Assembly (NCBI RefSeq): GCF_009601705.1
Contig: NZ_CP045687.1
Coordinates: forward strand, 1,772,001-1,836,000
Source: Sulfolobus sp. E5-1-F
Lineage (GTDB): Archaea > Thermoproteota > Thermoprotei_A > Sulfolobales > Sulfolobaceae
Length of the DNA: 64,000 nt
Reading direction: 5' to 3'
Shown: in pieces, positions 1-64,000 of the stretch
Layout of the letters: every line of letters begins with the position of its first letter
How positions within the stretch are numbered: position 1 is the stretch's first letter
Notes under the pieces: model-generated
Seen by the model: the letters and a program-made list of their open reading frames with translations, nothing else
Database searches by the model: none
What the model was told of the DNA's origin: nothing
Position numbers and translations under genes: made by a program

Positions 1-70
1 GTATATACTGTACAGAAATTTTCATAAGCTGCTTTCCTAACAACGTTAAAAACTATAGTGTCAATATAAG

Positions 71-316
71 CTAATATCGCATACATTCACTTACCCTTGT
101 AACAATTTTTTCAAACTCCTCTACCGTAATGCTTGGTACAAAGATTCTCCAGCTTTCATCATTAAGTGAAGGCATGCTCATTATTGCATTTAGAAGCTCT
201 CTGCACGACTCCACAGAACCATCCCACTTCTCTTGATTTTCTATTATATAGTCCTTAAGAAACATTAGAGCATATAATATCTTTCCTTTTCTCGCTAACT
301 GTAAAGCTGTTTCCAT
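71..316 (-). CDS. Small conserved-looking hypothetical protein, 81 aa
   Basis: I do not recognise this protein. It is short, soluble and rich in helix formers; the N-terminal half (residues 1-30) reads as one or two amphipathic helices with a run of hydrophobic residues (LYALMFLKDYII) and the rest has no motif. It starts with ATG and is read away from the next gene, with about 56 bp between the two divergent starts. No signal peptide or metal ligands (one Cys pair near each half, not clustered). Real gene status rests on a clean ATG ORF with normal codon use for this genome. Confidence 0.55.
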   Translation of the reverse strand: METALQLARKGKILYALMFLKDYIIENQEKWDGSVESCRELLNAIMSMPSLNDESWRIFVPSITVEEFEKIVTRVSECMRY

Positions 317-372
317 CTGAAGGAATTATGAAAAATACGTATAAAAATGATTAACCATAATAAAAGGACAAA

Positions 373-1632
373 ATGAAAGAAGAATCTTACCGACTCCTTG
401 AATACGTTATAGAACACGGTGTAGAAGGAACTTTTACTGCCTTAGAGACGAGTAGGGGAACACAGATTGTTTTGGTCAAGGAAGATTCTCATACATTAAC
501 TGCAGTTCTCTGCATTGATGGAATAGCAAAAAGGATAACAAAAAAATTTACCAAAACTACAATTCACAAGGCAATATACGAGCTAATTGACGAGATAGAG
601 AATATGATATCGCAACCTATAGAGGAATTAAAGATTTCGCAAAAAGTCTCCTTCGAGAATTGCATAGAGGAAAGAGAAGAAAAGCCAAGAAGGAGAAAGA
701 TGGAAAGACCAAAACTACCTTCAATTGACGAATATAAGAGAACTAAAATAACACAAAAACATATTATTCCTCTATTACATTTAGGTGAGAAAAAGTATTT
801 ATCTTTAACATTGGAATTGGGCGTAATAGATATTATAGAATTACCATTCTCTTCACCAATTATCGTTGAAAGTAATCAAGTTACTCCATATAAAATTAGA
901 GAAATAAGAACAATATACAATGTTCTTTCACTATTTAAACTAGATAGATTTAATAATTCTAATCCCTTTTCAACTACTAGTTTAAACGGAAAATCGTTAA
1001 CTTTCTTTACTGCACTATATAAAGATGTTGAGTTGTTAGGCCAGACTTCCATTAGTATACTCCAAAGAGATCTAAAATTGGTAAAGCATAAAGTGAGCAT
1101 GTTTTCAGTAAGTAAAAAAGGTAGTTTACATACTGAAGAAGTTGAAATACTAAACAATAAAAATAGCTTAAATAAAAATGATATCAAAGTTGGTTTATTC
1201 TTAAGAAATGATGATGGCAATATCGTTCAGATCGGCGATATAAATCTTGGGGAACTTCATGAAAAGAACATATTTACAGTAAATGAATACGTATATTCCT
1301 CTTTATACGTGATGAGGAATGATGATTACTCATTTTTTGACAACGTATTAGTGAAGTTACTAAACACTTACATAGCAAAGGGTAACTACTCTAGATTAAC
1401 TAAAGATATCTTAGAAAGAGAAAGTAATGTTAACTACTCGATACCTATAGTCATGGGAACTATGGAGAATCGTATAGAACTAGCGAATCCGATCTTGTAC
1501 TGGTATTCTAAAGAGGTTTTGAATAGTGACGAAATATGTACAAATTGTCCTATCAGTGAATACGTTAACAAGTTTAACGAATTCTTAGACAATTACGTGA
1601 AACTAGGATACTTCAGAAGCGTTTTTCTTTAG
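373..1632 (+). CDS. Hypothetical protein, 419 aa
   Basis: Unknown function. The N-terminal ~100 residues look like a compact alpha/beta domain, followed by a highly charged linker (about residues 100-125, with a run of Glu, Lys and Arg) and a ~290-residue mostly beta-rich C-terminal region. There is no signal peptide or membrane helix. A CxxC sits near the C terminus (ICTNC, about residue 395), which could be a metal or redox site but stands alone. The 3' end overlaps the convergent surface-protein gene by 20 bp. Codon use matches its neighbours. Confidence 0.75.
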   Translation: MKEESYRLLEYVIEHGVEGTFTALETSRGTQIVLVKEDSHTLTAVLCIDGIAKRITKKFTKTTIHKAIYELIDEIENMISQPIEELKISQKVSFENCIEEREEKPRRRKMERPKLPSIDEYKRTKITQKHIIPLLHLGEKKYLSLTLELGVIDIIELPFSSPIIVESNQVTPYKIREIRTIYNVLSLFKLDRFNNSNPFSTTSLNGKSLTFFTALYKDVELLGQTSISILQRDLKLVKHKVSMFSVSKKGSLHTEEVEILNNKNSLNKNDIKVGLFLRNDDGNIVQIGDINLGELHEKNIFTVNEYVYSSLYVMRNDDYSFFDNVLVKLLNTYIAKGNYSRLTKDILERESNVNYSIPIVMGTMENRIELANPILYWYSKEVLNSDEICTNCPISEYVNKFNEFLDNYVKLGYFRSVFL

Positions 1633-3223
1633 TAAAAATATAAGCTACTAACAAGAAGGCGAGTACAATAAATAAGGATAGTGTATAGTAATTAATACTT
1701 ATATTCGTACTTTTTTGCTCTACTGATATAATGGTAGCTGGAAGATAGAAATCACTTGCACCTTTTATCAATGGTATTATTAAGGTTATGTTTGTAGATG
1801 AGTTAACCCAAACCACTCTTACGTATTCATATGACGTTGACGATGGATAGATTATGGGTAATGGAAGTGAAAATTGACCATTGGAATTAGTGTAACCTTT
1901 ATAATAAAGTCGCAAACTTGATAAATTATCGCCTATATATATGTAAAATTGTTGATTTGGAACAGCAGTACCATTATTCCCTAAAAATTCGAACGTGAAA
2001 TGACTTTGTAATCCTATTATGAAATTTGGAGTAACAAAGAAAATTTTTGAGATACCATTATCGACTCTCCATCCAATATAGGTTATGTTTGACCAAGGTA
2101 TCGGTGTAGTAATGTTTAGATAGTAAATTTTATCAGCATAAATAATTTCATATAAGCTAATATTGTTATTATTATTCAAAAATATTAAACTTAGTAATCC
2201 TCCCTTTATAATTGGCAAAGTATCATTTATAATTTGAAAAGATGAATTTGGTAATTTAACTTGTAATTTTCCATTATTTACGGAATATAATAAAGCGTAA
2301 ACTTTCTGTGAGAGATCTGTTTGGGTCAGATTTAAATTGCTTCCTAGAAGTTCAACTCCAGCATTAGTTCCACTATAATATGTAAAGTTAACTGTTAAAA
2401 TGAGATAGTTTAATCGCGATATATTGTAGGACTGAACTATATAACTACCACCCATTAGACCTTCTAAAGTTTCATACGTCGAGGTTATGTTAATAATTTT
2501 GCCAACTCCAAGTTTCCATATTGGAGAGCTAACAACATCTGGTGATAAGTAAGTTTCTCCAGCTATCATTGGCTGGCTTTCCACACATTTAGCTGACGCA
2601 ATATAGTATATGTAGGATAAGCCATAATTTTGAAACCAGCCTGCATATTTTACTTCAGACCAAGGTATTGGAGTTATATAAATTAATCTAGTAATGTTGC
2701 CGTCTAATAAAATATAGACAACTGTTAAATTACCTTCTACATTGGAAAATTGAATTGAAAGAAAACCACTTACGCTGACTGGTAGATTATTTACTGCAAC
2801 TCTCAAGCTACTGTTAGGAGTCTTAACCAATAGTTGGCCAGAAGTTACAGAATAAATTAATACATATGGCTGTTGATTTGCTGGTTTTCTCAAATCTACG
2901 TTTCCACCTAGTATTATTGCACCTGCTTGAACTCCGGAGAAGTAATTATACAAAGTCGAATAATTGAAGTTGTTATAAGTAGAAAGATTTACTTCTTGTA
3001 CAGCATAACTATAAGACGAACCTATTACTGACTCATAAGTCGTATTATGAATCACAATGGCAGTTCCATTGGACCATAATGGACTGCTGTACACATTATT
3101 TCCAACTTGCTGATACGATAAAATCCTTACTACATTAGGAGATATTATCACTATCGAGAAAGATGAAGTTACTAATGTAAATAGAGAAAGTGATAATATT
3201 ACAAATACTAGTAGCGTTTTCAT
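1613..3223 (-). CDS. Secreted, membrane-anchored surface protein with an internal duplication
   Basis: 536 aa. A signal peptide is visible (residues 1-24, hydrophobic core VFVILSLSLFTLV) and one C-terminal membrane helix (about 512-530) followed by a short basic tail (TKEKRF), so most of the protein should face outside the cell. Residues about 30-210 and 215-400 are two copies of one domain: both contain a 'SSP-W' stretch near the start, a 'YALLYS/YVLIYS-V--G-L-VK-PNSS' stretch and a 'TPIPWS---Y-GW' stretch. Many N-x-S/T sequons suit archaeal N-glycosylation. A third, different domain (about 405-505) contains FEFLGNNGT and a beta-rich carboxypeptidase-like or Ig-like pattern. It follows the 720-aa membrane protein with a 4-bp ATGA overlap, so the two are co-translated. 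Function unknown. Confidence 0.85.
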   Translation of the reverse strand: MKTLLVFVILSLSLFTLVTSSFSIVIISPNVVRILSYQQVGNNVYSSPLWSNGTAIVIHNTTYESVIGSSYSYAVQEVNLSTYNNFNYSTLYNYFSGVQAGAIILGGNVDLRKPANQQPYVLIYSVTSGQLLVKTPNSSLRVAVNNLPVSVSGFLSIQFSNVEGNLTVVYILLDGNITRLIYITPIPWSEVKYAGWFQNYGLSYIYYIASAKCVESQPMIAGETYLSPDVVSSPIWKLGVGKIINITSTYETLEGLMGGSYIVQSYNISRLNYLILTVNFTYYSGTNAGVELLGSNLNLTQTDLSQKVYALLYSVNNGKLQVKLPNSSFQIINDTLPIIKGGLLSLIFLNNNNNISLYEIIYADKIYYLNITTPIPWSNITYIGWRVDNGISKIFFVTPNFIIGLQSHFTFEFLGNNGTAVPNQQFYIYIGDNLSSLRLYYKGYTNSNGQFSLPLPIIYPSSTSYEYVRVVWVNSSTNITLIIPLIKGASDFYLPATIISVEQKSTNISINYYTLSLFIVLAFLLVAYIFTKEKRF

Positions 3224-5382
3224 ACTCTCATTCCTCTTCTTATCAATAGCACTAAAGATACTATACTTAGAAATATTGAAGCATAGCTTACATATTCAAT
3301 CTTTTCATCAGAAATCACTATAGTGTACTTACCTGGAGGGAGAATTATTGAATGATTTATGACTTTTCCGTTAATATTTAAGCTCTCATGTATTGGAAGA
3401 TAAATTGAATAATTTGAGTCAATAACTTCAGTAATTTCACCAATCGTAATACTTGTTATTATTTTAGGTTTATAATAGGAGGAAAAGATTGACCTATTAT
3501 CTACAGTTACTTTACCTCCTATTATGGTTAAGGAGCTATTGGTAATAATCTCAACTGTATCGTTATTTATTACAACACCCTTTATTCCACTAATGTTCCC
3601 AATATGTGTTGGAAATACTATTGTGATCTCTGAGGGTGTCATGTTAGAATAGAGTATAAGGCCTAGTGGTTTATCAAAGGGAGAGTAAATTACCTTAACT
3701 GATGAAGAATTAGAGTAAATGTATGAAAACGTTAATTGCGGAGTGTAGTTAGGTATCGCTGGAATTGGAAATCCAAAGTATAATGGATTCTCAATGATAT
3801 GTGAATTAAATATGAAATACCTAACGTCATAGGATATTGATGGAGTAGGAATTCCACTAGCGGTAAGATTGAGAGCATTAACTAATGTCGTAATTCCAAA
3901 CCCATACTCTCCAGTTTTGGGTAGACTAGGCAGATTGTACGTGTAAAAAGTAGTATTTGAATAACCAGAAATTACGCCGTATGAAAAGCTGGTAGTAGAT
4001 AGAATAACTAGACCAGTCAGCAAGGTCAAGTAAAGGATACTAGTATCCCTTAAGCTTCCAAATATTAAAATAGTAGCAAGGAGAATTAGCGGTCCCGTGT
4101 TTATTCCTAATATTTGTAGTATAAATGATATAAAAATCATGTATATTATTTCAGTATTTTTAAATCTTAGTTGATATAAGAGAACAGACATTGAAATTAG
4201 GACAATCGAGATAAGAATTTCTAAGTTAGATATGTTAAATGTAAATTTATCATAACCAAAGATTAAGAAGGGAATTAACCAAAATGCATTAACGCCTAGG
4301 GCATATAATGGGAAGTAATACCTACGGTATACTAATGGAATTATTAGAGCAGATATGAAGATCGGGATAGAAGACGATGATGTCAATGTTAGAATTGAAT
4401 AGAGCACTTTATTCCTATTATATGTAAAGAGTAAGGCTAAAGGCAGAAATGCGTATGAAAAAATTGAAATTGAGTGAGATATTACGGGATTAAATATATT
4501 TATCTGATATAGTAATGAGAAGAGTAGTGGATATTTCAAATTAAGTCTTTTAAAGGCATAATATGATATTAAGCCGGATAAGAATGTGAAAATCCACAGA
4601 AATACTTGCGCTGTTATTAAAGGGTTTTTTATGAGAAGTGCTAAAAGATAAGCGAAAAACCAGCTTGCAATTAAGTGCTGATTCGAGTTATAACCTATTT
4701 CGTATATCCAAGGCAGATATAAATGAGAAAAATAAAATGAGTCAGCTGACCAGTAAACAAATGTAGACTCATTTGGATAGCCTAACATTATTGATGCAAA
4801 AGAAGCGGGAATAAATGACAAGTACGGAAGAATATTTCTTAATACTGGTCTAATAATTCTTTTATTCTCAACAATAACTCCTATAACTCCAAAGACTAAA
4901 TACAGGAATGATATTTGTGAAATTTGATTAGCTAATGATCCATTATTTGCAAATATTACACCGGAATATATTAAATATAATAAACCCGAGATGACTATAG
5001 CTCTCACTTCACCTCCAATTTTTATCAATAATGGAATAAGCAATATTAATATTATTAATAAAAAATAAAAATTATTTATAATTAATCCTGGCGCAAGGGC
5101 TAGAAGAATCGAATAAACAAATTTATTATTTTTTCCAATAATTGAAATCAGTATTAGAATAGATAATATAATCAACTTCTGTAATTGAATTGTAATAATA
5201 TGTAACAAAAATAATGAGGAGAATATAATAGTTGGTACAATTAAAGATAATTGAGATTCATAAAGAATAGATAAAGCGGAAGATATAAGGAAGAATCCTA
5301 TAAACGACTCATACAACGGAAATTCAAATATCCCTATAATATTTATTATACTCAGTATTGTAGTGACTATACGCTTATCCAT
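3220..5382 (-). CDS. Polytopic membrane protein with C-terminal extracellular domain
   Basis: 720 aa. Residues 1 to about 450 contain roughly a dozen hydrophobic helices; residues about 455-690 form a beta-rich, sequon-rich segment that is likely outside the cell; a last helix (about 693-712) ends in a basic tail (RRGMRV). The overall plan, many helices followed by an external domain, resembles GT-C glycosyltransferases and oligosaccharyltransferase-like proteins, but I see no diagnostic catalytic motif, so no enzyme name is given. The gene is first in a two-gene operon with the duplicated surface protein, which suggests it exports, modifies or anchors that protein. Confidence 0.8.
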   Translation of the reverse strand: MDKRIVTTILSIINIIGIFEFPLYESFIGFFLISSALSILYESQLSLIVPTIIFSSLFLLHIITIQLQKLIILSILILISIIGKNNKFVYSILLALAPGLIINNFYFLLIILILLIPLLIKIGGEVRAIVISGLLYLIYSGVIFANNGSLANQISQISFLYLVFGVIGVIVENKRIIRPVLRNILPYLSFIPASFASIMLGYPNESTFVYWSADSFYFSHLYLPWIYEIGYNSNQHLIASWFFAYLLALLIKNPLITAQVFLWIFTFLSGLISYYAFKRLNLKYPLLFSLLYQINIFNPVISHSISIFSYAFLPLALLFTYNRNKVLYSILTLTSSSSIPIFISALIIPLVYRRYYFPLYALGVNAFWLIPFLIFGYDKFTFNISNLEILISIVLISMSVLLYQLRFKNTEIIYMIFISFILQILGINTGPLILLATILIFGSLRDTSILYLTLLTGLVILSTTSFSYGVISGYSNTTFYTYNLPSLPKTGEYGFGITTLVNALNLTASGIPTPSISYDVRYFIFNSHIIENPLYFGFPIPAIPNYTPQLTFSYIYSNSSSVKVIYSPFDKPLGLILYSNMTPSEITIVFPTHIGNISGIKGVVINNDTVEIITNSSLTIIGGKVTVDNRSIFSSYYKPKIITSITIGEITEVIDSNYSIYLPIHESLNINGKVINHSIILPPGKYTIVISDEKIEYVSYASIFLSIVSLVLLIRRGMRV

Positions 5383-5436
5383 ATTTAGCGCAATAATTAC
5401 TTTCGTATATTACTATTAAGTTTAACCTTAACCTCT

Positions 5437-6261
5437 TTATTTGCTATTATTTCTAATATTCTTATCAATCTCATTACCTATTTCAGCTGCCCTCTTGTAG
5501 GACGTCTCTATTGTCTCGATTAATGCAGACTTAATTCCCTTAGCCTCCATAACCATAAGTCCCCTTATTGTAGTACCAGATGGTGTAGTTACTTGATCTC
5601 TTAATAGCATAGGATGATCTATTTTACCCTCCTTAAGCATACTTATAGTTCCACCTATCATATCTAAGATAGCATTGTAAGCTACCTCTCTCTGCATTCC
5701 ACAAGCAACAGCACCTAGACTTAACGCGTCTATAATTTCAGCTATAAATGCAGGACCACTGCCTACTAACGCAGTCCAAATATCCAAGTATTCTTCCGGA
5801 AGCCAATACACGTTACCTAATGTCTTAAATATGTTCTCTACTAATTCTCTACTTTTCCCATTATTCTCGGCTATTGCTGTAGTAGATTTACATACTATTG
5901 CATTGATGTTCGGCATGGCTCTATAAATCTCAGCACCATTAAGTAGACTAGATAATGTAGATAACTTAATCCCTGCCATTATTGAAATTACAACCTTACC
6001 TTTCCATGACTCTATACTAACCTGCCTTAGAACAGTAGGAAAATGTTGAGGCTTAACGCTTAAGATAATCACATCAGATTTATCGACTGCATAATTATTA
6101 TCCTTAGTAGTCTCTATCTCTAGATCTTCTAGTTTTCTTAAAGTCTCATCTTTTCTAGCAGTAGCAATTAAGTGAACGTTAGGGTATTTTAGCCTTATAG
6201 CCCTTACAATCGCCGAACCTATTTTACCAGCTCCTAATATTGCAATAGTTAAATCTTCCAT
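5437..6261 (-). CDS. proC: Pyrroline-5-carboxylate reductase
   Basis: 274 aa. Catalyses the NAD(P)H-dependent last step of proline synthesis in the cytosol. The N-terminal Rossmann fold shows the dinucleotide motif GAGKIGSA (about residues 9-16). The second half carries the family features: AMPNINAIV, GSGPAFIAE, and the C-terminal signature DQVTTPSGTTIRGL (about 220-235). I chose the ATG at 6261; a TTG three codons upstream would only add MKI. A C/D-box-like RNA on the same strand ends about 30 bp before the start. Confidence 0.95.
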   Translation of the reverse strand: MEDLTIAILGAGKIGSAIVRAIRLKYPNVHLIATARKDETLRKLEDLEIETTKDNNYAVDKSDVIILSVKPQHFPTVLRQVSIESWKGKVVISIMAGIKLSTLSSLLNGAEIYRAMPNINAIVCKSTTAIAENNGKSRELVENIFKTLGNVYWLPEEYLDIWTALVGSGPAFIAEIIDALSLGAVACGMQREVAYNAILDMIGGTISMLKEGKIDHPMLLRDQVTTPSGTTIRGLMVMEAKGIKSALIETIETSYKRAAEIGNEIDKNIRNNSK

Positions 6262-6291
6262 AATTTTCAAAATGGTTAGGAGCTTAAATAT

Positions 6292-6340
6292 TCAGACGGG
6301 TAAGTTGTCTTCACCACTCCATGTGGTCCCTTATCATCAC
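6292..6340 (-). ncRNA. C/D-box 2'-O-methylation guide sRNA (candidate sR-A)
   Basis: Read on the minus strand from 6340: box C GTGATGA (6334-6340), 12-nt guide TAAGGGACCACA, box D' variant TGGA (6318-6321), 3-nt spacer, box C' variant GTGAAGA (6308-6314), 12-nt guide CAACTTACCCGT, box D CTGA (6292-6295). Total 49 nt. Two equal 12-nt guides with this box order are the hallmark of archaeal box C/D sRNAs, which assemble with L7Ae, Nop5 and fibrillarin. It lies in the gap between the DUF72 gene and proC, on their strand. By the N+5 rule the guides would methylate the fifth base of TGTGG... and ACGGG... targets. Targets were not identified. Confidence 0.8.
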
Positions 6341-6345
6341 ACATT

Positions 6346-7008
6346 TTAAGATTTCTCAGTTAAAATTTTAAGCATATATCTAGCATTCTTAAGCATCCAA
6401 TGATCGTTATTGAAGAACACGTAAACATACTTAGGATTTAATGCGATAATCTTATTTGCCAACTCCCTTAGTTCATTTTCAGAGTAGTCATAATTATACC
6501 AAACATCCCTTCCATGCAATCTTAGGTATATATAATCACCACTCTTTATAATATATGTACCTATTGGTGAATCTATTGAGACAACTACACAACTAACATT
6601 AAAGGGTTTTACGTACCATTCGATGTCCCTAAATTCGACAGCCATTTTGTCCTTTAATAATTCAGTAAATTGAAATACTCTCTTCTCATTGTCTAAATTT
6701 CTCTTAAAAGTTGGTGGCAATTGAAACAAATAAAAGTCTGGATTCAACGACTCAACTATTTCTTGAAACTCTTTCCAAGACTGAAAATCTTTTAGCCTTT
6801 TAATGTGGGTAACTCTCCTATTTACCTTTACTACCCATCTAATCTCCTTGAATTTACTCCATCTTTCAATTAGCTTTCTTGTAGGATATCGATAAAATGT
6901 CATATTAACCTCTACTGCGTTAAGCCCACTATTCTTAATATACCACTCTAAAGTACCTTCCTCATTCCAGTCATATACCCAGCCAGAGGTTCCAACAAAA
7001 ACTTTCAT
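6346..7008 (-). CDS. DUF72 (YecE-like) protein
   Basis: 220 aa. The N-terminal '[11 protein letters not shown]' and the barrel-type motifs '[10 protein letters not shown]', 'LFQLPP' and '[18 protein letters not shown]' are the family signature of DUF72, a TIM-barrel family of unknown biochemical activity. It overlaps the upstream threonine synthase by 4 bp (ATGA), so it is probably translated by coupling. A second member lies at 35449-36171. Length is typical (220-260 aa). The function is not established; some family members have been linked to sugar or nucleic-acid metabolism only by context. Confidence 0.88.
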
Positions 7009-8030
7009 AATACCTTTAATCCGCTACCGGTTAAAACTAATACTGCATTATCAACACTGAATTTCTTATAAGCGGCGAATACGGTGGCAGAACTATACTC
7101 TACTAGTAGGCCCATTTTTGCCAATTCCTTCCAAGCTTCTATTATTTCATTATCACTTACAACTATACATTCACTAATAGCCTTTAACATGTAATCTAAT
7201 AGAAATGGTCGAGTTGATACTAAAGCGTCTGCAATGGAGGTAACCCTATCTGGTGGTGTATAAGAAATATTTTTGAATTTAGCACATAGTGGCATAACTT
7301 GCTCTGTTTGAACTGCTACGATTTTAGGCATTTCCGATATGACACCGGAATCTAGCAAGTGCTTGAATCCCTTATGAACACCTAAAAGTAAAGTCCCTGC
7401 TGAAACTGGAATGAAAACATAATTAGGAGTTTTCCAATCTAGACTCTTTGCAATTTCATATGCTAGAGATCTAATTCCATCTCTAAATTGAGGTTGTAAA
7501 ACATGCGATGCGTAATAATAACCTGAGTTTTCTGCAGCTTTTGCTACATCTTCTCTACTTCCCCTTACCCTAACAACGTGAGCACCATAGGCTTCTATTT
7601 GCTTTAATTTTCCTCCTTTAGCCGTTTCGGGAACGAAAATATATGCATCAATACCAGCAGCTGCTGAATACGCTGCTATTGCTGATCCTGCATTTCCAGA
7701 AGAGTCTTCGCTGATCTGTTTTACACCTTTTTCAGCAAGATAAGAAACCAGAGTCACTGCTCCCCTATCCTTATACGATCCCGAGGGATTTAAGAAGTCA
7801 AGCTTAAACCATATGTTCCCCTTTTTAATCAATGGAGTTCTTCCTTCTCCTAGGGATATGAAGCGCTTAACATAAGGGAAATTCTTTTCGTTATAGGGAA
7901 ATCCTTTCTCATAATTCTTATCAAATTCGAAATCTATCAGAATGTCGAATGGCCCTCCGCATTTGCTACATTTAATCTCGTATATACTTTCCCTTTCCTT
8001 TCCACATCTCATACAAACTTCTCTTACCAT
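7005..8030 (-). CDS. thrC: Threonine synthase (PLP-dependent)
   Basis: 341 aa. Converts O-phosphohomoserine to threonine with pyridoxal phosphate. The N terminus has a small zinc-ribbon-like segment (CMRCGKE...CSKCGG), common in archaeal threonine synthases. PLP lysine is in SGSYKDRGA (about residue 87), followed by [12 protein letters not shown] and the C-terminal glycine-rich LTGSGLK. A TATA-like GTTATATAC at 8052-8060 is centred about 26 bp before the ATG at 8030, favouring that start; an in-frame ATG at 8042 would add four residues (MSSS). The gene heads a two-gene unit with the DUF72 gene. Related threonine dehydratase or cysteate synthase functions are less likely but possible. Confidence 0.88.
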
Positions 8031-8042
8031 ACTACTACTCAT

Positions 8043-8513
8043 GAATCTAAAGTATATAACAAATATGTTAGCTTTCTACATGTCTATGACAAAGCTTAAC
8101 AATTATTAGAAGCTCTTTTACTCACGCTTAAATTTCTTTTAGTAAATAAGTCTACGTCATTCATTTGTACAGTTAATTCTAGTGTTATTTAGAAATTTAA
8201 TATATAATAAAGAGGTTACTCTATTGCATGAGATATTAGTGGCCAATTACAATAATAACTGACTATTTAAGCTTCCATATATGTGGTGAGTTGCTAGAAG
8301 AGCACTTATTAAGCAAATGTTTATCTTGAAAAATCGAGTTACTAAAAGTAAGCAGAATAGTCATAAGATTTTATGGATTTCTTTGTAGAATAACGATTAA
8401 GTTATCATAATCCTTGATATGCTGAAAACTCCATATATAATGGCTAAATTAAATATAACTCCCTCTAATTATAAAATATCAACAAGAACTTGTTTATAAC
8501 CTCGTAGGCTTAT
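8043..8513. other. Intergenic gap without recognisable gene
   Basis: About 470 bp, strongly AT-rich. It carries the thrC promoter at its left edge (TATA-like element 8052-8060). I checked both strands for ORFs, C/D boxes, tRNA arms and inverted repeats and found nothing supportable; several short ORFs are all under 30 codons. The right edge is the 3' end of an ABC transporter operon, so part may be its terminator region. Confidence 0.5.
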
Positions 8514-9173
8514 CTATCCGATTACGTTAAAAAATGTTTCTCCATCTACTTGTATTTTTTTGAGCTTTACACCATATACATTAGAGAGTAAATCTTCAGA
8601 AAGATCACTAACCCCTCCCTCATATTCCAATTTTCCTTTATTGATTATAATAACCTTATCAGCGAACCTTAGAATTTCTAGCTCATGAGAAGTAATGAGA
8701 AAGGTCTTATGGTTAAACTTCTTTAAAATATTCATTACAAAGAATTTATTTTTAACATCGAGATTTGAGAGAGGTTCGTCCATTATTACATTTTCAGCCT
8801 CTGCTATAGCTTTTGTTATTAAGATAAGTTTTCTTTCACCAGAGCTTAAGGTGGAAAAATCTCTCTCAAGAAACTTCTCGACATTTAACTCCTTTACATA
8901 TAGTTCATAATTAGTTCTTTTTCTACCTGCTCTTAATACGTCTATAACTTTCATATTGGGAGAGAAAAATTCAGCTGGAACGTACGATATTTCACCATCA
9001 ACTCTTATTTCACCGTTATATTTCACCATCCCAATTATCGCTCTCAACAACGTAGTCTTGCCACTTCCATTTGGTCCTAAAATCACATTAATACCTTTTC
9101 CTGCACTAAAAGAAATATCTGACAAAATTAGTTTGCCTCCTAAGATTACGCTAATATTCTTCAACGTTAACAT
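8514..9173 (-). CDS. ABC transporter ATP-binding protein (BtuD/FepC type)
   Basis: 219 aa, shorter than the usual ~255. It powers the importer formed with the two genes upstream. Walker A GPNGSGKT (33-40), signature LSSGE (109-113), Walker B VIMDEP (129-134), D-loop SNLD and H-loop His163 are all present. The Q-loop position, normally YVPQ, reads YVPA (Ala67), so the conserved glutamine that couples ATPase and permease seems to be absent. The gene overlaps the permease gene by 23 bp. Substrate cannot be read from the ATPase. Confidence 0.92.
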   Translation of the reverse strand: MLTLKNISVILGGKLILSDISFSAGKGINVILGPNGSGKTTLLRAIIGMVKYNGEIRVDGEISYVPAEFFSPNMKVIDVLRAGRKRTNYELYVKELNVEKFLERDFSTLSSGERKLILITKAIAEAENVIMDEPLSNLDVKNKFFVMNILKKFNHKTFLITSHELEILRFADKVIIINKGKLEYEGGVSDLSEDLLSNVYGVKLKKIQVDGETFFNVIG

Positions 9174-10137
9174 CTTTTCTCACCAACGCGAATATCATTA
9201 TTGGAGCTCCTACAATTGAAAGAAGAGCCGTTAGAGGAATGAAATAACCAAATATACCATGAGATAAAATGTTACTTAGAATTAAGATTGTTGAACCTAA
9301 TAGTGAGGAATACTTCACTAACTGGCCTGTATTCCCTCCAATTAATCTCCTAATAATATGTGGAACTATTATGCCTAAAAATCCTATAATACCGGCTATT
9401 GAAACGCAGTAAGCTATTACAAGGCTTATGAACAATAGCCAGAAGACTCTTTGTTTATTAGGATTTACTCCTTGAGAATAGCTTATCTCATCACTTATTG
9501 ACAGTAAGTCTATCAATCTAGAATTTGATAGGCTAAAGTAAAGTAAAAGAATTGCTAATATTGACAATATTATGACATTAAACCAACCGACCACGCTGAT
9601 ATCTCCCAAAAGCCAAAAGGTAAGTGGAGGTACCTGAGGATATTTAGCGCTTATTATTGACAATATAATCGTTACTAGAGATGAGAAAATGAATGAGACT
9701 AATACACCACCAACTATAAGACCAAGATATCCCGACTTCTTTCCAATCACTATAGTGATTAAAGTTGCTAACGTTGCAGTGAAGAATGCTACTAAGGGTT
9801 GGAAATATATTATCCATGAAAAGGGTAAATTAAGCGTCAGCAGTAAATACGTAAGAACTGCTCCAAATGCCCCACCAGAGGCTGTCCCACTTATATAAGG
9901 ATCCACCAGTGGATTTCTCAGCAACATTTGAAGAACTGCTCCAGATGTAGATAAGATTAAGCCAATGAGAATTGCCACAGTTAAGGTAGGTAATCTTATG
10001 TTAAGTAATATATAAGCGTAAACCCCATGAGGATGAAAAATCTCGGTAATTGGTATAGTAACATCACCATAGAGTAGTCCAAGTAAAAAAGAAACGATAA
10101 ATCCTGTAATTAAAAAAATAACGCTTAAACGAAGCAT
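9151..10137 (-). CDS. FecCD/BtuC-family ABC permease
   Basis: 328 aa with about ten membrane helices. The family motifs are clear: 'SGAVLQMLLRNPLVDPYISG' near residues 65-85 and 'GIIGFLGIIVPHIIRRLIG' near 245-263. These permeases import iron-siderophores, haem, cobalamin or other metal chelates as homodimers with two ATPases. Its start abuts the stop of the binding-protein gene and its end overlaps the ATPase gene, giving the order binding protein, permease, ATPase. Confidence 0.94.
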   Translation of the reverse strand: MLRLSVIFLITGFIVSFLLGLLYGDVTIPITEIFHPHGVYAYILLNIRLPTLTVAILIGLILSTSGAVLQMLLRNPLVDPYISGTASGGAFGAVLTYLLLTLNLPFSWIIYFQPLVAFFTATLATLITIVIGKKSGYLGLIVGGVLVSFIFSSLVTIILSIISAKYPQVPPLTFWLLGDISVVGWFNVIILSILAILLLYFSLSNSRLIDLLSISDEISYSQGVNPNKQRVFWLLFISLVIAYCVSIAGIIGFLGIIVPHIIRRLIGGNTGQLVKYSSLLGSTILILSNILSHGIFGYFIPLTALLSIVGAPIMIFALVRKDVNVEEY

Positions 10138-11094
10138 CTAAAACACCGGAAGCGTTACATTAAGATTATTTACCACCCAATTGTCAGATATAAAATGCGG
10201 TGCCTTCCCTTGAATTATAAGCTTAATCTCTTGGATAGAATATACCGAAAGTGGGCCAGGTTCATTAAATAGATTAGTCGCTAGATTCCCCATTACATAC
10301 ACATTACTACTATTTATTCCCTTATATTGAGATAGTAAGTAATCGGTGTAAGTTAAATTATATTCTTCTTGTGCAATAATAACTGACGGTTTTGCTATTA
10401 GTAGTTGTGACGGGGTTAATAATGGATAGCCAGAGTAGTTTGCAAAAACGTTAATGCCCCCAGCTTGGACAATTATACTATTTATAAAAACATTCCCACC
10501 TGCAGTATAGAAACTCAAGTCTGGACATATCCACAATAAATAGGCTATGCTTACATTTCCAGTTGACGAGAAATCGCTTATTTTCTGATTCATCCAATCT
10601 ATTAACTGTTGAGCTTTACTAGTTACATTAAAGTATTCTCCTACTTTTAATATACAATTTTCTATTTGCGAATAAGAGCTAGCAAAATCGTTATTTGTAA
10701 TTAAGACATTAAGTCCAGCTTCTTTCATTTGCTCTATATAACTTCCAATTAATCCTTCTTCAACTACAATAACCGTTGGATGTAATATTAATAAACCGGA
10801 AATATTTGGAGGAGATATTTGAGAAAACACTGTAACATTGGATGGTATATACTTCGTGAGATTAAGGGACTGCAATAACTGGTATGAGTAGTAGTCAATA
10901 CCCACTATATACTTGCCTAATCCTAAACTAATTAGAATTTGTGTATCACTAGGTGCTAATGATACGATTCTAAGATTATTGTTAATAGTAACTGGATTAG
11001 ATGTGGTAGAACTCTTGTAATAGTAGAAGACTGAGACTATACCAACTACTATAATTATGGCCACGATCGTACCAATCACTTTTGCATTTGGCAT
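10138..11094 (-). CDS. ABC transporter substrate-binding protein (BtuF/FecB/TroA-like)
   Basis: 318 aa. An uncleaved-type N-terminal membrane anchor (residues about 7-26, IGTIVAIIIVVGIVSVFYYY) tethers the protein outside the membrane. After a Ser/Thr/Asn-rich linker comes the class III binding-protein fold: 'RIVSLAPSDTQILISLGLGKYIVGID', and 'LLILHPTVIVVE' in the first lobe, and 'AGGINVFANYSGYPLLTPSQLLIAKPSVIIA' in the second. It is the first gene of the importer operon. Candidate ligands are cobalamin, haem or an iron chelate; nothing in the sequence separates these. A palindrome lies just upstream (11101-11115). Confidence 0.92.
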   Translation of the reverse strand: MPNAKVIGTIVAIIIVVGIVSVFYYYKSSTTSNPVTINNNLRIVSLAPSDTQILISLGLGKYIVGIDYYSYQLLQSLNLTKYIPSNVTVFSQISPPNISGLLILHPTVIVVEEGLIGSYIEQMKEAGLNVLITNNDFASSYSQIENCILKVGEYFNVTSKAQQLIDWMNQKISDFSSTGNVSIAYLLWICPDLSFYTAGGNVFINSIIVQAGGINVFANYSGYPLLTPSQLLIAKPSVIIAQEEYNLTYTDYLLSQYKGINSSNVYVMGNLATNLFNEPGPLSVYSIQEIKLIIQGKAPHFISDNWVVNNLNVTLPVF

Positions 11095-11100
11095 AAAATG

Positions 11101-11115
11101 TGGATAGACTATCCA
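11101..11115. promoter_or_regulatory. Perfect 7+1+7 palindrome, probable operator of the ABC importer
   Basis: TGGATAGACTATCCA: two 7-bp arms around a single central base. It lies 7-21 bp upstream of the ATG of the binding-protein gene, between that ATG and a TATA-like CTTATAGT (11117-11124, minus strand). A repressor bound here would cover the transcription start. I saw no second copy of the full palindrome in the window. A metal- or cofactor-sensing dimeric repressor is an inference from the transporter context. Confidence 0.6.
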
Positions 11116-11116
11116 A

Positions 11117-11124
11117 ACTATAAG
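11117..11124 (-). promoter_or_regulatory. TATA box of the ABC importer operon
   Basis: Minus-strand CTTATAGT, centred about 26 bp before the ATG at 11094, matching a leaderless Sulfolobales promoter. The palindrome at 11101-11115 sits directly downstream. Confidence 0.55.
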
Positions 11125-11428
11125 TTTTTTGGCTTAAGATAAGATGAGAAAGCATTTAGCTCCATTTTACTCCATTCCACCATTACTCATCTAATATATA
11201 ATTCCATGAAATAACTTAGACCAGTAGTGGCCCTTAAATATAGTACATTAATATATAATTATTAATGATATATCTATTATTTTCAATCCAATAAAGTAGT
11301 TTGAATCTATTGTAAGATTTTAATATGACTTTATTTTTGTAAAGATTTCTTATAGAAATATTTAAGGTATAACATACTTAAGACAGTTTTCCCTAAATTA
11401 ATGCTGGATAATTACTTCTTATAATAGT
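11125..11428. other. AT-rich intergenic gap
   Basis: About 300 bp between the importer promoter and the 3' end of tatC. No ORF above 30 codons, no RNA motif. It contains repeated short AT stretches (TTAATATATAATTATTAATGATATATC around 11250) that look like low-complexity sequence. Confidence 0.45.
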
Positions 11429-12301
11429 CTAAAGATTTCTGAGCTTTTCCTTCCTGCCCTTTTCTATGAATTTACTTATTAATGCACCTATAAAATATAA
11501 GGTAGACAAGGTTATTCCTATTACTGTTTCTATTATACCTCCCGTTGTCCCTGGTGAAATTATCCACGCAATAATAAATGAGACTAGAACTCCCCATCTC
11601 CAATTTCTAAGCCAAGTAGTTGATTTTACAACTCCAATACCCGTTAGACCACCCATTATAAGGGGAAGCTCAAAAGATAATCCAGTAGCAATTAGCAATG
11701 TCATTACTGTACTCACAAAGGACCTTAAGCCTAAAGTTGGTTCCACCGCAGAACCTAAAGCACTAGCATATAATAGTATTATCCTTAACATTAAGGGAAT
11801 AAGAAGAAAGTAGGCAAAGGCGGAACCTAAGGCAAACAATAGGAAGGCAGGAAATATTATACTCTTGAACAGTTTCTTCTCATGTTCATATAGTCCCGGA
11901 GCTACAAATGCCCAAATTTCCCTTACAATGATAGGGATTGTAGTAAATATTGCTAAATATAGAGAAATATAAAAGGATGCGAAGAGTGGATCGAATAAAT
12001 TTATGATTATTAATTTTACGCCTTTAGGTAACTCATCATATATGAAAAGTTGGGTTAATTGTACGGATATACTATCAAACAAAGATGGATAAAAAACGGG
12101 AACTTCCGCTAAAACGTATCTAAGACCAAAGAATGGGTAAGGTAAATAGATTTTAACTAGTTCTATCCCTAACATAAAATAGATTAGAAAAGTTATTGCT
12201 AAAGCGATTATAATTCTCCTTAATCTGTAAGCTAATTCTCTTAAATGTTCTATTAAAGGCCTTTCTTCAAACTCTGCAACCTCTCTAGTTCTTTCCGTCA
12301 C
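11429..12301 (-). CDS. tatC: Sec-independent protein translocase subunit TatC
   Basis: 290 aa with six predicted helices. TatC is the membrane receptor for twin-arginine signal peptides. Family landmarks: N-terminal 'EERPLIEHLRELAYRLRR' (about 13-30), the long first external loop, 'FVAPGLYEHEKK' after the second helix, and 'FELPLI' (about 206-211). It starts with GTG at 12301 inside the end of the upstream tatA-like gene (17-bp overlap), so the two are coupled. Confidence 0.95.
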   Translation of the reverse strand: MTERTREVAEFEERPLIEHLRELAYRLRRIIIALAITFLIYFMLGIELVKIYLPYPFFGLRYVLAEVPVFYPSLFDSISVQLTQLFIYDELPKGVKLIIINLFDPLFASFYISLYLAIFTTIPIIVREIWAFVAPGLYEHEKKLFKSIIFPAFLLFALGSAFAYFLLIPLMLRIILLYASALGSAVEPTLGLRSFVSTVMTLLIATGLSFELPLIMGGLTGIGVVKSTTWLRNWRWGVLVSFIIAWIISPGTTGGIIETVIGITLSTLYFIGALISKFIEKGRKEKLRNL

Positions 12302-12602
12302 TAGCTTTCAGCCTCTCTAATTCCTCTTGTAATCGTTTTATTTGAGCCTCTAATTCTTTGATTCTTTCTTGATTTGCAACCTTTACGTACTTGAAACTAG
12401 CCCCAGTCAACGGAGTATTATTAGTATCCTCTACACTATTTAATTCCCTCATTAACTCAGTCTTAAATTCGTTTTGCCTTTTCCTTATTTCACCTAAAAA
12501 CCTCCCTATTGACTTAGCGGTATTTCCAGCATTTTTATCCCCAGCCATCAAAAGTATGAAGACAACTATAACTACTAAGAAATCACTTAGGTTGCTAATC
12601 AT
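12285..12602 (-). CDS. TatA/TatB-like protein, second copy
   Basis: 105 aa. One N-terminal membrane helix (about 5-21) is followed by an amphipathic helix (KNAGNTAKSIGRFLGEIRKRQNEF) and a C-terminal coiled coil (EELEAQIKRLQEELERLKAS type), the Tat A/B plan. The usual FG hinge is replaced by 'MAGDKNAG', so it is divergent and may play a TatB-like role. A strong ribosome site GGTGA at about 12612-12616, 7-9 bp before the ATG, fits its place as an internal operon gene. Confidence 0.8.
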   Translation of the reverse strand: MISNLSDFLVVIVVFILLMAGDKNAGNTAKSIGRFLGEIRKRQNEFKTELMRELNSVEDTNNTPLTGASFKYVKVANQERIKELEAQIKRLQEELERLKASDGKN

Positions 12603-12603
12603 C

Positions 12604-12616
12604 TCCTATTCACCTA
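12604..12616 (-). promoter_or_regulatory. Shine-Dalgarno site of the second tatA-like gene
   Basis: Minus-strand AGGTGAATAGGAG directly before the ATG at 12602. GGTGA pairs with the 3' end of archaeal 16S rRNA and fixes the start codon. Confidence 0.6.
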
Positions 12617-12639
12617 AAGAAAAAAGTATGTGTAGTATT

Positions 12640-12921
12640 TTATTGATTCTGCTTAGATTTCTTTAACTCCTCTAACTGTTTCTGTAATTCAGCTATTTGC
12701 TTTTCAAGATCTTGAACACTGGGTTGTTGTTGAACTAATGGTTGTTGAAAGTTTTGTGATTGCATTTGTTGTAACTCCATCTCAGCCTCAATCCTGCCCT
12801 TCTTGAACTCTCCAACCGCTCTCCCCATCGATCTAAATAGTTCTGGTATTTTAGAAGCTCCAAAGAATAATACAGCGATTACTACCAGTATTATGATCCA
12901 ATCGTAAGGGTTTGTTAACAT
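12640..12921 (-). CDS. tatA: Sec-independent protein translocase subunit TatA
   Basis: 93 aa from the ATG at 12921. Single N-terminal helix (WIIILVVIAVLFFG), the TatA hinge FGASKIPELFRSMGRAVGEFKKG, then a Gln-rich linker and a short Leu/Lys/Glu coiled coil. TatA oligomers form the protein-conducting element. A longer ORF start at 12975 is in frame, but it would put 18 polar residues ahead of the membrane helix, which is unlike the family. It is followed closely by the second tatA-like gene and tatC. Confidence 0.93.
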   Translation of the reverse strand: MLTNPYDWIIILVVIAVLFFGASKIPELFRSMGRAVGEFKKGRIEAEMELQQMQSQNFQQPLVQQQPSVQDLEKQIAELQKQLEELKKSKQNQ

Positions 12922-12997
12922 TCTCCCATCCTTATAAGAAATCTTATATTGTAAGATTAAAAACTTTGTTTTCATTCGAGTGAGAGGTTAAATACTG

Positions 12998-13630
12998 TTA
13001 AAAGAATTCAAACCAATCCGATATTTCGCACAATGAATCCAATATCTTTGCATCGTATTTCCTAACCTCTTCTTCATTTAGAGGAACACTGCTCCTTACT
13101 ACCAGAATCTCCCTTATTCCAGCTGAATAATATGCCATAACATCGTAGATTGTATCCCCTATTCCTACGCTTTCATTAGGATCTACGTTTAATCTTTTAA
13201 TTGCCTCTATCACCGGCATAGGATTAGGCTTCCCTAGTTTAACATCATCTCCTGCAACTAGGACATCTGGTTCCACTTTAATTACCTTTAGAACTTGAAC
13301 AGCAGAGTTACGCATCGACGAAGTTACCACTGCAATAGGTATTTTCACATCTCTTAAACGATTTATCAAATCTATTACGCAGGGTTTAGGTTTTGCCAAA
13401 GTTTTTACCAATTCGTTATATATTTCGGTCTTTACAGAAGCTAATTTTTCTGCGTTGCTCTCTCCAATCAAAATCTTTGCTATATCTATCGTTTTCCTAC
13501 CAAGCAAATGTCTAATATCTACTTTAACCTCATACCCCATTTTTCGTAAAGCTATTTCCCAAGCTAATTTGTGAACTTCATCGGTATTTGCTAAAGTACC
13601 ATCTAGGTCAAATATTACTGCTTTTCTCAT
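12998..13630 (-). CDS. HAD-superfamily phosphatase (phosphoglycolate phosphatase / beta-phosphoglucomutase type)
   Basis: 210 aa. Motif I DLDGT at residues 8-12 supplies the nucleophile Asp8; motif II is VTSS (about 101-104), motif III GKPNP (about 130-134), motif IV GDTIYD (about 155-160). A helical cap lies between motifs I and II, as in subfamily IA. The substrate is not evident. The gene lies on the same strand just upstream of the Tat genes and divergently from elp3. Confidence 0.88.
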   Translation of the reverse strand: MRKAVIFDLDGTLANTDEVHKLAWEIALRKMGYEVKVDIRHLLGRKTIDIAKILIGESNAEKLASVKTEIYNELVKTLAKPKPCVIDLINRLRDVKIPIAVVTSSMRNSAVQVLKVIKVEPDVLVAGDDVKLGKPNPMPVIEAIKRLNVDPNESVGIGDTIYDVMAYYSAGIREILVVRSSVPLNEEEVRKYDAKILDSLCEISDWFEFF

Positions 13631-13706
13631 AAGTTATAACCTTACTGGAAATATTAAAGTTTTAACACAGTAAGTCCTAAATATGAATAAAGAGTAGTAT
13701 AGTTTA

Positions 13707-15128
13707 ATGCAAACAATAAGGAAACCAACTAGGATGCTTTCTGGCGTTACAATAGTATCGATAATGACTCATCCACATTCTTGTCCGCATGGGAAGTGTA
13801 TATTCTGCCCCGGAGGAGTGGATATAGGTACCCCTCAAAGCTATTATGGTAGAGAACCAACTTTAATGAGAGCAATAGAAAACAATTATGACCCATTCTA
13901 TCAAGTACAGTCAAGACTAAGACAATATGTCGAGAATGGACATACCCCAAGCAAAGTAGAGTTAATAATAATGGGTGGTACTTTTCTATCATTACCCATA
14001 GATTATCAAGATTGGTTTGTGACCTATGCCTTGGAAGCTATGAATAGATTTCCTAGTTCCGATAAGCCTCCTTTTGTGTATTTAGAAGATGCACAGTTAA
14101 AGAACGAAAAAGCAGAAATACGTTGCGTAGGGATGACAATTGAAACGAAACCCGATTGGGCTAAGGAGTGGCATGCAGACCAAATGCTGAGATTAGGTGC
14201 GACCAAAGTTGAATTAGGAGTACAAACTGTATATGATGACATTCTAAAGTTCACCAATAGAGGTCATACCGTAAAAGATTCCATAGAATCCACTAGAATA
14301 CTAAAGGACTCAGGATTCAAAGTGGTCTATCACGTTATGCTTGGTCTTCCTAAATCAGACCCTGATAAAGACCTGGAGGCATTTAAGACAATATTATCTG
14401 ATCCTAATTTTAGGCCGGATATGTTAAAAATATATCCTACCTTAGTAGTTGAAACTGCACCGTTAGTAAACTTATGGAAAAGAGGATTGTATAAGCCTTA
14501 TGATACGGAGACTTTAGTTGAATTAATATCTGAAATGTACAGATACGTCCCTAAATGGGTTAGAGTGATGAGAATACAAAGAGATATTCCCGCTAACGTA
14601 ATCTTAGACGGTAACAAAAAGGGAAATTTAAGAGAATTAGTAGAGAAAAAAGTCTTGGAAAAAGGAATTAAGATTAATGAAATCAGGTTTAGGGAAGTTG
14701 GGATGATGTGGCAACATAGAGGATTATTACCAGATGAGGCCAGAATTCATCTTTACAAGGAAGTTTACGAAGCCAGTGAAGGTACTGAAATTTTCCTATC
14801 TTTCGAGGATGATAAAGAAATTTTAATAGGTTATTTACGATTGAGAATACCATCAAATAAGGCTCATAGAAAAGAGATAGATGGAAAGACAGCCATAGTA
14901 AGGGAACTTCATGTATACGGGATAGAAGTACCGATAGGAAGCTGGGACGAATTGGGTTTCCAACATAAGGGATATGGAAGTAAGTTGTTAAGTGAAGCTG
15001 AAAGAATTGCGAGAGAGGAATTCGATATGCGGAAAATTTCGGTTCTATCTGGAATCGGTGCTCGAGAATATTATGCCAAAAGGGGCTATGTAAAAGAAGG
15101 TCCTTATATGTCTAAGCAGTTGATTTAA
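13707..15128 (+). CDS. elp3: Elp3-type tRNA uridine-34 carboxymethyl transferase
   Basis: 473 aa. Elp3 uses a radical SAM centre and acetyl-CoA to make 5-carboxymethyluridine at the wobble position of tRNA. The cluster ligands are C26, C31 and C34 in CPHGKCIFC (CX4CX2C, specific to Elp3). The C terminus is a GNAT acetyltransferase: 'LHVYG' and '[16 protein letters not shown]' (acetyl-CoA loop) and 'YYAKRGY' near the end. It is shorter than the ~530-550 aa proteins of many archaea because the N-terminal domain before the radical SAM part is nearly absent. It converges with a small methyltransferase gene, 17-bp overlap. Confidence 0.95.
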
Positions 15129-15660
15129 TACCATAATAAAGGGAATTATTGGGCAATAAGCTACTTACTCTATATATCTTGTAGATCTTTGTAATGAAAC
15201 CTTTGCTTTCCATTATTCGTTTCAATTCCCAAGGGTAATAAAGTCTATAAAAACGCCTGATCTCTTTGCCATTTATGATACTTCTCTTGATTATATATCT
15301 TCTTAAGAAGAAAAACTTCAGCTGTACTAACCATACAGTAACCAGTATTTCACCTTCATTTTTTAACACTCTATGAGCTTCCTCTAAGGCTTTAGATGGA
15401 TCTCTTAAGTGATGAAGAGATGCTATATAAGTTAAAGAATCAAATGATGAATCTCTAAATGGTAAATATTCCATATCAGCTTGTACTAAATTTTGACATC
15501 CTTTTTTACGAGCTTGATTTAGTTGGTTTAGGGAAATATCTAAGCAAATAACTACTCTTCCCTTGAATTGATCACAATTTTGACCAGATCCACAGCCTAC
15601 ATCGATAATTTTATCTCCATTTATCAATTTGATATAAGGATTAGGCTTTCTTCTATACAC
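15112..15660 (-). CDS. Class I SAM-dependent methyltransferase, Trm9/UbiE-like
   Basis: 182 aa from a GTG at 15660. SAM-binding motif DVGCGSGQN (about 20-28), acidic residue at the end of beta-2 (ICLDIS), motif 'DMEYLPF' and 'YIASLHHL' are clear. The opening '[10 protein letters not shown]' recalls the RRxPWP start of Trm9-type wobble-uridine methyltransferases. In the same frame upstream of the GTG the DNA still reads AYDNI, which matches that family, yet no start codon occurs there, so the start is uncertain. It is convergent with elp3. A generic SAM methyltransferase is the safe call. Confidence 0.78.
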
Positions 15661-15692
15661 TATATTATCGTATGCATTTATTATATCTTTCT

Positions 15693-16793
15693 TTAGTACA
15701 ATATCGCTCTCACCTTCATTCTTATGTATGGAGCTACACCTCCATGTTCTTCATCTATAAATACTCCTCTATTTTCTTTAGTAATGGCATCAATTGTAAC
15801 TAGTTCTTGAAGTGGAATTGCAATCTCCCTAAAGAATATTTGTCCTTGACCTATTTTAATTACACTTCTCGGAGTTATTCTAATACTATTACGTATTAAT
15901 TCCGACTTCTTAACACCCATAGCAATGTACGCCCCTCTACTTTCATCAATTAGCTCATTAAGAGACCAGTCTCCATGCTTTACTTCTAAGGAGAAATAAT
16001 CTGGTTTTGGTAAAATGCCTCGAGCATTTCCTGCTTCTCCATATTTCGAAGTAAGCGTTCCTAAATAATTTGTAATTATTCCGTCTCCAATAATCTCTTT
16101 CTTCTTCGTTTTTACTCCCTCATCATCAAAGACTGAAAAAGATGGGGAGAAAGAATTTAATGGATTATCATAAATTGTGATTTCACTTGATATTTTTTCA
16201 TTTAATTTCAACTTAGGAGAATTACCATTTAAAAAATTTCTAAAAATGTAATGGAAAATTGATGCTACTATTTCAGAATCTAATATGAAGGTTAACCTAC
16301 CACTCTCAGTCAAGACTTGTCTAGATGGAGAAGAAAGTTGAGCTTGAGTTGTCTTCAGATATTCTACAATAGATGGTATATCTTTAGGTTCGCCAGTATA
16401 TGAGAAATTTAGATCGTTATACCTTACATAATTTACTACTTTTTCTTCACGACACTCTTTAACATCATGAATTAAGATAGACTTTGCAATCTTCTTGCTT
16501 ACAACTTTTAGTTGATCAGTCTCATCTAATTTAATATTAGAAAAAAGCCCTAAATACTTTTCCTTATTTATCCATGTCTTCACTGATTCATGATAAAAGT
16601 CTTCACAAATTTCAAACTCCTTTATCTTTTGACTGCTTTCTAATAATTTGTTACCATCATAAACTACCCATCTACCATTAACTAAAGCTCGACTCAAAGT
16701 AAAAGATCTTCTATACTCAATGACAGTATAACCTTCATATGAGAATTCCGCCTCAATCACTTCTTCATGATATTTAACATCTTGACGTAGCAT
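15693..16793 (-). CDS. TldE/PmbA-family protein
   Basis: 366 aa. The C-terminal part matches the TldD/TldE family: '[17 protein letters not shown]', '[20 protein letters not shown]' and the ending '[16 protein letters not shown]'. TldD carries the HExxxH zinc site; I find none here, so this is a TldE-like non-catalytic partner or a divergent form. TldD/E heterodimers are proteases acting on peptides and modified natural products. The TldD partner is not in this window. It is followed by the methyltransferase gene 33 bp downstream. Confidence 0.8.
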
Positions 16794-16976
16794 TCTAATA
16801 TTATTTTATAAATTATATGCCTCCCTTTTTAACTTTCTCACATAGTAAGATTGTTTACATTTAATAGGCTAAAAGTAATTTGGTGTAATAGTTGCAGACA
16901 GTAGCATAATTCCATATACAATAAAAAAGTTTACGTTAATTAAATATTGCTCTTTTTCATGACCTATAATGAATAC

Positions 16977-16986
16977 TTTTTATATT
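16977..16986 (+). promoter_or_regulatory. TATA box of the radical SAM gene
   Basis: TTTTTATATT centred about 26 bp upstream of the ATG at 17008. It implies a leaderless transcript and decides against the upstream in-frame ATG at 16969, which would lie ahead of the promoter. Confidence 0.65.
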
Positions 16987-17007
16987 AGGAAAGTAAAATA
17001 TATCATT

Positions 17008-18594
17008 ATGGCATGGGACATCGTATTAACCGCGGATAAAGGATCTTTCACAGACTATGGGGGTTCCAGTGTATTGGGTTATGTAGCTTGTATGCCGTCA
17101 AGATTAGTACCTAAATTCTTTATGGACAGATTCTTCACACCGGATGTCCCAGTGGATTCTGAAGGGAGAGCAATAATAGCGCCATACGCTCTTAGAAAAG
17201 TAGAGAGTATTCTTGTTCATGCAGGATTCGATAGCGTTGCAGTAGTACCTCCACACAGGCTAGAGAAGGCAATAAACCAGAATACTAAAGTGATAGGATT
17301 AACAGTCCATGATCCCTTGGGCTTAAATCCAGTTAGCTTTAAGTTAAGTATGATATTTGGAGGCGGTCCTACATGGACCGCCAAATATTTTGACGAATTT
17401 AGCGAAAAAATCTCGAAGCTTAAGTCAAAGTATAATTTTAAAGTAATAGTAGGTGGGCCAGGAAGCTGGGAATTAACCAAAGAGAAAGTGGATTGGGCAG
17501 ATGTTATATTTATAGGAGAAGCTGAAGTAGATTTACCACGAATTGTGAAATCCATACTTGATGGACAAGAAGTTCCTAAGATTGTCTATGGCAAGAATCC
17601 AAAAGTAAATGAAATACCACCAATAATAAATCCTGCAAGATTAGGGGAAGTTCAGATAACCAGAGGATGTCCAAGAGGATGCCAATTCTGTCCAATAACC
17701 CCTGAGACTTTTAGAACTATACCATTGGACGTTGTGAAGAAGGAGGTCGAAGTCAACATGCGAGCTGGGATAAAGAGAGTTGAGTTCATAACTGATGATG
17801 TTCTACTATACGGTTCACAGAAATTAAAGGTAAATCATGAAGCTATTACAAAGTTGTTCACCGAAACCATGAATATGGGAGTAGATGGAATATGGTTTCC
17901 ACATATCTCTGCCCCAGCCGTTAGAAGTAGTCCGCAAACAGTAAAGGCTATGTCTGAGATAGCAAGATATGATGAGGATAGGGCTGCAGCTCCAGTAGTT
18001 GGACTTGAGAGTGGAAGTGAAAAGATACTTAGTAAGTACATGAGAGCCAAGCCTTTCCCTTGGACTCCACGAGAATGGAAGGATGTTATACTTGATGCAA
18101 CTGCAATAATGAACGATAATTACATTTATCCTTGTTACACTATGACAATAGGTTATCCGGAAGAGACAAACGAAGATGTTGATCAATCAATTGATTTAGT
18201 TCAATCCATAATTGATCATAAACTTAAAGCTTGGATATTTCCGTTGCCTGTCATACCTATGGGGGTTTCTTATATTAGAAATAATCCATTTCCAATGTTA
18301 GAAAAAATGCCAACTAGATATTGGGATCTACTATACATATCGTGGAAATACGATTTACAGATAACGAGAGAAATGATACCAATTCTCACTGGTGGTATTA
18401 AGAACAAATTTGCTCAAAGGACTGTCCAATATATGATAGATAAAATATTCGATAGCATTGAATGGGTATTTAAACAACTAAAAGAGACACAAGGAAAATA
18501 CGCATATACTTTCGCAAATATTAATCTTAATAACACGATGGGAGTGATAAAAGCGATCTACTGGCTATTCAGGCTAGCCTTTAAACCTCTTTAA
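17008..18594 (+). CDS. B12-binding-domain radical SAM protein
   Basis: 528 aa from the ATG at 17008. N-terminal cobalamin-binding-like Rossmann region (about 1-190, with 'KVIGLTVHDPLGL' and 'KVIVGGPGSWEL'), then a radical SAM domain with cluster cysteines C221, C225 and C228 in CPRGCQFCP, and a C-terminal region of about 150 residues. This is the family from which Sulfolobales enzymes acting on membrane tetraether lipids come (GDGT ring synthases Grs and calditol synthase), so lipid cyclisation is a reasonable hypothesis, not a demonstrated role. It stands alone between convergent and divergent genes. Confidence 0.85.
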   Translation: MAWDIVLTADKGSFTDYGGSSVLGYVACMPSRLVPKFFMDRFFTPDVPVDSEGRAIIAPYALRKVESILVHAGFDSVAVVPPHRLEKAINQNTKVIGLTVHDPLGLNPVSFKLSMIFGGGPTWTAKYFDEFSEKISKLKSKYNFKVIVGGPGSWELTKEKVDWADVIFIGEAEVDLPRIVKSILDGQEVPKIVYGKNPKVNEIPPIINPARLGEVQITRGCPRGCQFCPITPETFRTIPLDVVKKEVEVNMRAGIKRVEFITDDVLLYGSQKLKVNHEAITKLFTETMNMGVDGIWFPHISAPAVRSSPQTVKAMSEIARYDEDRAAAPVVGLESGSEKILSKYMRAKPFPWTPREWKDVILDATAIMNDNYIYPCYTMTIGYPEETNEDVDQSIDLVQSIIDHKLKAWIFPLPVIPMGVSYIRNNPFPMLEKMPTRYWDLLYISWKYDLQITREMIPILTGGIKNKFAQRTVQYMIDKIFDSIEWVFKQLKETQGKYAYTFANINLNNTMGVIKAIYWLFRLAFKPL

Positions 18595-20039
18595 TTTTTT
18601 TCCACTGTTGCATCCGAAATATTCTTCCAAACAATTTTATAACCTAAATAATCTATAACATCAACTATGTAATTTCCGTATTTTTTTACTAATGAAGAAA
18701 GTTGTGTATTTGAGAAATCTTCCTTTTTTAACTCTTCTATAAATGATTTCTTTATAGCGTAATTTTTTAGTACTATATAGTCTGATCTTTGCATCAACTT
18801 GCTTCTAATTACCTTTTCATCCACATTATACCTGGTTGATAATTCCTTAATCAAGATAATATCATCATTGATACCGCTCAAGTCGACATCCTCATTGATA
18901 TTTGCTTGAAAGTTTCTTAAAGCTGAATATAGTTTAACTATATCAACTTTTTTCTTAAATTTTATTACATTTAAAGTATCCGGTATATAGTTTTCATATG
19001 AAAGCTCTTCATTCAAGAGAACTAAAATAGGATATTTGAAGTTTCTAAGTTTCTCTAGCTTAGAATTTACATATTCTTTAGTCCAAAATCCCATTATCTC
19101 TACGTATACCTTAATATTGCCTTTACTGAGTACAAAATCCGGAAAATAGAGTCTTTTTTCTATCACTATAGGTTCAGGTTCCCTTACTATACTCCAATCC
19201 CTTATGACCCTTCTAAACTCCTCGTAGAACTTTTCCTCAATTGAACTATCAAATCTTTTCTCTATCTCTTGATCATTAATATACTTAAAAAGTTTAGAAT
19301 AACTACTGGAGAGTTCTAGCCTATAAGTTCTTCTTTTATTTTTGCCTAAAACTATATCAGCTATAATGGTCCACTTATTCTTAGAGACTAAAAACGGTAC
19401 TAGCGCAGCCAAATTTCTCCCATATTTTTCTGTCATCTTTACTAAGGATAATGGGCCAAAAATCTCTATTCTAAGTGGATTTTCATATGCTAAATACATT
19501 AATCCTAACATTTTTATTCTTCTAGCGATTTCTCTCCAGCCTTCACTAACTGAAACTGTGACCTTATACGCATTGAAAATAATGGTTTGTAAAAGGGAAA
19601 GATTGTAGATCTTTAATAGATCTTCAGGAGAAAATTTAGGGAGTTCTACTATTTTCTTTTCAACGTCAAGATCCTCATACATTACCTTTATGGGATCAAC
19701 ATGAAAAATGCTACTGACCTCTTTTAATATTTTCTCCTTAGTATTTTCCTCTAATGCTGGACCCCTACTAAATAATTGCCTACGCAATTCTATATAATCA
19801 ATCTTAGTCTCACTCTCAACTGTACAATATCTTAGATAAATTTTACCTAATCCCTTTACTAATTTATAATCATATATCTTAGATAAATATTTTAAATCTT
19901 CTAACACATCACCTACTTTTGCTCCTATTTTAAACATATTAATGACTTCCTTTGCTACATCTATGTCAGAGTCTGTAGCAAATAGCGGAATTATCCTTTG
20001 ATTTTCTATCTTAAACCTAGCCAGATCAGAGGTTAGCAT
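18591..20039 (-). CDS. bax1: Bax1-type nuclease, XPB partner (DUF790)
   Basis: 482 aa. Bax1 binds the archaeal XPB helicase and has structure-specific endonuclease activity in DNA repair. The opening 'MLTSDLARFKIENQRIIPLF' and the helical middle are typical of DUF790. A restriction-type nuclease core is visible at 'YFPDFVLSKGNIKVYVEIMGFW' (about 300-320): PD, then E-x-M-G-F-W, the Bax1 variant of PD-(D/E)xK. It overlaps the xpb gene by 14 bp, so both are made together. The 3' end overlaps the radical SAM gene by 4 bp. Confidence 0.92.
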   Translation of the reverse strand: MLTSDLARFKIENQRIIPLFATDSDIDVAKEVINMFKIGAKVGDVLEDLKYLSKIYDYKLVKGLGKIYLRYCTVESETKIDYIELRRQLFSRGPALEENTKEKILKEVSSIFHVDPIKVMYEDLDVEKKIVELPKFSPEDLLKIYNLSLLQTIIFNAYKVTVSVSEGWREIARRIKMLGLMYLAYENPLRIEIFGPLSLVKMTEKYGRNLAALVPFLVSKNKWTIIADIVLGKNKRRTYRLELSSSYSKLFKYINDQEIEKRFDSSIEEKFYEEFRRVIRDWSIVREPEPIVIEKRLYFPDFVLSKGNIKVYVEIMGFWTKEYVNSKLEKLRNFKYPILVLLNEELSYENYIPDTLNVIKFKKKVDIVKLYSALRNFQANINEDVDLSGINDDIILIKELSTRYNVDEKVIRSKLMQRSDYIVLKNYAIKKSFIEELKKEDFSNTQLSSLVKKYGNYIVDVIDYLGYKIVWKNISDATVEKN

Positions 20040-21360
20040 TTTGCCTTCGCCTTTTACTTAAATTATAATCACTAGTACCTTTAGTTATTATTTCTATCAG
20101 TCTAGCTTTTTTATTTTCTTTCTTCCTTAAGATTCTACCCAACCTCTGTATGAATTGCCTAGACGTTCCATAACCTCCTAAAACTATGGCAACAGAAGCA
20201 TCTGGAACGTCAATACCTTCATCAAGAACACTAGAAGTTACTATTACATTGTATTTTCCAGATCTAAATTTCTCAAGAATCTCTATTCTTTCTTGCTTAT
20301 TAGTCTTATATGTAATTGCAGGAATTAAGAATAGTCTTGATATTTCGTATGCCATCGACGTATTTCTAGTGAATATTATAATTTTCTCTCCATTTAGCTC
20401 CGTGAGTAAGTCTTTTAGCTTCTCTAACTTTGCTTTCGAATTTACAGCGATTTTAAGAGCTTCATGCCATGCTAATAACGCCTCTCTAGCTTCCTTATCC
20501 TTAGCTGCTAGCTTAATTAATTTGTTGAAATCATTCAACGATTTTAACTCAAGATTGCGTTGAGATAGAAATTTCTTTAGGATTCCTCTATAGTGCCTAT
20601 ATAATTTTTCTTCATCTTCAGTGAGATTTACATATATACGTTGGATTTCAAAATTTGAAAGATATTTCCCGACTAAGTTAGACACTGTGATCCTATACAC
20701 TATAGGCCCTACTAGTGAGGGATATAATTTATGCCTTCCGTCACTTCTTTCCGGCGTAGCAGTCAAACCTAATCTGTATGGTGCTGCTAAACCTTGAGCT
20801 ATTATGGAATATCCCTCTGAAGGTAGATGATGAACTTCATCAAAAATTACTAATCCAAACTTGTTTCCTATTTTCTCTAGCTGGGTATACGCTGAATCAT
20901 ATGTAATTACAGTTATTCCTTTAAGTTCATCATATCCTCCTCCTATCCTTCCTGCCTCAACTCCAAGTAACTCTTTTATATTTTCATACCATTGCTGTAA
21001 TAAATCGATTGTAGGTACTACTATTAATGTTGCGAGCCTAACCAGAGCTATGGCCTTTAATCCTATTACAGTTTTTCCACCTCCAGTGGGAATCACTATT
21101 ATGCCAAGCTTACTCTTTAGCCATGTGTTCAAAGCCTCTCGCTGATATTCCCTTAATCTTATTCGATCTAAAATCAAAGGAAAAGGTAATAATTCTAGAA
21201 CGTTATCCTCTACTTCAACATGAGATCTCTTGAAGTAAGAAAGGACTTCTCGATACTTATTCGCTTGCCCTATATAACACTTAAACTCATCATTCCAAGT
21301 TAAACCGGGAGCTGAAAAATCAGACAGTAATAAACCTTTAAAATATCGTAATCGTACCAC
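20026..21360 (-). CDS. xpb: XPB-family DNA helicase
   Basis: 444 aa. Superfamily 2 3'-5' helicase of nucleotide excision repair. Motif I PTGGGKT (about 91-97), motif II DEVHH (about 178-182; XPB has DEVH), motif III LTATPER, an RED-like region in 'TPERSDGRHKL', a thumb-like insert (about 250-300) and motif VI 'QFIQRLGRILR' (about 405-415). The short N-terminal damage-recognition domain precedes 'LREYQREAL'. First gene of the xpb-bax1 unit. Confidence 0.95.
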   Translation of the reverse strand: MVRLRYFKGLLLSDFSAPGLTWNDEFKCYIGQANKYREVLSYFKRSHVEVEDNVLELLPFPLILDRIRLREYQREALNTWLKSKLGIIVIPTGGGKTVIGLKAIALVRLATLIVVPTIDLLQQWYENIKELLGVEAGRIGGGYDELKGITVITYDSAYTQLEKIGNKFGLVIFDEVHHLPSEGYSIIAQGLAAPYRLGLTATPERSDGRHKLYPSLVGPIVYRITVSNLVGKYLSNFEIQRIYVNLTEDEEKLYRHYRGILKKFLSQRNLELKSLNDFNKLIKLAAKDKEAREALLAWHEALKIAVNSKAKLEKLKDLLTELNGEKIIIFTRNTSMAYEISRLFLIPAITYKTNKQERIEILEKFRSGKYNVIVTSSVLDEGIDVPDASVAIVLGGYGTSRQFIQRLGRILRKKENKKARLIEIITKGTSDYNLSKRRRQNANL

Positions 21361-21439
21361 GATATAATGAATAGTTTGAGCAGTTATAAAGGGAGATGTT
21401 CAGAAATGTTTAAATATGCTTATACTATATCTTATATTA

Positions 21440-22531
21440 ATGAAAGGTGCAATATTGTATAAATATAATGAACCATTAATTATTGAAGATAATATTCAAA
21501 TAGATAAACCTAAGGCTGGTGAAATCAAAATTAGAATTGAAGCAACTGGCCTATGTCATTCAGATGTAAACGTATTTGAGGGAAAAACCCCGGTCCCTCC
21601 ACCAGTTATTGCAGGACATGAAATATCTGGTATTGTGGAGGAGGTAGGAGATAACGTCACGGAGTTTAAACCTGGCGATAGAGTTATATCAGCATTTATC
21701 CATCCTTGTGGTAAATGTAAAAATTGTATCATGGGAAATGAGAATTTATGCGAAGTTTTTGCAAAAAACCGACTAAACGGAACATTACTAGATGGTACTA
21801 CTAGATTACACTTTAGGGATGGTACTCCAATAAGGGCATTTTTAGGAGGAGGATTTGCAGAATATGTAATAGTACCTCATACTGCGCTCACTAAAGTTCC
21901 AGAAGATTTAGATTTGAAAAAGGTTGCAGTATTGGGTTGTGCGGGCTTAACTGCTTATGGTGCTGTAAATTCAGCTAGAATAGAACCTGGTGAAACAGTT
22001 GCTGTAATTGGAGTTGGCGGTGTTGGATTGTCTGTAATACAGATGTTAAAGATCGCTGGTGCAGGCAGAATAATAGCAATTGGGACTAGAAAATGGAAAT
22101 TAGAAAAAGCGTTAGAACTAGGGGCTAGTGATGTAGTTAACTCTAAGGAGACTGATGTTATTAGAGCAGTCAAGAATATAACCGGTGGGGGACCTGATGT
22201 TGTAATAGAGATAGCAGGGACTACCGAAACAGTGAAAATGTCTTTAGATATGGTTAGAATAGGAGGAAAGGTAGTACTAGTAGGATTACCTCCAACTACT
22301 GCTGAAATTCCAATTAGAATAGCAAGTATAGTTAGAGGAGGTATTAAAATTATAGGAGACTATGGTGGGAGGCCCAGAGTGGATATGCCTAGACTTATTG
22401 AGCTTGTAAGATTGGGAAAATATGACCCTAATGCATTAGTTACAGGGAAATTTAGATTAGAAGAAATTAACGAGGCAGTAAAATTATTAGAGCAAGGAGA
22501 GGCAATAAGAAGTTTAATAATTCCTAATTAA
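21440..22531 (+). CDS. Zinc-dependent medium-chain alcohol dehydrogenase
   Basis: 363 aa from the ATG at 21440. Catalytic zinc ligands: Cys in 'GLCHSDV' (about 36), His/Glu in 'GHEISG' (about 61). Structural zinc: four cysteines in [15 protein letters not shown] (about 91-105). NAD(P) site GVGGVGLS (about 187-194). Oxidises alcohols or reduces aldehydes; substrate unknown. The ORF could open at 21416, but that adds a hydrophobic MLILYLIL not found in the family, and a TATA-like TTTAAATATGC precedes 21420. Ends 4 bp inside the convergent DUF131-like gene. Confidence 0.9.
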
Positions 22532-22809
22532 AATGGAGCTCTGGCAGTTTTTCTTCCAATTATAAACATTATTAAATAAATAATTAACATTATTATGGTA
22601 AATACAACACCAACTATAATTAGGTTACTTAAGACTGATGGTGGGACATTGCCAAATGCTATTGGAATTGGCCCTAATAACACTAATCCTGCGAATTGCG
22701 GAGAAGATGAAGTAGTTGTCTGTGGAGTTTGAACTTGTGATACCACACCTAGGAAGAGTAGAATGAAACCAAGAAATATTAATGTGAGACCAGCCGCAAT
22801 TAACTTCAT
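22528..22809 (-). CDS. TIGR00304/DUF131 small membrane protein
   Basis: 93 aa with two membrane helices (about 4-25 and 60-85). The central '[14 protein letters not shown]' is the signature of this archaeal family of unknown role. The segment between helices is Thr/Ser/Gln-rich. It is transcribed alone, divergent from the SelB-like gene. Confidence 0.8.
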
Positions 22810-22859
22810 ATGTTAATCTTTTGTTATAAGCTTTATAAACTTTATATTAAGGTGAGCGT

Positions 22860-23765
22860 ATGTATTATGGGAGTGTAATTACAGTCTTATCGTCAGATAA
22901 GAATAAAGTGACTGAGATTGCTGAAAAATTAGGTAAACTTCATGAAACCGCCAATACTAAAATATATTATCGAAAAAAAGGTGAATATATCAGATCAATC
23001 CTATTAACTACAGAGTATCCAGAAAAAATTATAGATCTAGCTGAAGCATTATCGCTTTCGTCCACTGCGATATTATATATACCAGAAACTTTAACGTGGA
23101 TGGATGGAGAACTAGCACTTCTAATTGATTCTCTAAATACACATAATAAAATAGTAATATCTAACCTAGATAGAGGTAAAATAAATAATATTTTAAGTTC
23201 TTTAAGCTCCTTTATTAAATTCGAACTATACAATGATATTTCCGACTTAAGCGAGACGAAAGAGGAGGACAAGGGAATAGTTTATGTAGATAGAGTATTT
23301 ACAGTCAAAGGTGTTGGAACTGTAGTTACTGGATTCTCATTTACAAATGTTGAAACTCATGATAAATTGGTAGCGTTACCTTATAATAAGGAGGTTGAAA
23401 TAAAGAGTATTCAAGTTTTAGATGAGGATCAAAAAAGTGTTTCGACTGGAATTAGGGTAGGGTTTGCTCTGAAAAACGTAAAAGAAGAGGAAATAGAAGA
23501 TTTAATGTATTTGGTTAAGCCAAATGTTAAGGTTACAAAAGAAATAGAAGGACAAATAACTAATTACAAATGGTCCACTATAAATCAAGGGCAAAATCAC
23601 ATAATAGTTAAGGGTCATGCAATAAGTGTTAATATAAAAATCGATAATCAAAAAGCTAAGATTATTTCATCTGTTCCAATACCTATCGTTGAAAATAGGA
23701 TACCCATCTTAAACGTTAACGTAAGACAAGGAAAACCAAGAGTATCTGGGTATATTAATTTATAA
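22860..23765 (+). CDS. SelB-like / EF-Tu-related protein lacking GTPase motifs
   Basis: 301 aa. The second half is a translation-factor domain II/III: 'VDRVFTVKGVGTVVTGF' at about 141-157 is the domain II signature of SelB and EF-Tu, followed by beta-barrel strands. The first ~130 residues occupy the place of the G domain and keep an alpha/beta pattern, but there is no GxxxxGKS, no DxxG and no NKxD. It therefore cannot bind GTP in the normal way. Sulfolobales do not use selenocysteine, so a reassigned role in translation or RNA binding is likely. Followed 15 bp later by a small gene. Confidence 0.8.
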   Translation: MYYGSVITVLSSDKNKVTEIAEKLGKLHETANTKIYYRKKGEYIRSILLTTEYPEKIIDLAEALSLSSTAILYIPETLTWMDGELALLIDSLNTHNKIVISNLDRGKINNILSSLSSFIKFELYNDISDLSETKEEDKGIVYVDRVFTVKGVGTVVTGFSFTNVETHDKLVALPYNKEVEIKSIQVLDEDQKSVSTGIRVGFALKNVKEEEIEDLMYLVKPNVKVTKEIEGQITNYKWSTINQGQNHIIVKGHAISVNIKIDNQKAKIISSVPIPIVENRIPILNVNVRQGKPRVSGYINL

Positions 23766-23780
23766 GTTAATTACTATAAT

Positions 23781-24044
23781 ATGGAAAACGCAATTTTAGC
23801 TGCATATAAGAAGGCGAAGGAACTAAATAATGATGGTGAAGTTCACCTTTTTAAAGATGAAAACGGTGCATACTATCTAGTCATAGTTAGAACGGCTAAT
23901 TGCAAAGAAAAGTCTAAACTAATAGATGCAATCTACGATGAGGTATACAAATATACTAACGAGACTAACCTTATAATTCTAATTATGTCTAAGAGTGCTT
24001 ACAAGGCCTTTGCTGATCAAAATTTAGAAGAAATAGAAGTATAG
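23781..24044 (+). CDS. Hypothetical protein, 87 aa, downstream of the SelB-like gene
   Basis: Not recognised. Compact alpha/beta pattern with one helix at 1-16, strands around 'EVHLFKDENGAYYLVIVRTA' and 'LIILIMSKSAYKAF'. One Cys. Probably co-transcribed with the SelB-like gene (15-bp gap) and ends one base before the convergent HerA-like gene. No motif for catalysis. Confidence 0.65.
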   Translation: MENAILAAYKKAKELNNDGEVHLFKDENGAYYLVIVRTANCKEKSKLIDAIYDEVYKYTNETNLIILIMSKSAYKAFADQNLEEIEV

Positions 24045-25793
24045 TCATAACTTACTTATTTTATCTTTTAATAAATCTAGATTATTTTCCGCTGCAAAGA
24101 ATACTGGGACATCATGAGGGAGAGCCGATTTGAAGCTTACTAATAACCATTGTCCTGGTTCCAGTTCTAGAGTCTTATCTAAGAGCATATCGCTTATCCC
24201 AAAAGTTTCGGCCAATAACTGTCTATCGTAAGGCCTAGGAAGCGTACTTATGAAGTAAGAGTGTAGTTGTTGTAGTGCGTTAGTGTTTAGATAAGCTAAT
24301 CTTTGAGTACTTATGAGAGAGTGTAAATGATACTTTCTTCCATGTCTAAGTAATTTCTCTATGGCAGTGCTTGAAGCTTCACTTTTATCTTTTTGTTTGG
24401 TATCGTAAGGTATAAACTCTTGAGCTTCATCGATTACGAATAGTACTTTAGGATTGTCAGAATACATTCTCTTTCTCCTATTGTAGATTTGATTAATTAC
24501 AGTCGCAACTACTTGCCTTCCCTCCTCTAGGTTAGGGAGTTCTAAAATGAATAATCTAGGTGAGTCCTTGGAAGAGTCTAAAATTTCTATTGCTAAATTT
24601 TCTATATCATAATCTTCAGTTTCTCTAATACCAAGTGAGATGTATGCTCTTATACCAGATATAAATGTAAACAGTGACGAATTCTCCTTTAAATGTGCAT
24701 CTTTCCCTAAATTTTCTATTTCATCCAGTAGCTTGTTAATAGAGTCATCTATGATATCATCTACTGTTAGTTTTCTTTCTCTCATGAAATTATCTAACTT
24801 ACTTAGAAAAGTGTAAAATAGTGGTTTCTGGGATATAGCAGTATATTTATCTTCTATTTGCTTTTTGACTAGATCTATTAAATCAGCATAAGTTAAGTAG
24901 GAAAAACCTTCAGGTGGAACATATAACTGTTTCATTTTTTCATTTTGATGTAAAATTTCTGCACCTTTTTTTATCTTATCTCTAATATCTATAATATCAT
25001 CAGGGATCACGTGACTTCTTAAAAATTTTCTACTCGCATCAACTGGATTGGGAGGAACTCTATCTAAGCTTACGACTCTAGATGGAACTTCAAGCAACTT
25101 ATCTAAGAGAAGTATTGCATACTCCATTGATACATCAAATATTACAACTTTAGTGTCGGGTATGTTATCTAATACTTTTCTCGCTATTAAGGACGCTAAA
25201 TTTGATTTACCAGAACCCGTAAAGGCGAAAATTCCTAGGTGGTACTTTATTGCTTTTTCTAGATTTATTTCTAGAGAAAGTTCTTCATGTAGAATGTTTC
25301 CTAAACTTATATTACTATTTGCACAGACAAATGATGCATATGCCTTTTTATTCAAAATCTTAACAGAGGAACCCAATAAAGGTGGGAAATATCCTTTTTT
25401 GAATTGAATATTATTCGAATTCACTTCAAGAATATATCCTAAGGGATAAGTTATTGAATCTATCCATATTTCTTTCTCATCTTTCGAATACCAACTTTCA
25501 CTAACTTTTTTCATGATTTCATTTCTAATCTCCTTAGGTATTGTAGAGTCCAGATTTATCATACCATAGTGCATTGGAATAATATCCGCAACTTCTAAAA
25601 TCAGATAGCTATTTTCCTTTATTGTATTTACAGCAAGCAATTTTCCTATACCTAATTTATCCTTTAGCGAGAAGGGAAATTCTACTATATAATTTCTAAA
25701 AGATATTGTACCCCTGCCATCAGATGTTTGTCTAGTTATTATTTTGGCTTCTCTTAGTTTTCCCTCTTCTTCTTCAAAAATACTTTCCATCAT
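24045..25793 (-). CDS. HerA/FtsK-like hexameric ATPase
   Basis: 582 aa. N-terminal HAS-barrel-like region (about 1-120), then the HerA ATPase core with Walker A '[12 protein letters not shown]' (about 189-200), Walker B '[11 protein letters not shown]' (about 449-459), sensor-like '[10 protein letters not shown]' and a C-terminal arginine-containing '[11 protein letters not shown]'. HerA translocates DNA and works with NurA in end resection. It overlaps the NurA-like gene by 20 bp. It is longer than the ~500-aa HerA of the Mre11-Rad50 operon, which is not in this window, so this is probably a paralogue. Confidence 0.87.
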
Positions 25794-26526
25794 TTCTTAA
25801 TCTCTCAATCCAACTTCTAAATTCTCTGTATCTAATATTACTTTGCAGACTGTTGAGAGTTAATAACTTGCTTAATTTATTTCTGTAATATTTCACTAAC
25901 TTATCTGCTAAAAATAATGGATAATTATACCCTAAGCTTTCTGGTATTGATTCCTTAGCTAGATTATATATTAGGTAAAGCAATTCTTCTTGATTTTCTA
26001 CAAAAACTTGAGACTCTATGTAGAATACCCACGAGAATGGGAACAGTTTAAAATATCCATAAATCATATCACCATGTTTTTCAGTAATTATTAGCCAAGG
26101 AGGATTTTCTATTTTATTCAGAGTTTCCCTTTTTACTATATCAAAATCCTTTACAATTCCGATGGAATTTTTAGGAACAGAAATACCTAAAGATTTGTCG
26201 AATGATAGTTTCCTATCGAAAAATATTAAATCAACTTCATTTTCTTTCATACTGGAGTATTCTAGTTCTCTCATCCTCTTTTCTGCTTCACAAATACATA
26301 GCTCGTCATTAACTGAAATATCCTCTATAGTAAATTTGAAATCCTTAAATATTCTACCTTTGACTATGCCTATTACTATATATGCTCCCTTATTTCCTTC
26401 CAAAATAATGTCAGAGAAGGTTCCATCAATTGCAGCAAACGTTAACTCTCTATTCAGAAAGTAATTTTTGTCTGATCTCAATCTTACTATTGTGCTAAAA
26501 TCACCACTATCAATGTTTGATGACAT
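25774..26526 (-). CDS. NurA-like 5'-3' nuclease
   Basis: 250 aa from the ATG at 26526. The metal-binding aspartate is in 'AAIDGTFSD' (Asp34), the NurA DGS-type motif, and the C-terminal '[17 protein letters not shown]' matches the NurA ending. NurA is a manganese-dependent nuclease that acts with HerA. A longer reading frame opens at 26793 but that extension is antisense to the thiR coding region and Cys/Ser-rich, so I rejected it. The chosen start overlaps the start of thiR by 14 bp on the other strand, which is unusual. Confidence 0.82.
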
Positions 26527-27412
26527 ATTCATACCATCAATTAGAGTATTAGAGGCTAAAAGACTTAGGGAACTACATATGAGCCAAACAAGGATTGCTA
26601 ATCTTTTAGGAGTAAGCCAACCAGCAGTAAAACAATACTTAGATGAAGACGAAAATTCGTATATTAAAAGATTACAGAATTTGGGACTAACACATGAGGA
26701 AATAGAAGATTTTCTGGATAAACTTACACAATTACTGATGAATGGTGATTCTAAACAAGTAATGCAATATATCAGTATGTTTTTCCTTTCCAATCTAGGT
26801 AGGCTAAAATTCTGTAAATATCACAAAATGGTTGATAGTGAAATTCCAGTTGATTGTGATATTTGTAAGAGTCTATACAAAGAGAATGAAGAAGAAATGA
26901 TGGAACTTGCACTATCACTGCTTCAAAACGAGTCTGTAGCGGAATTAATCCCAGAAGTTTTGAGCAATTTAGCCTTTGCAAAAGCTAACGCTAAGAAGGA
27001 AGAAGATGTACTTGCAATTCCAGGGAGAATAACTAAAATTAGAAACTTACCAACACCCGCCTCTAAACCGATGTGGGGAGGAAGTAAACATTTAGCAAAG
27101 GTACTATTATCAGTGATGAAAAATCATCCCACTGTGAGATCGGTTATGAATATCAAGTATAATGAGAAAGTGGAAATGGTATTGAAGGAAATTGGTTATA
27201 AATTTAAGAAAGTAGGTCCTCAGAACGATATAGGTAATGATAGAATAGCTGAAACAATAGCCACAGTATTTGATGAAGGTACAGATGCGGTAATACATTT
27301 AGGCGGTACTGGTATTGAGGCCAACACTTACGTTTTTGGCAAAGATCCGTTAGAAGTTGTAAGGAAGATCATAAATATTGCAGTTAGGTATAAAGAAATT
27401 TCCTCGCCTTAA
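26513..27412 (+). CDS. thiR: Thiamin-pathway transcriptional regulator, HTH-ThiN (ThiR-like)
   Basis: 299 aa from the ATG at 26513. N-terminal HTH with '[20 protein letters not shown]' (about 25-44), a middle region with a small cysteine cluster (CKYH..CDIC, about 105-125), and a C-terminal ThiN domain starting near 'VLAIPGRITKIRNLPTPASKP' and including 'MWGGSKHLA', 'GNDRIAETI' and 'VIHLGGTGIE'. In archaea this HTH-ThiN fusion binds thiamin phosphate and represses thiamin genes, while free ThiN or ThiD-ThiN are enzymes. thi4, a plausible target, is at 49722. The last 29 bp overlap the MMPL gene. Confidence 0.87.
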   Translation: MFDDIFIPSIRVLEAKRLRELHMSQTRIANLLGVSQPAVKQYLDEDENSYIKRLQNLGLTHEEIEDFLDKLTQLLMNGDSKQVMQYISMFFLSNLGRLKFCKYHKMVDSEIPVDCDICKSLYKENEEEMMELALSLLQNESVAELIPEVLSNLAFAKANAKKEEDVLAIPGRITKIRNLPTPASKPMWGGSKHLAKVLLSVMKNHPTVRSVMNIKYNEKVEMVLKEIGYKFKKVGPQNDIGNDRIAETIATVFDEGTDAVIHLGGTGIEANTYVFGKDPLEVVRKIINIAVRYKEISSP

Positions 27413-29894
27413 ATGGCCAGAAATTGTATTTTTTCAAAATTGAGATAATTGCAGGTACTAATATAGGTCTAACTACAAAAGTGTCAAACAGAATTGAGAC
27501 TCCTACACCTAGACCTATTTCTTGTAAAAATCTCATATTGGCTACCATTAAGGAGAAAAAAGCTCCAGCTAAAATCAAACCACAAGTAGTTACTACTAAT
27601 CCAGTATTTTCTACCGATCTTATTACAGCGTTATTTATATCATCTTCATTTTTCATCTCGTCAAATAATCTTATAATTATGAACATATCATAGTCTATAC
27701 CCAAACTGAAAAGAAGCGCGAAAATTACAAGCGGAGATAGCCAGTAAGGTGAGGTATAAACTAGTGTCACTGTAAATACTCCTAAAAACGAGCTTAAAGC
27801 AATAGTTAATGACAATCTTAAAGGAAGTAAAATAGAGCCGAGAATTATGAAAAGGTAAATTACGATTAAAGCTATAGTAAGTGGCAAGGTATAGCTAAAA
27901 TATACATTAACAGTGTTGTTAACAATATCTATCCTTTGTGCATTGTCTCCTCCAACTAGGAATCCTTTACTTATAAGCCAATCTGTTAAATTTATAGCAC
28001 CATCACTAAATACTGGATACTTTAGGTAAACTATCAACAAAGTGTAATTCCCTTGATGAAAGTGATCATACAAGTTAGTATTATTGGCAATAATCTGAGT
28101 ACCAAAGGACATCGGGCCGTAAACTAAGTTACCTTGATCTATAAGGCTTTTAGATAAATTATAAATAAGAGTATAGTTAGCCCTAGGGTTTCCATACAAT
28201 ATTACATAGTCTATACTATAATTGTAAAGTTGATTAAGAATCTTAGTACCTGCAAGTGAATTAGCATAGGGCGGTAATATTTCATCAATATTAACATTAG
28301 TGTGTATCGTAGGAAAATAAAAGATAAAGATAACAATAGAAACTAACATTAGAATAACTAATAACTTATTGTGCCTTACTGCAAAGCTCGAAAGCTTATA
28401 TAAGTATCTTTGCCTTATATCTGCAACACTCGGTAATTTTTTTCTAGGAAAACTAATATATCTTTGAGGAATTAGAAGCAATAACGTGTACGTAAAGAAA
28501 ACTGCTGGTATTAACGCTGAAATAGAAGATGTTACTAGCGCTATTCCTATGTTTTGAAGCAATGGAGAAGGAGAAAGTATAAAGCTGGAGAATCCAATGG
28601 TGATACTAATACCACTTAATAGTATACCTTTTATTGAATTTTTAAGTGCATATAAGAGTGGGTCTGAGTTATTTTTACTAATTTCCTCAAAATATCTATA
28701 TATGAATAATATACCATAATCGATGTTAAGACCAAATACTATTGGAGGTGCCACTAAACCTGAAATATAATATATCTTATAACCAAGAAGTGTTTCCACG
28801 TACATGAGACTATAAGCTAACAAAAGACTAGTTCCAGCACTAGATACTAAAATCAAAATTGGAATGATTGATCTAACTAACAGTATTAGTAATATCATTA
28901 CAAGAATAATTGTAGTTATATCTATAATTTCAACGTTACTTTGAGTATAATATGCCGATTGAGCATAGTACGCCAGATGACCTACGACATAAGCGTTCTT
29001 GAGACTTTCAATAAATTGATTAATATTTGTTAGGCTCTCATTGCTAGGGACATTTATAATGAAAAACCATAAGGTACCCTTATGAAAGGACGAATTAAAT
29101 ACTGTTGTCATATTATAAATTATATTACTCTCACTAAAAGATGTTTTATTTTCAGTTTTAAGTATCCTCTCGATTAAACTAGTGTAATTACTAAACTGTA
29201 TCAAAAACTTTAATGCCAAAGTATAGTTAGTATAATTATTAAATCCGAAATAGAAAAGAAATGGGTCTTTAAAAGTTAAGTACCCAGCATACCTAGCTTT
29301 ATCTAGTAAACTTCCATTAATTTTGTTAAAATTTTCCTTATAAGTAGGGCATATGTTACTAGTGAAATTATGAAGTGGGAGTCCGAACGTAATATTTAAC
29401 TGATATTCGAAGTACTGAAAATTTGAAAGTAAGTAAAGTTTCAAACGAGTAAGATTCTCATATATCTGACTTATTGTAGATGACAGATTCTTCTCATTTA
29501 AGCCAAGATAGCTGATGTATTCTGCCTTAAGCATGTTAATGTAATCGTTTGGAGTTATCACTGTAGCGTTTTTAAGAAGATATAAATTAGAATAAATTTC
29601 TTGTAAAGCTTGATCATAAGATGACGAATTGATAATAACATATAAATTGTCAACGTTTCCAATTTGGAAGTAATTGGTAACGATTTTATCAGCCCTTACA
29701 CTTTGTATACTGTTCGATAAAAATGGGGAATCCGAATACGTAAATAGACCAGGAGTTTTGACTGCAAAGTGCAATAGTATTATAATCAATAGTAACCATA
29801 ATACCAACGAGACAAGCCCATTTTTCACATTAATCCTAGACCTTATATAGAGTAAAAAGTACTGTGGAAATACCAATTTTACATTGGTAATCAT
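27384..29894 (-). CDS. RND/MMPL-family membrane exporter
   Basis: 836 aa. Two halves, each with one helix, a large external loop (about 55-325 and 520-640) and a bundle of five helices. Landmarks: 'VFGLNIDYGILFIYRYFEE' (about 388-406) and 'LFSLGIDYDMFIIIRLFDEM' (about 733-752), the Gly-x-Asp-Tyr positions that carry the proton-relay aspartates in MMPL proteins. It likely uses the proton gradient to move lipids or hydrophobic compounds. No periplasmic adaptor or outer-membrane gene is expected in archaea. Converges with thiR. Confidence 0.9.
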   Translation of the reverse strand: MITNVKLVFPQYFLLYIRSRINVKNGLVSLVLWLLLIIILLHFAVKTPGLFTYSDSPFLSNSIQSVRADKIVTNYFQIGNVDNLYVIINSSSYDQALQEIYSNLYLLKNATVITPNDYINMLKAEYISYLGLNEKNLSSTISQIYENLTRLKLYLLSNFQYFEYQLNITFGLPLHNFTSNICPTYKENFNKINGSLLDKARYAGYLTFKDPFLFYFGFNNYTNYTLALKFLIQFSNYTSLIERILKTENKTSFSESNIIYNMTTVFNSSFHKGTLWFFIINVPSNESLTNINQFIESLKNAYVVGHLAYYAQSAYYTQSNVEIIDITTIILVMILLILLVRSIIPILILVSSAGTSLLLAYSLMYVETLLGYKIYYISGLVAPPIVFGLNIDYGILFIYRYFEEISKNNSDPLLYALKNSIKGILLSGISITIGFSSFILSPSPLLQNIGIALVTSSISALIPAVFFTYTLLLLIPQRYISFPRKKLPSVADIRQRYLYKLSSFAVRHNKLLVILMLVSIVIFIFYFPTIHTNVNIDEILPPYANSLAGTKILNQLYNYSIDYVILYGNPRANYTLIYNLSKSLIDQGNLVYGPMSFGTQIIANNTNLYDHFHQGNYTLLIVYLKYPVFSDGAINLTDWLISKGFLVGGDNAQRIDIVNNTVNVYFSYTLPLTIALIVIYLFIILGSILLPLRLSLTIALSSFLGVFTVTLVYTSPYWLSPLVIFALLFSLGIDYDMFIIIRLFDEMKNEDDINNAVIRSVENTGLVVTTCGLILAGAFFSLMVANMRFLQEIGLGVGVSILFDTFVVRPILVPAIISILKKYNFWPFKARKFLYT

Positions 29895-29922
29895 TTTTTA
29901 GATTAAGCATTAACTAGAAATC

Positions 29923-30081
29923 ATGGAAAGCATACAAGAGGTATTAAAGCTGTTAGAACAAATAGAGCGTATCATAAAGAATTATAATCCATCCGCTGAA
30001 GATAAACAAGTACTGGAAAAAGTATTGGCAAAGAACATGGAATTGAATGCTGAGATATACGCAAAATATATAAAAGTTTAA
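29923..30081 (+). CDS. Small helical protein, 52 aa
   Basis: ATG ORF of 52 codons plus TAA. Almost entirely charged amphipathic helix: begins MESIQEVLKLLEQIERIIKN and ends IYAKYIKV, with a Pro-Ser break near residue 24. Likely a helical hairpin. It is the first gene of a tightly spaced plus-strand cluster that runs to 33532 (19 bp to the next start). Function unknown. Confidence 0.6.
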   Translation: MESIQEVLKLLEQIERIIKNYNPSAEDKQVLEKVLAKNMELNAEIYAKYIKV

Positions 30082-30100
30082 TTCACAACAATTTATTTTT

Positions 30101-30724
30101 GTGAGATTCGAAGTTACTATAGATTATCTACAAGGTATAGGGAGAAAGATACTTACAAGTGAAGGGCATGTAATAGAGTTAAATCCATTGCTTGAAACAG
30201 AATTGTCCTTAATAGGAGTTTCGCCGAAACTTTTTGCAGAGGGAATAACAGATGCTGTAATTCAAAATGACGGAACTTATTCTTTTTTCCTGCCGGCTAA
30301 AAAGTTAAGTGACGACTGTGAAAATATCTTAAGAATATTTGAGATATGGATAACCACTATTAATCTGGCCAGAAAAATGCTAGTTATAGTTATAAATGTT
30401 GAAGGAAATGCACAAATAACGTTATTGAAACCTGAACTCTATAACAATTTCTCTAAAGATTTAATTGAAATCTTCGCGAAAAAATACATTTGTCTAAAAA
30501 TTACGATGCCATTTATGTATAGATCAGTAATCTTTGATACTTTTAATTCCTTCAAAAGATTATTTGACATAATATTTGAAGGAATAATAAACTTAAGTGG
30601 AAATAATTACATGGCTACCATTAGTAATGACAAAAAAGCGTTATTATGGAAAATAGATAGCACAAACATTCAATACGTAAGCAATAATTTAATACCCTCA
30701 GAGTTGTTAAGATTAATAAGATAA
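30101..30724 (+). CDS. Hypothetical protein, 207 aa
   Basis: Starts with GTG. Predicted alpha/beta soluble protein; no signal peptide. I see no catalytic motif. It lies 3 bp before the M50 protease-like gene, with AAGGT as a possible ribosome site at its end, so it probably belongs to the same operon. It could be a partner or substrate-binding protein for the membrane proteases, which is only context. Confidence 0.7.
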   Translation: MRFEVTIDYLQGIGRKILTSEGHVIELNPLLETELSLIGVSPKLFAEGITDAVIQNDGTYSFFLPAKKLSDDCENILRIFEIWITTINLARKMLVIVINVEGNAQITLLKPELYNNFSKDLIEIFAKKYICLKITMPFMYRSVIFDTFNSFKRLFDIIFEGIINLSGNNYMATISNDKKALLWKIDSTNIQYVSNNLIPSELLRLIR

Positions 30725-30727
30725 GGT

Positions 30728-31330
30728 ATGTCTTGGGATATAAGATACTTAGAATGGAAATTCGCTAATCTAAATGAGATCACTTCCTTTTTGCTTGCTG
30801 CCCTATCCTTAGCTGTGGCTTATATACGCCCAACCTCCATACTTTCAGATCCAATAGGTAGCGTTGTCATACCATATGTAGTAGCATTATTAGCTATAAT
30901 ACCACATGAAATAGGACACAGACAAGCTGCGAGAAGATATGGTTGTTTTTCAAGATTCACTTTAAGTTTTTCAGGGTTTTGGACAACGTTAATACTCAAT
31001 ATAATTGGTAGTTTCATAGGTATCTTAGTTTTCTTTTCGGGATACACATCAATATCTTGTGGATTTCTTAATAGAGATGTTGAAGGAAAAACAGCTTTAG
31101 CCGGACCTTTAACTAACATAATATTAGGATTTATTGGGCTTATTGGTGCATCATTAATGCCCTTTAGCCTTGTTGGCTTATTTTTCTTTGAGTTGGCCAG
31201 GTTTAACTTCTGGGTAGCGTTCTTTAACTTGCTTCCATTCTGGGTTTTAGACGGATTGAAGATCTTTAGATGGAACGTAATAGTTTGGGCAATATTAATA
31301 ATCATTGCATTCGCATTAACATTTCTATAA
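30728..31330 (+). CDS. Site-2-protease-type (M50) membrane metalloprotease
   Basis: 200 aa, five to six membrane helices. The zinc motif HEIGH is at about residues 61-65 inside a helix, and the third ligand Asp is in 'LLPFWVLDG' (about 171-179, corresponding to NPxPxLDG). These proteases cut transmembrane segments of regulatory proteins. No PDZ or CBS domain; the protein is close to the minimal core. Its stop codon overlaps the next ATG (TAATG), so it is coupled to the rhomboid gene. Confidence 0.9.
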   Translation: MSWDIRYLEWKFANLNEITSFLLAALSLAVAYIRPTSILSDPIGSVVIPYVVALLAIIPHEIGHRQAARRYGCFSRFTLSFSGFWTTLILNIIGSFIGILVFFSGYTSISCGFLNRDVEGKTALAGPLTNIILGFIGLIGASLMPFSLVGLFFFELARFNFWVAFFNLLPFWVLDGLKIFRWNVIVWAILIIIAFALTFL

Positions 31331-31914
31331 TGGTGAATAAAGTGATAATAAAAAAGATAATAAGTGCACCAACTTTTTTATTAATGTTTCTTGTTACTTT
31401 AGGTTTTATTATCGGTTTAACAGCGACTTTTATAAATTCAACTTCAGTGTATTATCTGGAACAATTAAATTACCTAGTACTTAAAGGATATTATTATGAA
31501 CTATTTTCATCAATATTTGTAACTAATAGCTTTGTTGATTTTATATTTAATTTTATTTCATTATATTTCATATATCTAATTTTTGGTAGTAGAGCAGGAA
31601 AACATGAATATGTCATATTCATGCTAGCTGGTATTCTAGGAAATATACTAACTGTAATATTTTATAATCCTTTTACACTAAGCTCAGGAGCTTCTGGAGG
31701 AATATTTGGTTTATTAAGTTATTACACGTTTTACGATTTCTTAAAAAAGGATAATCTAGGGGTTTATGGTCTTATATTTTTAATATCAGTATTTGGAGTT
31801 AGTGGTCTAATATTCCCTAATGTAAATGTTATTGCTCATATTGGAGGTATTTTGGGAGGTATTATATACGCAGTAGTCCATTATCTTATAAGGAGTGGTA
31901 GAGCAATAAAATAA
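31330..31914 (+). CDS. Rhomboid-family intramembrane serine protease
   Basis: 194 aa from the ATG at 31330. Six predicted helices. Catalytic serine is in 'SGASGGIFG' (about 121-129) and catalytic His in 'VIAHIGGILGG' (about 170-180), both canonical. A longer frame opens at 31270, but it lies within the M50 gene and adds polar residues, so the TAATG junction was chosen. Rhomboids cleave transmembrane helices. The N terminus is a short basic cytoplasmic segment (VNKVIIKKI). Confidence 0.9.
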   Translation: MVNKVIIKKIISAPTFLLMFLVTLGFIIGLTATFINSTSVYYLEQLNYLVLKGYYYELFSSIFVTNSFVDFIFNFISLYFIYLIFGSRAGKHEYVIFMLAGILGNILTVIFYNPFTLSSGASGGIFGLLSYYTFYDFLKKDNLGVYGLIFLISVFGVSGLIFPNVNVIAHIGGILGGIIYAVVHYLIRSGRAIK

Positions 31915-31916
31915 TC

Positions 31917-32081
31917 ATGATACTAGTAGAGGAAATACTATTAATTATCGGATTCTTGATGCTACCATATGGTTTATACGAAATTATTAGAAGCGAGGCA
32001 GATAGAACTGTGAAAATAACCCTTGTTGGGATTTCAATAGTTTTATTTGCAATTGAAACGATACTAGCAGTGAAGCAATGA
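31917..32081 (+). CDS. Small membrane protein, 54 aa
   Basis: ATG ORF of 54 codons plus TGA. Two hydrophobic helices (about 3-20 and 32-51) separated by a charged turn ([10 protein letters not shown]). It sits 2 bp after the rhomboid stop and overlaps the AK6 start by 4 bp (ATGA), so the reading frame is supported by operon packing. Function unknown. Confidence 0.65.
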
Positions 32082-32641
32082 TAATAGTAGTAACTGGTAC
32101 ACCCGGTGTAGGAAAAACAATAGTCTCAAAGAAACTTTCTGAGATGCTTAACCTAAACTATCTTTCTCTTTCTCAGTTTGTAATGGAAAATAGACTTTAT
32201 ACGGAATATGATGAACTAAGGCAAAGTTATATAATAGATGAGGATAAAGTAAGGGAGGAATTAGAGAAGGTTATTTCCACTAACCATCTCGTAATCGAAA
32301 CTATATATCCTTCCTTAGTATCTACTGCAGATTTAGTAGTTGTCCTTAGAAAGAATCCTTTTTCTTTATACAGTGAACTAAAAGGAAGGGGTTGGAGTAA
32401 CATAAAGGTGGCTGAAAACGTAGAGGCCGAAATTCTAGGTGTAATCTCACAAGAGGCTAGGGAAGCCTTTAAGGATAAGATATGTGAAGTAGATACCACA
32501 GAAAAGAGCATAGAACAAATAGTAAATAAAATACTAAATAAACAATGTGATGGGTTAATAGAATGGCTGGTTGATACAAAAGTGCAACGATTTTTGGAGG
32601 AATTAGATAAGATTATTAGCTCCTATGAGAATGATATCTAG
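32078..32641 (+). CDS. AK6/Fap7-type adenylate kinase
   Basis: 187 aa. Walker A 'GTPGVGKT' (about 7-14) close to the N terminus. The middle keeps the family pattern '[13 protein letters not shown]' (in place of LIDTH) and '[21 protein letters not shown]', and '[12 protein letters not shown]' follows. Fap7/hCINAP proteins are ATPases with adenylate kinase activity that act in small-subunit ribosome maturation with S11. It follows two membrane protease genes and precedes an Mrp gene, all overlapping or abutting. Confidence 0.9.
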
Positions 32642-33532
32642 ATGAGCAGTAATCCTTTTAGAATTCAAAATCCTCAGCCACAACCTCAAAGACAGCCCCG
32701 TGACTTAAGAAAAGTCAACCAGCAAATTCAGGCTGTTGATCTAAAAGTACAAATGAAGATGAAAAATATAAAATATAAGATTGGAGTAGTTAGTGGAAAA
32801 GGCGGAGTTGGTAAATCATTTGTTTCATCTAACCTAGCAATGGCTATAGCTGCGAGTGGTAGAAAAGTAGGTATAGTTGATGTTGATTTCCATGGTCCAT
32901 CAGTGCCAAAAATGTTAGGAGTTAGAGGACAAATGTTAACTGCTGATGATAAGGGAATAAATCCAGTTATAGGGCCCTTCGGAATAAAAGTTGTTTCCAT
33001 TGATTTTCTATTACCTAGAGACGATACACCAGTAGTTTGGAGGGGAGCCATAAAACATTCAGCAATTAAGCAATTCTTAGGTGATGTTAATTGGGGAGAA
33101 TTAGACTACCTAATAATAGATATGCCTCCCGGGACTGGAGATGAAGCCCTATCCATTGCCCAATTAGTTCCAGGTATTACCGGATTTGTTATCGTTACAA
33201 TACCATCTGAAGTTTCAACATTAGCTGTTAAGAAATCAATAAATTTCGCTAGAACTGTAAATACGAAAATATTAGGCGTAATTGAGAATATGAGTCATTT
33301 TGTATGCCCGAGTGATGGAAAAGTCTATTATATATTTGGAGAAGGTAAAGGTAAGAAAATGGCGGAGGAAATGGGAGTAGATCTTTTAGGTCAAGTTCCC
33401 CTTGATCCTTCCATAGCAGAAGCTAATGATGCTGGAGAACCTTTCTTTTTGAAATATCCTGATAGTCCAACTTCTAAAGAATTTCTGAATATAGCAGATA
33501 AAATAATTAAAATTGTTGAATCTAGTCAATAA
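32642..33532 (+). CDS. Mrp/NBP35-family P-loop ATPase, Fe-S carrier
   Basis: 296 aa. N-terminal Gln/Pro-rich tail, then deviant Walker A 'SGKGGVGKS' (about 50-58), switch motif 'DVDFHGPSVPKMLG' (about 80-93) and 'IDMPPGTGDEAL' (about 159-170). The C-terminal cysteine motif expected for cluster transfer (CxxC) is not seen; a single Cys occurs in 'NMSHFVCPSDGK', so one half of CxxC is missing. Immediately follows the AK6 gene (adjacent stop and start). Acts as an ATP-dependent iron-sulfur cluster carrier in related organisms. Confidence 0.88.
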   Translation: MSSNPFRIQNPQPQPQRQPRDLRKVNQQIQAVDLKVQMKMKNIKYKIGVVSGKGGVGKSFVSSNLAMAIAASGRKVGIVDVDFHGPSVPKMLGVRGQMLTADDKGINPVIGPFGIKVVSIDFLLPRDDTPVVWRGAIKHSAIKQFLGDVNWGELDYLIIDMPPGTGDEALSIAQLVPGITGFVIVTIPSEVSTLAVKKSINFARTVNTKILGVIENMSHFVCPSDGKVYYIFGEGKGKKMAEEMGVDLLGQVPLDPSIAEANDAGEPFFLKYPDSPTSKEFLNIADKIIKIVESSQ

Positions 33533-33744
33533 CTTTTAGACTTAAGTCGAAAATAAAATTTCTTTTCGTCATAAACTGGATATTTTTCTAACACTCCTTC
33601 TCTAACTAAATCCGCTAGAACTTTTCTAAATTCCAATAAATTAATCTCCTCTCCCATTTGAATTAGTTCATCCCTAATCTGTGTAGAAGTTTTATCACCT
33701 TTAGACAATATGTCAATTATTTTGCGTTTTAACTCGGTAGTCAT
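33526..33744 (-). CDS. Small winged-helix DNA-binding protein, 72 aa
   Basis: Helix-turn-helix with wing: 'KRKIIDILSKGDKTSTQIRDEL' then 'LLEFRKVLADLVREGVLEKYPVYDEKKFYFRL', the wing ending in an aromatic beta-hairpin. Typical small archaeal single-domain regulator. Target unknown. It overlaps the mrp 3' end by 7 bp on the opposite strand. Confidence 0.75.
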   Translation of the reverse strand: MTTELKRKIIDILSKGDKTSTQIRDELIQMGEEINLLEFRKVLADLVREGVLEKYPVYDEKKFYFRLKSKSY

Positions 33745-33828
33745 GATAATATTTATTATATAAATGCAAATAAAAAATTGAGGGTTAATGAAGGAAAAAC
33801 TTAAAAATAAAAAAATATTAAAGAAAGA

Positions 33829-33837
33829 TTGGTGAAA
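33829..33837 (+). promoter_or_regulatory. GGTGA ribosome site fixing a TTG start
   Basis: GGTGA lies 8-12 bp before the TTG at 33843 and is the reason for choosing that non-ATG start for the following regulator. Confidence 0.5.
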
Positions 33838-33842
33838 GTTTA

Positions 33843-34193
33843 TTGAGTATTGAAATTAGCGAAAAAAGTTTTTTATTAAAAAGGTTCTTGATAGTAGCCT
33901 ATGGTCTATCAGAGGCGGACGTAGATGCCTTTATAAAGATACTAAGTAGCGAGACCGGAAAAGACGTTGATGCAATTGCTAGTGAATTAGGAATAAGCAA
34001 GAGTAGGGCAAGTCTAATACTAAAAAAGCTAGCTGACGCTGGATTAGTAGAAAAAGAGAAAACCAGTGTAAGCAGAGGAGGAAGACCCAAGTTTTTATAT
34101 CGTATTCACAAAGAGGAATTGAAGAAAAAACTTATAAAAAGATCCGAAGAAACTTGCAGGGATCTACAGACTATTATATCTTCGCTTCTTTAA
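33843..34193 (+). CDS. MarR/TrmB-like winged-helix transcriptional regulator
   Basis: 116 aa from TTG. Two helices precede the HTH '[29 protein letters not shown]' (about 40-68); the wing is '[11 protein letters not shown]' (about 78-88), and a C-terminal helix likely dimerises. A cysteine near the end (ETCRDLQ) might be redox-active. Upstream AT-rich DNA contains AAAAATATTAAAG, a weak TATA candidate. Ends inside the convergent 5-formyl-THF cyclo-ligase gene (30-bp overlap). Confidence 0.8.
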
Positions 34194-34889
34194 GTATTCC
34201 TTTAAGAAAGGAGTCTCATCTATTTTTTGCTTACTCAGATATTCTAAGTAAATTCCCTTTGGTTTTTCCCTTCTCCTATTAACTCTTATGAGCTTAGTAG
34301 GAGTTGCAATTATATCGATTGGTACATCAAAAGGTTCTGAAGGAACCTCGTCTACTATTTGTATGTCATGTACTGTAGTCGCAATAGGAGTGTTCTCATC
34401 TACTTTACTAAGCTCTCTCAAAATCCCAAACTCGAGCTCACTATACCCTTCGCCTTTACCAACTCTATTTCCATTTAAGTCAACAGCCACAGAACCAGCG
34501 ACAATGAGATCAACCCTCTCTATCTTCTCTAAACTTACCTTTATTCCATATTTTTCAAAGCCGGATATTCGAGAGGCTTTAGGTATATCAGAAGAGGAGA
34601 TTCTGATTGGATCTAATAAAAAGAAGTCTCCTCTTAATCTAGGGGTAGGGACTAGAACTTTTTTCCCTTGTCTCAATGCAATTTCTCTTACCTTATATTG
34701 CGGAGAATCTGGATTGACCTTAATAATCTCAGCTTCTTTGAATTCTTTACACTTAGCTAAATTTAAAGCTGCTTTATCAGCTCCTTTAAAATTGGGAATT
34801 CTGCCGTAAACTGGTCGGGGAAATAGTGCTATATTTTCCTCCTCCAATTTCTTCCATATCAATTCCCTTATCTCCTGTTTAGATAACAT
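34164..34889 (-). CDS. 5-formyltetrahydrofolate cyclo-ligase family protein
   Basis: 241 aa. Converts 5-formyl-THF to 5,10-methenyl-THF using ATP in known members. Visible: '[17 protein letters not shown]' (about 78-94), the basic loop '[15 protein letters not shown]' (about 155-170, corresponding to the GxGxGYYD motif) and '[14 protein letters not shown]' (about 180-193). The GYY-D loop reads GYSELE, a common archaeal form. Sulfolobales use methanopterin-like C1 carriers, so the physiological substrate may differ. Overlaps the LysE-like gene by 11 bp. Confidence 0.87.
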
Positions 34890-35439
34890 TCAGAATACCC
34901 TCATATAATAAGTAGACACCAAATGCAACTAATATAATAGATGAAACTATTTTTACGTATTTCACGTATCTTGCTCCTAACACATTTATTGCCTTAGGGA
35001 AAGCTATTATCCAAATTAATATACCCATAAAAAACCCGGGTATTATAGAAATCGAAAGAGATCTAATCATAGAAATTCCAACTGTAATCCACCAACTTAT
35101 TTGGTAAGGATTAGTTAAACCCATGGAAAGTCCTATGAGGTAATTTCCTCTTATAGTGCTAGAAGGCATTTTAGCTTTAATCGTTAAATACGATAAATAT
35201 AACATAAATATACCCCCAACTAGATATAAAGCATTTATAATTGGCATAGGAATGTAGCCTTGGATAAAGTAAACGATTATAAAGAAAATCAAATCAGCCG
35301 TCATTGCACCAGCACCAATACTGCTTCCGTGGAGCCATGATTTTGTAGACTCATTAGCGATCATCGCATTAACTGGTCCAGGGGGTGCAGCCATTGATAA
35401 ACCTAAAATAATCCCTAAGCCGAAGTAAGTGAGAAACAT
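34879..35439 (-). CDS. LysE-family amino-acid exporter
   Basis: 186 aa, five or six membrane helices. N-terminal motif '[19 protein letters not shown]' (about 13-31) is the LysE/RhtB signature GxxxxxxPGPxxxxV, and '[15 protein letters not shown]' (about 104-118) is the second conserved segment. Exports amino acids or related metabolites. Upstream gene of the pair with the cyclo-ligase. Confidence 0.9.
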
Positions 35440-35448
35440 TTATTTAAA

Positions 35449-36171
35449 TTAACTTTCAATCATCCTTTTAAAACTTAAGGCATCGTCAAATGAGTAAACG
35501 TTATTGAAAAGAACGTAAATTAAATTTTTCTTTTCGGACATTATATATTCCTTAAGCTTCTCTAAATCGGCTTTAGTGTACTTGTATCTGTAATTAACCT
35601 TTTCAGATTCTAAACCATGGAGTCTAAAATACCCAATTTGTTTACTATCCAATGGCTTATTTTTAAATGGATCTACAACGTGAATTGCATCAATTTCAGA
35701 AAGTATTTTGGTTAGCATTTCAGGATTGAGATTCCACTCTCCTCTAGGCTCCCAACCGTAGATAAATGATCTATCTAATGTACTGAAAAAGTCTTTTAGA
35801 TTCCTCATGTTTGTGTCATTAGGTTTAAAAGACGCTGGTGTTTGAAATATTATAATTTTAGAATTCAAGAATTTAGCTTCTTTCAACGTGATTTCCAGAG
35901 CTTGCATGACTTCTTTAGTCGGTCTAAAGTATCCATAGTTTTTAACATCTCCAATAATTGTCTTGGTTCTCTTATATGTGATTTTATTATATTCATGTGT
36001 AATTATTTGATTCGCCTTGATAGTTAATTCAACGTTGTTCTGTATAGAGAGTTCCCTCCATTTATCTAGTTTTTCTTCAGATAGAAAGTTGTAAAATGTC
36101 TCTTGTACCTCAAGCACACTGAAATAATTAAAATGCTTTCTCGTAAATCCACATGTACCTATTTTTATCAT
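35449..36171 (-). CDS. DUF72 (YecE-like) protein, second copy
   Basis: 240 aa. Family motifs: 'KIGTCGFTRKHFNYFSVLEVQETFYNF' at the N terminus (EVQETFY equals EVNxTFY in the other copy), 'IIFQTPASFKP', 'WEPRGEW' and 'YFRLHGLES'. Roughly parallel in length to the copy at 6346-7008 but clearly divergent. Starts 55 bp from the divergent triple-HTH gene. Confidence 0.85.
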   Translation of the reverse strand: MIKIGTCGFTRKHFNYFSVLEVQETFYNFLSEEKLDKWRELSIQNNVELTIKANQIITHEYNKITYKRTKTIIGDVKNYGYFRPTKEVMQALEITLKEAKFLNSKIIIFQTPASFKPNDTNMRNLKDFFSTLDRSFIYGWEPRGEWNLNPEMLTKILSEIDAIHVVDPFKNKPLDSKQIGYFRLHGLESEKVNYRYKYTKADLEKLKEYIMSEKKNLIYVLFNNVYSFDDALSFKRMIES

Positions 36172-36226
36172 CTTTCATAGATTTTGGGAAAAGATTAATA
36201 TAATTGGTTTTGCATAGACTTAACTC

Positions 36227-36679
36227 GTGAGTGAGGAAGAAATAATTGAAAAAGTTAAGAAAATGTATGAAGAAGGATTAAGTATTAGGCAAATTGCTAA
36301 TCAATTAGGATTAAGTTATTCTAAGGTTCGTAGAATACTTATTAAAGCTAAGGTTAATTTCAGAGGGAAAGTGCCAGATGATAAAATACAACAAATTATA
36401 GAAATGGGAAAGCAAGGTTATAGTGCAAATAGAATAAGTAAGGAGTTGAATGTAAACTTTAATACTGTATTGAGAATCCTTAAAAAATATAATCTAGGTA
36501 AAAAAAGGAGAAAATTAAATATAAAGGAAATAGAGAAAATTAAGGAAGAGTACAGCAAAGGAAATAGTATATATAGAATTGCAAAAGAACTTAACATTTC
36601 CACTAATCTTGTAGTATATCATTTAAAGAAAATGGGTTTATATAAATCTATTCGTGAATCTTCTCCCACATCTGCTTAG
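36227..36679 (+). CDS. Protein made of three tandem helix-turn-helix units
   Basis: 150 aa from GTG. Three ~45-residue repeats, each a Hin/resolvase-type HTH: 'LSIRQIANQLGLSYSKVRRIL' (about 18-38), 'YSANRISKELNVNFNTVLRIL' (about 65-85) and 'NSIYRIAKELNISTNLVVYHL' (about 114-134). Between them are short basic linkers (KKRRK). There is no catalytic, ligand-binding or dimerisation domain. Such a protein would read a long, non-palindromic DNA site as a monomer, or act as a chromatin-like protein. The 3' end overlaps trpS by 32 bp. Confidence 0.85.
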   Translation: MSEEEIIEKVKKMYEEGLSIRQIANQLGLSYSKVRRILIKAKVNFRGKVPDDKIQQIIEMGKQGYSANRISKELNVNFNTVLRILKKYNLGKKRRKLNIKEIEKIKEEYSKGNSIYRIAKELNISTNLVVYHLKKMGLYKSIRESSPTSA

Positions 36680-37790
36680 CTAGTTTGCCATCATATTTAA
36701 ATACGTGTACAAGCTCTTTTGCCTCTTCTCTTTTCCTTCTGTGTTCCTCTAAGAAATTATTTAATTTATCTATTAATATCTGCTTTAACTCTCCAGTTAA
36801 CATTTTACCGGATCTATACTCTTCCTCGATCTCCTTAATCTTGTTATCATTTTCCTCAAAGAAGTAATATAACCACTGGAAGGGAACATCTATTTCTGGA
36901 TTTCCGCCATATTTCCTATGCAACTCTATCGTCGGCTGTCCTCCTGAAAATGCATATTTCATTATTTTCCTTTCCACAGTCTTAGGATCATCTACAAGGT
37001 ATATTGCAGTTTCTGGATTTGAAGAACTCATTTTACCCTCTAACCCTGTAAGTGGAGGAAGGAATTTGCTATGTATCTGCGCGGCCTTATAGTATCCAAG
37101 ACTTTCCGCTATATCCCTTTGTAGTCTCCAATAGGGATCTTGATCTATACCGGCTGGTATTAAACATCTCTTCTTTTCAAACATGGTAGGAGCTATCTGT
37201 AAGGCTGGGTAAAATATAAGACCTATATTTGAGGACATGTCTAAGCCAAAGGTAGCTCTTACTTCTGAAAACGTTAACTTCTTTGCAATTTTTACTGCTA
37301 TAGGATACATATTTCTTATATACTCTGTATCTTGAAAGATGAATGTTTTATCTGGATTAAAGCCAACTGCAATAATATCTAAAATGTTATCGTAGGCCCA
37401 ACTTCTAGTCTGGTCCAGTGTATATTCTGAATTTCTCATGAACTTCTCGTCATCTGTTATCTCGATATATAGATTAACATTAAATTTATCTTGTAACCAT
37501 TTAGTGAATATGAATGGTATTAGGTGTCCTATATGCATACCTAAGGAAGGTGCTCTTCCAGTATAAAGGAAGAACCCTTTACCTTTTTCGTAGTCATTTA
37601 GAACTAAATCTAGATCTCTATGAGAAAAGAATACATTTCTCCTAAGCATTACATGTAATTCTCCAACCAAATTCTTTATTCTTTGTTTCAAATCTTCTGT
37701 AATTTTCTGAGTACCGAATTGAACAATTAATTTATCATAATCAACTTTACCCTTAACTTCCCAAGGAGTTACGCTAAATTCCTCTGGCAT
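36648..37790 (-). CDS. trpS: Tryptophanyl-tRNA synthetase
   Basis: 380 aa, class I. Charges tRNA-Trp. HIGH-type motif is 'PSLGMHIGHLIPF' (about 80-92), KMSKS is 'GKMSSSNP' (about 252-259), and 'AGIDQDPYWRLQRDIA' (about 214-229) is the archaeal/eukaryal TrpRS signature. The C terminus is helical. Archaeal TrpRS length is 370-390 aa. Its stop region overlaps the triple-HTH gene. Confidence 0.96.
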   Translation of the reverse strand: MPEEFSVTPWEVKGKVDYDKLIVQFGTQKITEDLKQRIKNLVGELHVMLRRNVFFSHRDLDLVLNDYEKGKGFFLYTGRAPSLGMHIGHLIPFIFTKWLQDKFNVNLYIEITDDEKFMRNSEYTLDQTRSWAYDNILDIIAVGFNPDKTFIFQDTEYIRNMYPIAVKIAKKLTFSEVRATFGLDMSSNIGLIFYPALQIAPTMFEKKRCLIPAGIDQDPYWRLQRDIAESLGYYKAAQIHSKFLPPLTGLEGKMSSSNPETAIYLVDDPKTVERKIMKYAFSGGQPTIELHRKYGGNPEIDVPFQWLYYFFEENDNKIKEIEEEYRSGKMLTGELKQILIDKLNNFLEEHRRKREEAKELVHVFKYDGKLAKQMWEKIHE

Positions 37791-37855
37791 TTGTAGTATG
37801 AAAATGCATGAAAATATAAAAGGTTAAAATTAAGTGAAATAGGTAGTTGTGGGAT

Positions 37856-38482
37856 TTAGGAGTGAGATTTAGAGGCTAATCCAGCACCAACAGGTAGGTC
37901 TGGGAACTTCTCCTTCATTCTTTGTTCAGCAACAACAGAAGCTTCCTCTAATATCTTCCTTGCCTCTGGTGAGGAAGCTGCTGCATAAGATCCCATACCT
38001 GTGAACTCACCAGATTCAGTAACTATTTCTTGTAGCCCTTCTCCTAATTCAGCGAGTTCTAACGAAACTTCTGGCATTATACCTTTCAAGGCGGACTTTA
38101 ATTCACTAATAACTCCTAATACTGGGATTAAGTTTACAAATATATCTCCTAATTCAGTTACTGTCTCTAATCTGAGTTGAACTTGCTCCAAGGCAATTTG
38201 AGTTGTTAATAGCTGTCTAGAGATCTTTCTGATTTCAGCTACCTCATTAGCGTACATTGCTGCCCTTTGCGTATCCTTAGACATTTGTGCTTCTACAACT
38301 CTTTCAAAAAGTATTTTATCTCTTTCTTGCATTCTAGAAATATAAGCGTCGAGCCTACTAATCATAGAGCTAATTTTATAGTGAGCATTAACTAGCCTAT
38401 ATTTTAAAGGCTCCTTAGAGCCCTTTATTTTAAATCTCTCTTGCTCATAACCCCACATCTTTTGGAAATCTTTTCCGAGCAT
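37856..38482 (-). CDS. cdvB1: ESCRT-III-like cell-division protein CdvB1
   Basis: 208 aa from the ATG at 38482. Snf7-like all-helical protein: basic N-terminal helix ('[34 protein letters not shown]'-type, split here by long heptads), then helices '[29 protein letters not shown]' and a Glu-rich C-terminal half (about 140-190) like ESCRT-III helix 5. Sulfolobales have CdvB plus paralogues CdvB1-B3; the lack of an extended wing-helix C terminus points to a paralogue, and genome context near tfb1 and trpS suggests CdvB1. It forms polymers that constrict the membrane at division. A TATA box at 38511-38518 supports this start rather than the longer frame from 38617. Confidence 0.88.
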
Positions 38483-38510
38483 GGCCAATATATAACTTGC
38501 TTCATTAAGT

Positions 38511-38518
38511 CTTATAAG
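38511..38518 (-). promoter_or_regulatory. cdvB1 promoter TATA element
   Basis: Symmetric CTTATAAG about 30 bp before the cdvB1 ATG. The 88-bp divergent region also holds a TTTAAATT at about 38540-38547, about 27 bp before the other gene's ATG. Confidence 0.5.
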
Positions 38519-38539
38519 CTCAAACGCATTATGTGAAGA

Positions 38540-38547
38540 GTTTAAAT
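38540..38547 (+). promoter_or_regulatory. TATA element of the CS-domain/alaX unit
   Basis: TTTAAATT centred about 27 bp upstream of the ATG at 38571, consistent with a leaderless mRNA. Confidence 0.5.
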
Positions 38548-38570
38548 TATTAGAATCTAAAATAAGTAAT

Positions 38571-38843
38571 ATGCCAAACACGTTCATTAAAGAAGATGAA
38601 GATCCAGAATACGACATCTTAATATCAGCTAATAATGTAGTAATATACTTAGATCTTAGATGGAAAGAACTAGAATATAATAGGATAAATATAAATACTG
38701 ATGGAAATAAGATTTATATAACTGACTCAATGAATAATCGAGTAATCAAAGTGATATCGTTACCAGTAAGAATAGATCCATTAACCTTAACTTACAAACA
38801 TAAGAATGGAATATTTATATTACAAGGGAATAAGTTAAACTAG
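38571..38843 (+). CDS. Hsp20/CS-fold-like small protein
   Basis: 90 aa. Pattern of short beta strands with '[12 protein letters not shown]', '[13 protein letters not shown]', '[27 protein letters not shown]', close to the alpha-crystallin/CS fold, where the last strand is preceded by 'NGIF/L'. It lacks the IxI tail of classical small heat-shock proteins. Divergent from cdvB1 and directly adjacent to alaX. A co-chaperone role is an inference. Confidence 0.65.
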
Positions 38844-39554
38844 ATGACAGAGGAACTTTACTTAAAAGACTCTTATATTAAAGAATTTGAGGGAAGAGTA
38901 GTTAAGATAGAAGGCAATTATGTAACGTTTGATAAGACTGCTTTTTACCCGGGAGGAGGAGGTTTAGAGAACGATACTGGCTTTTTAATAAATGAAAGAG
39001 GAGAGAAGATAGACGTTTATGAGGTAAAAAGAGGAGAGAACGGGGAGATTTTACATAAGATAGATCAAAATGTTTCTCTTAATGTTGGTGAAAAGGTTAT
39101 AGGCAAAATAAATTGGGAAAGAAGATATAGGATGATGCGATTACATACCGCCTCGCATATAATTGCTGCATTAGCTTATAATAGATTCGGAGCTTTAATA
39201 ACTGGAGGGCATATAAGTCCAGAACAAGCTAAGGACGATTTCAATGTTGAAAATAAGGAAGCTCTTATTGAGTTAATAAATGAAGCTAATGAAATAGCCA
39301 AAAAAGGAATAGAACTGAAGATCTATTTTTTACCTAGAGATGAGGCTTTAATGATACCAGCGATTGTAAAACTAGCTGGAAGAAATCCGCCACAAATTCC
39401 AATATGGCGTATTGTAGAGATTCCTGGAATAGATATACAAGCTGATGGGGGACCTCACGTAAACAATACCAAGGAAATAGGAGAAATAGTACTACTCAAG
39501 ATTGAAAATAAGGGAAAAGGGAGAAAGCGAGTCTACTATACTGTCAAACCATAG
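38844..39554 (+). CDS. alaX: AlaX-type alanyl-tRNA editing protein
   Basis: 236 aa. Hydrolyses mischarged Ser- or Gly-tRNA-Ala. N-terminal beta-barrel with 'AFYPGGGGLENDTGFL' (about 33-48), and zinc ligands in 'HTASHIIAA' (about 93-101; HxxxH) and in the C-terminal 'DGGPHVNNTKEIG' (about 206-218, replacing CGGTHV: only His remains, the Cys being Pro). Medium-length AlaX (AlaX-M). It starts one base after the stop of the CS-fold gene. Confidence 0.92.
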   Translation: MTEELYLKDSYIKEFEGRVVKIEGNYVTFDKTAFYPGGGGLENDTGFLINERGEKIDVYEVKRGENGEILHKIDQNVSLNVGEKVIGKINWERRYRMMRLHTASHIIAALAYNRFGALITGGHISPEQAKDDFNVENKEALIELINEANEIAKKGIELKIYFLPRDEALMIPAIVKLAGRNPPQIPIWRIVEIPGIDIQADGGPHVNNTKEIGEIVLLKIENKGKGRKRVYYTVKP

Positions 39555-39592
39555 GGAATTTATTTATTAGTTTGAAAAGAATAACTATTTTT

Positions 39593-40030
39593 ATGTCATT
39601 AATTATCAGGCTTGCTAAGTTTGCCGTAGTTGGTGGATTAGGGACGATTGTAAATGAGGCAATTTATGTACTTGCTTCTAAAGCTATACCAATTGGAGTA
39701 TCTTTAGCCATAGCAATTGAGATTTCACTTATCTTCAATTTCGTTTTAAACGACATATGGACATTTAAAGATAAGAGGAGTAATTCATACCTTAATCGTT
39801 TATTAAAATTCCATGGCTCTTCCTACCTCGGAAATATAGTCCAATACGTCGTCGCATTAATTTTATTAATATATTTGTTACACGTTACCTCCATCTCCCA
39901 AGCGGTATTTATATTGTTCTTTAGTAAACTTACCACCTCGACATTCCTCTTAGTTTTAACAAATTTCATTGGTATCGTGTCAGGATTTCTAGTAAGATTT
40001 ATAACTAGCCTAAAGTACGTGTGGACTTAA
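39593..40030 (+). CDS. GtrA-family membrane protein
   Basis: 145 aa from the ATG at 39593, four membrane helices. 'FAVVGGLGTIVNEAIYVL' near the N terminus and 'NFVLNDIWTFKD' (about 48-59) are GtrA signatures. GtrA proteins help flip or export polyprenyl-linked sugars. An in-frame TTG at 39572 would add seven residues. The last 26 bp overlap the cobD-like gene on the other strand. Confidence 0.88.
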   Translation: MSLIIRLAKFAVVGGLGTIVNEAIYVLASKAIPIGVSLAIAIEISLIFNFVLNDIWTFKDKRSNSYLNRLLKFHGSSYLGNIVQYVVALILLIYLLHVTSISQAVFILFFSKLTTSTFLLVLTNFIGIVSGFLVRFITSLKYVWT

Positions 40031-41006
40031 CTCCTTTTTCGGATATAATTTCATTTATGATATGAATTAATTCCATAACATCATCCTTTAAACCTATCCT
40101 TGCATGAGTATGCCTTAACCCTAAAAAGTTACTAGCATCCCTAATATAGCATTTGCATCTTCTAATTAGTTCATCATTAATTAAGCTAGAGGGAATCTCA
40201 AATTCCACCAAGAAAAATGGCGCATGGGATTTGTACATTTTGAACAACTTCTTCATATTTTCTAATTTATCATAAATTTCCTTCACTTTACTTCTACTAA
40301 TCGCAAAGAAAGACCTCACTTCCTTAGGATTTAAGTTAGATATAACATAATAGGTTATGGAGTTAATTCGCCAAATTGGAGCAAGTCTTTCCAATTCCTT
40401 ACTCTTATGTCCTATTGAAAAACCGAATCTTAAACCCGGAATTGCAAGACTCTTCGTAAATGAGTTTATAATCGTTAAATTAGAGAATTCATTAACTAGT
40501 CTAGACGCACTTTCCGCCAAGCTTATATCGATAAACGATTCATCTAAAACAAGTTCGTTGTTCTTATCTTTAAGAAAGTTCTCAATTTCATGCAATTTGA
40601 TAACGGATCCAGTAGGATTATTTGGATTGCTAGTTATTATTCGACCTGGCCTTAATTTGAAAACAAATTCGTCTTCATGCTCCTCAGCAAAATAATAGCT
40701 ACGAAATTTATATTCACTATAATTTGGCTGTGGAACAGTAAAGTTCTCATCAAGCAGATTAATAATCTCGGAAGCACCATTAAATATCCCTACTAAATCT
40801 TCATTGACTCCGTAAATTTCCCCAATTACACTTTTTATCTCTCTAAGACTTTGAGGAGGATAATACGTGTATATTTTAAGCTTAACAGCTTCATTGATCA
40901 ATTCTTCAACGAACTTAGGAACACCTAATGGATTAAGATTTACACTATAATCTTTGATGTCTAAAGCAGGTTTCCCATTTCTCCATGGATATCCTCCATG
41001 TTTCAT
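40005..41006 (-). CDS. PLP-dependent aminotransferase-like protein, CobD/HisC type
   Basis: 333 aa. Fold-type I PLP enzyme: 'HGGYPWR' and 'DYSVNLNPLGVP' at the N terminus match threonine-phosphate decarboxylase CobD; 'NPNNPTGS' (about 131-138), the PLP lysine in 'NSFTKSLAIPGLRFGFSIG' (about 185-205) and an Arg near 'ARIGLKD' close the site. CobD makes aminopropanol phosphate for the lower-loop of cobalamin. Histidinol-phosphate aminotransferase is the main alternative. Overlaps the upstream HTH gene by 4 bp. Confidence 0.83.
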   Translation of the reverse strand: MKHGGYPWRNGKPALDIKDYSVNLNPLGVPKFVEELINEAVKLKIYTYYPPQSLREIKSVIGEIYGVNEDLVGIFNGASEIINLLDENFTVPQPNYSEYKFRSYYFAEEHEDEFVFKLRPGRIITSNPNNPTGSVIKLHEIENFLKDKNNELVLDESFIDISLAESASRLVNEFSNLTIINSFTKSLAIPGLRFGFSIGHKSKELERLAPIWRINSITYYVISNLNPKEVRSFFAISRSKVKEIYDKLENMKKLFKMYKSHAPFFLVEFEIPSSLINDELIRRCKCYIRDASNFLGLRHTHARIGLKDDVMELIHIINEIISEKGVKSTRTLG

Positions 41007-41587
41007 AGTTCTCTCTCTTCAAAATACGCCGTAATTACATTCTTTTCGGCTCTCCTTATAATCTCACTTAGGCTTGATGGACTAATGTTGAGCTTTTTAG
41101 CTAAGTCTTTCAATCCTATTCTTCTAGGATAGTCGAAAAATCCAGCTTCTAATGCTATTCTTAATATTTGTTCCTGCCGTGCAGTTATTGCGTCCTTCTT
41201 TTCAGCTTTCACAACTTTTAAAACTCTAACCTCTTTTGTAATGCTTATTAACGAATTAAGTAAATCCCTCAGCTCCGTGTAACCATTTAATATCAAAGTC
41301 CATAAGATTCCGTCATCTGTTAATGCACCGTTCATTATAATATATTGAGACAAGATCTTAATGAATTCAGTTGATATGTAATTTGTACAAATAAATTTAT
41401 ACTTGGAAACCTTGATAGGTTCTTCACAAACTTGCTTAGCGTTATTCTCGTCCCCGCGTACTTCAATTAGTAGCTTGCCTTTCTCTCCATCAACCCTTAT
41501 ATCGAGAATGTTAACTGTAACCTTATTAGCAATAACTTCTGGAAACTGAAGTAAATTAGGAGTTTTTATTACGACGTATAACAGCAT
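41003..41587 (-). CDS. HTH-10 (bacterioopsin-activator type) regulator
   Basis: 194 aa. C-terminal HTH: 'LTARQEQILRIALEAGFFDYPRRIGLKDLAKKLNISPSSLSEIIRRAEKN' in shape, here as 'TARQEQILRIALEAGFFDYP' followed by 'LKDLAKKLNISPSSLSEIIR'. The N-terminal ~130 residues are an alpha/beta sensor of unknown ligand. Its stop overlaps the cobD-like ATG, so it probably regulates this gene or the cobamide pathway. Confidence 0.82.
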   Translation of the reverse strand: MLLYVVIKTPNLLQFPEVIANKVTVNILDIRVDGEKGKLLIEVRGDENNAKQVCEEPIKVSKYKFICTNYISTEFIKILSQYIIMNGALTDDGILWTLILNGYTELRDLLNSLISITKEVRVLKVVKAEKKDAITARQEQILRIALEAGFFDYPRRIGLKDLAKKLNISPSSLSEIIRRAEKNVITAYFEEREL

Positions 41588-41641
41588 TACATAATTACCT
41601 CTAAACTTATACTACTTAAACTTATCTACTAACAATTAAAT

Positions 41642-41691
41642 TCAGCACTCAAGACCTTCATTCACCTTTCATAAACTACGAGGCTCATCAT
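41642..41691 (-). ncRNA. C/D-box 2'-O-methylation guide sRNA (candidate sR-B)
   Basis: Minus strand from 41691: box C ATGATGA (41685-41691), guide GCCTCGTAGTTT (12 nt), box D' variant ATGA (41669-41672), spacer AAGG, box C' TGAATGA (41658-41664), guide AGGTCTTGAGTG (12 nt), box D CTGA (41642-41645). 50 nt. It lies 68 bp downstream of tRNA-Gly on the same strand, so it may share the transcript or have its own promoter. By N+5 the guides would direct methylation of the U in AAACU and the second C in CACTC targets. No target in this window. Confidence 0.82.
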
Positions 41692-41755
41692 CAAGAGAAC
41701 TATTACCTTACAAATAATTCAAGTCATGCAAAAAGAGGATAAGTATTAAAAATAT

Positions 41756-41835
<80 letters not shown>

Positions 41836-42075
41836 ACTGTTTAATAATGAGAGTAGGAAGGTATTTATTTTTTTCCTTTTGGTAATCAGCTTCTCATTAC
41901 TTTTAATCTAAGTTATTTGGGTAGAGGGTTAGCAAAAGTATACGCTATTAAGTAAGCTCACTGTAAGTTAGTAATATTAGAGGATAATAGAAAAATATAT
42001 AAAAGGAACTTTGAATCAATATAAATTTTATATCCAAAAAAGTAAGGAAGAACAAAATAGAAGTTAGCTTGAAGG
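41836..42075. other. Spacer between tRNA genes
   Basis: 240 bp, AT-rich. It contains the tRNA-Gly promoter at its left end. No ORF above 25 codons and no complete C/D motif set; TAATGAG and CTGA occur near 41885-41895 but without the right spacing. Confidence 0.4.
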
Positions 42076-42148
42076 TAGCCGGGCAGGGATTCGAACCCTG
42101 GTCCCAGGGGCCAAAGCCCTGGATCCTTGACCACTAGACTACCCGGCT
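42076..42148 (-). tRNA. tRNA-Gln (anticodon TTG)
   Basis: 73 nt, no intron, no encoded CCA. Acceptor AGCCGGG/CCCGGCT with A73; D arm GTCTAGTGGTCAAGGAT; anticodon stem CAGGG/CCCTG around loop CTTTGGC (34-36 = TTG); T arm CAGGGTTCGAATCCCTG. A TATA-like CTTAAATG (about 42172-42179, minus strand) lies about 27 bp upstream. Confidence 0.96.
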
Positions 42149-42307
42149 AATTTTATACTACTCCGACTTCTCATTTAAGCTTAACGCTTAATTTATACTG
42201 ACCTCTCCCATTTTTAGATAAATAATGAGTAACATGGGAGAAAGATTTATAAGGAAAGAAATAGAAAAGTTTAAAAGGTTTACTATTCGTGGCACTATAT
42301 AATTGGG

Positions 42308-43237
42308 GTGTTGTGTTTGTCTGAAGAAAATAAATCCGTATCTACTCCTTGCCCTCCTGATAAGATTATATTCGATGCGGAGAGGGGGGAGTATATATGC
42401 TCTGAAACTGGAGAAGTTTTAGAAGATAAAATTATAGATCAAGGACCAGAATGGAGGGCGTTCACTCCGGAAGAGAAGGAAAAGAGAAGCAGAGTTGGAG
42501 GGCCTTTAAATAATACCATCCATGATAGGGGTTTATCCACTCTTATAGACTGGAAAGATAAAGACGCCATGGGAAGAACATTAGACCCCAAGAGAAGACT
42601 CGAGGCATTAAGATGGAGAAAGTGGCAGATAAGGGCTAGAATACAGAGTTCTATAGATAGAAACTTAGCGCAAGCTATGAATGAACTAGAAAGAATAGGA
42701 AATTTACTAAACTTGCCGAAATCAGTTAAGGACGAAGCTGCATTAATCTACAGAAAAGCAGTAGAGAAAGGGTTAGTAAGAGGAAGAAGTATAGAAAGCG
42801 TTGTAGCAGCTGCTATTTACGCAGCATGTAGAAGGATGAAGTTAGCTAGAACTTTAGATGAGATAGCGCAATATACTAAAGCTAATAGGAAGGAGGTAGC
42901 TAGATGCTATAGATTATTACTTAGGGAACTGGATGTCAGTGTGCCAGTAAGTGATCCAAAGGATTATGTAACTAGAATAGCTAACTTATTAGGTCTAAGC
43001 GGAGCTGTTATGAAAACAGCGGCCGAAATTATAGACAAGGCGAAAGGTTCTGGCTTAACTGCTGGTAAAGATCCAGCTGGTTTAGCTGCAGCCGCTATTT
43101 ATATAGCGTCATTATTACATGATGAAAGAAGAACACAAAAAGAAATAGCTCAAGTCGCGGGCGTTACGGAAGTTACTGTAAGAAATAGGTATAAAGAACT
43201 AACGCAAGAGCTAAAAATCTCAATACCTACTCAATAA
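42308..43237 (+). CDS. tfb1: Transcription initiation factor TFB (TFIIB homologue)
   Basis: 309 aa from GTG. Recruits RNA polymerase to TBP-bound promoters. The B-reader/linker and two cyclin folds are intact: repeat 1 about 110-200 ('[14 protein letters not shown]'), repeat 2 about 205-305 ('[14 protein letters not shown]'), and the BRE-reading HTH '[20 protein letters not shown]' near the end. The N-terminal zinc ribbon is altered: C15-P-P-D18 and C31-S-E-T34, where two CxxC pairs are expected. The sequence is nearly that of Sulfolobus TFB1. It overlaps aIF1 by 11 bp tail to tail. Confidence 0.96.
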
Positions 43238-43529
43238 CTAGAATATTAGCTTCCGCATATCCCATTTTTATTAAAATTTCCCTAACTTTTTCTTTATGAT
43301 CTCCTTGAATTAGAATTTTACCATCTTTTACTGTACCTCCAGCTGCTAATTTGGACTTAAGTTCAGAAGCTATTTTCTTAAGTTCAGTATCATTACCTCC
43401 TAATCCTTCTATTATTGTGACTTCTTTTCCGTATCTCCTTTTTTCGACTTTTATTTTAATAAATTGTTCTTCTTTTGAAAGCTGTTCACATATGTCTGGT
43501 GGAAGACCACCACACAGATTTTCTGCCAT
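43227..43529 (-). CDS. Translation initiation factor aIF1 (SUI1)
   Basis: 100 aa. SUI1 fold: '[22 protein letters not shown]' (about 24-45), '[22 protein letters not shown]' (about 58-79) and the C-terminal '[11 protein letters not shown]'. It binds the small subunit P site and checks start codon choice. The N-terminal segment has [12 protein letters not shown], usual for crenarchaeal aIF1. Divergent from rpoP. Confidence 0.95.
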
Positions 43530-43593
43530 TCTCAGAAATTATCTTTATAAACACTCCCCTTTTAATCTTTCTATCGCTTTTTGTCAGATAACC

Positions 43594-43600
43594 TTATAAA
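43594..43600 (+). promoter_or_regulatory. rpoP promoter TATA box
   Basis: TTATAAA, preceded by CAGATAACC, centred about 28 bp before the ATG at 43625; a leaderless promoter. Confidence 0.6.
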
Positions 43601-43624
43601 TGTTACCGTTAAGTAATTGTTACT

Positions 43625-43771
43625 ATGGCAGTCTATAGATGTGGGAAATGCTGGAAGACATTTACAGATGAACAATTAAAAGTACTACCAGGGATTAGAT
43701 GTCCATACTGCGGTTACAAAATAATATTTATGGTTAGAAAGCCTACTATAAAAATAGTTAAAGCGATCTAA
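43625..43771 (+). CDS. rpoP: RNA polymerase subunit P (Rpb12/RPC10)
   Basis: 48 aa, ATG to TAA. One zinc ribbon: CGKC at 6-9 and CPYC at 26-29, then '[19 protein letters not shown]', the standard Rpb12 tail. Too short to be caught in usual ORF lists but fully typical of archaeal Rpo12/RpoP. It overlaps the speB-like gene tail to tail by 14 bp. Confidence 0.93.
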
Positions 43772-44651
43772 ATTTATAAACCGTTGCTGCAGTTTCTAGA
43801 ATTATCCTAGAGGCTAGTACGCTAGTTATTCCTGAGGTGTCATAAGAAGGAGAAACTTCCACAACATCAAATCCTATAACTCTTTTATCTGCAATTAAGT
43901 TGATTATATCCAATAAAGTAGATGGGTCTAATCCATCTGGCTCTGGTGTTGCAACGCCAGGAGCATAAGCTGGATCTATCCCATCCATATCAACTGAAAT
44001 ATAAAGCGATTTACATTCTTGTGTTGAGGTAATTATTCTTCTTGCGGTCTCTTTAATCCCTAAAAGTTTAACTTGCTGAGGTGTAAAAAACAATATCCCC
44101 CTTTGTCTAGCATATTCTATTTCCTCCTTACTAACTGCTCTAGTCCCCACTTCAATAATTTTGACTCCATATTCAGATATCCTTCTCATGACACAAGCGT
44201 GATCATATCTATATCCCATGTATTCATCTCTTAAATCTAAATGCGCATCGAAACTAACTAAACATAATCCTTCTTTTTTCATTCCTTTTATTACTCCCGC
44301 GGTTATTGTGTGTTCTCCCCCTATAGAAATAGTGATCTTCCCGTTTTCTTGAAAATAATTTATCACACTTGATATCCTACTTAAATTCTCTTCAACATTT
44401 GAAGGATGTAGAATTATATCACCAACATCATTAAATCCTATTTCTCCCATATCCACATCATTCCTTATTGAATAAAATTCAATATATTGAGCTGCTTCTC
44501 TTATTGAAGATGGGGCAAATCTACTACCCGGCCTATAACTACTCGTAATGTCCATGGGTATACCAATTATTACAAATGGGGATTTTTCCTTGTTAAATCC
44601 GGCAAATTTCCTACTATTCTCATTTAAATAAAGTAATCTTCCGTCGCTCAC
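43758..44651 (-). CDS. speB: Agmatinase / arginase-family ureohydrolase
   Basis: 297 aa from GTG. Binuclear manganese motifs: 'GGEHTIT' (about 113-119), '[14 protein letters not shown]' (about 133-146) and '[15 protein letters not shown]' (about 214-228). These supply the metal ligands. Agmatine to putrescine is the likely reaction for spermidine synthesis. Arginase activity cannot be excluded from sequence. Divergent from glyS, 52 bp apart. Confidence 0.9.
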
Positions 44652-44703
44652 TCGCTAATTTTGGTCATAGAACTTTATAAACTTGTTGTAATGTTAGAGA
44701 GTT

Positions 44704-46428
44704 GTGAGTGAAGTAATAGATAAAGTGATGGACTTAGCTAAAAGAAGAGGAATATTTTGGTCTTCATATGAAATTTATGGAGGAGTAGCAGGATTCTACG
44801 ATATAGGACCTATAGGTGTAAAGATTAAAAATAGAATAATAGAGTTATGGCGAAAATATTTCGTGAAGGATAATAGTGACTTTGTAGTAGAAATAGAAAG
44901 TCCGATGATAGGACCCGCTAAAGTATTTGAAGCTAGCGGGCATGTGGAAAGTTTTACAGATCCCATAGTTGAGTGTAACAATTGTAAAAGAATATATAGG
45001 GCTGATCATTTAATTGAAGACGTATTAAAGAAAAGTGTAGAGGGTCTTAAGCCAGAAGAACTAACGAGGATAATAAGAGAGAACAACGTTAGATGCCAAT
45101 ATTGTGGAGGAGAGTTAGGAGAAGTAAGATTATTTAATTTACTTTTCACAACTAATATAGGTCCTTATACTGGTAATTTAGGTTATATTAGACCAGAAAC
45201 AGCTCAAGGAATGTTCACTTCATTTAAACGTGTATATGAGACTACTAGACAAAAGCTACCTATTGGAATAGCTCAGATAGGAAGAGTGGGTAGAAACGAG
45301 ATCTCACCTAGACAAGGGTTAATAAGAATGAGGGAGTTCACTATAATGGAGATTGAGTTTTTTATGGATCCAGAGGATAATAATATTGAAAACATACCAT
45401 TACATAGATTTAAGGATAGTAAGCTTAAAATTTTGACCGCGAGCGAGAAAGAAAAAGGTGGTAAACCGCAAGAGTTTAGTTTAGAAGAGAGCGTAAGAGA
45501 GAAGATTATTATCCAACCTTGGATGGCATATTGGATGGTTGTGGCGTCGAGTTTTGTCAAGGCACTAGGTATTAATGAATTTTATTTTGAAGAGAAGCTA
45601 CCTTATGAAAGAGCTCATTATTCTAAACAGACTTTCGACCAAATAGCTGTAATTAATGATATTAAGGTTGAGATCTCTGGGCATGCATATAGAGGAGATT
45701 ACGATTTGTCAAGACATATGAAATATAGCGGACAAGATTTAACTATTTTTAGAAAATATAAAGAACCTAAATTGATTAAAAATAAGACTGTTATAGTTAA
45801 TAATACTAAATTAAAGGATAAGGAGCTAAGGAAAAAAGTTATGGAGCTATTAAATGGGAAATCGGCTGAGGAAGTTGAGCAAATGATTAGGAACAACATG
45901 ATGATAGATGATAGACCTTTAGGGGAGTTCGTAAGTATTGTTGAGAGAGAAGAGAAAGTTCATGGTGAGCATTTTATACCACACGTGGTAGAGCCTTCAT
46001 TTGGAGTTGAGAGAACGTTATTCCTAACTATATTGAGCGCATATAGGGAAAAGGAGGGAAGAGTTTTACTATCCTTACCTAGACATCTAGCTCCTTATGA
46101 TATTGCAGTTTTCCCACTTCTGGAGAGGGAGGAATTAATTAGAAAGTCAAAGGAAATACGAGAAAGTCTTTCCGAAAGATACGAAGTATTGTACGACGAT
46201 TCTGGAAGCATTGGAAGAAGGTATGCTAGAGCTGACGAGATCGGCGTACCTTTTGCTATTACAGTTGATCCTCAGACATTAGTAGATAACAGCGTAACAA
46301 TAAGGGATAGAGATAGTTGGAAGCAAGTTAGAGTTAAAATAGATGATCTTAAGATTTCACTGGAAAAGTTATTTAGAGGAGAAGCTTTTAATAAGATTGG
46401 AATTGAGGTGAATGATAATAATGAGTAG
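44704..46428 (+). CDS. glyS: Glycyl-tRNA synthetase (class II)
   Basis: 574 aa from GTG. Class II motifs: '[24 protein letters not shown]' at the N terminus, a zinc-like CNNC..CQYC insert (about 93-143), motif 2 '[22 protein letters not shown]' shape (here '[17 protein letters not shown]'), motif 3 '[12 protein letters not shown]' and a C-terminal anticodon-binding domain beginning near '[14 protein letters not shown]'. Head of an operon of five or six genes to 48830. Confidence 0.96.
46405..46411 (+). promoter_or_regulatory. Strong Shine-Dalgarno GAGGTGA
   Basis: Lies inside the end of glyS. ATG at 46412 touches it, ATG at 46421 is 9 bp away; the second fits ribosome spacing and was used for the next gene. 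Confidence 0.6.
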
Positions 46429-46777
46429 TAACGGGAACGAAAAGGAAGAGGAGAAAAAGGTTGATATCAAAACACTTGTTAGCATTATACCCCCAGCTTC
46501 AGCGTTAAAGGGGAATAAGGCTCCACCGAAAGAGAAAAGAATCAAGATAAGAAAGAGAAATGATGTTGATAAAGGGTTTGCGATAATTTCATCTAAACTA
46601 GCTAAAGATCTAGGTATTACTAATGATCTTGAAATATCAGTCAAAGGGAAAAGAATCAAATTAAAAGCCATATTGCAGGAGGGAATTCCTGAATTAGAGG
46701 TCTGGGCTAGTCCCCAAGATCTTGTCACATTAGGTATAGAGGATAATAGTACGGTAACTGTGAGGGCTTATAAATGA
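46421..46777 (+). CDS. Hypothetical protein, double-psi-barrel-like, 118 aa
   Basis: ATG at 46421. Lysine- and glutamate-rich disordered N terminus (about 1-50), then a ~65-residue beta domain: '[27 protein letters not shown]', '[37 protein letters not shown]'. The pattern 'L-GI--GD--V-V' recalls the N domain of Cdc48 and other double-psi barrels. Overlaps glyS by 8 bp and the following ATG by 4 bp. Likely a nucleic-acid- or protein-binding adaptor; function unknown. Confidence 0.7.
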
Positions 46778-47178
46778 ATGAGAGTGATATTGCAATAAGT
46801 AGAGTATTATTTGATTTTGAAGCAATAATAAATGATCATACTGAATACTTGAACGAACTAGAGAATTTAGTGGCTTTCCCAGAGCCTGACATAGGAAAAG
46901 CTAGTAGACTTGTTAGAAGAATGAGAAGAGTCAGAAAAGAACTCCTCCAAGGATTAGAAGTTATTATGCAAAATATAGATAAAACAAGTGATACCAAGAT
47001 TAGAGAGGAGGCACTTGGTTTAGTTAATTATTTGATAATAGTGGGATTAAAGGATGAAAAAGAACTTCTAAATAACCTAAATAATTATTTAAAAGGTAAG
47101 GGAGTAAATATGGAAATAGATAAGGATTTGGAGCAAATAGACAAGATTATAAATAACATGTCACATCTTAATTTTTAA
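46774..47178 (+). CDS. Hypothetical helical protein, 134 aa
   Basis: All-helical prediction. Central basic stretch 'ASRLVRRMRRVRKELLQGLE' may contact RNA or DNA. No known motif. Coupled to the preceding gene by ATGA. Acidic C terminus (EIDKDLEQIDKIINNM). Confidence 0.65.
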   Translation: MNESDIAISRVLFDFEAIINDHTEYLNELENLVAFPEPDIGKASRLVRRMRRVRKELLQGLEVIMQNIDKTSDTKIREEALGLVNYLIIVGLKDEKELLNNLNNYLKGKGVNMEIDKDLEQIDKIINNMSHLNF

Positions 47179-47203
47179 ACTTTAATGACTGTTTTAAATC
47201 ACA

Positions 47204-47851
47204 ATGAGCGAGGGAATTGCTACACTGGCAATTGAAGAGCAGTTACAACAGATTTCGTTAAAACTATTGGATGAAATTAGAGTTTTATATGAATTTCTAT
47301 CTAATAGCAATAGTGGAAATGTAAATGCTATGCAAATTTATTCTAAAGTAAATGGTATAAAAAACGATATAGAGGTTAGCAAATACAGGCTCGGTGAGTA
47401 TATTTTCAAAATTAGAGAAGGCTTATTAGATAAGGATTTATATATAGAAATATTAAATAATTTAGAGAAGATTGCACAAAACTTAGACGCTGCAACGTAC
47501 AGGCTAAGTGTTATGATTTCTAGGCAAATGAACATCGATGATGTAATAAATAGACTACTTATAGTTATCTGCGAAAAAATAATCACATCCATTACTTACT
47601 TTATAGAGGCATTAAGATTATTATCTATAAATTCTAAGAATTCCTATGAAAATGCTCGTAACATAATAAAATTGGAACAAGAAATAGATGAACTATACAG
47701 AAGTCTAGAGTTAACGCTATTTGAAAAGAAGCTTGTTGACTTCTCCTATATAATGTTGTTAAAAGATATAGCTGATAGATTGGAAGATAGTGAAGATTTA
47801 CTAAAGAGTTCTGCTGACAATATAACTTATATCGCGTATGAGAGGATGTAA
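47204..47851 (+). CDS. PhoU-like helical protein
   Basis: 215 aa of long helices in a two-three-helix bundle pattern. '[24 protein letters not shown]' near the C terminus matches the end of PhoU/DUF47 (TIGR00153) proteins, where Asp/Glu residues bind metal. Such proteins regulate phosphate uptake. There is no Pit/Pst transporter next to it, so phosphate regulation is weakly supported. Ends one base before endA. Confidence 0.65.
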
Positions 47852-48400
47852 ATGGTAAAAGCTTTATTGGTAGGATCTAAGGTATTAATTCCAAATGTAG
47901 ATGAGTCAAGATATATTTATTCAAACGGCTTCTATGGAAAGCCAATAGGAATTTCTAAGCCTAAAGGCCCTAAAGATATAATTAGACCTTTAGAATTATC
48001 ACTAATTGAAAGTGTCTATCTAGCTAAAAAAGGTTTAATTAAAGTTACAGACAAAAACGGCGAAGTTCTTGAATATGAGAAATTATATGAATATAGTTCT
48101 AAGGTTATAAATAAATTTGATATTATTTACAAAGTTTACGAAGACTTAAGAGAAAAAGGATTCATAGTTAGATCTGGAGTAAAGTACGGGGCGGATTTTG
48201 CAGTTTACACGTTAGGACCAGGATTAGAACACGCTCCTTATGTGGTTATTGCAGTGGATATCGATGAGGAGATTACTCCTCATGAGTTATTGAGTTTTGG
48301 GAGAGTCTCGCACAGTACAAGAAAAAGATTAGTATTAGCTCTAGTAGATCGTAAAAGTGAAAGTGTAAGATACATAATGTTTAAATGGGTAAAAATGTAA
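47852..48400 (+). CDS. endA: tRNA-splicing endonuclease
   Basis: 182 aa, the catalytic subunit. Catalytic triad: Tyr in 'YGADFAVY' (about 112-119), His in 'GLEHAPYVV' (about 126), Lys in 'HSTRKRLVLAL' (about 154). Cleaves bulge-helix-bulge introns in tRNA and rRNA. In Crenarchaeota the enzyme is a heterotetramer with a second, degenerate subunit coded elsewhere. Directly follows the PhoU-like gene. Confidence 0.95.
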   Translation: MVKALLVGSKVLIPNVDESRYIYSNGFYGKPIGISKPKGPKDIIRPLELSLIESVYLAKKGLIKVTDKNGEVLEYEKLYEYSSKVINKFDIIYKVYEDLREKGFIVRSGVKYGADFAVYTLGPGLEHAPYVVIAVDIDEEITPHELLSFGRVSHSTRKRLVLALVDRKSESVRYIMFKWVKM

Positions 48401-48440
48401 GTTTAATATGATTGTCTAAAAGTTTGGGGGTTTAAGTAAT

Positions 48441-48830
48441 TTGAAGAATGGAAATAGAGGCTTTGAAAGACAGCCCTCGTTTACTGATGAACAAAAACCA
48501 ATGCCTTTAGGAGATAAATGTAATTACCTATGTCCATATTTCAGATGTAATAAGAGAGCATTATTAATACAAGTAAAATATGCAAAGGGCAACCCATACA
48601 AAGTCGGCTATTGCAGATGGGTGGGAGATGTATGTATAACTGGGGAATGCCAATACGCTTATTGTGAGAAGAGAGCATTATTGCCCGGTAATAAATGTGC
48701 GTTTGCCATAAATAAGAAGAGTGAGAAGGATAACGAGATTGAAAAAGAACTTGAAAAAGAAGATTACGACGATAAAATGAAGGAGATAATATCAAAGAAA
48801 TTTGGCAAAAAAGGATTAGATGTGCTATAA
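48441..48830 (+). CDS. Cysteine-rich hypothetical protein, 129 aa
   Basis: TTG start preceded by GGGGGT (48425-48430). Nine cysteines within about residues 27-86, including CNYLCPYFRC, YCRW, VCITGEC and YCEK plus a late C, so two metal sites (zinc or Fe-S) are possible. C-terminal ~40 residues are a charged helix (KEDYDDKMKEIIS). Not recognised as a named family. It may be the last gene of the glyS-endA operon (40-bp gap). Confidence 0.65.
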   Translation: MKNGNRGFERQPSFTDEQKPMPLGDKCNYLCPYFRCNKRALLIQVKYAKGNPYKVGYCRWVGDVCITGECQYAYCEKRALLPGNKCAFAINKKSEKDNEIEKELEKEDYDDKMKEIISKKFGKKGLDVL

Positions 48831-48874
48831 TCCTATTTTTATCGCAAAAGATAAGAAATTACATTTATTTTATC

Positions 48875-49504
48875 CTATCCTTTCCATCTCCTATATATAT
48901 CATGCTTTATTCCCAATAAATCTAAAGCCTTTCCAACCACGAAGTTAATCATGTCATCAATGCTTTTTGGTAAAATGTAGAAAGCAGGAGAAGCTGGCAT
49001 TATGAGAACGCCTAATCTAGCTAACTTTAAGGAATTTTCGAGTTCTATTGCCCCTAATGGGGTTTCTCTAATTACTAAAACTAACTTCCTATTCGTTCTG
49101 ATAAAATTCAATGCCGTTCTGGATAGAAGATTCGATCCAATCCCATTTGCAATTTCTGCAAGTGTTTTTATACTACATGGGATGATAACCATGCCTTTTG
49201 AAGTTATGGAAAAACTTGAACTAGAGGGTGCAGCTTCGATTTGAGATTGAGTATAGATATAAGAAGAATACTTTTTCAGCTCTTCAACTAAATTTATACC
49301 TAGCTCTCTTTGTGCTACTTTTTCTGCACTCCTAGAAATTATAATATGCGTCTCGTAACCAAGTTCTTTTAAAAATTGGACAGTCCTAATACCATATATT
49401 GTTCCACTTGCACCGCTTATTCCTATAATAACCCTCTTTGTTTTTTCCCTCCCGCTCTTTGTTCCTGCTTCTTCAACCAATCCGCCAACCATTGTTGATA
49501 ACAC
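48875..49504 (-). CDS. ubiX: UbiX-type flavin prenyltransferase
   Basis: 209 aa. Makes prenylated FMN for UbiD-type decarboxylases. FMN motif '[16 protein letters not shown]' (about 26-41), '[25 protein letters not shown]' (about 107-131), '[31 protein letters not shown]' (about 145-175) are all typical. The true start is unsettled: ATG at 49504 or 49492; both lie inside the upstream zinc gene, giving a 70-82 bp overlap in another frame. The family usually begins just before [10 protein letters not shown], so the extra ~20 residues here are unusual. Confidence 0.88.
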
Positions 49505-49632
49505 CTATTACTACAAAAAACCCACGGTTTATTATTACAACATGTTTTAACTACTATTGGATTTTCTTTTATGATGATACCACACCAACTGCACTTCAAC
49601 GTAATCGTATTAGTATTTAATTGTAGCGGCAT
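49423..49632 (-). CDS. Small zinc-finger protein (TRASH/FCS-like), 69 aa
   Basis: From ATG at 49632. Cysteines: 'CSWCG' (about 14-18), '[19 protein letters not shown]' (about 30-48), giving CxxC...CC...CxxxC, like the FCS/TRASH zinc fold. C terminus is basic ([14 protein letters not shown]). It overlaps the ubiX start by 70-82 bp. Could regulate metal or ribosome processes; unknown. Confidence 0.7.
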
Positions 49633-49692
49633 ATCTATCACTTGTAGTTGTTATAAAAAAACCTTGTCTACGTGTATAGTTATAAAAGTTAA

Positions 49693-49700
49693 TTTATAAG
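49693..49700 (+). promoter_or_regulatory. thi4 promoter TATA box
   Basis: TTTATAAG centred 25 bp before the thi4 ATG. Upstream are two GTTATAAAA repeats (near 49660 and 49680) that may be regulator half-sites; ThiR control is a guess. Confidence 0.55.
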
Positions 49701-49721
49701 CGAGTTATATCATTTTAGATT

Positions 49722-50525
49722 ATGGAAGTTAAAATTAAACAAGTAGACGAAGTTAAGATAAGTAGGTACATAATTAAAGAAACAATGGAAGATTGGTACC
49801 AATTTGTAGAGTCAGATGTGGTAATAGTAGGAGCAGGGCCATCTGGATTGTCTGCAGCTTATTACCTAGCTAAAGCTGGACTAAGAACACTAGTATTTGA
49901 GAGAAGGTTAAGTTTTGGTGGAGGAATTGGTGGAGGAGCGATGCTTTTCCATAAGTTAATAATAGAGAAACCAGCAGACGAAATCTTAAGAGAAATTAAT
50001 GTAAGATTGAAGGAAGTAGAGGAAGGAGTATATGTTGTGGATTCGGCTGAATTTATGGCTAAACTAGCCACTGCTGCAATTGATGCAGGAGCTAAAATAA
50101 TTCATGGAGTTACAGTAGATGATGTAATATTTAGAGAGAATCCTTTACGAGTAGCTGGAGTAGCGGTGGAGTGGACAGCAACTCAAATGGCAAGTCTTCA
50201 TGTAGATCCAATATTTATTTCCGCTAAAGCTGTAGTTGATGCAACTGGTCATGATGCTGAAGTAATTTCTGTTGCTGCGAGAAAAATACCTGAATTAGGA
50301 ATAGTTATACCTGGCGAAAAGTCAGCGTATAGTGAGAGAGCCGAGGAACTAACAGTTATCAATACTGGAAAAGTAGCTGAAGGTTTGTATGCGGCCGGTA
50401 TGGCGGTCACTGAGGTTAAAGGATTACCTAGAATGGGGCCAATATTTGGAGCTATGGTACTTTCTGGGAAGGCTGTAGCTGAGGCAATAATTAAGGATCT
50501 TCTAAAAAGTGAAATAAGAGCTTAG
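49722..50525 (+). CDS. thi4: Thiazole synthase Thi4 family (sulfide-dependent type)
   Basis: 267 aa. Makes the thiamin thiazole from NAD and glycine. FAD/NAD-type motif '[21 protein letters not shown]' spans about 34-54 (seen in pieces [10 protein letters not shown] and YYLAKAG), second '[14 protein letters not shown]' near 170. The yeast sulfur-donor cysteine position carries His160 (SLHVDP), as in archaeal enzymes that use free sulfide instead of self-sacrifice. Monocistronic, with its own promoter; likely ThiR target. Confidence 0.93.
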
Positions 50526-50586
50526 CGATAACGTTTAAAACAGTAAACCTTAAATTGATACGTATTTTTAAAAATGGTGAAACAGA

Positions 50587-50949
50587 ATGGAGTCTCAAGC
50601 TAAAGTGAAGATCTCAGATAAGGCAGAAGGAATTATAGAAAGGGATATACAAAACGCTGTTGTAGGAAGACGTGAAATATCATTAAAAGTTTATCATATG
50701 GGTAGTGGAACCCCATCTAGGAAGGACATAATAAAAGCGATAGTTCAAGCTTTTGGTTCCCAAGAAAACCTAGTAGTAGTTAGAAAGATATCTACAAGCT
50801 ATGGAGCTGGTATAAGTAACGTAAAATTACATATTTATAAATCACGTGAGATACTAGAGAAAATCGAGCCAAAATATTTATTAGATAGAGATGCCGGAAC
50901 TAAACAAAAGAAAGGAGGAAGCAAAGGTGGCCAAGGAGCAAAAGGTTAA
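50587..50949 (+). CDS. rps24e: Ribosomal protein S24e
   Basis: 120 aa. '[34 protein letters not shown]' in pieces [15 protein letters not shown] and [11 protein letters not shown] is the S24e core; the C terminus is Lys/Gly-rich ([13 protein letters not shown]). Ribosome site GGTGA at 50576-50580, 6 bp before ATG. First gene of an operon with S27ae, Kae1, Bud32 and an ITPase. TATA candidate CGTTTAAAAC at 50531-50540. Confidence 0.95.
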
Positions 50950-51118
50950 AGCAATAGTAAGAACTTATTATGTAATAGAAGGGAATAAGATTAAGCTAAA
51001 AAATAAGAAATGCCCTAGGTGCGGAAGCATAATGGCTCATCACTTAAAACCAAATGAGAGATGGTCTTGTGGAAAGTGTGGTTACACTGAGTTTATAGGC
51101 ACTTCAAAGAAAAGATAA
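50927..51118 (+). CDS. rps27ae: Ribosomal protein S27ae
   Basis: 63 aa from GTG. Zinc ribbon CPRC (about 28-31) and CGKC (about 47-50), with '[20 protein letters not shown]' before it. The GGAGG at 50914-50918 supports the GTG at 50927 over the in-frame ATG at 50891. Overlaps rps24e by 23 bp in another frame. Confidence 0.93.
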
Positions 51119-51121
51119 AAT

Positions 51122-52117
51122 ATGTTAGTTTTGGGTATTGAGTCTACCGCCCATACTTTTGGAGTAGGAATAGTAAAAGATCAACCACCTTATATACTGG
51201 CAAATGAAAGGGATACTTTTGTTCCCAAAGAAGGTGGTATGAAGCCTGGAGATCTATTAAAGCATCATGCTGAAGTCTCAGGAACAGTATTGAGAAGAGC
51301 TCTAGAGAAAGCTAACATTAGCATAAATGACATTAACTATATAGCAGTAGCTTTAGGGCCGGGTATAGGACCGGCATTAAGAGTTGGAGCTACCCTAGCA
51401 AGAGCGTTATCACTAAAGTATAATAAGAGATTGGTTCCAGTAAATCACGGCATAGGACACATTGAAATAGGGTATTTAACAACTGAGGCTAAAGACCCCT
51501 TAATCTTATACCTTTCAGGTGGAAATACAATAATAACTACATTCTACAAAGGGAGGTTTAGAATTTTCGGAGAAACATTAGATATCGCATTAGGAAACAT
51601 GATGGATGTATTTGTGAGAGAGGTTAAGTTAGCACCACCATACATTATTAACGGAAAACATGTAATTGACATTTGCGCAGAAAAAGGAAGTAAACTAATC
51701 AAATTACCTTACATTGTTAAAGGTCAAGATATGTCATTTTCTGGACTACTTACAGCAGCGTTAAGATTAGTTGGTAAGGAAAAGTTAGAAGATATCTGCT
51801 ACTCAATAAGGGAAATAGCATTTGATATGTTATTGGAGGCTACAGAGAGAGCATTAGCCCTTACCTCAAAGAAGGAATTAATGATAGTTGGAGGAGTAGC
51901 TGCAAGTGTGAGTTTGAGAAAAAAGTTGGAAGAGCTGGGAAAGGAGTGGGATGTACAAATTAAAATAGTACCGCCAGAATTTGCAGGAGATAATGGGGCT
52001 ATGATAGCCTATGCCGGTATGTTAGCTGCATCAAAAGGCGTATTTATTGACATTGACAAATCATACATAAAACCTAGATGGAGAATAGACGAGGTAGATA
52101 TTCCTTGGAGAAATTAA
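51122..52117 (+). CDS. kae1: Kae1, KEOPS tRNA threonylcarbamoyltransferase
   Basis: 331 aa. Catalytic subunit that makes t6A37 in tRNA. ASKHA fold with metal-binding His pair in '[10 protein letters not shown]' (about 107-116), 'LYLSGGNT' (about 128-135), '[11 protein letters not shown]' and the C-terminal '[11 protein letters not shown]'. It is downstream of S27ae by 3 bp and overlaps bud32. Confidence 0.97.
52091..52095 (+). promoter_or_regulatory. Ribosome site for bud32
   Basis: GAGGT within the end of kae1, 9 bp before the TTG at 52105; it favours this TTG over the ATG at 52078, which has no such site. Confidence 0.5.
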
Positions 52118-52773
52118 GGTTAATTAAGCGTGGTGCGGAATCTAACATATATGAAGGATATTTTTTAGGTATGCATGCAATATTTAAACAAAGAATTAAG
52201 AAAAGTTATAGAAATGCAGAACTAGATCACAAACTCAACTATGAAAGGACGATATTAGAGGCTAAGATAATTTATACTGCATTGAAAAATGATATAAATG
52301 TACCTGCAGTACTTTTTATAGATCCAAATAATTATTTATTAGTAATTGAATATATAGAGGGGGAGATAGTTAAAGATCTAATAAACGCAAATAATTCTGC
52401 CCAATCTTTATCGAAAATAGGGAAAAGAATTGGGGAACTTACGGGGAAGCTACATAGTATAGGAATAGCTCACGGTGATCTAACAACTAACAATCTCATT
52501 TTAAGTTCTGTAAATAATGATATTTTCATAATAGATTTTGGTTTATCAAGGAGAACTCAAGATGAAGAGGATCTTGCGACGGATTTACATGTGTTTCTAA
52601 GATCTCTAGAAAGTATACATTCTGACTTTAAGGATATAATCTACAACGCGTTTATAGAGGGTTACAGAACAATCATGGGTGGAAAGACTGATGAAATATT
52701 AGAGCTAGTAAAGGATATTAGGATGAGGGGAAGATATGTTGAGGAGAGACGTAAGAATAGGAGTGGTAACTAG
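52105..52773 (+). CDS. bud32: Bud32/PRPK kinase, KEOPS subunit
   Basis: 222 aa from TTG. Small atypical kinase: 'GAESNIYEG' P-loop-like (about 9-17), lysine in '[12 protein letters not shown]', catalytic '[11 protein letters not shown]' (about 122-132) and 'IDFGLS' (about 144-149). It is an ATPase that activates Kae1. In many archaea it is fused to Kae1; here the two genes are separate but overlap by 13 bp. Confidence 0.95.
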
Positions 52774-53335
52774 TAACGAGAATAAGTTTATGGAATTGAA
52801 AGAAATTGCCAAAAATTTTAATATAGAATTAGAACATCTAAGGGGAGAAAAAATGGAAATACAAAGCGACAATTTAGAGGAAATATCTAAAACAGCTGCA
52901 TATTTTGCATATTTGACCTTCAGAAGACCATTAATAGTAGATGATAGCGGATTATTTATAGAAATCTTACAGAATTTCCCTGGCCCTTACACGAATTTTG
53001 TCAAGAACACAATTGGCCTTAAGGGTATACTAAAATTGCTCGAAGGTGTAAGAGATAGGTCAGCATATTTTATGACTGTACTAACATTTACTGATGGAAA
53101 AATAATCAAAACATTTAACGGGATAGTAAAGGGAGTTATTTCTGAAGAGATAAGGGGTAATGCAGGTTTTGGATTTGACCCTATATTTATCCCAGAGGGA
53201 GAAAAGAGAACTTTCGCAGAAATGTCGTTAGAAGAGAAGAATAGATACTCTCATAGGGCAAGAGCATTTGCTAAATTTGCTGAATTCTTAACGAGCTATC
53301 TTGAAAAAGTACAAAATGAGCAGTTCTTGAAATAA
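52736..53335 (+). CDS. XTP/dITP diphosphatase (HAM1/RdgB)
   Basis: 199 aa. Removes inosine/xanthosine triphosphates. '[16 protein letters not shown]' (about 10-25; S-T/NxxK motif), 'LIVDDSGLFIE' (about 65-75), 'FPGPYTNF' and 'GFGFDPIFIPEG' (about 140-151) are diagnostic. It overlaps bud32 by 38 bp in another frame. The KEOPS-ITPase pairing is shared by other archaeal genomes. Confidence 0.95.
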   Translation: MLRRDVRIGVVTSNENKFMELKEIAKNFNIELEHLRGEKMEIQSDNLEEISKTAAYFAYLTFRRPLIVDDSGLFIEILQNFPGPYTNFVKNTIGLKGILKLLEGVRDRSAYFMTVLTFTDGKIIKTFNGIVKGVISEEIRGNAGFGFDPIFIPEGEKRTFAEMSLEEKNRYSHRARAFAKFAEFLTSYLEKVQNEQFLK

Positions 53336-53336
53336 A

Positions 53337-54317
53337 CTATTTATACCTTAAAGTTTCTTTTATACTTTCTTCATTTAGATCTTCATAATATTTCTTGTAA
53401 TATTCATTAATATATTTTAAATCATCTTCAGTAAGAATTGGCAAATTTTCCACTTTTACATATTCTTCTAATTCGTTTACCGAAGTTATATTAGGAACCA
53501 CTGAGGATACATTCTTATTGGAGAGAATAAATTTCAGTGCCAATTCAGATAATTTCGTTCCTTTAGAATTAGCAAATTCCTTTAATTTTAAGCTTCTCCT
53601 AATTCCTTCATTTAGCCATCTGCTATCCTTTAATGATCTGTGCAATTTAGGATCAGAAATCAATGGCCATTTGTCTTCAATTAAGACATCAGAAGCATAA
53701 GGTACCCTTATTATATGTCCTATTTTCTCATACTTTAAGAATTTGTTGCCTGGCCTTTGCTCAATAATATTATATATGTATTCTAAGCTTTCGTATCCCA
53801 TATTTATGGCTTCAATACCCTCTTCTTCCCAACCTAGCGTGGGCCCTAATGCAACACCATACATTCCTATTATCCCATCTTTCTTTAATGATCTAAGAAA
53901 AGATAAGATCTCTGTGTTTTTAATAACATTAATTTTAGGATTATGAATCATAAGTATGTCAATATAATCTGTTCTTAATCTTTCTAGGGACTTCTTCAGA
54001 GCAAATTCAAGATAGGGTATATCAAATCTTTGTCTTACCTTACCGCCTTCTTTATGATAAAAATCATATCCTATCTTAGTTAATATCACTATATTATCTC
54101 TCTTAGTCTCTAAAACTTTTGCAATAATCTCTTCACCCTTACCTTCTCCGTAAGTATCTGCAGTATCGTAAAAGTTAATTCCAAGTTCATACGCTTTTCG
54201 TAATATATCCTCTGCCTTATTTGTGTCCGCACCCCACCAATCGGTAACTAAGCTCCATACTCCAATTCCTATTTCAGATATTGTAATGTTAGTATCACCT
54301 ATGCGTCTGTAGAGCAT
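53337..54317 (-). CDS. Aldo/keto reductase
   Basis: 326 aa. TIM-barrel NADPH oxidoreductase. Catalytic Asp-Tyr in '[15 protein letters not shown]' (about 50-64; Tyr57 in the DxxxxY pair), Lys in 'VILTKIGYD', His in 'DILMIHNPK'. Substrate unknown. Its stop lies 1 bp from the itpA stop on the other strand. Confidence 0.9.
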
Positions 54318-54374
54318 GTAATATCAACCATTATTATCATTGCATTTTAAATAATAAAAATAAAGGTGGTAGTG

Positions 54375-54701
54375 ATGCGAGTTAAGGTAAACGAAAAGCA
54401 ATTTGACACGATTATTGATAAACTTAAACTAATGGTCTACGAGTATAACACAAAGATAAAGGAATACGGTGTCTACTTAAAGCCTTATCATATTGTTTAC
54501 AAAAATGGTAAGAGATATATCTATATTGGAAAATATTGGTATAAGCTAGAGAAAATTGGGGGAAAGTTAAAATGGATATATCTTGGCAAAAACAAGCCTA
54601 TAGATAGTATGCCAAATCCCCCGCAGATACCAGAATCAACTATAATAAAAGAAGATAACGAATACATAGTAGATGAGAAAATATTATATGATCTCGAATG
54701 A
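54375..54701 (+). CDS. Hypothetical protein, 108 aa
   Basis: ATG at 54375; GGTGG at 54365-54369 fits as the ribosome site and argues against the GTG at 54366. Strongly basic and aromatic, with 'YHIVYKNGKRYIYIGKYWYKLEKIGGKLKWIYLGK' split as a beta-hairpin rich in Tyr, Lys and Trp, which looks like a nucleic-acid-binding region. C-terminal third is acidic. The last 18 bp overlap the ATP synthase subunit C-like gene. Confidence 0.65.
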   Translation: MRVKVNEKQFDTIIDKLKLMVYEYNTKIKEYGVYLKPYHIVYKNGKRYIYIGKYWYKLEKIGGKLKWIYLGKNKPIDSMPNPPQIPESTIIKEDNEYIVDEKILYDLE

Positions 54702-55664
54702 TAACATCTTCTTGATCTCTTCCTCCTTTAATCTTAAGCTTTTTGCATTGGCTATACTTATTAGATCTTCTGTATCGAGACGTATTAGTTCTGCTAACGC
54801 TAATGCTAAGGCAGGATTAAATGGTGAACTCATAAATACTAGCTCTGAACTCTTCCTGGCGTTAACTCTAGCTATTCTATACAAGCTAGCTAGTGCCTCA
54901 TAAGTACTATTTACGTTAAGCATCTTTGAGTACTGAGTTCGTCTTAAAATGTCAAGTATTTCAGTATCACTTGTAGAAGAAGAGAGGTCTTTAAGTATCT
55001 CGGTACCGATTTTACAGACAGTATTCTCTACTGTTTTATGTTTGATCGCCAACGATATTGAGTAGTAATCCTTATAATAGCATATTATGTTTTCAGCAAG
55101 ACTTTTCCAATCACCCTTAAAACCTTCTATAATTTCTGATAGTTTCTTTATGAAATAGATATCAAGCAACGAAAGAAGATAAGATACATTTTTTCCTTGT
55201 GCATCCTTGATAGCAAATGAAAGTGCATTAGCGTATATATTTCCCTTGAAACTGTTCATTAATTCCTCAAGTGTAGATGGTATTTGATCAAAGTATTTTC
55301 TGAAAAATCTTATTTTATTACCATTTGCATTACCAATGCCGTTAACTATGCTAACTATTATATTTTTCAATTCATCTAATGATAACATGTAAATATATAA
55401 ATCAACTATATTATATGTTACTCTGAATATTGAAAAATAATTTCTTATCTTTTCTAATAGTGTAAGAGATCTAGCCTTAAGCATGAATTCAAAATCTTCT
55501 AAACTAGCCGGTTGTTCCTCAATTATTCCTCTTTCTTTAAGCAGTGAGGCAACGTTATTCCAACTTTCGCTACTTATTAATTCGTTAACTAAACCTTTTG
55601 TTAATAATGAGACCTTTTGTGTTCTAGAGATTGAATGTATAAAAGAGTAAATCGCATAACTCAT
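54684..55664 (-). CDS. A-type ATP synthase subunit C-like protein
   Basis: 326 aa, almost all helix. The C-terminal 'PALALALAELIRLDTEDLISIANAKSLRLKEEEI' resembles the last repeat of V/A-ATPase subunit C/d, where this segment joins rotor and stator. Length (320-350 aa) and lack of membrane helices fit. It overlaps the coiled-coil gene upstream by 4 bp. No other ATP synthase gene lies nearby, so assignment rests on similarity and pairing. Confidence 0.65.
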   Translation of the reverse strand: MSYAIYSFIHSISRTQKVSLLTKGLVNELISSESWNNVASLLKERGIIEEQPASLEDFEFMLKARSLTLLEKIRNYFSIFRVTYNIVDLYIYMLSLDELKNIIVSIVNGIGNANGNKIRFFRKYFDQIPSTLEELMNSFKGNIYANALSFAIKDAQGKNVSYLLSLLDIYFIKKLSEIIEGFKGDWKSLAENIICYYKDYYSISLAIKHKTVENTVCKIGTEILKDLSSSTSDTEILDILRRTQYSKMLNVNSTYEALASLYRIARVNARKSSELVFMSSPFNPALALALAELIRLDTEDLISIANAKSLRLKEEEIKKMLSFEII

Positions 55665-55993
55665 TTAAAGACACCTAATAGTTGCCTTATAACCTCATTT
55701 ACAACTTTATCAATATTCTTCTCTGCCTCCTTTCTTATTTCATCCAATTTGTTTTCTCGCTCAGAAATGTATTTATTTCTTATTTCATCCAATTGTCTTT
55801 TTTTCTCTTCATCCAATAATTTTTGAATTTGCTCCAATGATTTCTCGGCAGTTATCCTTAATTCGGAAAGATAAGAGTCTGAAAGGGAAATTAATCTTTT
55901 ACTATCATCTGCTATCTCTCTTTTTATTCTCTTAATTTCATCCTCAAACTCTATTATTGCCTTGGAGTACGCGTTAAACTTAACTTCACTCAT
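55661..55993 (-). CDS. Coiled-coil protein, probable ATP synthase peripheral-stalk subunit (H/E-like)
   Basis: 110 aa from ATG at 55993. One long heptad coil (about 12-100) rich in Glu, Lys and Ile, with 'EEKKRQLDEIRNKYISEREN' and 'VNEVIRQLLGVFK' at the end, as in subunit H/G peripheral stalks. A TTG three bases upstream is an alternative start. First gene of the pair with the subunit C-like gene. Confidence 0.6.
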   Translation of the reverse strand: MSEVKFNAYSKAIIEFEDEIKRIKREIADDSKRLISLSDSYLSELRITAEKSLEQIQKLLDEEKKRQLDEIRNKYISERENKLDEIRKEAEKNIDKVVNEVIRQLLGVFK

Positions 55994-56017
55994 CAAATAT
56001 ACTCCACTAACAGTACC

Positions 56018-56788
56018 TTATATTGATTTCCTTCCCCTAATAATATAACCCGTATGCATAATACCTATATTTCTGGGCCTTACAGCGTTCTCTTTAACTT
56101 GATACTCTCTCAAAATAAGTTCTTCTACATGAATATCTATAATTCCAGAATTCTTCATTGCAAAGTATGTTTTCTCTATTTGATTTAACGTAGGAACGAA
56201 TACAATTATTGTAGATGAAGGTTTTAGTGGTTCATAAAGCTTTGGTATAGCATTCCATGGATCAGGCATATCTAAAAAAATTGCATCTACATCCTTCTCA
56301 TCTATACCTTCCCTTATGTCCTTCAGTTTGAACACTATCTTATCTTGAACACCTAACACGTTTGCATTAAATTTAGCTACTTTTTGCATATCTTCCCTTA
56401 CATCATAAGTATAGATCTTAGCGTTTTCACTCAAACTTAAGGCTAATGAAATTGTTAGAAATCCAGATCCAGTTCCAGCCTCGATTATTGTCTTTACTTG
56501 ATTCAGTGAAAAGGTAGTTAAGATATATCCTATATCTTTAGGATATAGAACTTGGGAAGGCCTCTTTAACCCTTTGGAATAGAGATCTTGTATAGTAGGT
56601 TTTAATAAATACGCTTTAATGCCAGTTTTCAAGACTAGTGAGGAACCATATTCAAGACCTATTAAATTGTCGTAAAATATTACTCCTTTGTCAGTCTCAA
56701 GCCGTTTACCTCTTTCCAGTTTGGAAATATAAACTCTTTTTGGGTCTATCCAAATTACTACCGGATCTCCTTCGCTTAATGGCATCAT
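56018..56788 (-). CDS. trmI: tRNA (adenine-57/58-N1) methyltransferase TrmI
   Basis: 256 aa. SAM motif '[17 protein letters not shown]' (about 95-111) with 'YPKDIGYIL' before it, 'DVRED' and '[14 protein letters not shown]' (about 168-181), the TrmI catalytic motif. The N-terminal ~70 residues form the small beta domain. Makes m1A in the T arm for heat stability. Read alone; starts about 50 bp downstream of the sRNA sR-C. Confidence 0.94.
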
Positions 56789-56839
56789 ATAAAAGGAAAA
56801 ATAGTGAGTTAAGTATCTTTCTACTTGATAAAAAATGCA

Positions 56840-56889
56840 TCAGCTTTGGTGTCTTATATCATTTCATCAAAAATACCAGCCTTCATCAT
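56840..56889 (-). ncRNA. C/D-box 2'-O-methylation guide sRNA (candidate sR-C)
   Basis: Minus strand from 56889: box C ATGATGA (56883-56889), guide AGGCTGGTATTT (12 nt), box D' variant TTGA (56867-56870), spacer TGAA, box C' variant ATGATAT (56856-56862), guide AAGACACCAAAG (12 nt), box D CTGA (56840-56843). 50 nt. Box C begins directly after the TAA stop of the ribbon-helix-helix gene, so the RNA is probably processed from the same transcript. It also lies in the 5' region of trmI. Confidence 0.82.
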
Positions 56890-57042
56890 TTACTCTTCTG
56901 TAGTTATCCATAGTTCTTTCCGTATAAAATCACCTATTGCTGCTCTTATGACTTCACTTCTAGAACCATATCTACCTGTATTTACTAATTCGTCTATTGC
57001 TTCCAAAAACTGCTCTGGTAGTTTTACCGTTATTATTTTCAT
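56890..57042 (-). CDS. Ribbon-helix-helix (CopG/Arc-type) regulator, 50 aa
   Basis: ATG to TAA, 50 codons. '[20 protein letters not shown]' is the beta strand plus helix A; '[20 protein letters not shown]' gives helix B, the exact RHH pattern with the conserved S-R-S-E-V turn. A TATA-like GTTATAAAATTAAG (57061-57074) centred about 26 bp upstream supports the start. It is short and was overlooked because a longer antisense frame covers it. Target unknown; possibly the neighbouring genes. Confidence 0.87.
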
Positions 57043-57060
57043 AGAAACTCAGATAGCATA

Positions 57061-57074
57061 CTTAATTTTATAAC
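57061..57074 (-). promoter_or_regulatory. Promoter of the RHH gene / sR-C unit
   Basis: Minus-strand GTTATAAAATTAAG, centre about 26 bp before the RHH ATG; it would drive both the RHH mRNA and sR-C. Confidence 0.5.
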
Positions 57075-57085
57075 ATTTATAAGAG

Positions 57086-57817
57086 TTAGCCCGGTAATGT
57101 AGACCATAAATGATTAAAATATACTGTGCCAATGTCTATGAGATATTTGTGATTTGAAAACAGACCCGTTAATACATCATTATTCTTTATGATTAGGAGG
57201 ATTGAGTCAGAAGTAATTATACCACTTCCAAATAGAGATTGAGCTCTTTTAACTTGAACAGATGCAATTTCTGGAAAATTTACGCTTTTATCCACTATTA
57301 TTTTAGTTTCTGCCTTAAGCGAGTTGGCCTTTAATATATCTATAATGTCACTTCTCACAAACTCTTGATAGGATATTGCAACTAAATACATCTTGCTATA
57401 ATCCTTTAGTAGCCTTAACGCACTATCCATAATGTTATCTCTTGGTATAACAACTATATTATATGCCATATTAGAAGAAAAAATAGTTGATATTGGTTCT
57501 ATGAATTGTTTTTCGAACTCATCTAATTTCTCTTGAAAAGTGATTTTAATCTTATTCCATACATCCCTTAAAGGAATTGCTTCATAAACCGCAGGCCTTT
57601 TGTCTATTTTTATAACCCATCCTCTACCTTCAAGTTTAGATAAAATATTATATACTTTAGTGTATGGTAAGCTTAACTTATTTGAGACTTCTCTTGCGGT
57701 TGCTCTTCCATATATTAAGAGATATGAATATACCTTTAATTCCGATTTTGATATTCCAAAAACCGAGGCAAACTTCGATACTCTGCTGATTGTCTCTTCT
57801 AATAATTCAGATGACAT
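57086..57817 (-). CDS. TrmB-family transcriptional regulator
   Basis: 243 aa. Winged helix near 'SELKVYSYLLIYGRATAREVSNKLSLPYTKVYNILSKLEGRGWV' (pieces RATAREVSNKL and LPYTKVYNILSKLEGRGWV, about 25-70), then a ~150-residue effector domain ('IPLRDVWNKI' onward). TrmB regulators sense sugars or other metabolites. Short relative to full TrmB (~340), so the effector domain is reduced. Lies upstream of the RHH gene on the same strand. Confidence 0.85.
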   Translation of the reverse strand: MSSELLEETISRVSKFASVFGISKSELKVYSYLLIYGRATAREVSNKLSLPYTKVYNILSKLEGRGWVIKIDKRPAVYEAIPLRDVWNKIKITFQEKLDEFEKQFIEPISTIFSSNMAYNIVVIPRDNIMDSALRLLKDYSKMYLVAISYQEFVRSDIIDILKANSLKAETKIIVDKSVNFPEIASVQVKRAQSLFGSGIITSDSILLIIKNNDVLTGLFSNHKYLIDIGTVYFNHLWSTLPG

Positions 57818-57865
57818 CTATAATTTATTAGGAAGAATTGGAATTTAAAACATAGTGAGTAAGAC

Positions 57866-58198
57866 ATGGGTGGAGCTTCAAAGAAACCTATTTCCACAAT
57901 GGAAAAGAGATTAAAGAAGGAAGCTGAAAAACAACAAAAAGCAGAAGAGAAGAAGAAAGGTCCATCAAAGACTGGAAAAGAGATAATTAGCAGGGCGGTA
58001 ACTATAGATGAAGAAACTAAGAAGAGAGTCCTAGATGAAATAAAGAAAGAGAGTATTATAACCCCATATACCTTAGCAACAAAATCGGGAATAAGTATAA
58101 GTGTAGCTAGAAAGATACTAAAGGAATTAGAAAATCAGAATGTAGTTAAGTTATATTCTAAGAATAGAAGATTAGAAATATATGTTGCCGCTTCTTAA
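57866..58198 (+). CDS. rps25e: Ribosomal protein S25e
   Basis: 110 aa. Basic, Lys-rich N-terminal tail (about 1-45) and a winged-helix core: 'EIKKESIITPYTLATKSGISISVARKILKELE' in pieces ESIITPYTLATKSG and SVARKILKEL, then 'LEIYVAAS'. Single gene with 48 bp from the divergent TrmB-like gene. Confidence 0.94.
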   Translation: MGGASKKPISTMEKRLKKEAEKQQKAEEKKKGPSKTGKEIISRAVTIDEETKKRVLDEIKKESIITPYTLATKSGISISVARKILKELENQNVVKLYSKNRRLEIYVAAS

Positions 58199-58201
58199 AA
58201 T

Positions 58202-59071
58202 CTATTCCTCTTCTATTGTAGAAGCAGATCTCTTCTTTGCCTCTCCTTTAATCTTTTTTACACCTTTACAAAGACCATTTATAATTGGTTCTAGATAGGT
58301 TAATGATATCTGTTTTGATGATGATGTTAAGATTGAGCTTTCAACGAGCAATATACTATCATCTTCCTCAGCTTCTTTACTTATCAAATTATCTGGAGAG
58401 GTAATAAAAGTCGGTGAGTAGCCTACGATTTCTCCCTCTTCATCTTCTATACTTTCCCCCACTATCAAATAAGGTATTCCGTTCTCTACAGTCCTAGCAA
58501 TTGCAAGATGTTTTATGACTTGCTGCTCTTTTCCTAAGGCTTTCATAGTGCCGATAACTATTTCTGAACCTCCCATAGCTAAGAGTCTACTGATCTCTGG
58601 CGAGAAAATATCGTCTTCAGCGATAATGCCATATTTTCTATCAAGAACTACATTAACTGGTTCCTTACCTGCAGATATACCCAGTCTTATATCCTTATCA
58701 GATAACACAGTTTTCCTATATTTTCCTATAATCTCCCCTTGTGGTGATATTATGAGTGAAGTTAAGAATATTTTAGGACCAGCTTGTTCCAAAATAGGGC
58801 CGACTATCACATGAACCTCCCCATCCATAGCTAGATTTATTAGAGCATCAGTATTATTGCCAGGAATTTTCTCTGCAAGATTTTTAATGAAACTCCTTAG
58901 CTTTTTATCGTTATCGTATATTTCAAACATGTTTCCAGAAGGGAACAGTGATGGAAGTATAACTAATTTCGCACCTTTATCTTTAGCTTGTCTTATTAGT
59001 TTTTTAGCTTTCTCTAGATTGTGTTTTCTTGATAATTCCTTAAGCCTTAAATGGATTAATGCTATAAGCAT
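58202..59071 (-). CDS. Nitrilase-fold protein with substituted catalytic residues
   Basis: 289 aa from the ATG at 59071. The carbon-nitrogen hydrolase fold is clear: '[10 protein letters not shown]', '[13 protein letters not shown]', '[19 protein letters not shown]', '[16 protein letters not shown]', '[16 protein letters not shown]'. Of the Glu-Lys-Cys triad only Lys (in KYRKT) remains; the Glu position (usually PEL) is Ser in PSLF, and the Cys position (usually ICYD) lies in IAEDDIF with no Cys. The only Cys of the protein is near the C terminus. It is probably not an amidase; a binding or structural role is inferred. GGTGA at 59082-59086 decides the ATG start. Adjacent to reverse gyrase. 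Confidence 0.85.
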
Positions 59072-59079
59072 AAACTTTT

Positions 59080-59086
59080 TCACCAA
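59080..59086 (-). promoter_or_regulatory. Ribosome site of the nitrilase-fold gene
   Basis: Minus-strand GGTGA 8 bp before the ATG at 59071, inside the gap after the reverse-gyrase stop; it selects ATG 59071 over GTG/TTG codons upstream. Confidence 0.5.
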
Positions 59087-59088
59087 CC

Positions 59089-62000
59089 TTAACTAATTGT
59101 TTGTATTTCATTATATAATTCTTTTAAGAGTACTAAATAATCAACTTTACCCTCCTCTACCTCGTTCATCTTTTCGAGTAATTTCACAGTTCGTGTCTCA
59201 GATACTATTTGTTTATAATTTTCCATAAGGTACTCATTAACTGCAATACCTAATTTGGTTGGTATTATTTTCTTCAAATTTTTAGATTCTATAATGTATC
59301 TCCTTTTCTTTAACGTAGAGATTATAACTGCATACGTACTCGGTCTTCCGATCTGTTTACTTTTCATCTCACTTATTAACTCTCCTTCGGTATATAACTG
59401 TACATCACTCTTATTTAACGTACCTGTTACCTTACCAATAAGTTCTTTTCCTTTCATTTTTTCGTCAATAGGTTGATAAAGCTTAAATGTAGCATATATA
59501 GCATCTTGAAGCGCTTGTCTATACTCATCCCCTTCCTTTAGCCTATACCCAATAACAAGCTCCTTCGTACCCTCATCTAAGTCCAGTTCAGCATTATCAT
59601 CAGTATACGCCCTTATTTTAATTATCTGTTTAGTTACTATTAATGGCGGCAGTTGACTAGTAATGAACCTTCTAAATATTAAATTATATACTCTAAAATG
59701 ATTAAAAGTTAATTGTTTTGAGAGTTCCAAATCTCCTTGCTCTATTGACGCTTTTAACATCGTTTCATCTAAGGGTCTAGTGGGCCTGATAGCTTCATGT
59801 GCACCTCCTTCTCCCCAAGATCTTGGTCTAAATATCTTAGAAACATCAACCTGTTTGGACTTAAGATAACTTTCTGCTACACTTATACCAACATTAGATA
59901 TCCTAGTACTGTCAGTTCTATGGTAAGTTATCAAACCTAGTTCGAAAAGGTCTTGAGCAATTCTCATGGTATCTGATGCAGGGATTCTTAAAAGATTAGC
60001 AGCATCGGATAGTAGCGTATCTGTAGTATATGGTGGTAAGGGACCAAACTCTTCTTCTTTTGTATTTATGTCAAATAGTTGTATAAATATCTGATTTTTC
60101 TTAGATAAACCATTCTTCTTTAAAGCTAATATACTAAAGGGAAAGATTGACTTATCTTCAGACTCTATAATAAGGTACTTTTTCTTACTTTCGTTATATT
60201 TTTGGTATCTATTGACTACCCAATCTAATACCGGAGTTTGAACTCTACCCGCACTCAGATTACGATTTTCTTTACATTCCGTTTCTTCCTTAGAAATAGA
60301 TTTACAGTGTTGTTCCCAAAAGTCAGTTTGCAGTTTTCGTGATAATTTAAACCCAATCCATCTATCTTCAATCCTTCTTACAATTTGCGATTTAACTAAA
60401 TTATCGTTAAATTCTCTTGGATTCTTTATTGCATTAAGTATTGCTCTTCTAGTAACCTCATGAAATTCCGCTCTCTTTATATTACTATTAAATGGTCGAA
60501 TAGCCAAATATATATCCCAAGCAATTTTCTCTCCTTCAGTATCGGGATCGGTTCCTATAAGAACCTCATCAGCTTCAAGAGCTAATTTCCTCAATATATC
60601 TACTACTTCTGTCTTATCAGTAACTATTTTAGATCCACAAATAGGACATTTATTCTCGCTTAGATCCTTTACTATCTGATGACCCTTTTCGCATTTCTTT
60701 ATAGTAGAATAAATTGGAACAAATTTACTATCTTCTACTAAGACTCCATATACATAATTGTCATTATGTCTTTTATTTTCATCCTCTGTTATTAGATCAT
60801 AAATATGCCCCCCACTAGCAGCTACAATTAGGATCCTATCTCCAAGTACTGTCTCATAAACTCTGAGCTTACCATATGATCTTGTAGATGGTTTTGAAAA
60901 GAAGTTCGAAATAGTTTTAGCCTTGTTAGGAGATTCAACTATAAATAAAGTTGTCTTAACATTAAGAGCAGATGATTGTACACTTCCTTCTTTCTTCATT
61001 TTACTCAAATTCTCTCTTTCTTCAGCTATTTTAGTCAAAATACCATCTAAATTAACTTGTCCAAGCTTATCTGCATCGACATCTAACGGATACCATTTTA
61101 CTTCATCCAAAATTAAATTTAGTTTTTTATTAAGCAACTCAAATAATTTAGAATTATCTATTAATAATACTGAAAGACCAGTAGTTAAATTAGCACCATA
61201 AAGCCTAGATGTTCTGCCACTAGCTTGAATATAAGTTAGATAGTCTGGCATTAGTATATAATCCCCTTCTATTACCAAATCTCCAACATCAGATATTTTT
61301 TTCAAAAACTCTTTATCTTTTAGATATTCATTCACTAAACTATACGCTTCCTTTAGCCTCTCATCATCTATCCTTCCTTCTCTTATATCCCTAGCTAACA
61401 TCGATAAAGCTGCTGGGCTAATTCTTCTTAACTTCTTACGAATGTAACTAAGTAAACCCTTTATTTTGTCATCATTCTTAACTAAGTATGCTAAGCTTAG
61501 TAGTCTAGTTAACGCCAATGGATGCATATATTCACCAATTTTAAACTTAAATTTTGGAATACCTACGAAGACTGAATATTTTACCCTCCAAGGTAAGTCT
61601 ATTCCCCTAACTAAAACTCCGTAATGAGTTGCTACGCCAACTAAAGTTCCTACCTCACCCCTCTCAAATTTCTCTAATTTTGAAATGGAAGATGACACAA
61701 CAGATTCGGCATTTATCCCATGGTCTCTTAAATTTGAAGCTAAATACTCAGCATATTGAACACCTTTATCAATAGGCACAAAAACCAAAGTACCATCATT
61801 AAGCCTTTTAAGAACTCTAATAACGGTACCGAGCGTGCACTCATCAACATCCTGCTCCTTACAAGTTTGAGTCAGATCAATGTAGGAGTCATAAATATTC
61901 CTTAGATATATTACGGAACTCCCGGGCCTAAAGCCCATTAGTGATGAGAGAATTGGATTTCCTCTACTAATGGTTGCAGAGGAGAAAATTACTATCTTGT

Positions 62001-62808
62001 CCTTTAATTTATTTTCCCTAATTTCTTGAATTTTTCCGAATTTCTCTTCGTCTCCTATATTTTCTCTAAGTAGCTTCATAGTTGTTTGGATATCTTCATC
62101 AGTAAACCCTACCAGTCGAAGTATTGCCTTAGCACTCTTTCCAGATTTTAACGCAGCGTCTACATCATCCACAAAAATAAAGTCAAACTTTACATTTGAC
62201 AATTCAGATAGATTCTGAATAACGTATCTACTGGTAGAAACAAATATGTCAAAATCCCCACTCTTAAGTTGCTCTAATACGTTCTCTGTCTGAGTAGAAG
62301 ACTGCTTATTATAAAGTATTCTAGGTGAATACGAGTATGATTCAGAAAATTTCGCCAATTTATCTATCGTCTGTGATATTAAAGTTCTAGTTGGAAAAAT
62401 AATGATTGATTTCTTATTATGAGTAGCATTGTATAGGGACATTATTAGACCAAAGGTTGTCTTACCTAGACCGGGAGGTGCTATTATTGCAAAGCTTTCT
62501 CCCCTTAAGAATCTTATTATCCATGACCTTTGAGGACCTATGGGTTTCGAGTTATTTAACAATTTACTGAATATTTCTTCGACTTTCTTATACTCTTCCA
62601 ATATATCATATAAATGAGTAAGATTTTTCAGATTATTATTTTCATAAAGAATATTAATCAGGTCAGATAAATTGCTAAATTCTCTATCCTCCTTTAAGCA
62701 CGATTCGCATACAGAACCACTAAATAGTCTCTGGGATGATATATTTCCTCCACAATTAGGACATGATCCAGTATATATTGAGGGAGGGACTTTCTCTATG
62801 CTCGTCAA
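59089..62808 (-). CDS. topR1: Reverse gyrase
   Basis: 1239 aa, the hyperthermophile hallmark enzyme that adds positive supercoils. N-terminal zinc finger CPNC...CESC (about 18-39), helicase-like domain with Walker A 'PPGLGKTT' (about 111-118), DDVD box (about 214-217) and motif VI '[13 protein letters not shown]', then a type IA topoisomerase starting at '[12 protein letters not shown]' (about 628), a second zinc finger CEKGH...CPIC (about 705-726) and the catalytic tyrosine in '[11 protein letters not shown]' (about 961). Complete, ~1240 aa like other reverse gyrases. Sulfolobales have two; context next to Cdc48 fits TopR1. Confidence 0.97.
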
Positions 62809-62842
62809 TCTCTCAATCTCGTATACTTTTAATGAGTAAGAC

Positions 62843-62850
62843 TTATTTTA
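62843..62850 (+). promoter_or_regulatory. TATA element of the Cdc48/VAT gene
   Basis: TTATTTTA centred about 27 bp before the ATG at 62874; it favours that codon over the in-frame ATG at 62865. Confidence 0.5.
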
Positions 62851-62873
62851 AACGTTTCGGAAAGATGAATAAT

Positions 62874-64000
62874 ATGTCCCAACAATTAAAATTGAGAGTG
62901 GTAGAAGCTAGACAAAGAGACGTCGGAAGGAAGGTTGCCAGAATAACTGATTACACTATGAGCAGATTAGGAATAGAGAACGGTGATTATATAGAGATTA
63001 CTGGACCTTCAGGTTCTTCATTGGCACAAGCGTTAATAGGAGATGGAATAGCGGACAATGAGATAAGAATAGATGGTTACATTAGAAAATCCATAGGAGT
63101 GGGTATTGGAGATGAAGTTACAGTAAAGAAAGCACAAGTACAAGATGCTACCAAGGTAGTTCTGGCTCCAACACAACCTATTTCATTTAGCCAAAGTTTT
63201 GTAGAATATGTTAAAGACTGGTTAATGGATAAACCTCTAAGCAGAGGAGAAACGATTTCTGTTCCTACTTATGTTGGGTCCATAGATTTTGTAGTAGTTT
63301 CAACACAGCCCTCACTATCGGTAAGAGTTACCAGTAGAACCTCATTAGAGATAAGGCAAGAACCAGTAAAGGAAACTGCTGCAGTACCTAAGGTGACTTG
63401 GGAAGATATTGGTGACCTTGAAGATGTAAAGGAGAAAATAAGAGAAATAGTGGAACTTCCAATGAGACATCCAGAAGTTTTCCAGCATCTAGGAATAGAA
63501 CCACCTAAAGGTGTATTACTGTACGGACCACCGGGAGTTGGAAAAACCTTATTGGCTAGGGCATTGGCTAATGAGATAGGTGCGTATTTCACTTCGATCA
63601 ATGGACCAGAAATAATGAGTAAATTCTACGGGGAGAGTGAACAAAGACTAAGGGAAATCTTTGAGGAAGCAGAGAAAAACGCACCAGCAATAATATTCAT
63701 TGATGAAATAGATGCGATTGCACCAAAGAGGGAAGAAGTTACTGGTGAGGTAGAAAAAAGAGTAGTAGCACAATTGTTGACTCTAATGGATGGAATTAAA
63801 GGAAGAGGAAAGGTAATAGTCATAGGAGCAACTAATAGACCAGATGCGGTAGATCCGGCATTAAGAAGACCAGGAAGATTTGATAGGGAAATAGAAATTA
63901 GACCACCTGACGCCAAAGCTAGAAAAGAGATTCTACAAGTACATACTAGAAATATGCCTCTAGCTGAAGATGTAGATTTAGATAAAATTTCCGAACAGAC
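62874..64000 (+). CDS. AAA ATPase Cdc48/VAT (5' part, truncated by window end)
   Basis: 375 codons visible, no stop before the window end. N domain (about 1-180) is the double-psi barrel and lower barrel ('[20 protein letters not shown]', '[17 protein letters not shown]'). D1 begins at '[23 protein letters not shown]' with Walker A 'GPPGVGKT' (about 219-226), Walker B '[12 protein letters not shown]' (about 277-288), and SRH '[22 protein letters not shown]'-type segment visible as [13 protein letters not shown]. Hexameric unfoldase feeding the proteasome. The D2 ring lies beyond the window. A second in-frame ATG at 62865 is an alternative start. Confidence 0.95.

Follow-up and report, generated by a model that had tools for sequence, protein, structure and literature searches.

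Sulfolobus sp. E5-1-F encodes an aSelBL protein (also called EF-Pyl or aEF-X), an ancient paralog of the selenocysteine elongation factor. Alignment and modeling indicate that the fold of its G domain persists without a nucleotide site. Judging from sequence, aSelBLs of one well-supported clade that includes the Sulfolobaceae have kept the tRNA 3'-end and aminoacyl pocket and have lost the arginine that corresponds to the 5'-phosphate contact of EF-Tu. Taken with the predicted structure and the analogy to a studied relative, the most likely role of aSelBL would be that of a nucleotide-independent binder of the aminoacyl-tRNA end.

Much of this is already known. The family, its ruined G domain, and its reading as a protein kept for another use were published in 2011 (PMC3037878), and our observation and interpretation are thus a rediscovery. 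The loss of the residue equivalent to EF-Tu Arg300, together with wider sampling, is a modest addition; the point does not appear in the available portions of PMC3037878 or PMC4329189.

Identity of the protein

The gene lies in the window, that is, the whole 64,000-nucleotide stretch of DNA that was analyzed (Table 1). Its open reading frame runs from ATG to TAA, as described earlier, and a GGTGA motif stands immediately 5' of the ATG. The host genome (2.54 Mb) is archaeal, and its aSelBL is closest to Sulfolobaceae loci.

Table 1. Features of the aSelBL locus, in window coordinates
Feature	Residues	Coordinates	Strand	Basis or remark
aSelBL gene	301 aa	22860..23765	+	Orthologs in 31/31 Sulfolobaceae; profile, tree, fold
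G-domain-like region	1-125	22860..23234	+	No G1, G3, or G4 motif; aligned to MM1309 G domain
Former P-loop site, VLSSDKNKVT	9-18	22884..22913	+	Modeled 3-residue turn before helix 14-24
Aromatic "lid" above aminoacyl pocket	Y36-Y37	22965..22970	+	Y/F36 and Y37 in 22/22 Sulfolobaceae
Glu of translational-GTPase "GEH" helix	E84	23109..23111	+	Invariant, 52/52 in the 52-homolog alignment
Domain II (beta barrel)	139-213	23274..23498	+	TIGR00475, PDB profile search, model, fold match
Putative aminoacyl-pocket residues	D144, R145	23289..23294	+	D144 = aSelB Asp191, invariant; R145 at aSelB His192, R/K in Sulfolobaceae
Domain II segment VKGVGTV	149-155	23304..23324	+	V149 and V155 predicted to line the tRNA A76 pocket
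Putative aminoacyl-pocket residue	R199	23454..23456	+	= aSelB Arg247 / MM1309 Arg234; 22/22 Sulfolobaceae, 50/52 overall
Site of MM1309 Arg249 / EF-Tu Arg300	D214	23499..23501	+	Basic residue lost in clade
Domain III (beta barrel)	217-301	23508..23762	+	Model, fold match; no C-terminal SECIS-type extension
87-aa protein		23781..24044	+	Probably co-transcribed with aSelBL here; no constant partner
DUF131/TIGR00304 membrane protein		22528..22809	-	Divergent from aSelBL; Pfam and NCBIfam models
XPB-type helicase and DUF790 protein		18591..21360	-	In tandem
HerA-type ATPase (DUF87), then NurA-domain protein		24045..26460	-	Apparently a HerA-NurA-like pair
Helix-turn-helix (by appearance) and ThiN protein		26468..27412	+	Probably a thiamine-responsive regulator

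The SelB- or EF-Tu-type domain II recognized by the sequence-only reading, with VDRVFTVKGVGTVVTGF, is confirmed. Specifically, the selB model TIGR00475 matches residues 126-252 (E 3.5e-15), models of EF-1 alpha/EF-Tu match more weakly, and Pfam GTP_EFTU_D2 gives only 18.2 bits, under its cut-off of 30.3. With a profile built from euryarchaeal-type aSelBLs only, residues 18-256 of the window protein score 119 bits; the host EF1A and aGTPBP-like protein reach 72 and 62 bits, nearly all of them from domain II. Because the match covers residues 18-256, the link to aSelBL spans the G-like region and not domain II alone. A profile search of the PDB returns M. mazei MM1309 (3wnb) as the best match, end to end (1.9e-58); aSelB matches at 6e-36. 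In a tree of 52 aSelBLs, built without an outgroup, the window protein falls within a 23-row clade (support 100/99).

Several features that define aSelBL are present. The closest sequence relatives, over domains II and III and the G-like region, are aSelBLs; G1, G3, and G4 are disrupted within a retained GTPase fold; and there is no C-terminal SECIS-recognition extension, residue 301 being the end of the last domain III strand and aSelB aligning only up to about its residue 376. The equivalents of aSelB Asp191 and Arg247 are kept (D144 and R199, 22/22), and His192 is lost in Sulfolobales (R or K at position 145, 22/22). The family is also marked by a G domain 15 residues shorter than that of aSelB through a deletion; the G-like region of the window protein is short, about 125 aa. 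The window protein is not a SelB, which would have working GTPase motifs and would co-occur with selD and tRNA-Sec; the motifs are missing from the protein and the companions from the host genome. Nor is it an active translational GTPase, as it has no P-loop, no DxxG with a catalytic His, and no NKxD. It does have the translational GTPase fold, a G domain plus two beta barrels in the EF-Tu arrangement (Z 23-29 over 289-298 aligned residues against SelB, aIF2gamma, EF1A, and EF-Tu).

The name aSelBL goes back to Atkinson, Hauryliuk, and Tenson (2011), whose Table 1 places the protein in S. islandicus, S. solfataricus, S. acidocaldarius, S. tokodaii, and Metallosphaera sedula (PMC3037878). The available text of that paper describes domains II and III as intact and the G motifs as ruined, with no SECIS domain and with an aminoacyl pocket that is conserved except for the loss of His192 in Sulfolobales. 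It also reports that most aSelBL carriers lack Sec machinery, and it argues that aSelBL keeps aminoacyl-tRNA and ribosome binding. A search of openly available papers returned nothing after 2015 on aSelBL, EF-Pyl, or aEF-X, and a search of main article texts returned no usable S. islandicus essentiality data. The translation factor of a 2025 M. acetivorans ribosome-dimer paper was considered as a candidate aSelBL and rejected; that factor is aEF2.

A G-domain fold without a nucleotide site

As the sequence-only reading had claimed for the N-terminal third, GxxxxGK[ST], DxxG, and [NT]KxD are absent from residues 1-130 of the window protein. GxxxxGK[ST], in strict or relaxed form, occurs in 0/30 Sulfolobaceae orthologs, and the few DxxG or [NT]KxD strings found among these 30 never align with G3 or G4. 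Because the orthologs likewise lack the motifs, the loss is a property of the whole family and not of one odd gene.

An AlphaFold2 model of the window protein, built with 52 archaeal homologs, has three domains (pLDDT 95.3, pTM 0.92). VIA-align ranks 3wnb (MM1309) first (Z 29.3, rmsd 2.7, 294 residues), with aIF2gamma (3pen, Z 26.3) and SelB (4acb, Z 25.9) next, at Z about 26. Foldseek rates the similarity of the model to GTP-form EF-Tu (1exm, 1ob2, 5we6) at a TM-score of about 0.73-0.74 and to the GDP-form 1d8t at about 0.46, so the model has a closed, GTP-like arrangement, bearing in mind that AlphaFold favors closed states and models no ligand. In the DSSP assignment, a three-residue turn separates the first strand (residues 3-10) from a helix that begins at residue 14, and thus the model leaves no room for a P-loop. 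The P-loop columns vary freely among 22 Sulfolobaceae.

The sequence-only reading had named a full G domain in a predicted structure as a result that would refute it, and the outcome divides in two: the model shows the fold, but not the nucleotide site. The nucleotide motifs are gone, as that reading said. Where it needs correction, the alignment of residues 1-125 with the G domains of aSelBL and aSelB, the invariant E84, and the model all indicate that the fold is retained. K26, like E84, is invariant in this region (52/52), and we infer that packing or ligand shaping accounts for both residues better than nucleotide binding does.

These features bear on whether aSelBL is a divergent molecular switch that still binds or uses GTP or another nucleotide via an unrecognized site. 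Atkinson et al. raised the possibility (PMC3037878), MM1309 binds GTP with an Arg replacing the P-loop Lys (PMC4329189), and purifying selection on the G-like region is strong. We nonetheless regard such a switch as highly improbable, given P-loop columns that are unconserved in Sulfolobaceae, a modeled loop of three residues, the lack of any aligned conserved motif at G3 or G4, and a conserved old switch I region that, with K26 and E84, better fits domain packing.

Conservation and distribution

The aSelBL gene is present in all 31 Sulfolobaceae genomes searched. Comparison with relatives of 91% identity gives dN/dS values of 0.06-0.07 for the G-like region and 0.11 for domain II; with those of 75% and 68% identity, the G-like region comes to about 0.10-0.14, with dS near saturation. 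aSelBL is thus under purifying selection, and because dN/dS is low there too, the dead GTPase region is still needed. Pseudogenization or decay was rejected on the strength of full-length conservation and dN/dS.

The selD and selB models give no match over cut-off in the host genome. The best matches to tRNA-Sec fall under the gathering score, and the top three are tRNA-Ser. A remnant of a Sec system was therefore rejected as an explanation. The sequence-only reading was right that the lineage lacks a selenocysteine system and that a SelB relative has been kept for another use.

In the genome collection, 253 loci with an aSelBL relative were confirmed, and the best 80 of the 253 were retained; these carry almost exclusively archaeal titles, and one (L084) is labeled as a bacterial MAG. 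In a 300-genome sample of the phylum, strong full-length matches came from the Sulfolobaceae, from three genomes in another family of the order, and from some Thermoproteota families; the other sampled families of the order yielded none. Many of the weaker matches counted there reflect domain II of common translation factors and not aSelBL. The named loci nearest the Sulfolobaceae aSelBLs include Caldisphaera, an Acidilobaceae MAG, Vulcanisaeta, and Caldivirga. All are known acidophiles, and we offer as a suggestion that this group of relatives is linked to acidophily.

A conserved 3'-end pocket and a lost 5'-end contact

Residue roles were mapped by combining alignment with the MM1309 docking paper (PMC4329189), not by superposing a tRNA complex. 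The residues placed in this way near A76 and the aminoacyl group are conserved. V149 and V155, whose pocket role is taken from PMC4329189, are present in 52/52 aSelBLs, as are D144 and F147; Q185 is present in 22/22 Sulfolobaceae. The aromatic lid over the pocket is described in PMC3037878. Because the pocket residues are invariant, the "RNA or ribosome binding" of the sequence-only reading can be narrowed, provisionally, to binding of the aminoacyl-CCA end of tRNA.

The opposite pattern holds at the 5' end. EF-Tu Arg300 contacts the tRNA 5'-phosphate (PMC4329189). The equivalent site is R in 19/19 euryarchaeal-type aSelBLs and R or K in 9/10 of the Nitrososphaeria type. All 22 Sulfolobaceae carry D, G, or E there, and the 14 further rows that group with them carry D, G, A, or M. 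In the tree lacking an outgroup, the 23-row clade takes in all rows without a basic residue except L070, which lies outside it. Where EF-Tu has Lys90, Sulfolobaceae aSelBLs have a hydrophobic residue.

The clade lacking the 5'-phosphate arginine also has members in Acidilobaceae/Caldisphaera and in Conexivisphaerales-type Nitrososphaeria (related loci L054, L055-L060, L062, L064-L069, and L071). Many are acidophiles. Neither of these two groups appears in the 2011 aSelBL table (PMC3037878).

Two further readings draw on the same residues. One is that aSelBL is a ribosome- or subunit-binding factor, active for example in stress, hibernation, or subunit quality control, whose domain II docks on the small subunit and which no longer handles charged tRNA. 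Clade-wide loss of the 5'-phosphate arginine alongside an invariant domain II would suit such a factor, as would the 16S rRNA contacts of EF-Tu domain II, reported to be conserved in aSelBL (PMC3037878). We consider it a serious but unlikely account: ribosome docking alone would not need D144, R199, and the aromatic lid, all of them invariant or nearly so, and a small sample of the Sulfolobus hibernation literature contains no report of aSelBL on ribosomes. The other reading, a tRNA-processing or tRNA-storage protein outside translation that recognizes, for instance, uncharged CCA ends or tRNA fragments, strikes us as quite improbable. It is consistent with a CCA-end pocket kept and 5'-phosphate recognition lost, but aSelBL also keeps a positively charged aminoacyl pocket (D144, R/K145, R199), suggesting a role for the amino acid.

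Gene neighborhood

The 87-aa protein encoded next to aSelBL had been put forward for a co-occurrence check, and the result goes against a partnership. The protein is found in 26/31 Sulfolobaceae and in 0/85 sampled genomes of the order outside the family; 5/31 Sulfolobaceae have aSelBL without it. Its gene adjoins aSelBL in only 10 of the 26, on the same strand in 7 (the window's genus only) and convergently in 3 (one other genus), and lies elsewhere in the genome in the remaining 16. A constant partnership was rejected on these counts. The 87-aa protein has no Pfam match and no informative NCBIfam match (the best is BREX-5 PglX, E 0.017). Its model, built from two sequences (pLDDT 90), resembles the minimal nucleotidyltransferase 1ylq (Z 9.5, 82 residues) and also RsfS/iojap ribosome-silencing proteins (Z 7.3-8.5); by eye, the GS and DxD catalytic residues of nucleotidyltransferases seem absent.

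No conserved operon was found either: only the divergent DUF131/TIGR00304 gene recurs, upstream of aSelBL at 21/52 loci that are not all independent genomes, many of them Sulfolobaceae. Neither this gene nor the 87-aa gene argues for a fixed functional partner, and no conserved neighbor pointing to tRNA or cysteine metabolism was found around aSelBL loci.

Other neighbors in the window are recorded here as observations. The HerA-NurA-like pair scores far under the NCBI cut-off for known HerA equivalogs, and in Aramenus (L052) and L053, too, a HerA homolog stands close to aSelBL. The helicase-DUF790 tandem looks like the archaeal XPB-Bax1 pair. In the ThiN protein, the helix-turn-helix-like part is N-terminal and the ThiN domain C-terminal.

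Proposed role

Sequence and model show aSelBL with the three-domain EF-Tu/SelB fold, a G domain that keeps its shape without a nucleotide site, and an invariant aminoacyl-CCA pocket in domain II. We propose the following mechanism. Even with no nucleotide bound, the protein would always remain in the closed, "GTP-like" conformation. It would bind a charged tRNA by its aminoacylated 3' end, and analogy to MM1309 makes Cys-tRNACys the most likely one. Bound in this way, it could shield the aminoacyl bond or the thiol, or pass the tRNA on without GTP hydrolysis. Because the EF-Tu 5'-phosphate arginine is gone from the clade, the tRNA would be held otherwise than in the EF-Tu ternary complex, and probably more weakly.

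Taken whole, this account of a nucleotide-free, closed aSelBL on the aminoacyl-tRNA 3' end has, in our judgment, a little less than an even chance of being right. Several points count against it. MM1309 binds GTP and keeps most of its P-loop, and its biochemistry may not carry over to the clade. Loss of the Arg300 and Lys90 equivalents speaks against ordinary tRNA binding, and no conserved neighbor gene links aSelBL to the metabolism of tRNA or cysteine. The Sulfolobales, moreover, are not rich in cysteine (PMC3037878).

We speculate, tentatively, that the same holds for a wider clade composed of Sulfolobaceae, Acidilobaceae, Vulcanisaeta/Caldivirga, and some Nitrososphaeria. There, aSelBL would use no nucleotide, ignore the tRNA 5' end, and hold only the aminoacyl-CCA end; its EF-Tu-like fold, once a GTP switch, would now serve as a fixed guard of aminoacyl-tRNA or as a ribosome factor. 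aSelBLs occur widely in archaea. Their Sulfolobaceae form, from a lineage some of whose members can be manipulated genetically, offers an extreme natural case in which to ask what such a fold could do without GTP. The residue pattern, 3' pocket kept and 5' contact lost, turns the question of its role into simple binding tests.

Comparison with known systems

The nearest studied protein is M. mazei MM1309 ("EF-Pyl"/aEF-X; PDB 2elf, 3wnb-3wnd), crystallized by Yanagisawa et al. in 2015 (PMC4329189). The available text reports that MM1309 has Arg in place of the P-loop Lys, yet binds GTP (Kd 0.43 uM) with undetectable hydrolysis; that its switch regions touch other domains and not the nucleotide; and that it binds Cys-tRNACys and shields it from hydrolysis (PMC4329189). 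The window protein resembles it in its predicted three-domain closed fold, its pocket residues, and its lack of a catalytic His. It differs in having no P-loop, whereas MM1309 keeps a P-loop-like segment, and in carrying Arg for MM1309 His179 and Asp for Arg249. The aSelBLs described in the 2011 paper (PMC3037878) belong to the same family and lineage as the window protein.

aSelB (4ac9, 4acb) shares domains II and III and the Asp/Arg pocket. Unlike aSelB, the window protein has no GTPase motifs and no C-terminal extension, and its host genome has no Sec machinery. Finally, the host's own aIF2gamma, EF1A, and aGTPBP are similar to it in overall fold and in domain II, but their GTPase motifs are intact. 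The window protein stands apart from the translation factors of its genome.

Follow-up and report, generated by a model that had tools for sequence, protein, structure and literature searches.

The minus strand of the window (the whole 64,000-nt stretch of DNA analysed here) carries at positions 41642-41691 what its architecture, its conservation among sister species and an order-wide family support as a canonical archaeal C/D box sRNA. The most likely role of its D guide is to direct methylation of the wobble nucleotide C34 of tRNA-Leu(CAA), and the copy in a sister species (G005) would be released from a tRNA-sRNA precursor. Taken as a whole, this explanation is considered highly probable.

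Architecture and conservation of the C/D box sRNA

Archaeal C/D box sRNAs have terminal boxes C (RUGAUGA) and D (CUGA), internal boxes D' and C', and guides of 10-12 nt. Each guide is complementary to rRNA or tRNA, and its target nucleotide lies opposite the fifth nucleotide upstream of box D or D'. Read on the minus strand from 41691 to 41642, the window sequence is ATGATGA GCCTCGTAGTTT ATGA AAGG TGAATGA AGGTCTTGAGTG CTGA, i.e., ATGATGA-12-ATGA-4-TGAATGA-12-CTGA, with 50 nt from box C to box D. The terminal boxes, ATGATGA and CTGA, are invariant in six species. The internal boxes, ATGA and TGAATGA, are both non-consensus, as is common for D' and C'; the guides are 12 nt long, the D'-C' spacer is 4 nt, and the D guide is complementary to a tRNA with its target C34 at -5. 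The sequence-only reading that had called this locus a C/D guide sRNA was reproduced from the window letters in sequence, coordinates, strand and spacings, and its distance of 68 bp to tRNA-Gly was measured as 67-68 nt (ARAGORN, Rfam). The locus comprises the following features:

41642..41691, minus strand: C/D box sRNA, from sequence, Markov-1 simulation and conservation against spacer drift
41685..41691, minus strand: box C, ATGATGA, unchanged across six species of the genus
41673..41684, minus strand: D' guide GCCTCGTAGTTT, its core CCTCGTAG unchanged throughout the genus; candidate target tRNA-Val(UAC) U34
41669..41672, minus strand: box D', ATGA, non-consensus, invariant in six species
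41658..41664, minus strand: box C', TGAATGA, non-consensus and differing in two species
41646..41657, minus strand: D guide AGGTCTTGAGTG; predicted target pre-tRNA-Leu(CAA) ACTCAAGACC, C34 opposite the fifth nucleotide 5' of box D
41642..41645, minus strand: box D, CTGA, identical in six species and included in the order-wide pattern
41692..41759, minus strand: tRNA-sRNA spacer, drifting among sister species
41759..41836 (ARAGORN) or 41760-41835 (Rfam), minus strand: tRNA-Gly(GCC), upstream of the sRNA on the same strand
41862..41870, minus strand: TATA-like box AAATAAATA of the tRNA-Gly promoter, kept in five species, assigned by inspection
42074-42148: tRNA-Gln(UUG), 237 nt further upstream of tRNA-Gly(GCC) (ARAGORN, Rfam)
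41612..41620, minus strand: TATA-like box TTTAAGTAG of the downstream HTH_10 gene, assigned by inspection
41003..41587, minus strand: downstream gene of an HTH_10 domain regulator, beside the sRNA even where an element splits off the tRNA

A strict C/D pattern matched the window once, at 41642-41691, and was absent from 100 Markov-1 simulated windows. An Rfam search returned no C/D family match to the sRNA. The sRNA alone has no stable fold (z -0.54), and folding was dropped as a line of support; C/D sRNAs fold with proteins, and a weak fold of the naked RNA is expected.

Seven genomes of the genus were compared, including the window's own (G000), and the sRNA is retained in six; in G003 it is missing at the tRNA-Gly locus. 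Boxes C, D' and D, the D' core CCTCGTAG and the D-guide sequence AGGTCTTGAGT are common to all six sRNA-bearing species, and box C' is degenerate in two of them. Four species (G000, G001, G002 and G006) have tRNA-Gly, spacer and sRNA in one common order. Among these, the sRNA averages 97% pairwise identity and the spacer 72%, the pattern of kept boxes and guides beside a drifting flank for which an alignment had been proposed as a check, though the 54-nt 3' flank is also conserved (96%). This flank is probably conserved because its TATA-like box TTTAAGTAG sits at leaderless-start distance of the HTH_10 gene.

The family extends across the order. By exact guide pattern, the D guide with box D (GGTCTTGAGTNCTGA) was counted in 135 of 214 genomes, representing 58 of 78 genera, against 1 for the reversed pattern; a search with an sRNA model also gave many partial matches. 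A box C and a C'-like box stand at the right distance in 108 of the 121 copies read, compared with 0.85 expected from shuffled upstream sequence. D' guides differ among the copies (CTCGG in 69, CCCCGCG in 10, and CTCGTAG in 6, those of the window's own genus), and because they vary the D guide is taken as the fixed part of the family. Among named genomes, an exact-pattern scan also picked up the D guide in records of Desulfurococcaceae and Thermosphaera, as well as in one Archaeoglobaceae record that shows the full C/D architecture. Two Sphingobium records and one Clostridia record gave matches lacking a comparable architecture; these look like chance and were set aside. Orthologues in L204, L205, L266 and their relatives have a long D'-C' linker that looks capable of forming a hairpin.

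A non-functional C/D-like sequence, decayed or arisen by chance, might account for the degenerate box C' in two species and for the empty tRNA-Gly locus of G003. However, the difference in identity between sRNA and spacer and the existence of the order-wide family make such an origin scarcely credible.

Predicted targets of the two guides

All 46 tRNA genes of the window's own genome were located and read as a target set. The D guide forms 10 Watson-Crick pairs, without mismatch, with the pre-tRNA-Leu(CAA) sequence GACTCAAGACCC, which spans the exon-intron border, and wobble C34 faces the fifth guide nucleotide upstream of box D, the methylation position. The precursors of tRNA-Ser(CGA) and tRNA-Leu(UAA) pair nearly as well, with nucleotide 34 likewise at -5, and 20 of 600 shuffled guides reached the same score in the tRNA set. 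As the score alone is only modestly unusual, the assignment of the target is based on the position of C34 and on conservation: guide and target are kept together, the target sequence being intact in 7/7 species of the genus and the guide in 6 of those. These observations suggest that methylation of C34 in tRNA-Leu(CAA) is the most likely role of the D guide. In the text of PMC7668247 that was available, no mention of Cm34 in Sulfolobales tRNA-Leu(CAA) was found. In G012 (L317) and G033 (L321), tRNA-Leu(CAA) is intron-less and the D guide still reads GGTC, which gives a G:U pair at position 39, a point against the assignment.

Most C/D sRNAs target rRNA, and the sequence-only reading had proposed a search for both guides there. 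Because the 16S rRNA of the window's genome and the 5' section of its 23S rRNA read N, the scan covered the visible part of its 23S rRNA together with rRNAs of relatives, with the complete rRNAs of G003 as a proxy, though G003 is the genome without the sRNA at the tRNA-Gly locus. Neither the readable part of the genome's own 23S rRNA nor the rRNAs of G003 and G012 offered a good site for either guide. In G003, the best D-guide match over the methylation position scored 7.5, below the shuffle mean of 8.2. An rRNA target is thus not supported by the sequences scanned and was rejected; the D guide fits tRNA-Leu(CAA) instead. A match concealed in the masked 16S and 5' 23S rRNA would suit the usual habit of C/D sRNAs. 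However, the same scan scored 10 and 8 for a second sRNA of the window on the 23S rRNA of G003, so that it is able to find real sites, and a concealed rRNA target is considered very improbable.

This second C/D box sRNA lies at 6292-6340 on the minus strand between two ORFs and reads GTGATGA ... GTGAAGA CAACTTACCCGT CTGA. Its guides form 10 and 8 Watson-Crick pairs with sites about 33 nt apart in the 23S rRNA of G003, and by this pairing it is a classic, if predicted, rRNA double guide.

The D' guide was compared with the same set of tRNAs. Against tRNA-Val(UAC) it forms eight Watson-Crick pairs and one G:U pair, which place U34 exactly at -5. The D' core is invariant in the six sRNA-bearing species of the genus, and a pattern search found the tRNA-Val sequence CTTACGAGG in all six; the same pattern did not find it in five other Sulfolobaceae genomes, which have different D' guides. 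However, 201 of 600 shuffled guides perform equally well, the three nucleotides adjoining D' are unpaired, and the tRNA-Ser(CGA) intron gives a match of equal score. The pairing with U34 of tRNA-Val(UAC) is suggestive only, and a double wobble guide, with D acting on tRNA-Leu(CAA) C34 and D' on tRNA-Val(UAC) U34, is possible though rather unlikely. A broader proposal combines both guides with the linkage described below: an sRNA derived from the tRNA-Gly precursor would use its fixed D guide to mark C34 of tRNA-Leu(CAA) and a D' guide, re-aimed within the genus, to mark U34 of tRNA-Val(UAC). This is regarded as improbable; if true, the processing of one tRNA, tRNA-Gly, would control the decoding marks on two further tRNAs.

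Elsewhere in the order, the CTCGG-type D' pattern matched tRNAs of the Glu, Asp and Val types, of which Glu and Asp would require a G:U pair at position 35. Targeting of tRNA-Gly by these D' guides was rejected, as a pattern search of 24 genomes did not find a tRNA-Gly with the anticodon loop needed.

Linkage to the tRNA-Gly gene

The distance between tRNA-Gly and the sRNA differs within the genus, from ~65-73 nt in four species to 6 nt in G005 and 2.4 kb in G004, with the sRNA lost in G003. In G005, box C starts 6 nt (TACAAT) past the mature tRNA end, and the T-runs and the remaining spacer are gone. The sRNA lies on the tRNA strand, directly downstream, with no room for a promoter; a separate promoter would have to sit inside the tRNA, and a joint tRNA-sRNA precursor, i.e., a dicistron, is thus nearly forced by the gene order. 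Cleavage at the tRNA 3' end would leave a 6-nt leader on the sRNA.

In G004, the stretch between tRNA-Gly and the sRNA contains N- and C-terminal pieces of an integrase of SSV type (PF07935, PF16795), along with a degenerate copy of the 3' half of the tRNA, which implies that an element integrated at the tRNA end split the pair. The element, at L045 1917-4527, is a degenerate SSV-type element at the 3' end of tRNA-Gly(GCC). Similar sequence lies behind tRNA-Gly(GCC) in other Sulfolobaceae (L012, L013, L018, L020, L023, L024, L026 and L031) and by inspection resembles the beginning of an SSV-type integrase gene on the opposite strand, suggesting that tRNA-Gly(GCC) is a recurrent integration site.

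The spacer of the window species holds two T5 runs (41748-41752 and 41730-41734) and a weak TATA-like AT stretch at about 41712-41722, which leaves room for either read-through or an own promoter. Cotranscription with the tRNA, as the sequence-only reading had proposed, is accordingly nearly forced in G005 and one of two routes in the window species. A real sRNA with its own promoter in the 68-nt gap, close to tRNA-Gly by chance or because a strongly transcribed gene offers an open site, is given a little under an even chance. The TATA-like stretch recurs ~21-31 nt before box C in four species, the T-runs behind the tRNA may stop read-through in the window species, and the sRNA persists in G004 at 2.4 kb from the tRNA; elsewhere in the order it is unlinked to, or divergent from, a tRNA. 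However, G005 has lost the entire gap yet keeps the sRNA, and the TATA-like stretch is a weak one that stands a little too near box C.

The arrangement in other genera is varied. In genus g5, same-strand copies of the sRNA follow tRNA-Gly(GCC) at distances of 364 and 1349 nt. In genus g10, the sRNA and tRNA-Gly(GCC) are divergent, with 70-254 nt between them in five genomes and 879 nt in one more. By raw counts that include related genomes, a tRNA lies within 300 nt of the sRNA in 18 of 121 copies, always on the 5' side and in 13 of them divergent; the five same-strand cases all belong to the window's own genus. Orthologues across the order (for example L207, L239, L244, L275 and L276) are often divergent from tRNA-Arg or tRNA-Gly genes. 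The 18 tRNAs within 300 nt compare with 12 at 301-1200 nt, which as raw counts is above the outer density.

From the observed sequence, conservation, complementarity and gene order, the following course of transcription, RNP assembly and methylation is proposed. Processing at the 3' end of the tRNA would free the sRNA from the tRNA-sRNA precursor in G005. In the window species, transcription would either run through from the tRNA promoter or start at a weak promoter within the 68-nt gap, and the sRNA, once made, would be trimmed to a protein-protected core. L7Ae, Nop5 and fibrillarin would bind it. The D guide would then pair with tRNA-Leu(CAA) in its anticodon arm, binding best to the intron-containing precursor across the exon-intron border, and this pairing would direct 2'-O-methylation of wobble C34; the genus-specific D' guide may direct methylation of U34 in tRNA-Val(UAC).

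Relation to known systems

Both elements of the proposal have precedents in archaea: tRNA-sRNA dicistrons and guides aimed at the wobble nucleotide of tRNA-Leu(CAA). Such wobble guides are known from Pyrococcus (PMC7994747). The sRNA of the window shares with them the C/D architecture and the predicted target tRNA and nucleotide, a comparison by target only and not by sequence; unlike them, it lies behind tRNA-Gly, and its second guide differs from the guides of relatives.

Dicistrons comprise tRNA-Val-sRNA8 of N. equitans (PMC3491384) and pairs with tRNA-Ser in I. hospitalis and tRNA-Pro in T. tenax (PMC7994747). As in these, a C/D sRNA lies behind a tRNA on the tRNA strand, and release by RNase Z is suggested. 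Unlike them, the pair is known here from the DNA alone, with a 68-nt gap containing T-runs in the window species and a tight gap (6 nt) only in G005. The linkage had been called rarely discussed for Sulfolobales; such dicistrons are described in other archaea (PMC3491384, PMC7994747), and the literature searched yielded no publication on a Sulfolobales sRNA linked to tRNA-Gly. Plant dicistronic tRNA-snoRNA genes (Kruszka 2003, as cited in PMC3491384) similarly place a tRNA and then a C/D guide RNA in one transcript, but they are eukaryotic and the gene pairs are not homologous. In S. acidocaldarius, altering the flanks leaves sRNA maturation intact, and sRNAs often use the promoters of neighbouring genes (PMC7994747, PMC5539422); by analogy, the sRNA of the window fits this picture of flank-tolerant maturation and borrowed promoters.

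These observations provide an unannotated guide RNA with a likely target, and its D guide is widely conserved across the order. Within one genus, the tRNA-sRNA pair runs through a series of states: a gap of ~65-73 nt, a 6-nt fusion, separation by an SSV-type element, and loss. The series makes the dependence of tRNA-linked sRNAs on tRNA transcription and processing directly testable.

Follow-up and report, generated by a model that had tools for sequence, protein, structure and literature searches.

A conserved C/D box dual-guide sRNA at the stop codon of a ribbon-helix-helix gene in Sulfolobaceae, with predicted targets in 16S rRNA helix 18

The minus strand of the window (the whole 64-kb stretch of DNA analysed here) carries a C/D box sRNA gene directly after a small gene for a ribbon-helix-helix (RHH) protein (Table 1). 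The initial annotation had described the motif as ATGATGA, 12 nt, TTGA, 4 nt, ATGATAT, 12 nt and CTGA, and we found exactly this layout on the minus strand from 56889 to 56840, the whole element reading ATGATGA AGGCTGGTATTT TTGA TGAA ATGATAT AAGACACCAAAG CTGA. The claim that no spacer separates the RHH stop codon from box C was equally accurate, as the TAA at 56892-56890 abuts position 56889. The element carries box C (RUGAUGA) close to one end and box D (CUGA) close to the other, with D' and C' boxes inside, as archaeal C/D box guide sRNAs do, and both guides agree with the norm of about 10-12 nt for this class. Single-strand folding z-scores (-1.35 for the window sRNA and 0.16 for the copy at locus L016) were uninformative, as expected for C/D RNAs.

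Table 1. Features of the RHH-sRNA-trmI locus (positions in the window).
Feature	Position	Strand	Remark
TrmB-type HTH regulator gene	57086-57817		ends 43 nt before RHH gene, kept there in Sulfolobaceae
TATA box CTTATAA of RHH-sRNA unit	57083-57077	minus	-41 to -35 from RHH ATG
RHH gene (RHH_1, CdrS-like)	57042-56890	minus	50 codons, probable sRNA host
C/D box dual-guide sRNA	56840-56889	minus	C/D/C'/D' layout, conservation
Box C ATGATGA	56889-56883	minus	abuts TAA stop of RHH gene
5' (D') guide AGGCTGGTATTT, 12 nt	56882-56871	minus	predicted pairing with 16S helix 18
Box D' TTGA	56870-56867	minus	D'1-C'5 compensatory pair
D'-C' spacer TGAA, 4 nt	56866-56863	minus
Box C' ATGATAT	56862-56856	minus
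3' (D) guide AAGACACCAAAG, 12 nt	56855-56844	minus	predicted pairing with 16S helix 18
Box D CTGA	56843-56840	minus
TTTTTT tract	56830-56835	minus	probable archaeal terminator of RHH-sRNA unit
trmI (tRNA m1A methyltransferase family, GCD14/TrmI-like)	56788-56018	minus	conserved downstream neighbour of sRNA

A strict C/D pattern matched once in the 64-kb window and in none of 60 dinucleotide shuffles, and a sequence model built from 49 sequences of relatives, the window's own copy among them, had a single match in the whole genome, at this locus (E 2.7e-14). These results led us to reject the reading of the element as a chance motif. No Rfam family could be assigned at the gathering score, the nearest archaeal sRNA family being sR5 with 16 of 40 bits; this missing match is the one point that speaks for a fortuitous string rather than an RNA gene, an explanation to which we attach practically no weight given the conservation, covariation and target match described below.

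The sRNA was present in all 31 Sulfolobaceae genomes examined. It was located at the RHH stop codon in 30 of them, with box C itself supplying the stop in 13 of these 30. A DNA similarity search returned 29 Sulfolobaceae loci, every one with the sRNA at the RHH stop, and all 29 shared box C, a guide of 12 nt that includes GCTGGTRWT, boxes D' and C', GACAYCA followed by 3 nt, and CTGA. The remaining two genomes were G016, in which the RHH protein is more diverged and its stop codon lies within box C, and G011, in which the sRNA is kept 10 nt before trmI and the RHH gene is found several kb away on the opposite strand. Searched more widely, the sRNA model matched 57 of the 60 relatives and, at class level, 121 of 147 genomes; in both sets the sRNA was almost always single-copy. 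A pattern comprising both guides also matched sequences from Methanomethylicia, Ignisphaera, Vulcanisaeta, Thermofilaceae and Hecatella. In the Methanomethylicia copies (L103, L104, L106, L111, L117, L118, L120, L124, L127-L129, L136, L140 and L143) a terminal stem, GGGCT...AGCCC, encloses the sRNA, and box D reads CAGA in most of them.

We then considered the C/D and C'/D' motifs in an alignment of 46 distinct sRNA sequences made from sequence alone. The C5-D1 G-C pair of the terminal k-turn was invariant. The D'1-C'5 position was paired in 97.8% of the sequences by varying, compensatory combinations (UA in 19, CG in 15, AU in 8, UG in 2 and GC in 1, with one sequence unpaired), and its covariation score was reached by none of 500 shuffles. 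Both motifs are thus compatible with pairing in a k-turn and k-loop, respectively.

Potential rRNA targets were computed on the 16S genes of same-genus and same-family genomes, because the window genome's own 16S gene is masked. The masked region, filled with N, covers the 16S and part of the 23S rRNA (G000:C1:1397501-1400000, equivalent to L032:5502-8001). A search of the guides in rRNA had been suggested in the initial annotation, and both guides matched 16S helix 18. The 5' guide formed 10 contiguous Watson-Crick pairs with nt 532-541 in the same-genus genome G003; E. coli numbering was set here by the 515F primer anchor. The same 10 contiguous pairs, with the 16S segment AATACCAGCC/T, were found in eight of the nine Sulfolobaceae genomes for which both sequences were available, and in the ninth, G007, nine contiguous pairs followed one mismatch. 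The 3' guide paired with CTGGTGTC at nt 512-519 through 7-9 contiguous pairs or with one G-U; the window's own 3' guide had only 7 contiguous pairs, to nt 513-519 of the same-genus 16S, compared with 8-9 in several relatives. These matches fall on opposite strands of helix 18. Applying the D+5 rule predicts methylation at Am535 by the 5' guide and at Gm514 by the 3' guide (E. coli numbering).

Guide and target also varied together. In all 10 family genomes compared, C541 in the 16S was accompanied by G in the guide and U541 by A, and in genus g4 the U534C change in the 16S (seen in one locus) was accompanied by an A-to-G change in the guide (seen in four loci). Because these genomes are related, the co-variation amounts to few independent events. 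Outside Sulfolobaceae the pairing at position 541 failed in G039 and was a wobble in G059, which also had a mismatch at 538. In the full 16S-23S operons of seven relatives the 5' guide had no other contiguous match as long, whereas the 3' guide match alone was not unique in these operons. The register of the 3' guide on the 16S was the same in all genomes compared, and its predicted target is convincing only through this fixed register and its closeness to the 5' guide site. A scan near 30 tRNA genes gave scattered partial matches. Together, conservation, covariation and complementarity bear out the initial proposal of a modification guide RNA and identify the element as a true C/D box sRNA with two guides for rRNA.

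Four sRNAs, Sac sR115, Tte sR114, Pca sR28 and Iho sR21, all with a D' guide directed at A512 of the 16S (E. coli A535), were described from RNA-seq by Dennis et al. 2015 (PMC4644070), who predicted that the D guides of the Sac, Tte and Pca RNAs target G491. Sac sR115 comes from S. acidocaldarius, a different species from that of the window, but it is likewise a dual-guide C/D sRNA with a D' guide to A535, and its two sites in helix 18 are 21 nt apart, the same spacing as for the window sRNA, whose D guide matches 21 nt upstream of the D' site. In that study G491 corresponds to E. coli G515 and not to G514 as given by our anchor, a discrepancy that most likely stems from an offset in numbering or alignment. 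Since the published sR115 targets are the same as those predicted for the window sRNA, and since the latter is single-copy, we identify it as the presumptive ortholog of S. acidocaldarius sR115.

The product of the RHH gene matched PF01402 (2.4e-08). Its best NCBIfam match was CdrS with 38.6 bits (cut-off 100), and it scored 33.8 bits with aCcr1 (cut-off 60); neither identity is assigned, as both scores fall short of the curated cut-offs, that for CdrS by far. The protein resembles CdrS, a haloarchaeal cell-division regulator (PMC7439475), in being a short RHH_1 protein, but no ftsZ2 neighbour was seen at the locus and a role in cell division is only putative. No RHH gene was found in the viral contigs searched. 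In Sulfolobaceae the RHH protein has 48-50 aa, whereas in the sampled loci of other families it is generally longer, at about 59-77 aa (lengths of ORFs with uncertain start codons).

The junction between the RHH gene and the sRNA varied in detail across the 29 loci: box C contained the entire stop codon in 12 and shared a single base with it in 4, the two abutted in 7 and a gap of 1-4 nt separated them in 6. The sRNA thus abuts the ORF 3' end in the window and overlaps it in 16 of the 29 loci. According to a 2021 review (PMC7994747, citing Tripp et al. 2017), overlap with the 3' end of an ORF is seen for about 25% of archaeal C/D sRNA genes, the stop codon lies within box C in almost half of these, and most archaeal C/D sRNAs use the promoter of a neighbour and require no more than their internal boxes for maturation. 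The locus resembles this class (Tripp et al. 2017; PMC7994747) in having the stop at or in box C and in apparently needing no promoter of its own; it differs in that a single gene has kept the arrangement through almost the entire family and in that box D is immediately followed by an oligo-T tract. Both the type of sRNA and the gene arrangement are therefore already known.

Could the junction be a regulatory device, in which excision of the sRNA or binding of L7Ae to box C sets the stability or translation of the RHH mRNA? The retention of the junction in nearly all family genomes and the overlap of stop codon and box C at many loci would fit such a role, and in S. acidocaldarius L7Ae is known from the literature to act through k-turns in controlling some mRNAs. 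However, the distance from stop to box C is not fixed, ranging from overlap to 4 nt, G011 keeps the sRNA with its RHH gene elsewhere, and published reporter tests of 3'-overlapping sRNAs found neutral or slightly negative effects (2021 review, PMC7994747). We consider this explanation improbable, and control of the RHH mRNA by sRNA excision, which the initial annotation had proposed to test, is unsupported.

The sRNA would be expressed from the promoter of the RHH gene. The initial annotation had placed this promoter at 57061-57074; the conserved TATA element instead lies at 57083-57077. Of the 29 loci, 27 have the sequence CTTAWAA at -40 to -42 relative to the RHH start codon, and the remaining two have a near variant there. 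In 26 of the 29, box D is followed within 11 nt by an oligo-T tract of at least four residues. An internal promoter within the RHH gene was sought with a promoter profile and by synonymous conservation, but no site inside the gene scored well and nothing promoter-like was found between RHH and the sRNA. The conserved TATA element and oligo-T tract and the lack of signs of an internal promoter make a single RHH-sRNA transcript the simplest reading and a likely one. An alternative is that the sRNA has its own promoter within the RHH coding sequence and that its adjacency to RHH is incidental. Indeed, the Phe-Ile codons (RHH codons 39-40) form a TTTATA or TTTATT stretch at most loci, about 29-40 nt upstream of box C and thus near the spacing of an archaeal TATA box. 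Yet the distance of this stretch to box C shifts with RHH length and spacer, codons 37-47 show no synonymous constraint except for Phe39 TTT, and the self-trained RHH promoter profile scores about 0 or below at the internal site compared with 8-18 at the RHH promoter. An internal promoter is therefore unlikely in our view, although less so than a regulatory junction.

We are highly confident of the following overall explanation: the element is a canonical archaeal C/D dual-guide sRNA, orthologous to sR115, that would serve as a methylation guide for helix 18 and would be made from the RHH transcript. The sRNA is expected to be bound by L7Ae, Nop5 and fibrillarin, and genes for fibrillarin and Nop5 were found in the window genome. 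Each of its two guides would pair with one strand of 16S helix 18 (the 530 loop in the decoding centre), and the two would direct ribose methylation to A535 and G514 (E. coli numbering) and probably also keep helix 18 open during folding. In Sulfolobaceae the sRNA would use the RHH promoter and derive from the 3' end of the small RHH gene's transcript; we propose that the mature sRNA is trimmed out of this transcript because the RNP protects it.

The next gene had been named as trmI, and this proved correct. The order TrmB-type HTH, RHH, sRNA and trmI was found in 28 of the 29 Sulfolobaceae loci, and in the other (L026) the contig ends upstream. We examined flanks of about 2 kb in 58 sampled sRNA loci outside Sulfolobaceae: trmI followed the sRNA within 400 nt, usually after 2-33 nt, in 40 of them, including loci of families f3, f4, f5, f10 and f14c (among L178-L237), and an RHH gene lay 117-1067 nt upstream of the sRNA in 31. 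The tight RHH junction is thus a feature of Sulfolobaceae, and the sRNA-trmI neighbourhood looks older than the zero-gap RHH junction. In the lineage of the window the sRNA and trmI are probably transcribed separately, because about 50 nt and an oligo-T tract lie between them. A plausible history starts from an old sRNA-trmI neighbourhood with an RHH gene upstream; in Sulfolobaceae the RHH gene may then have lost its tail, with the stop moving to box C, and the gap between sRNA and trmI may have widened and gained the oligo-T tract. In genus g8 (L027 and L029) RHH, sRNA and trmI nearly touch and box D has no oligo-T tract nearby, an arrangement that looks intermediate.

We also considered that the CdrS-like RHH gene, the decoding-centre guide and the tRNA methyltransferase gene form a coordination unit coupling growth or division to ribosome and tRNA maturation, with autoregulation of RHH controlling the output of the guide. 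If so, the three genes would have stayed side by side for the sake of the link that expressing them jointly makes between the regulator and the maturation of ribosomes and tRNA; we regard this as very improbable.

The function proposed for the sRNA is ordinary, and what the locus adds to a known family and arrangement is its strong conservation and the history of its neighbourhood. The target, the 530 loop, is the region with which the small subunit monitors codon-anticodon pairing. Guide RNAs of archaea have a reputation for rapid evolution, whereas this sRNA keeps both target sites in 121 of the 147 class genomes. Within one family its host neighbourhood appears to have changed, from a place next to trmI to one at the RHH stop. 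Wide conservation together with this change of host therefore provides a clean case for studying promoter acquisition and the conversion of box C to a stop codon. A literature search covering openly accessible papers found neither an account of how strongly the sRNA locus is conserved nor a description of the sRNA-trmI link; the older neighbourhood and the Sulfolobaceae-limited RHH junction are apparently new to the literature. In family f5 (L182, L183 and L196) the order is S25e, sRNA and trmI, with 11-26 nt between the end of a ribosomal S25e-like gene and the sRNA.
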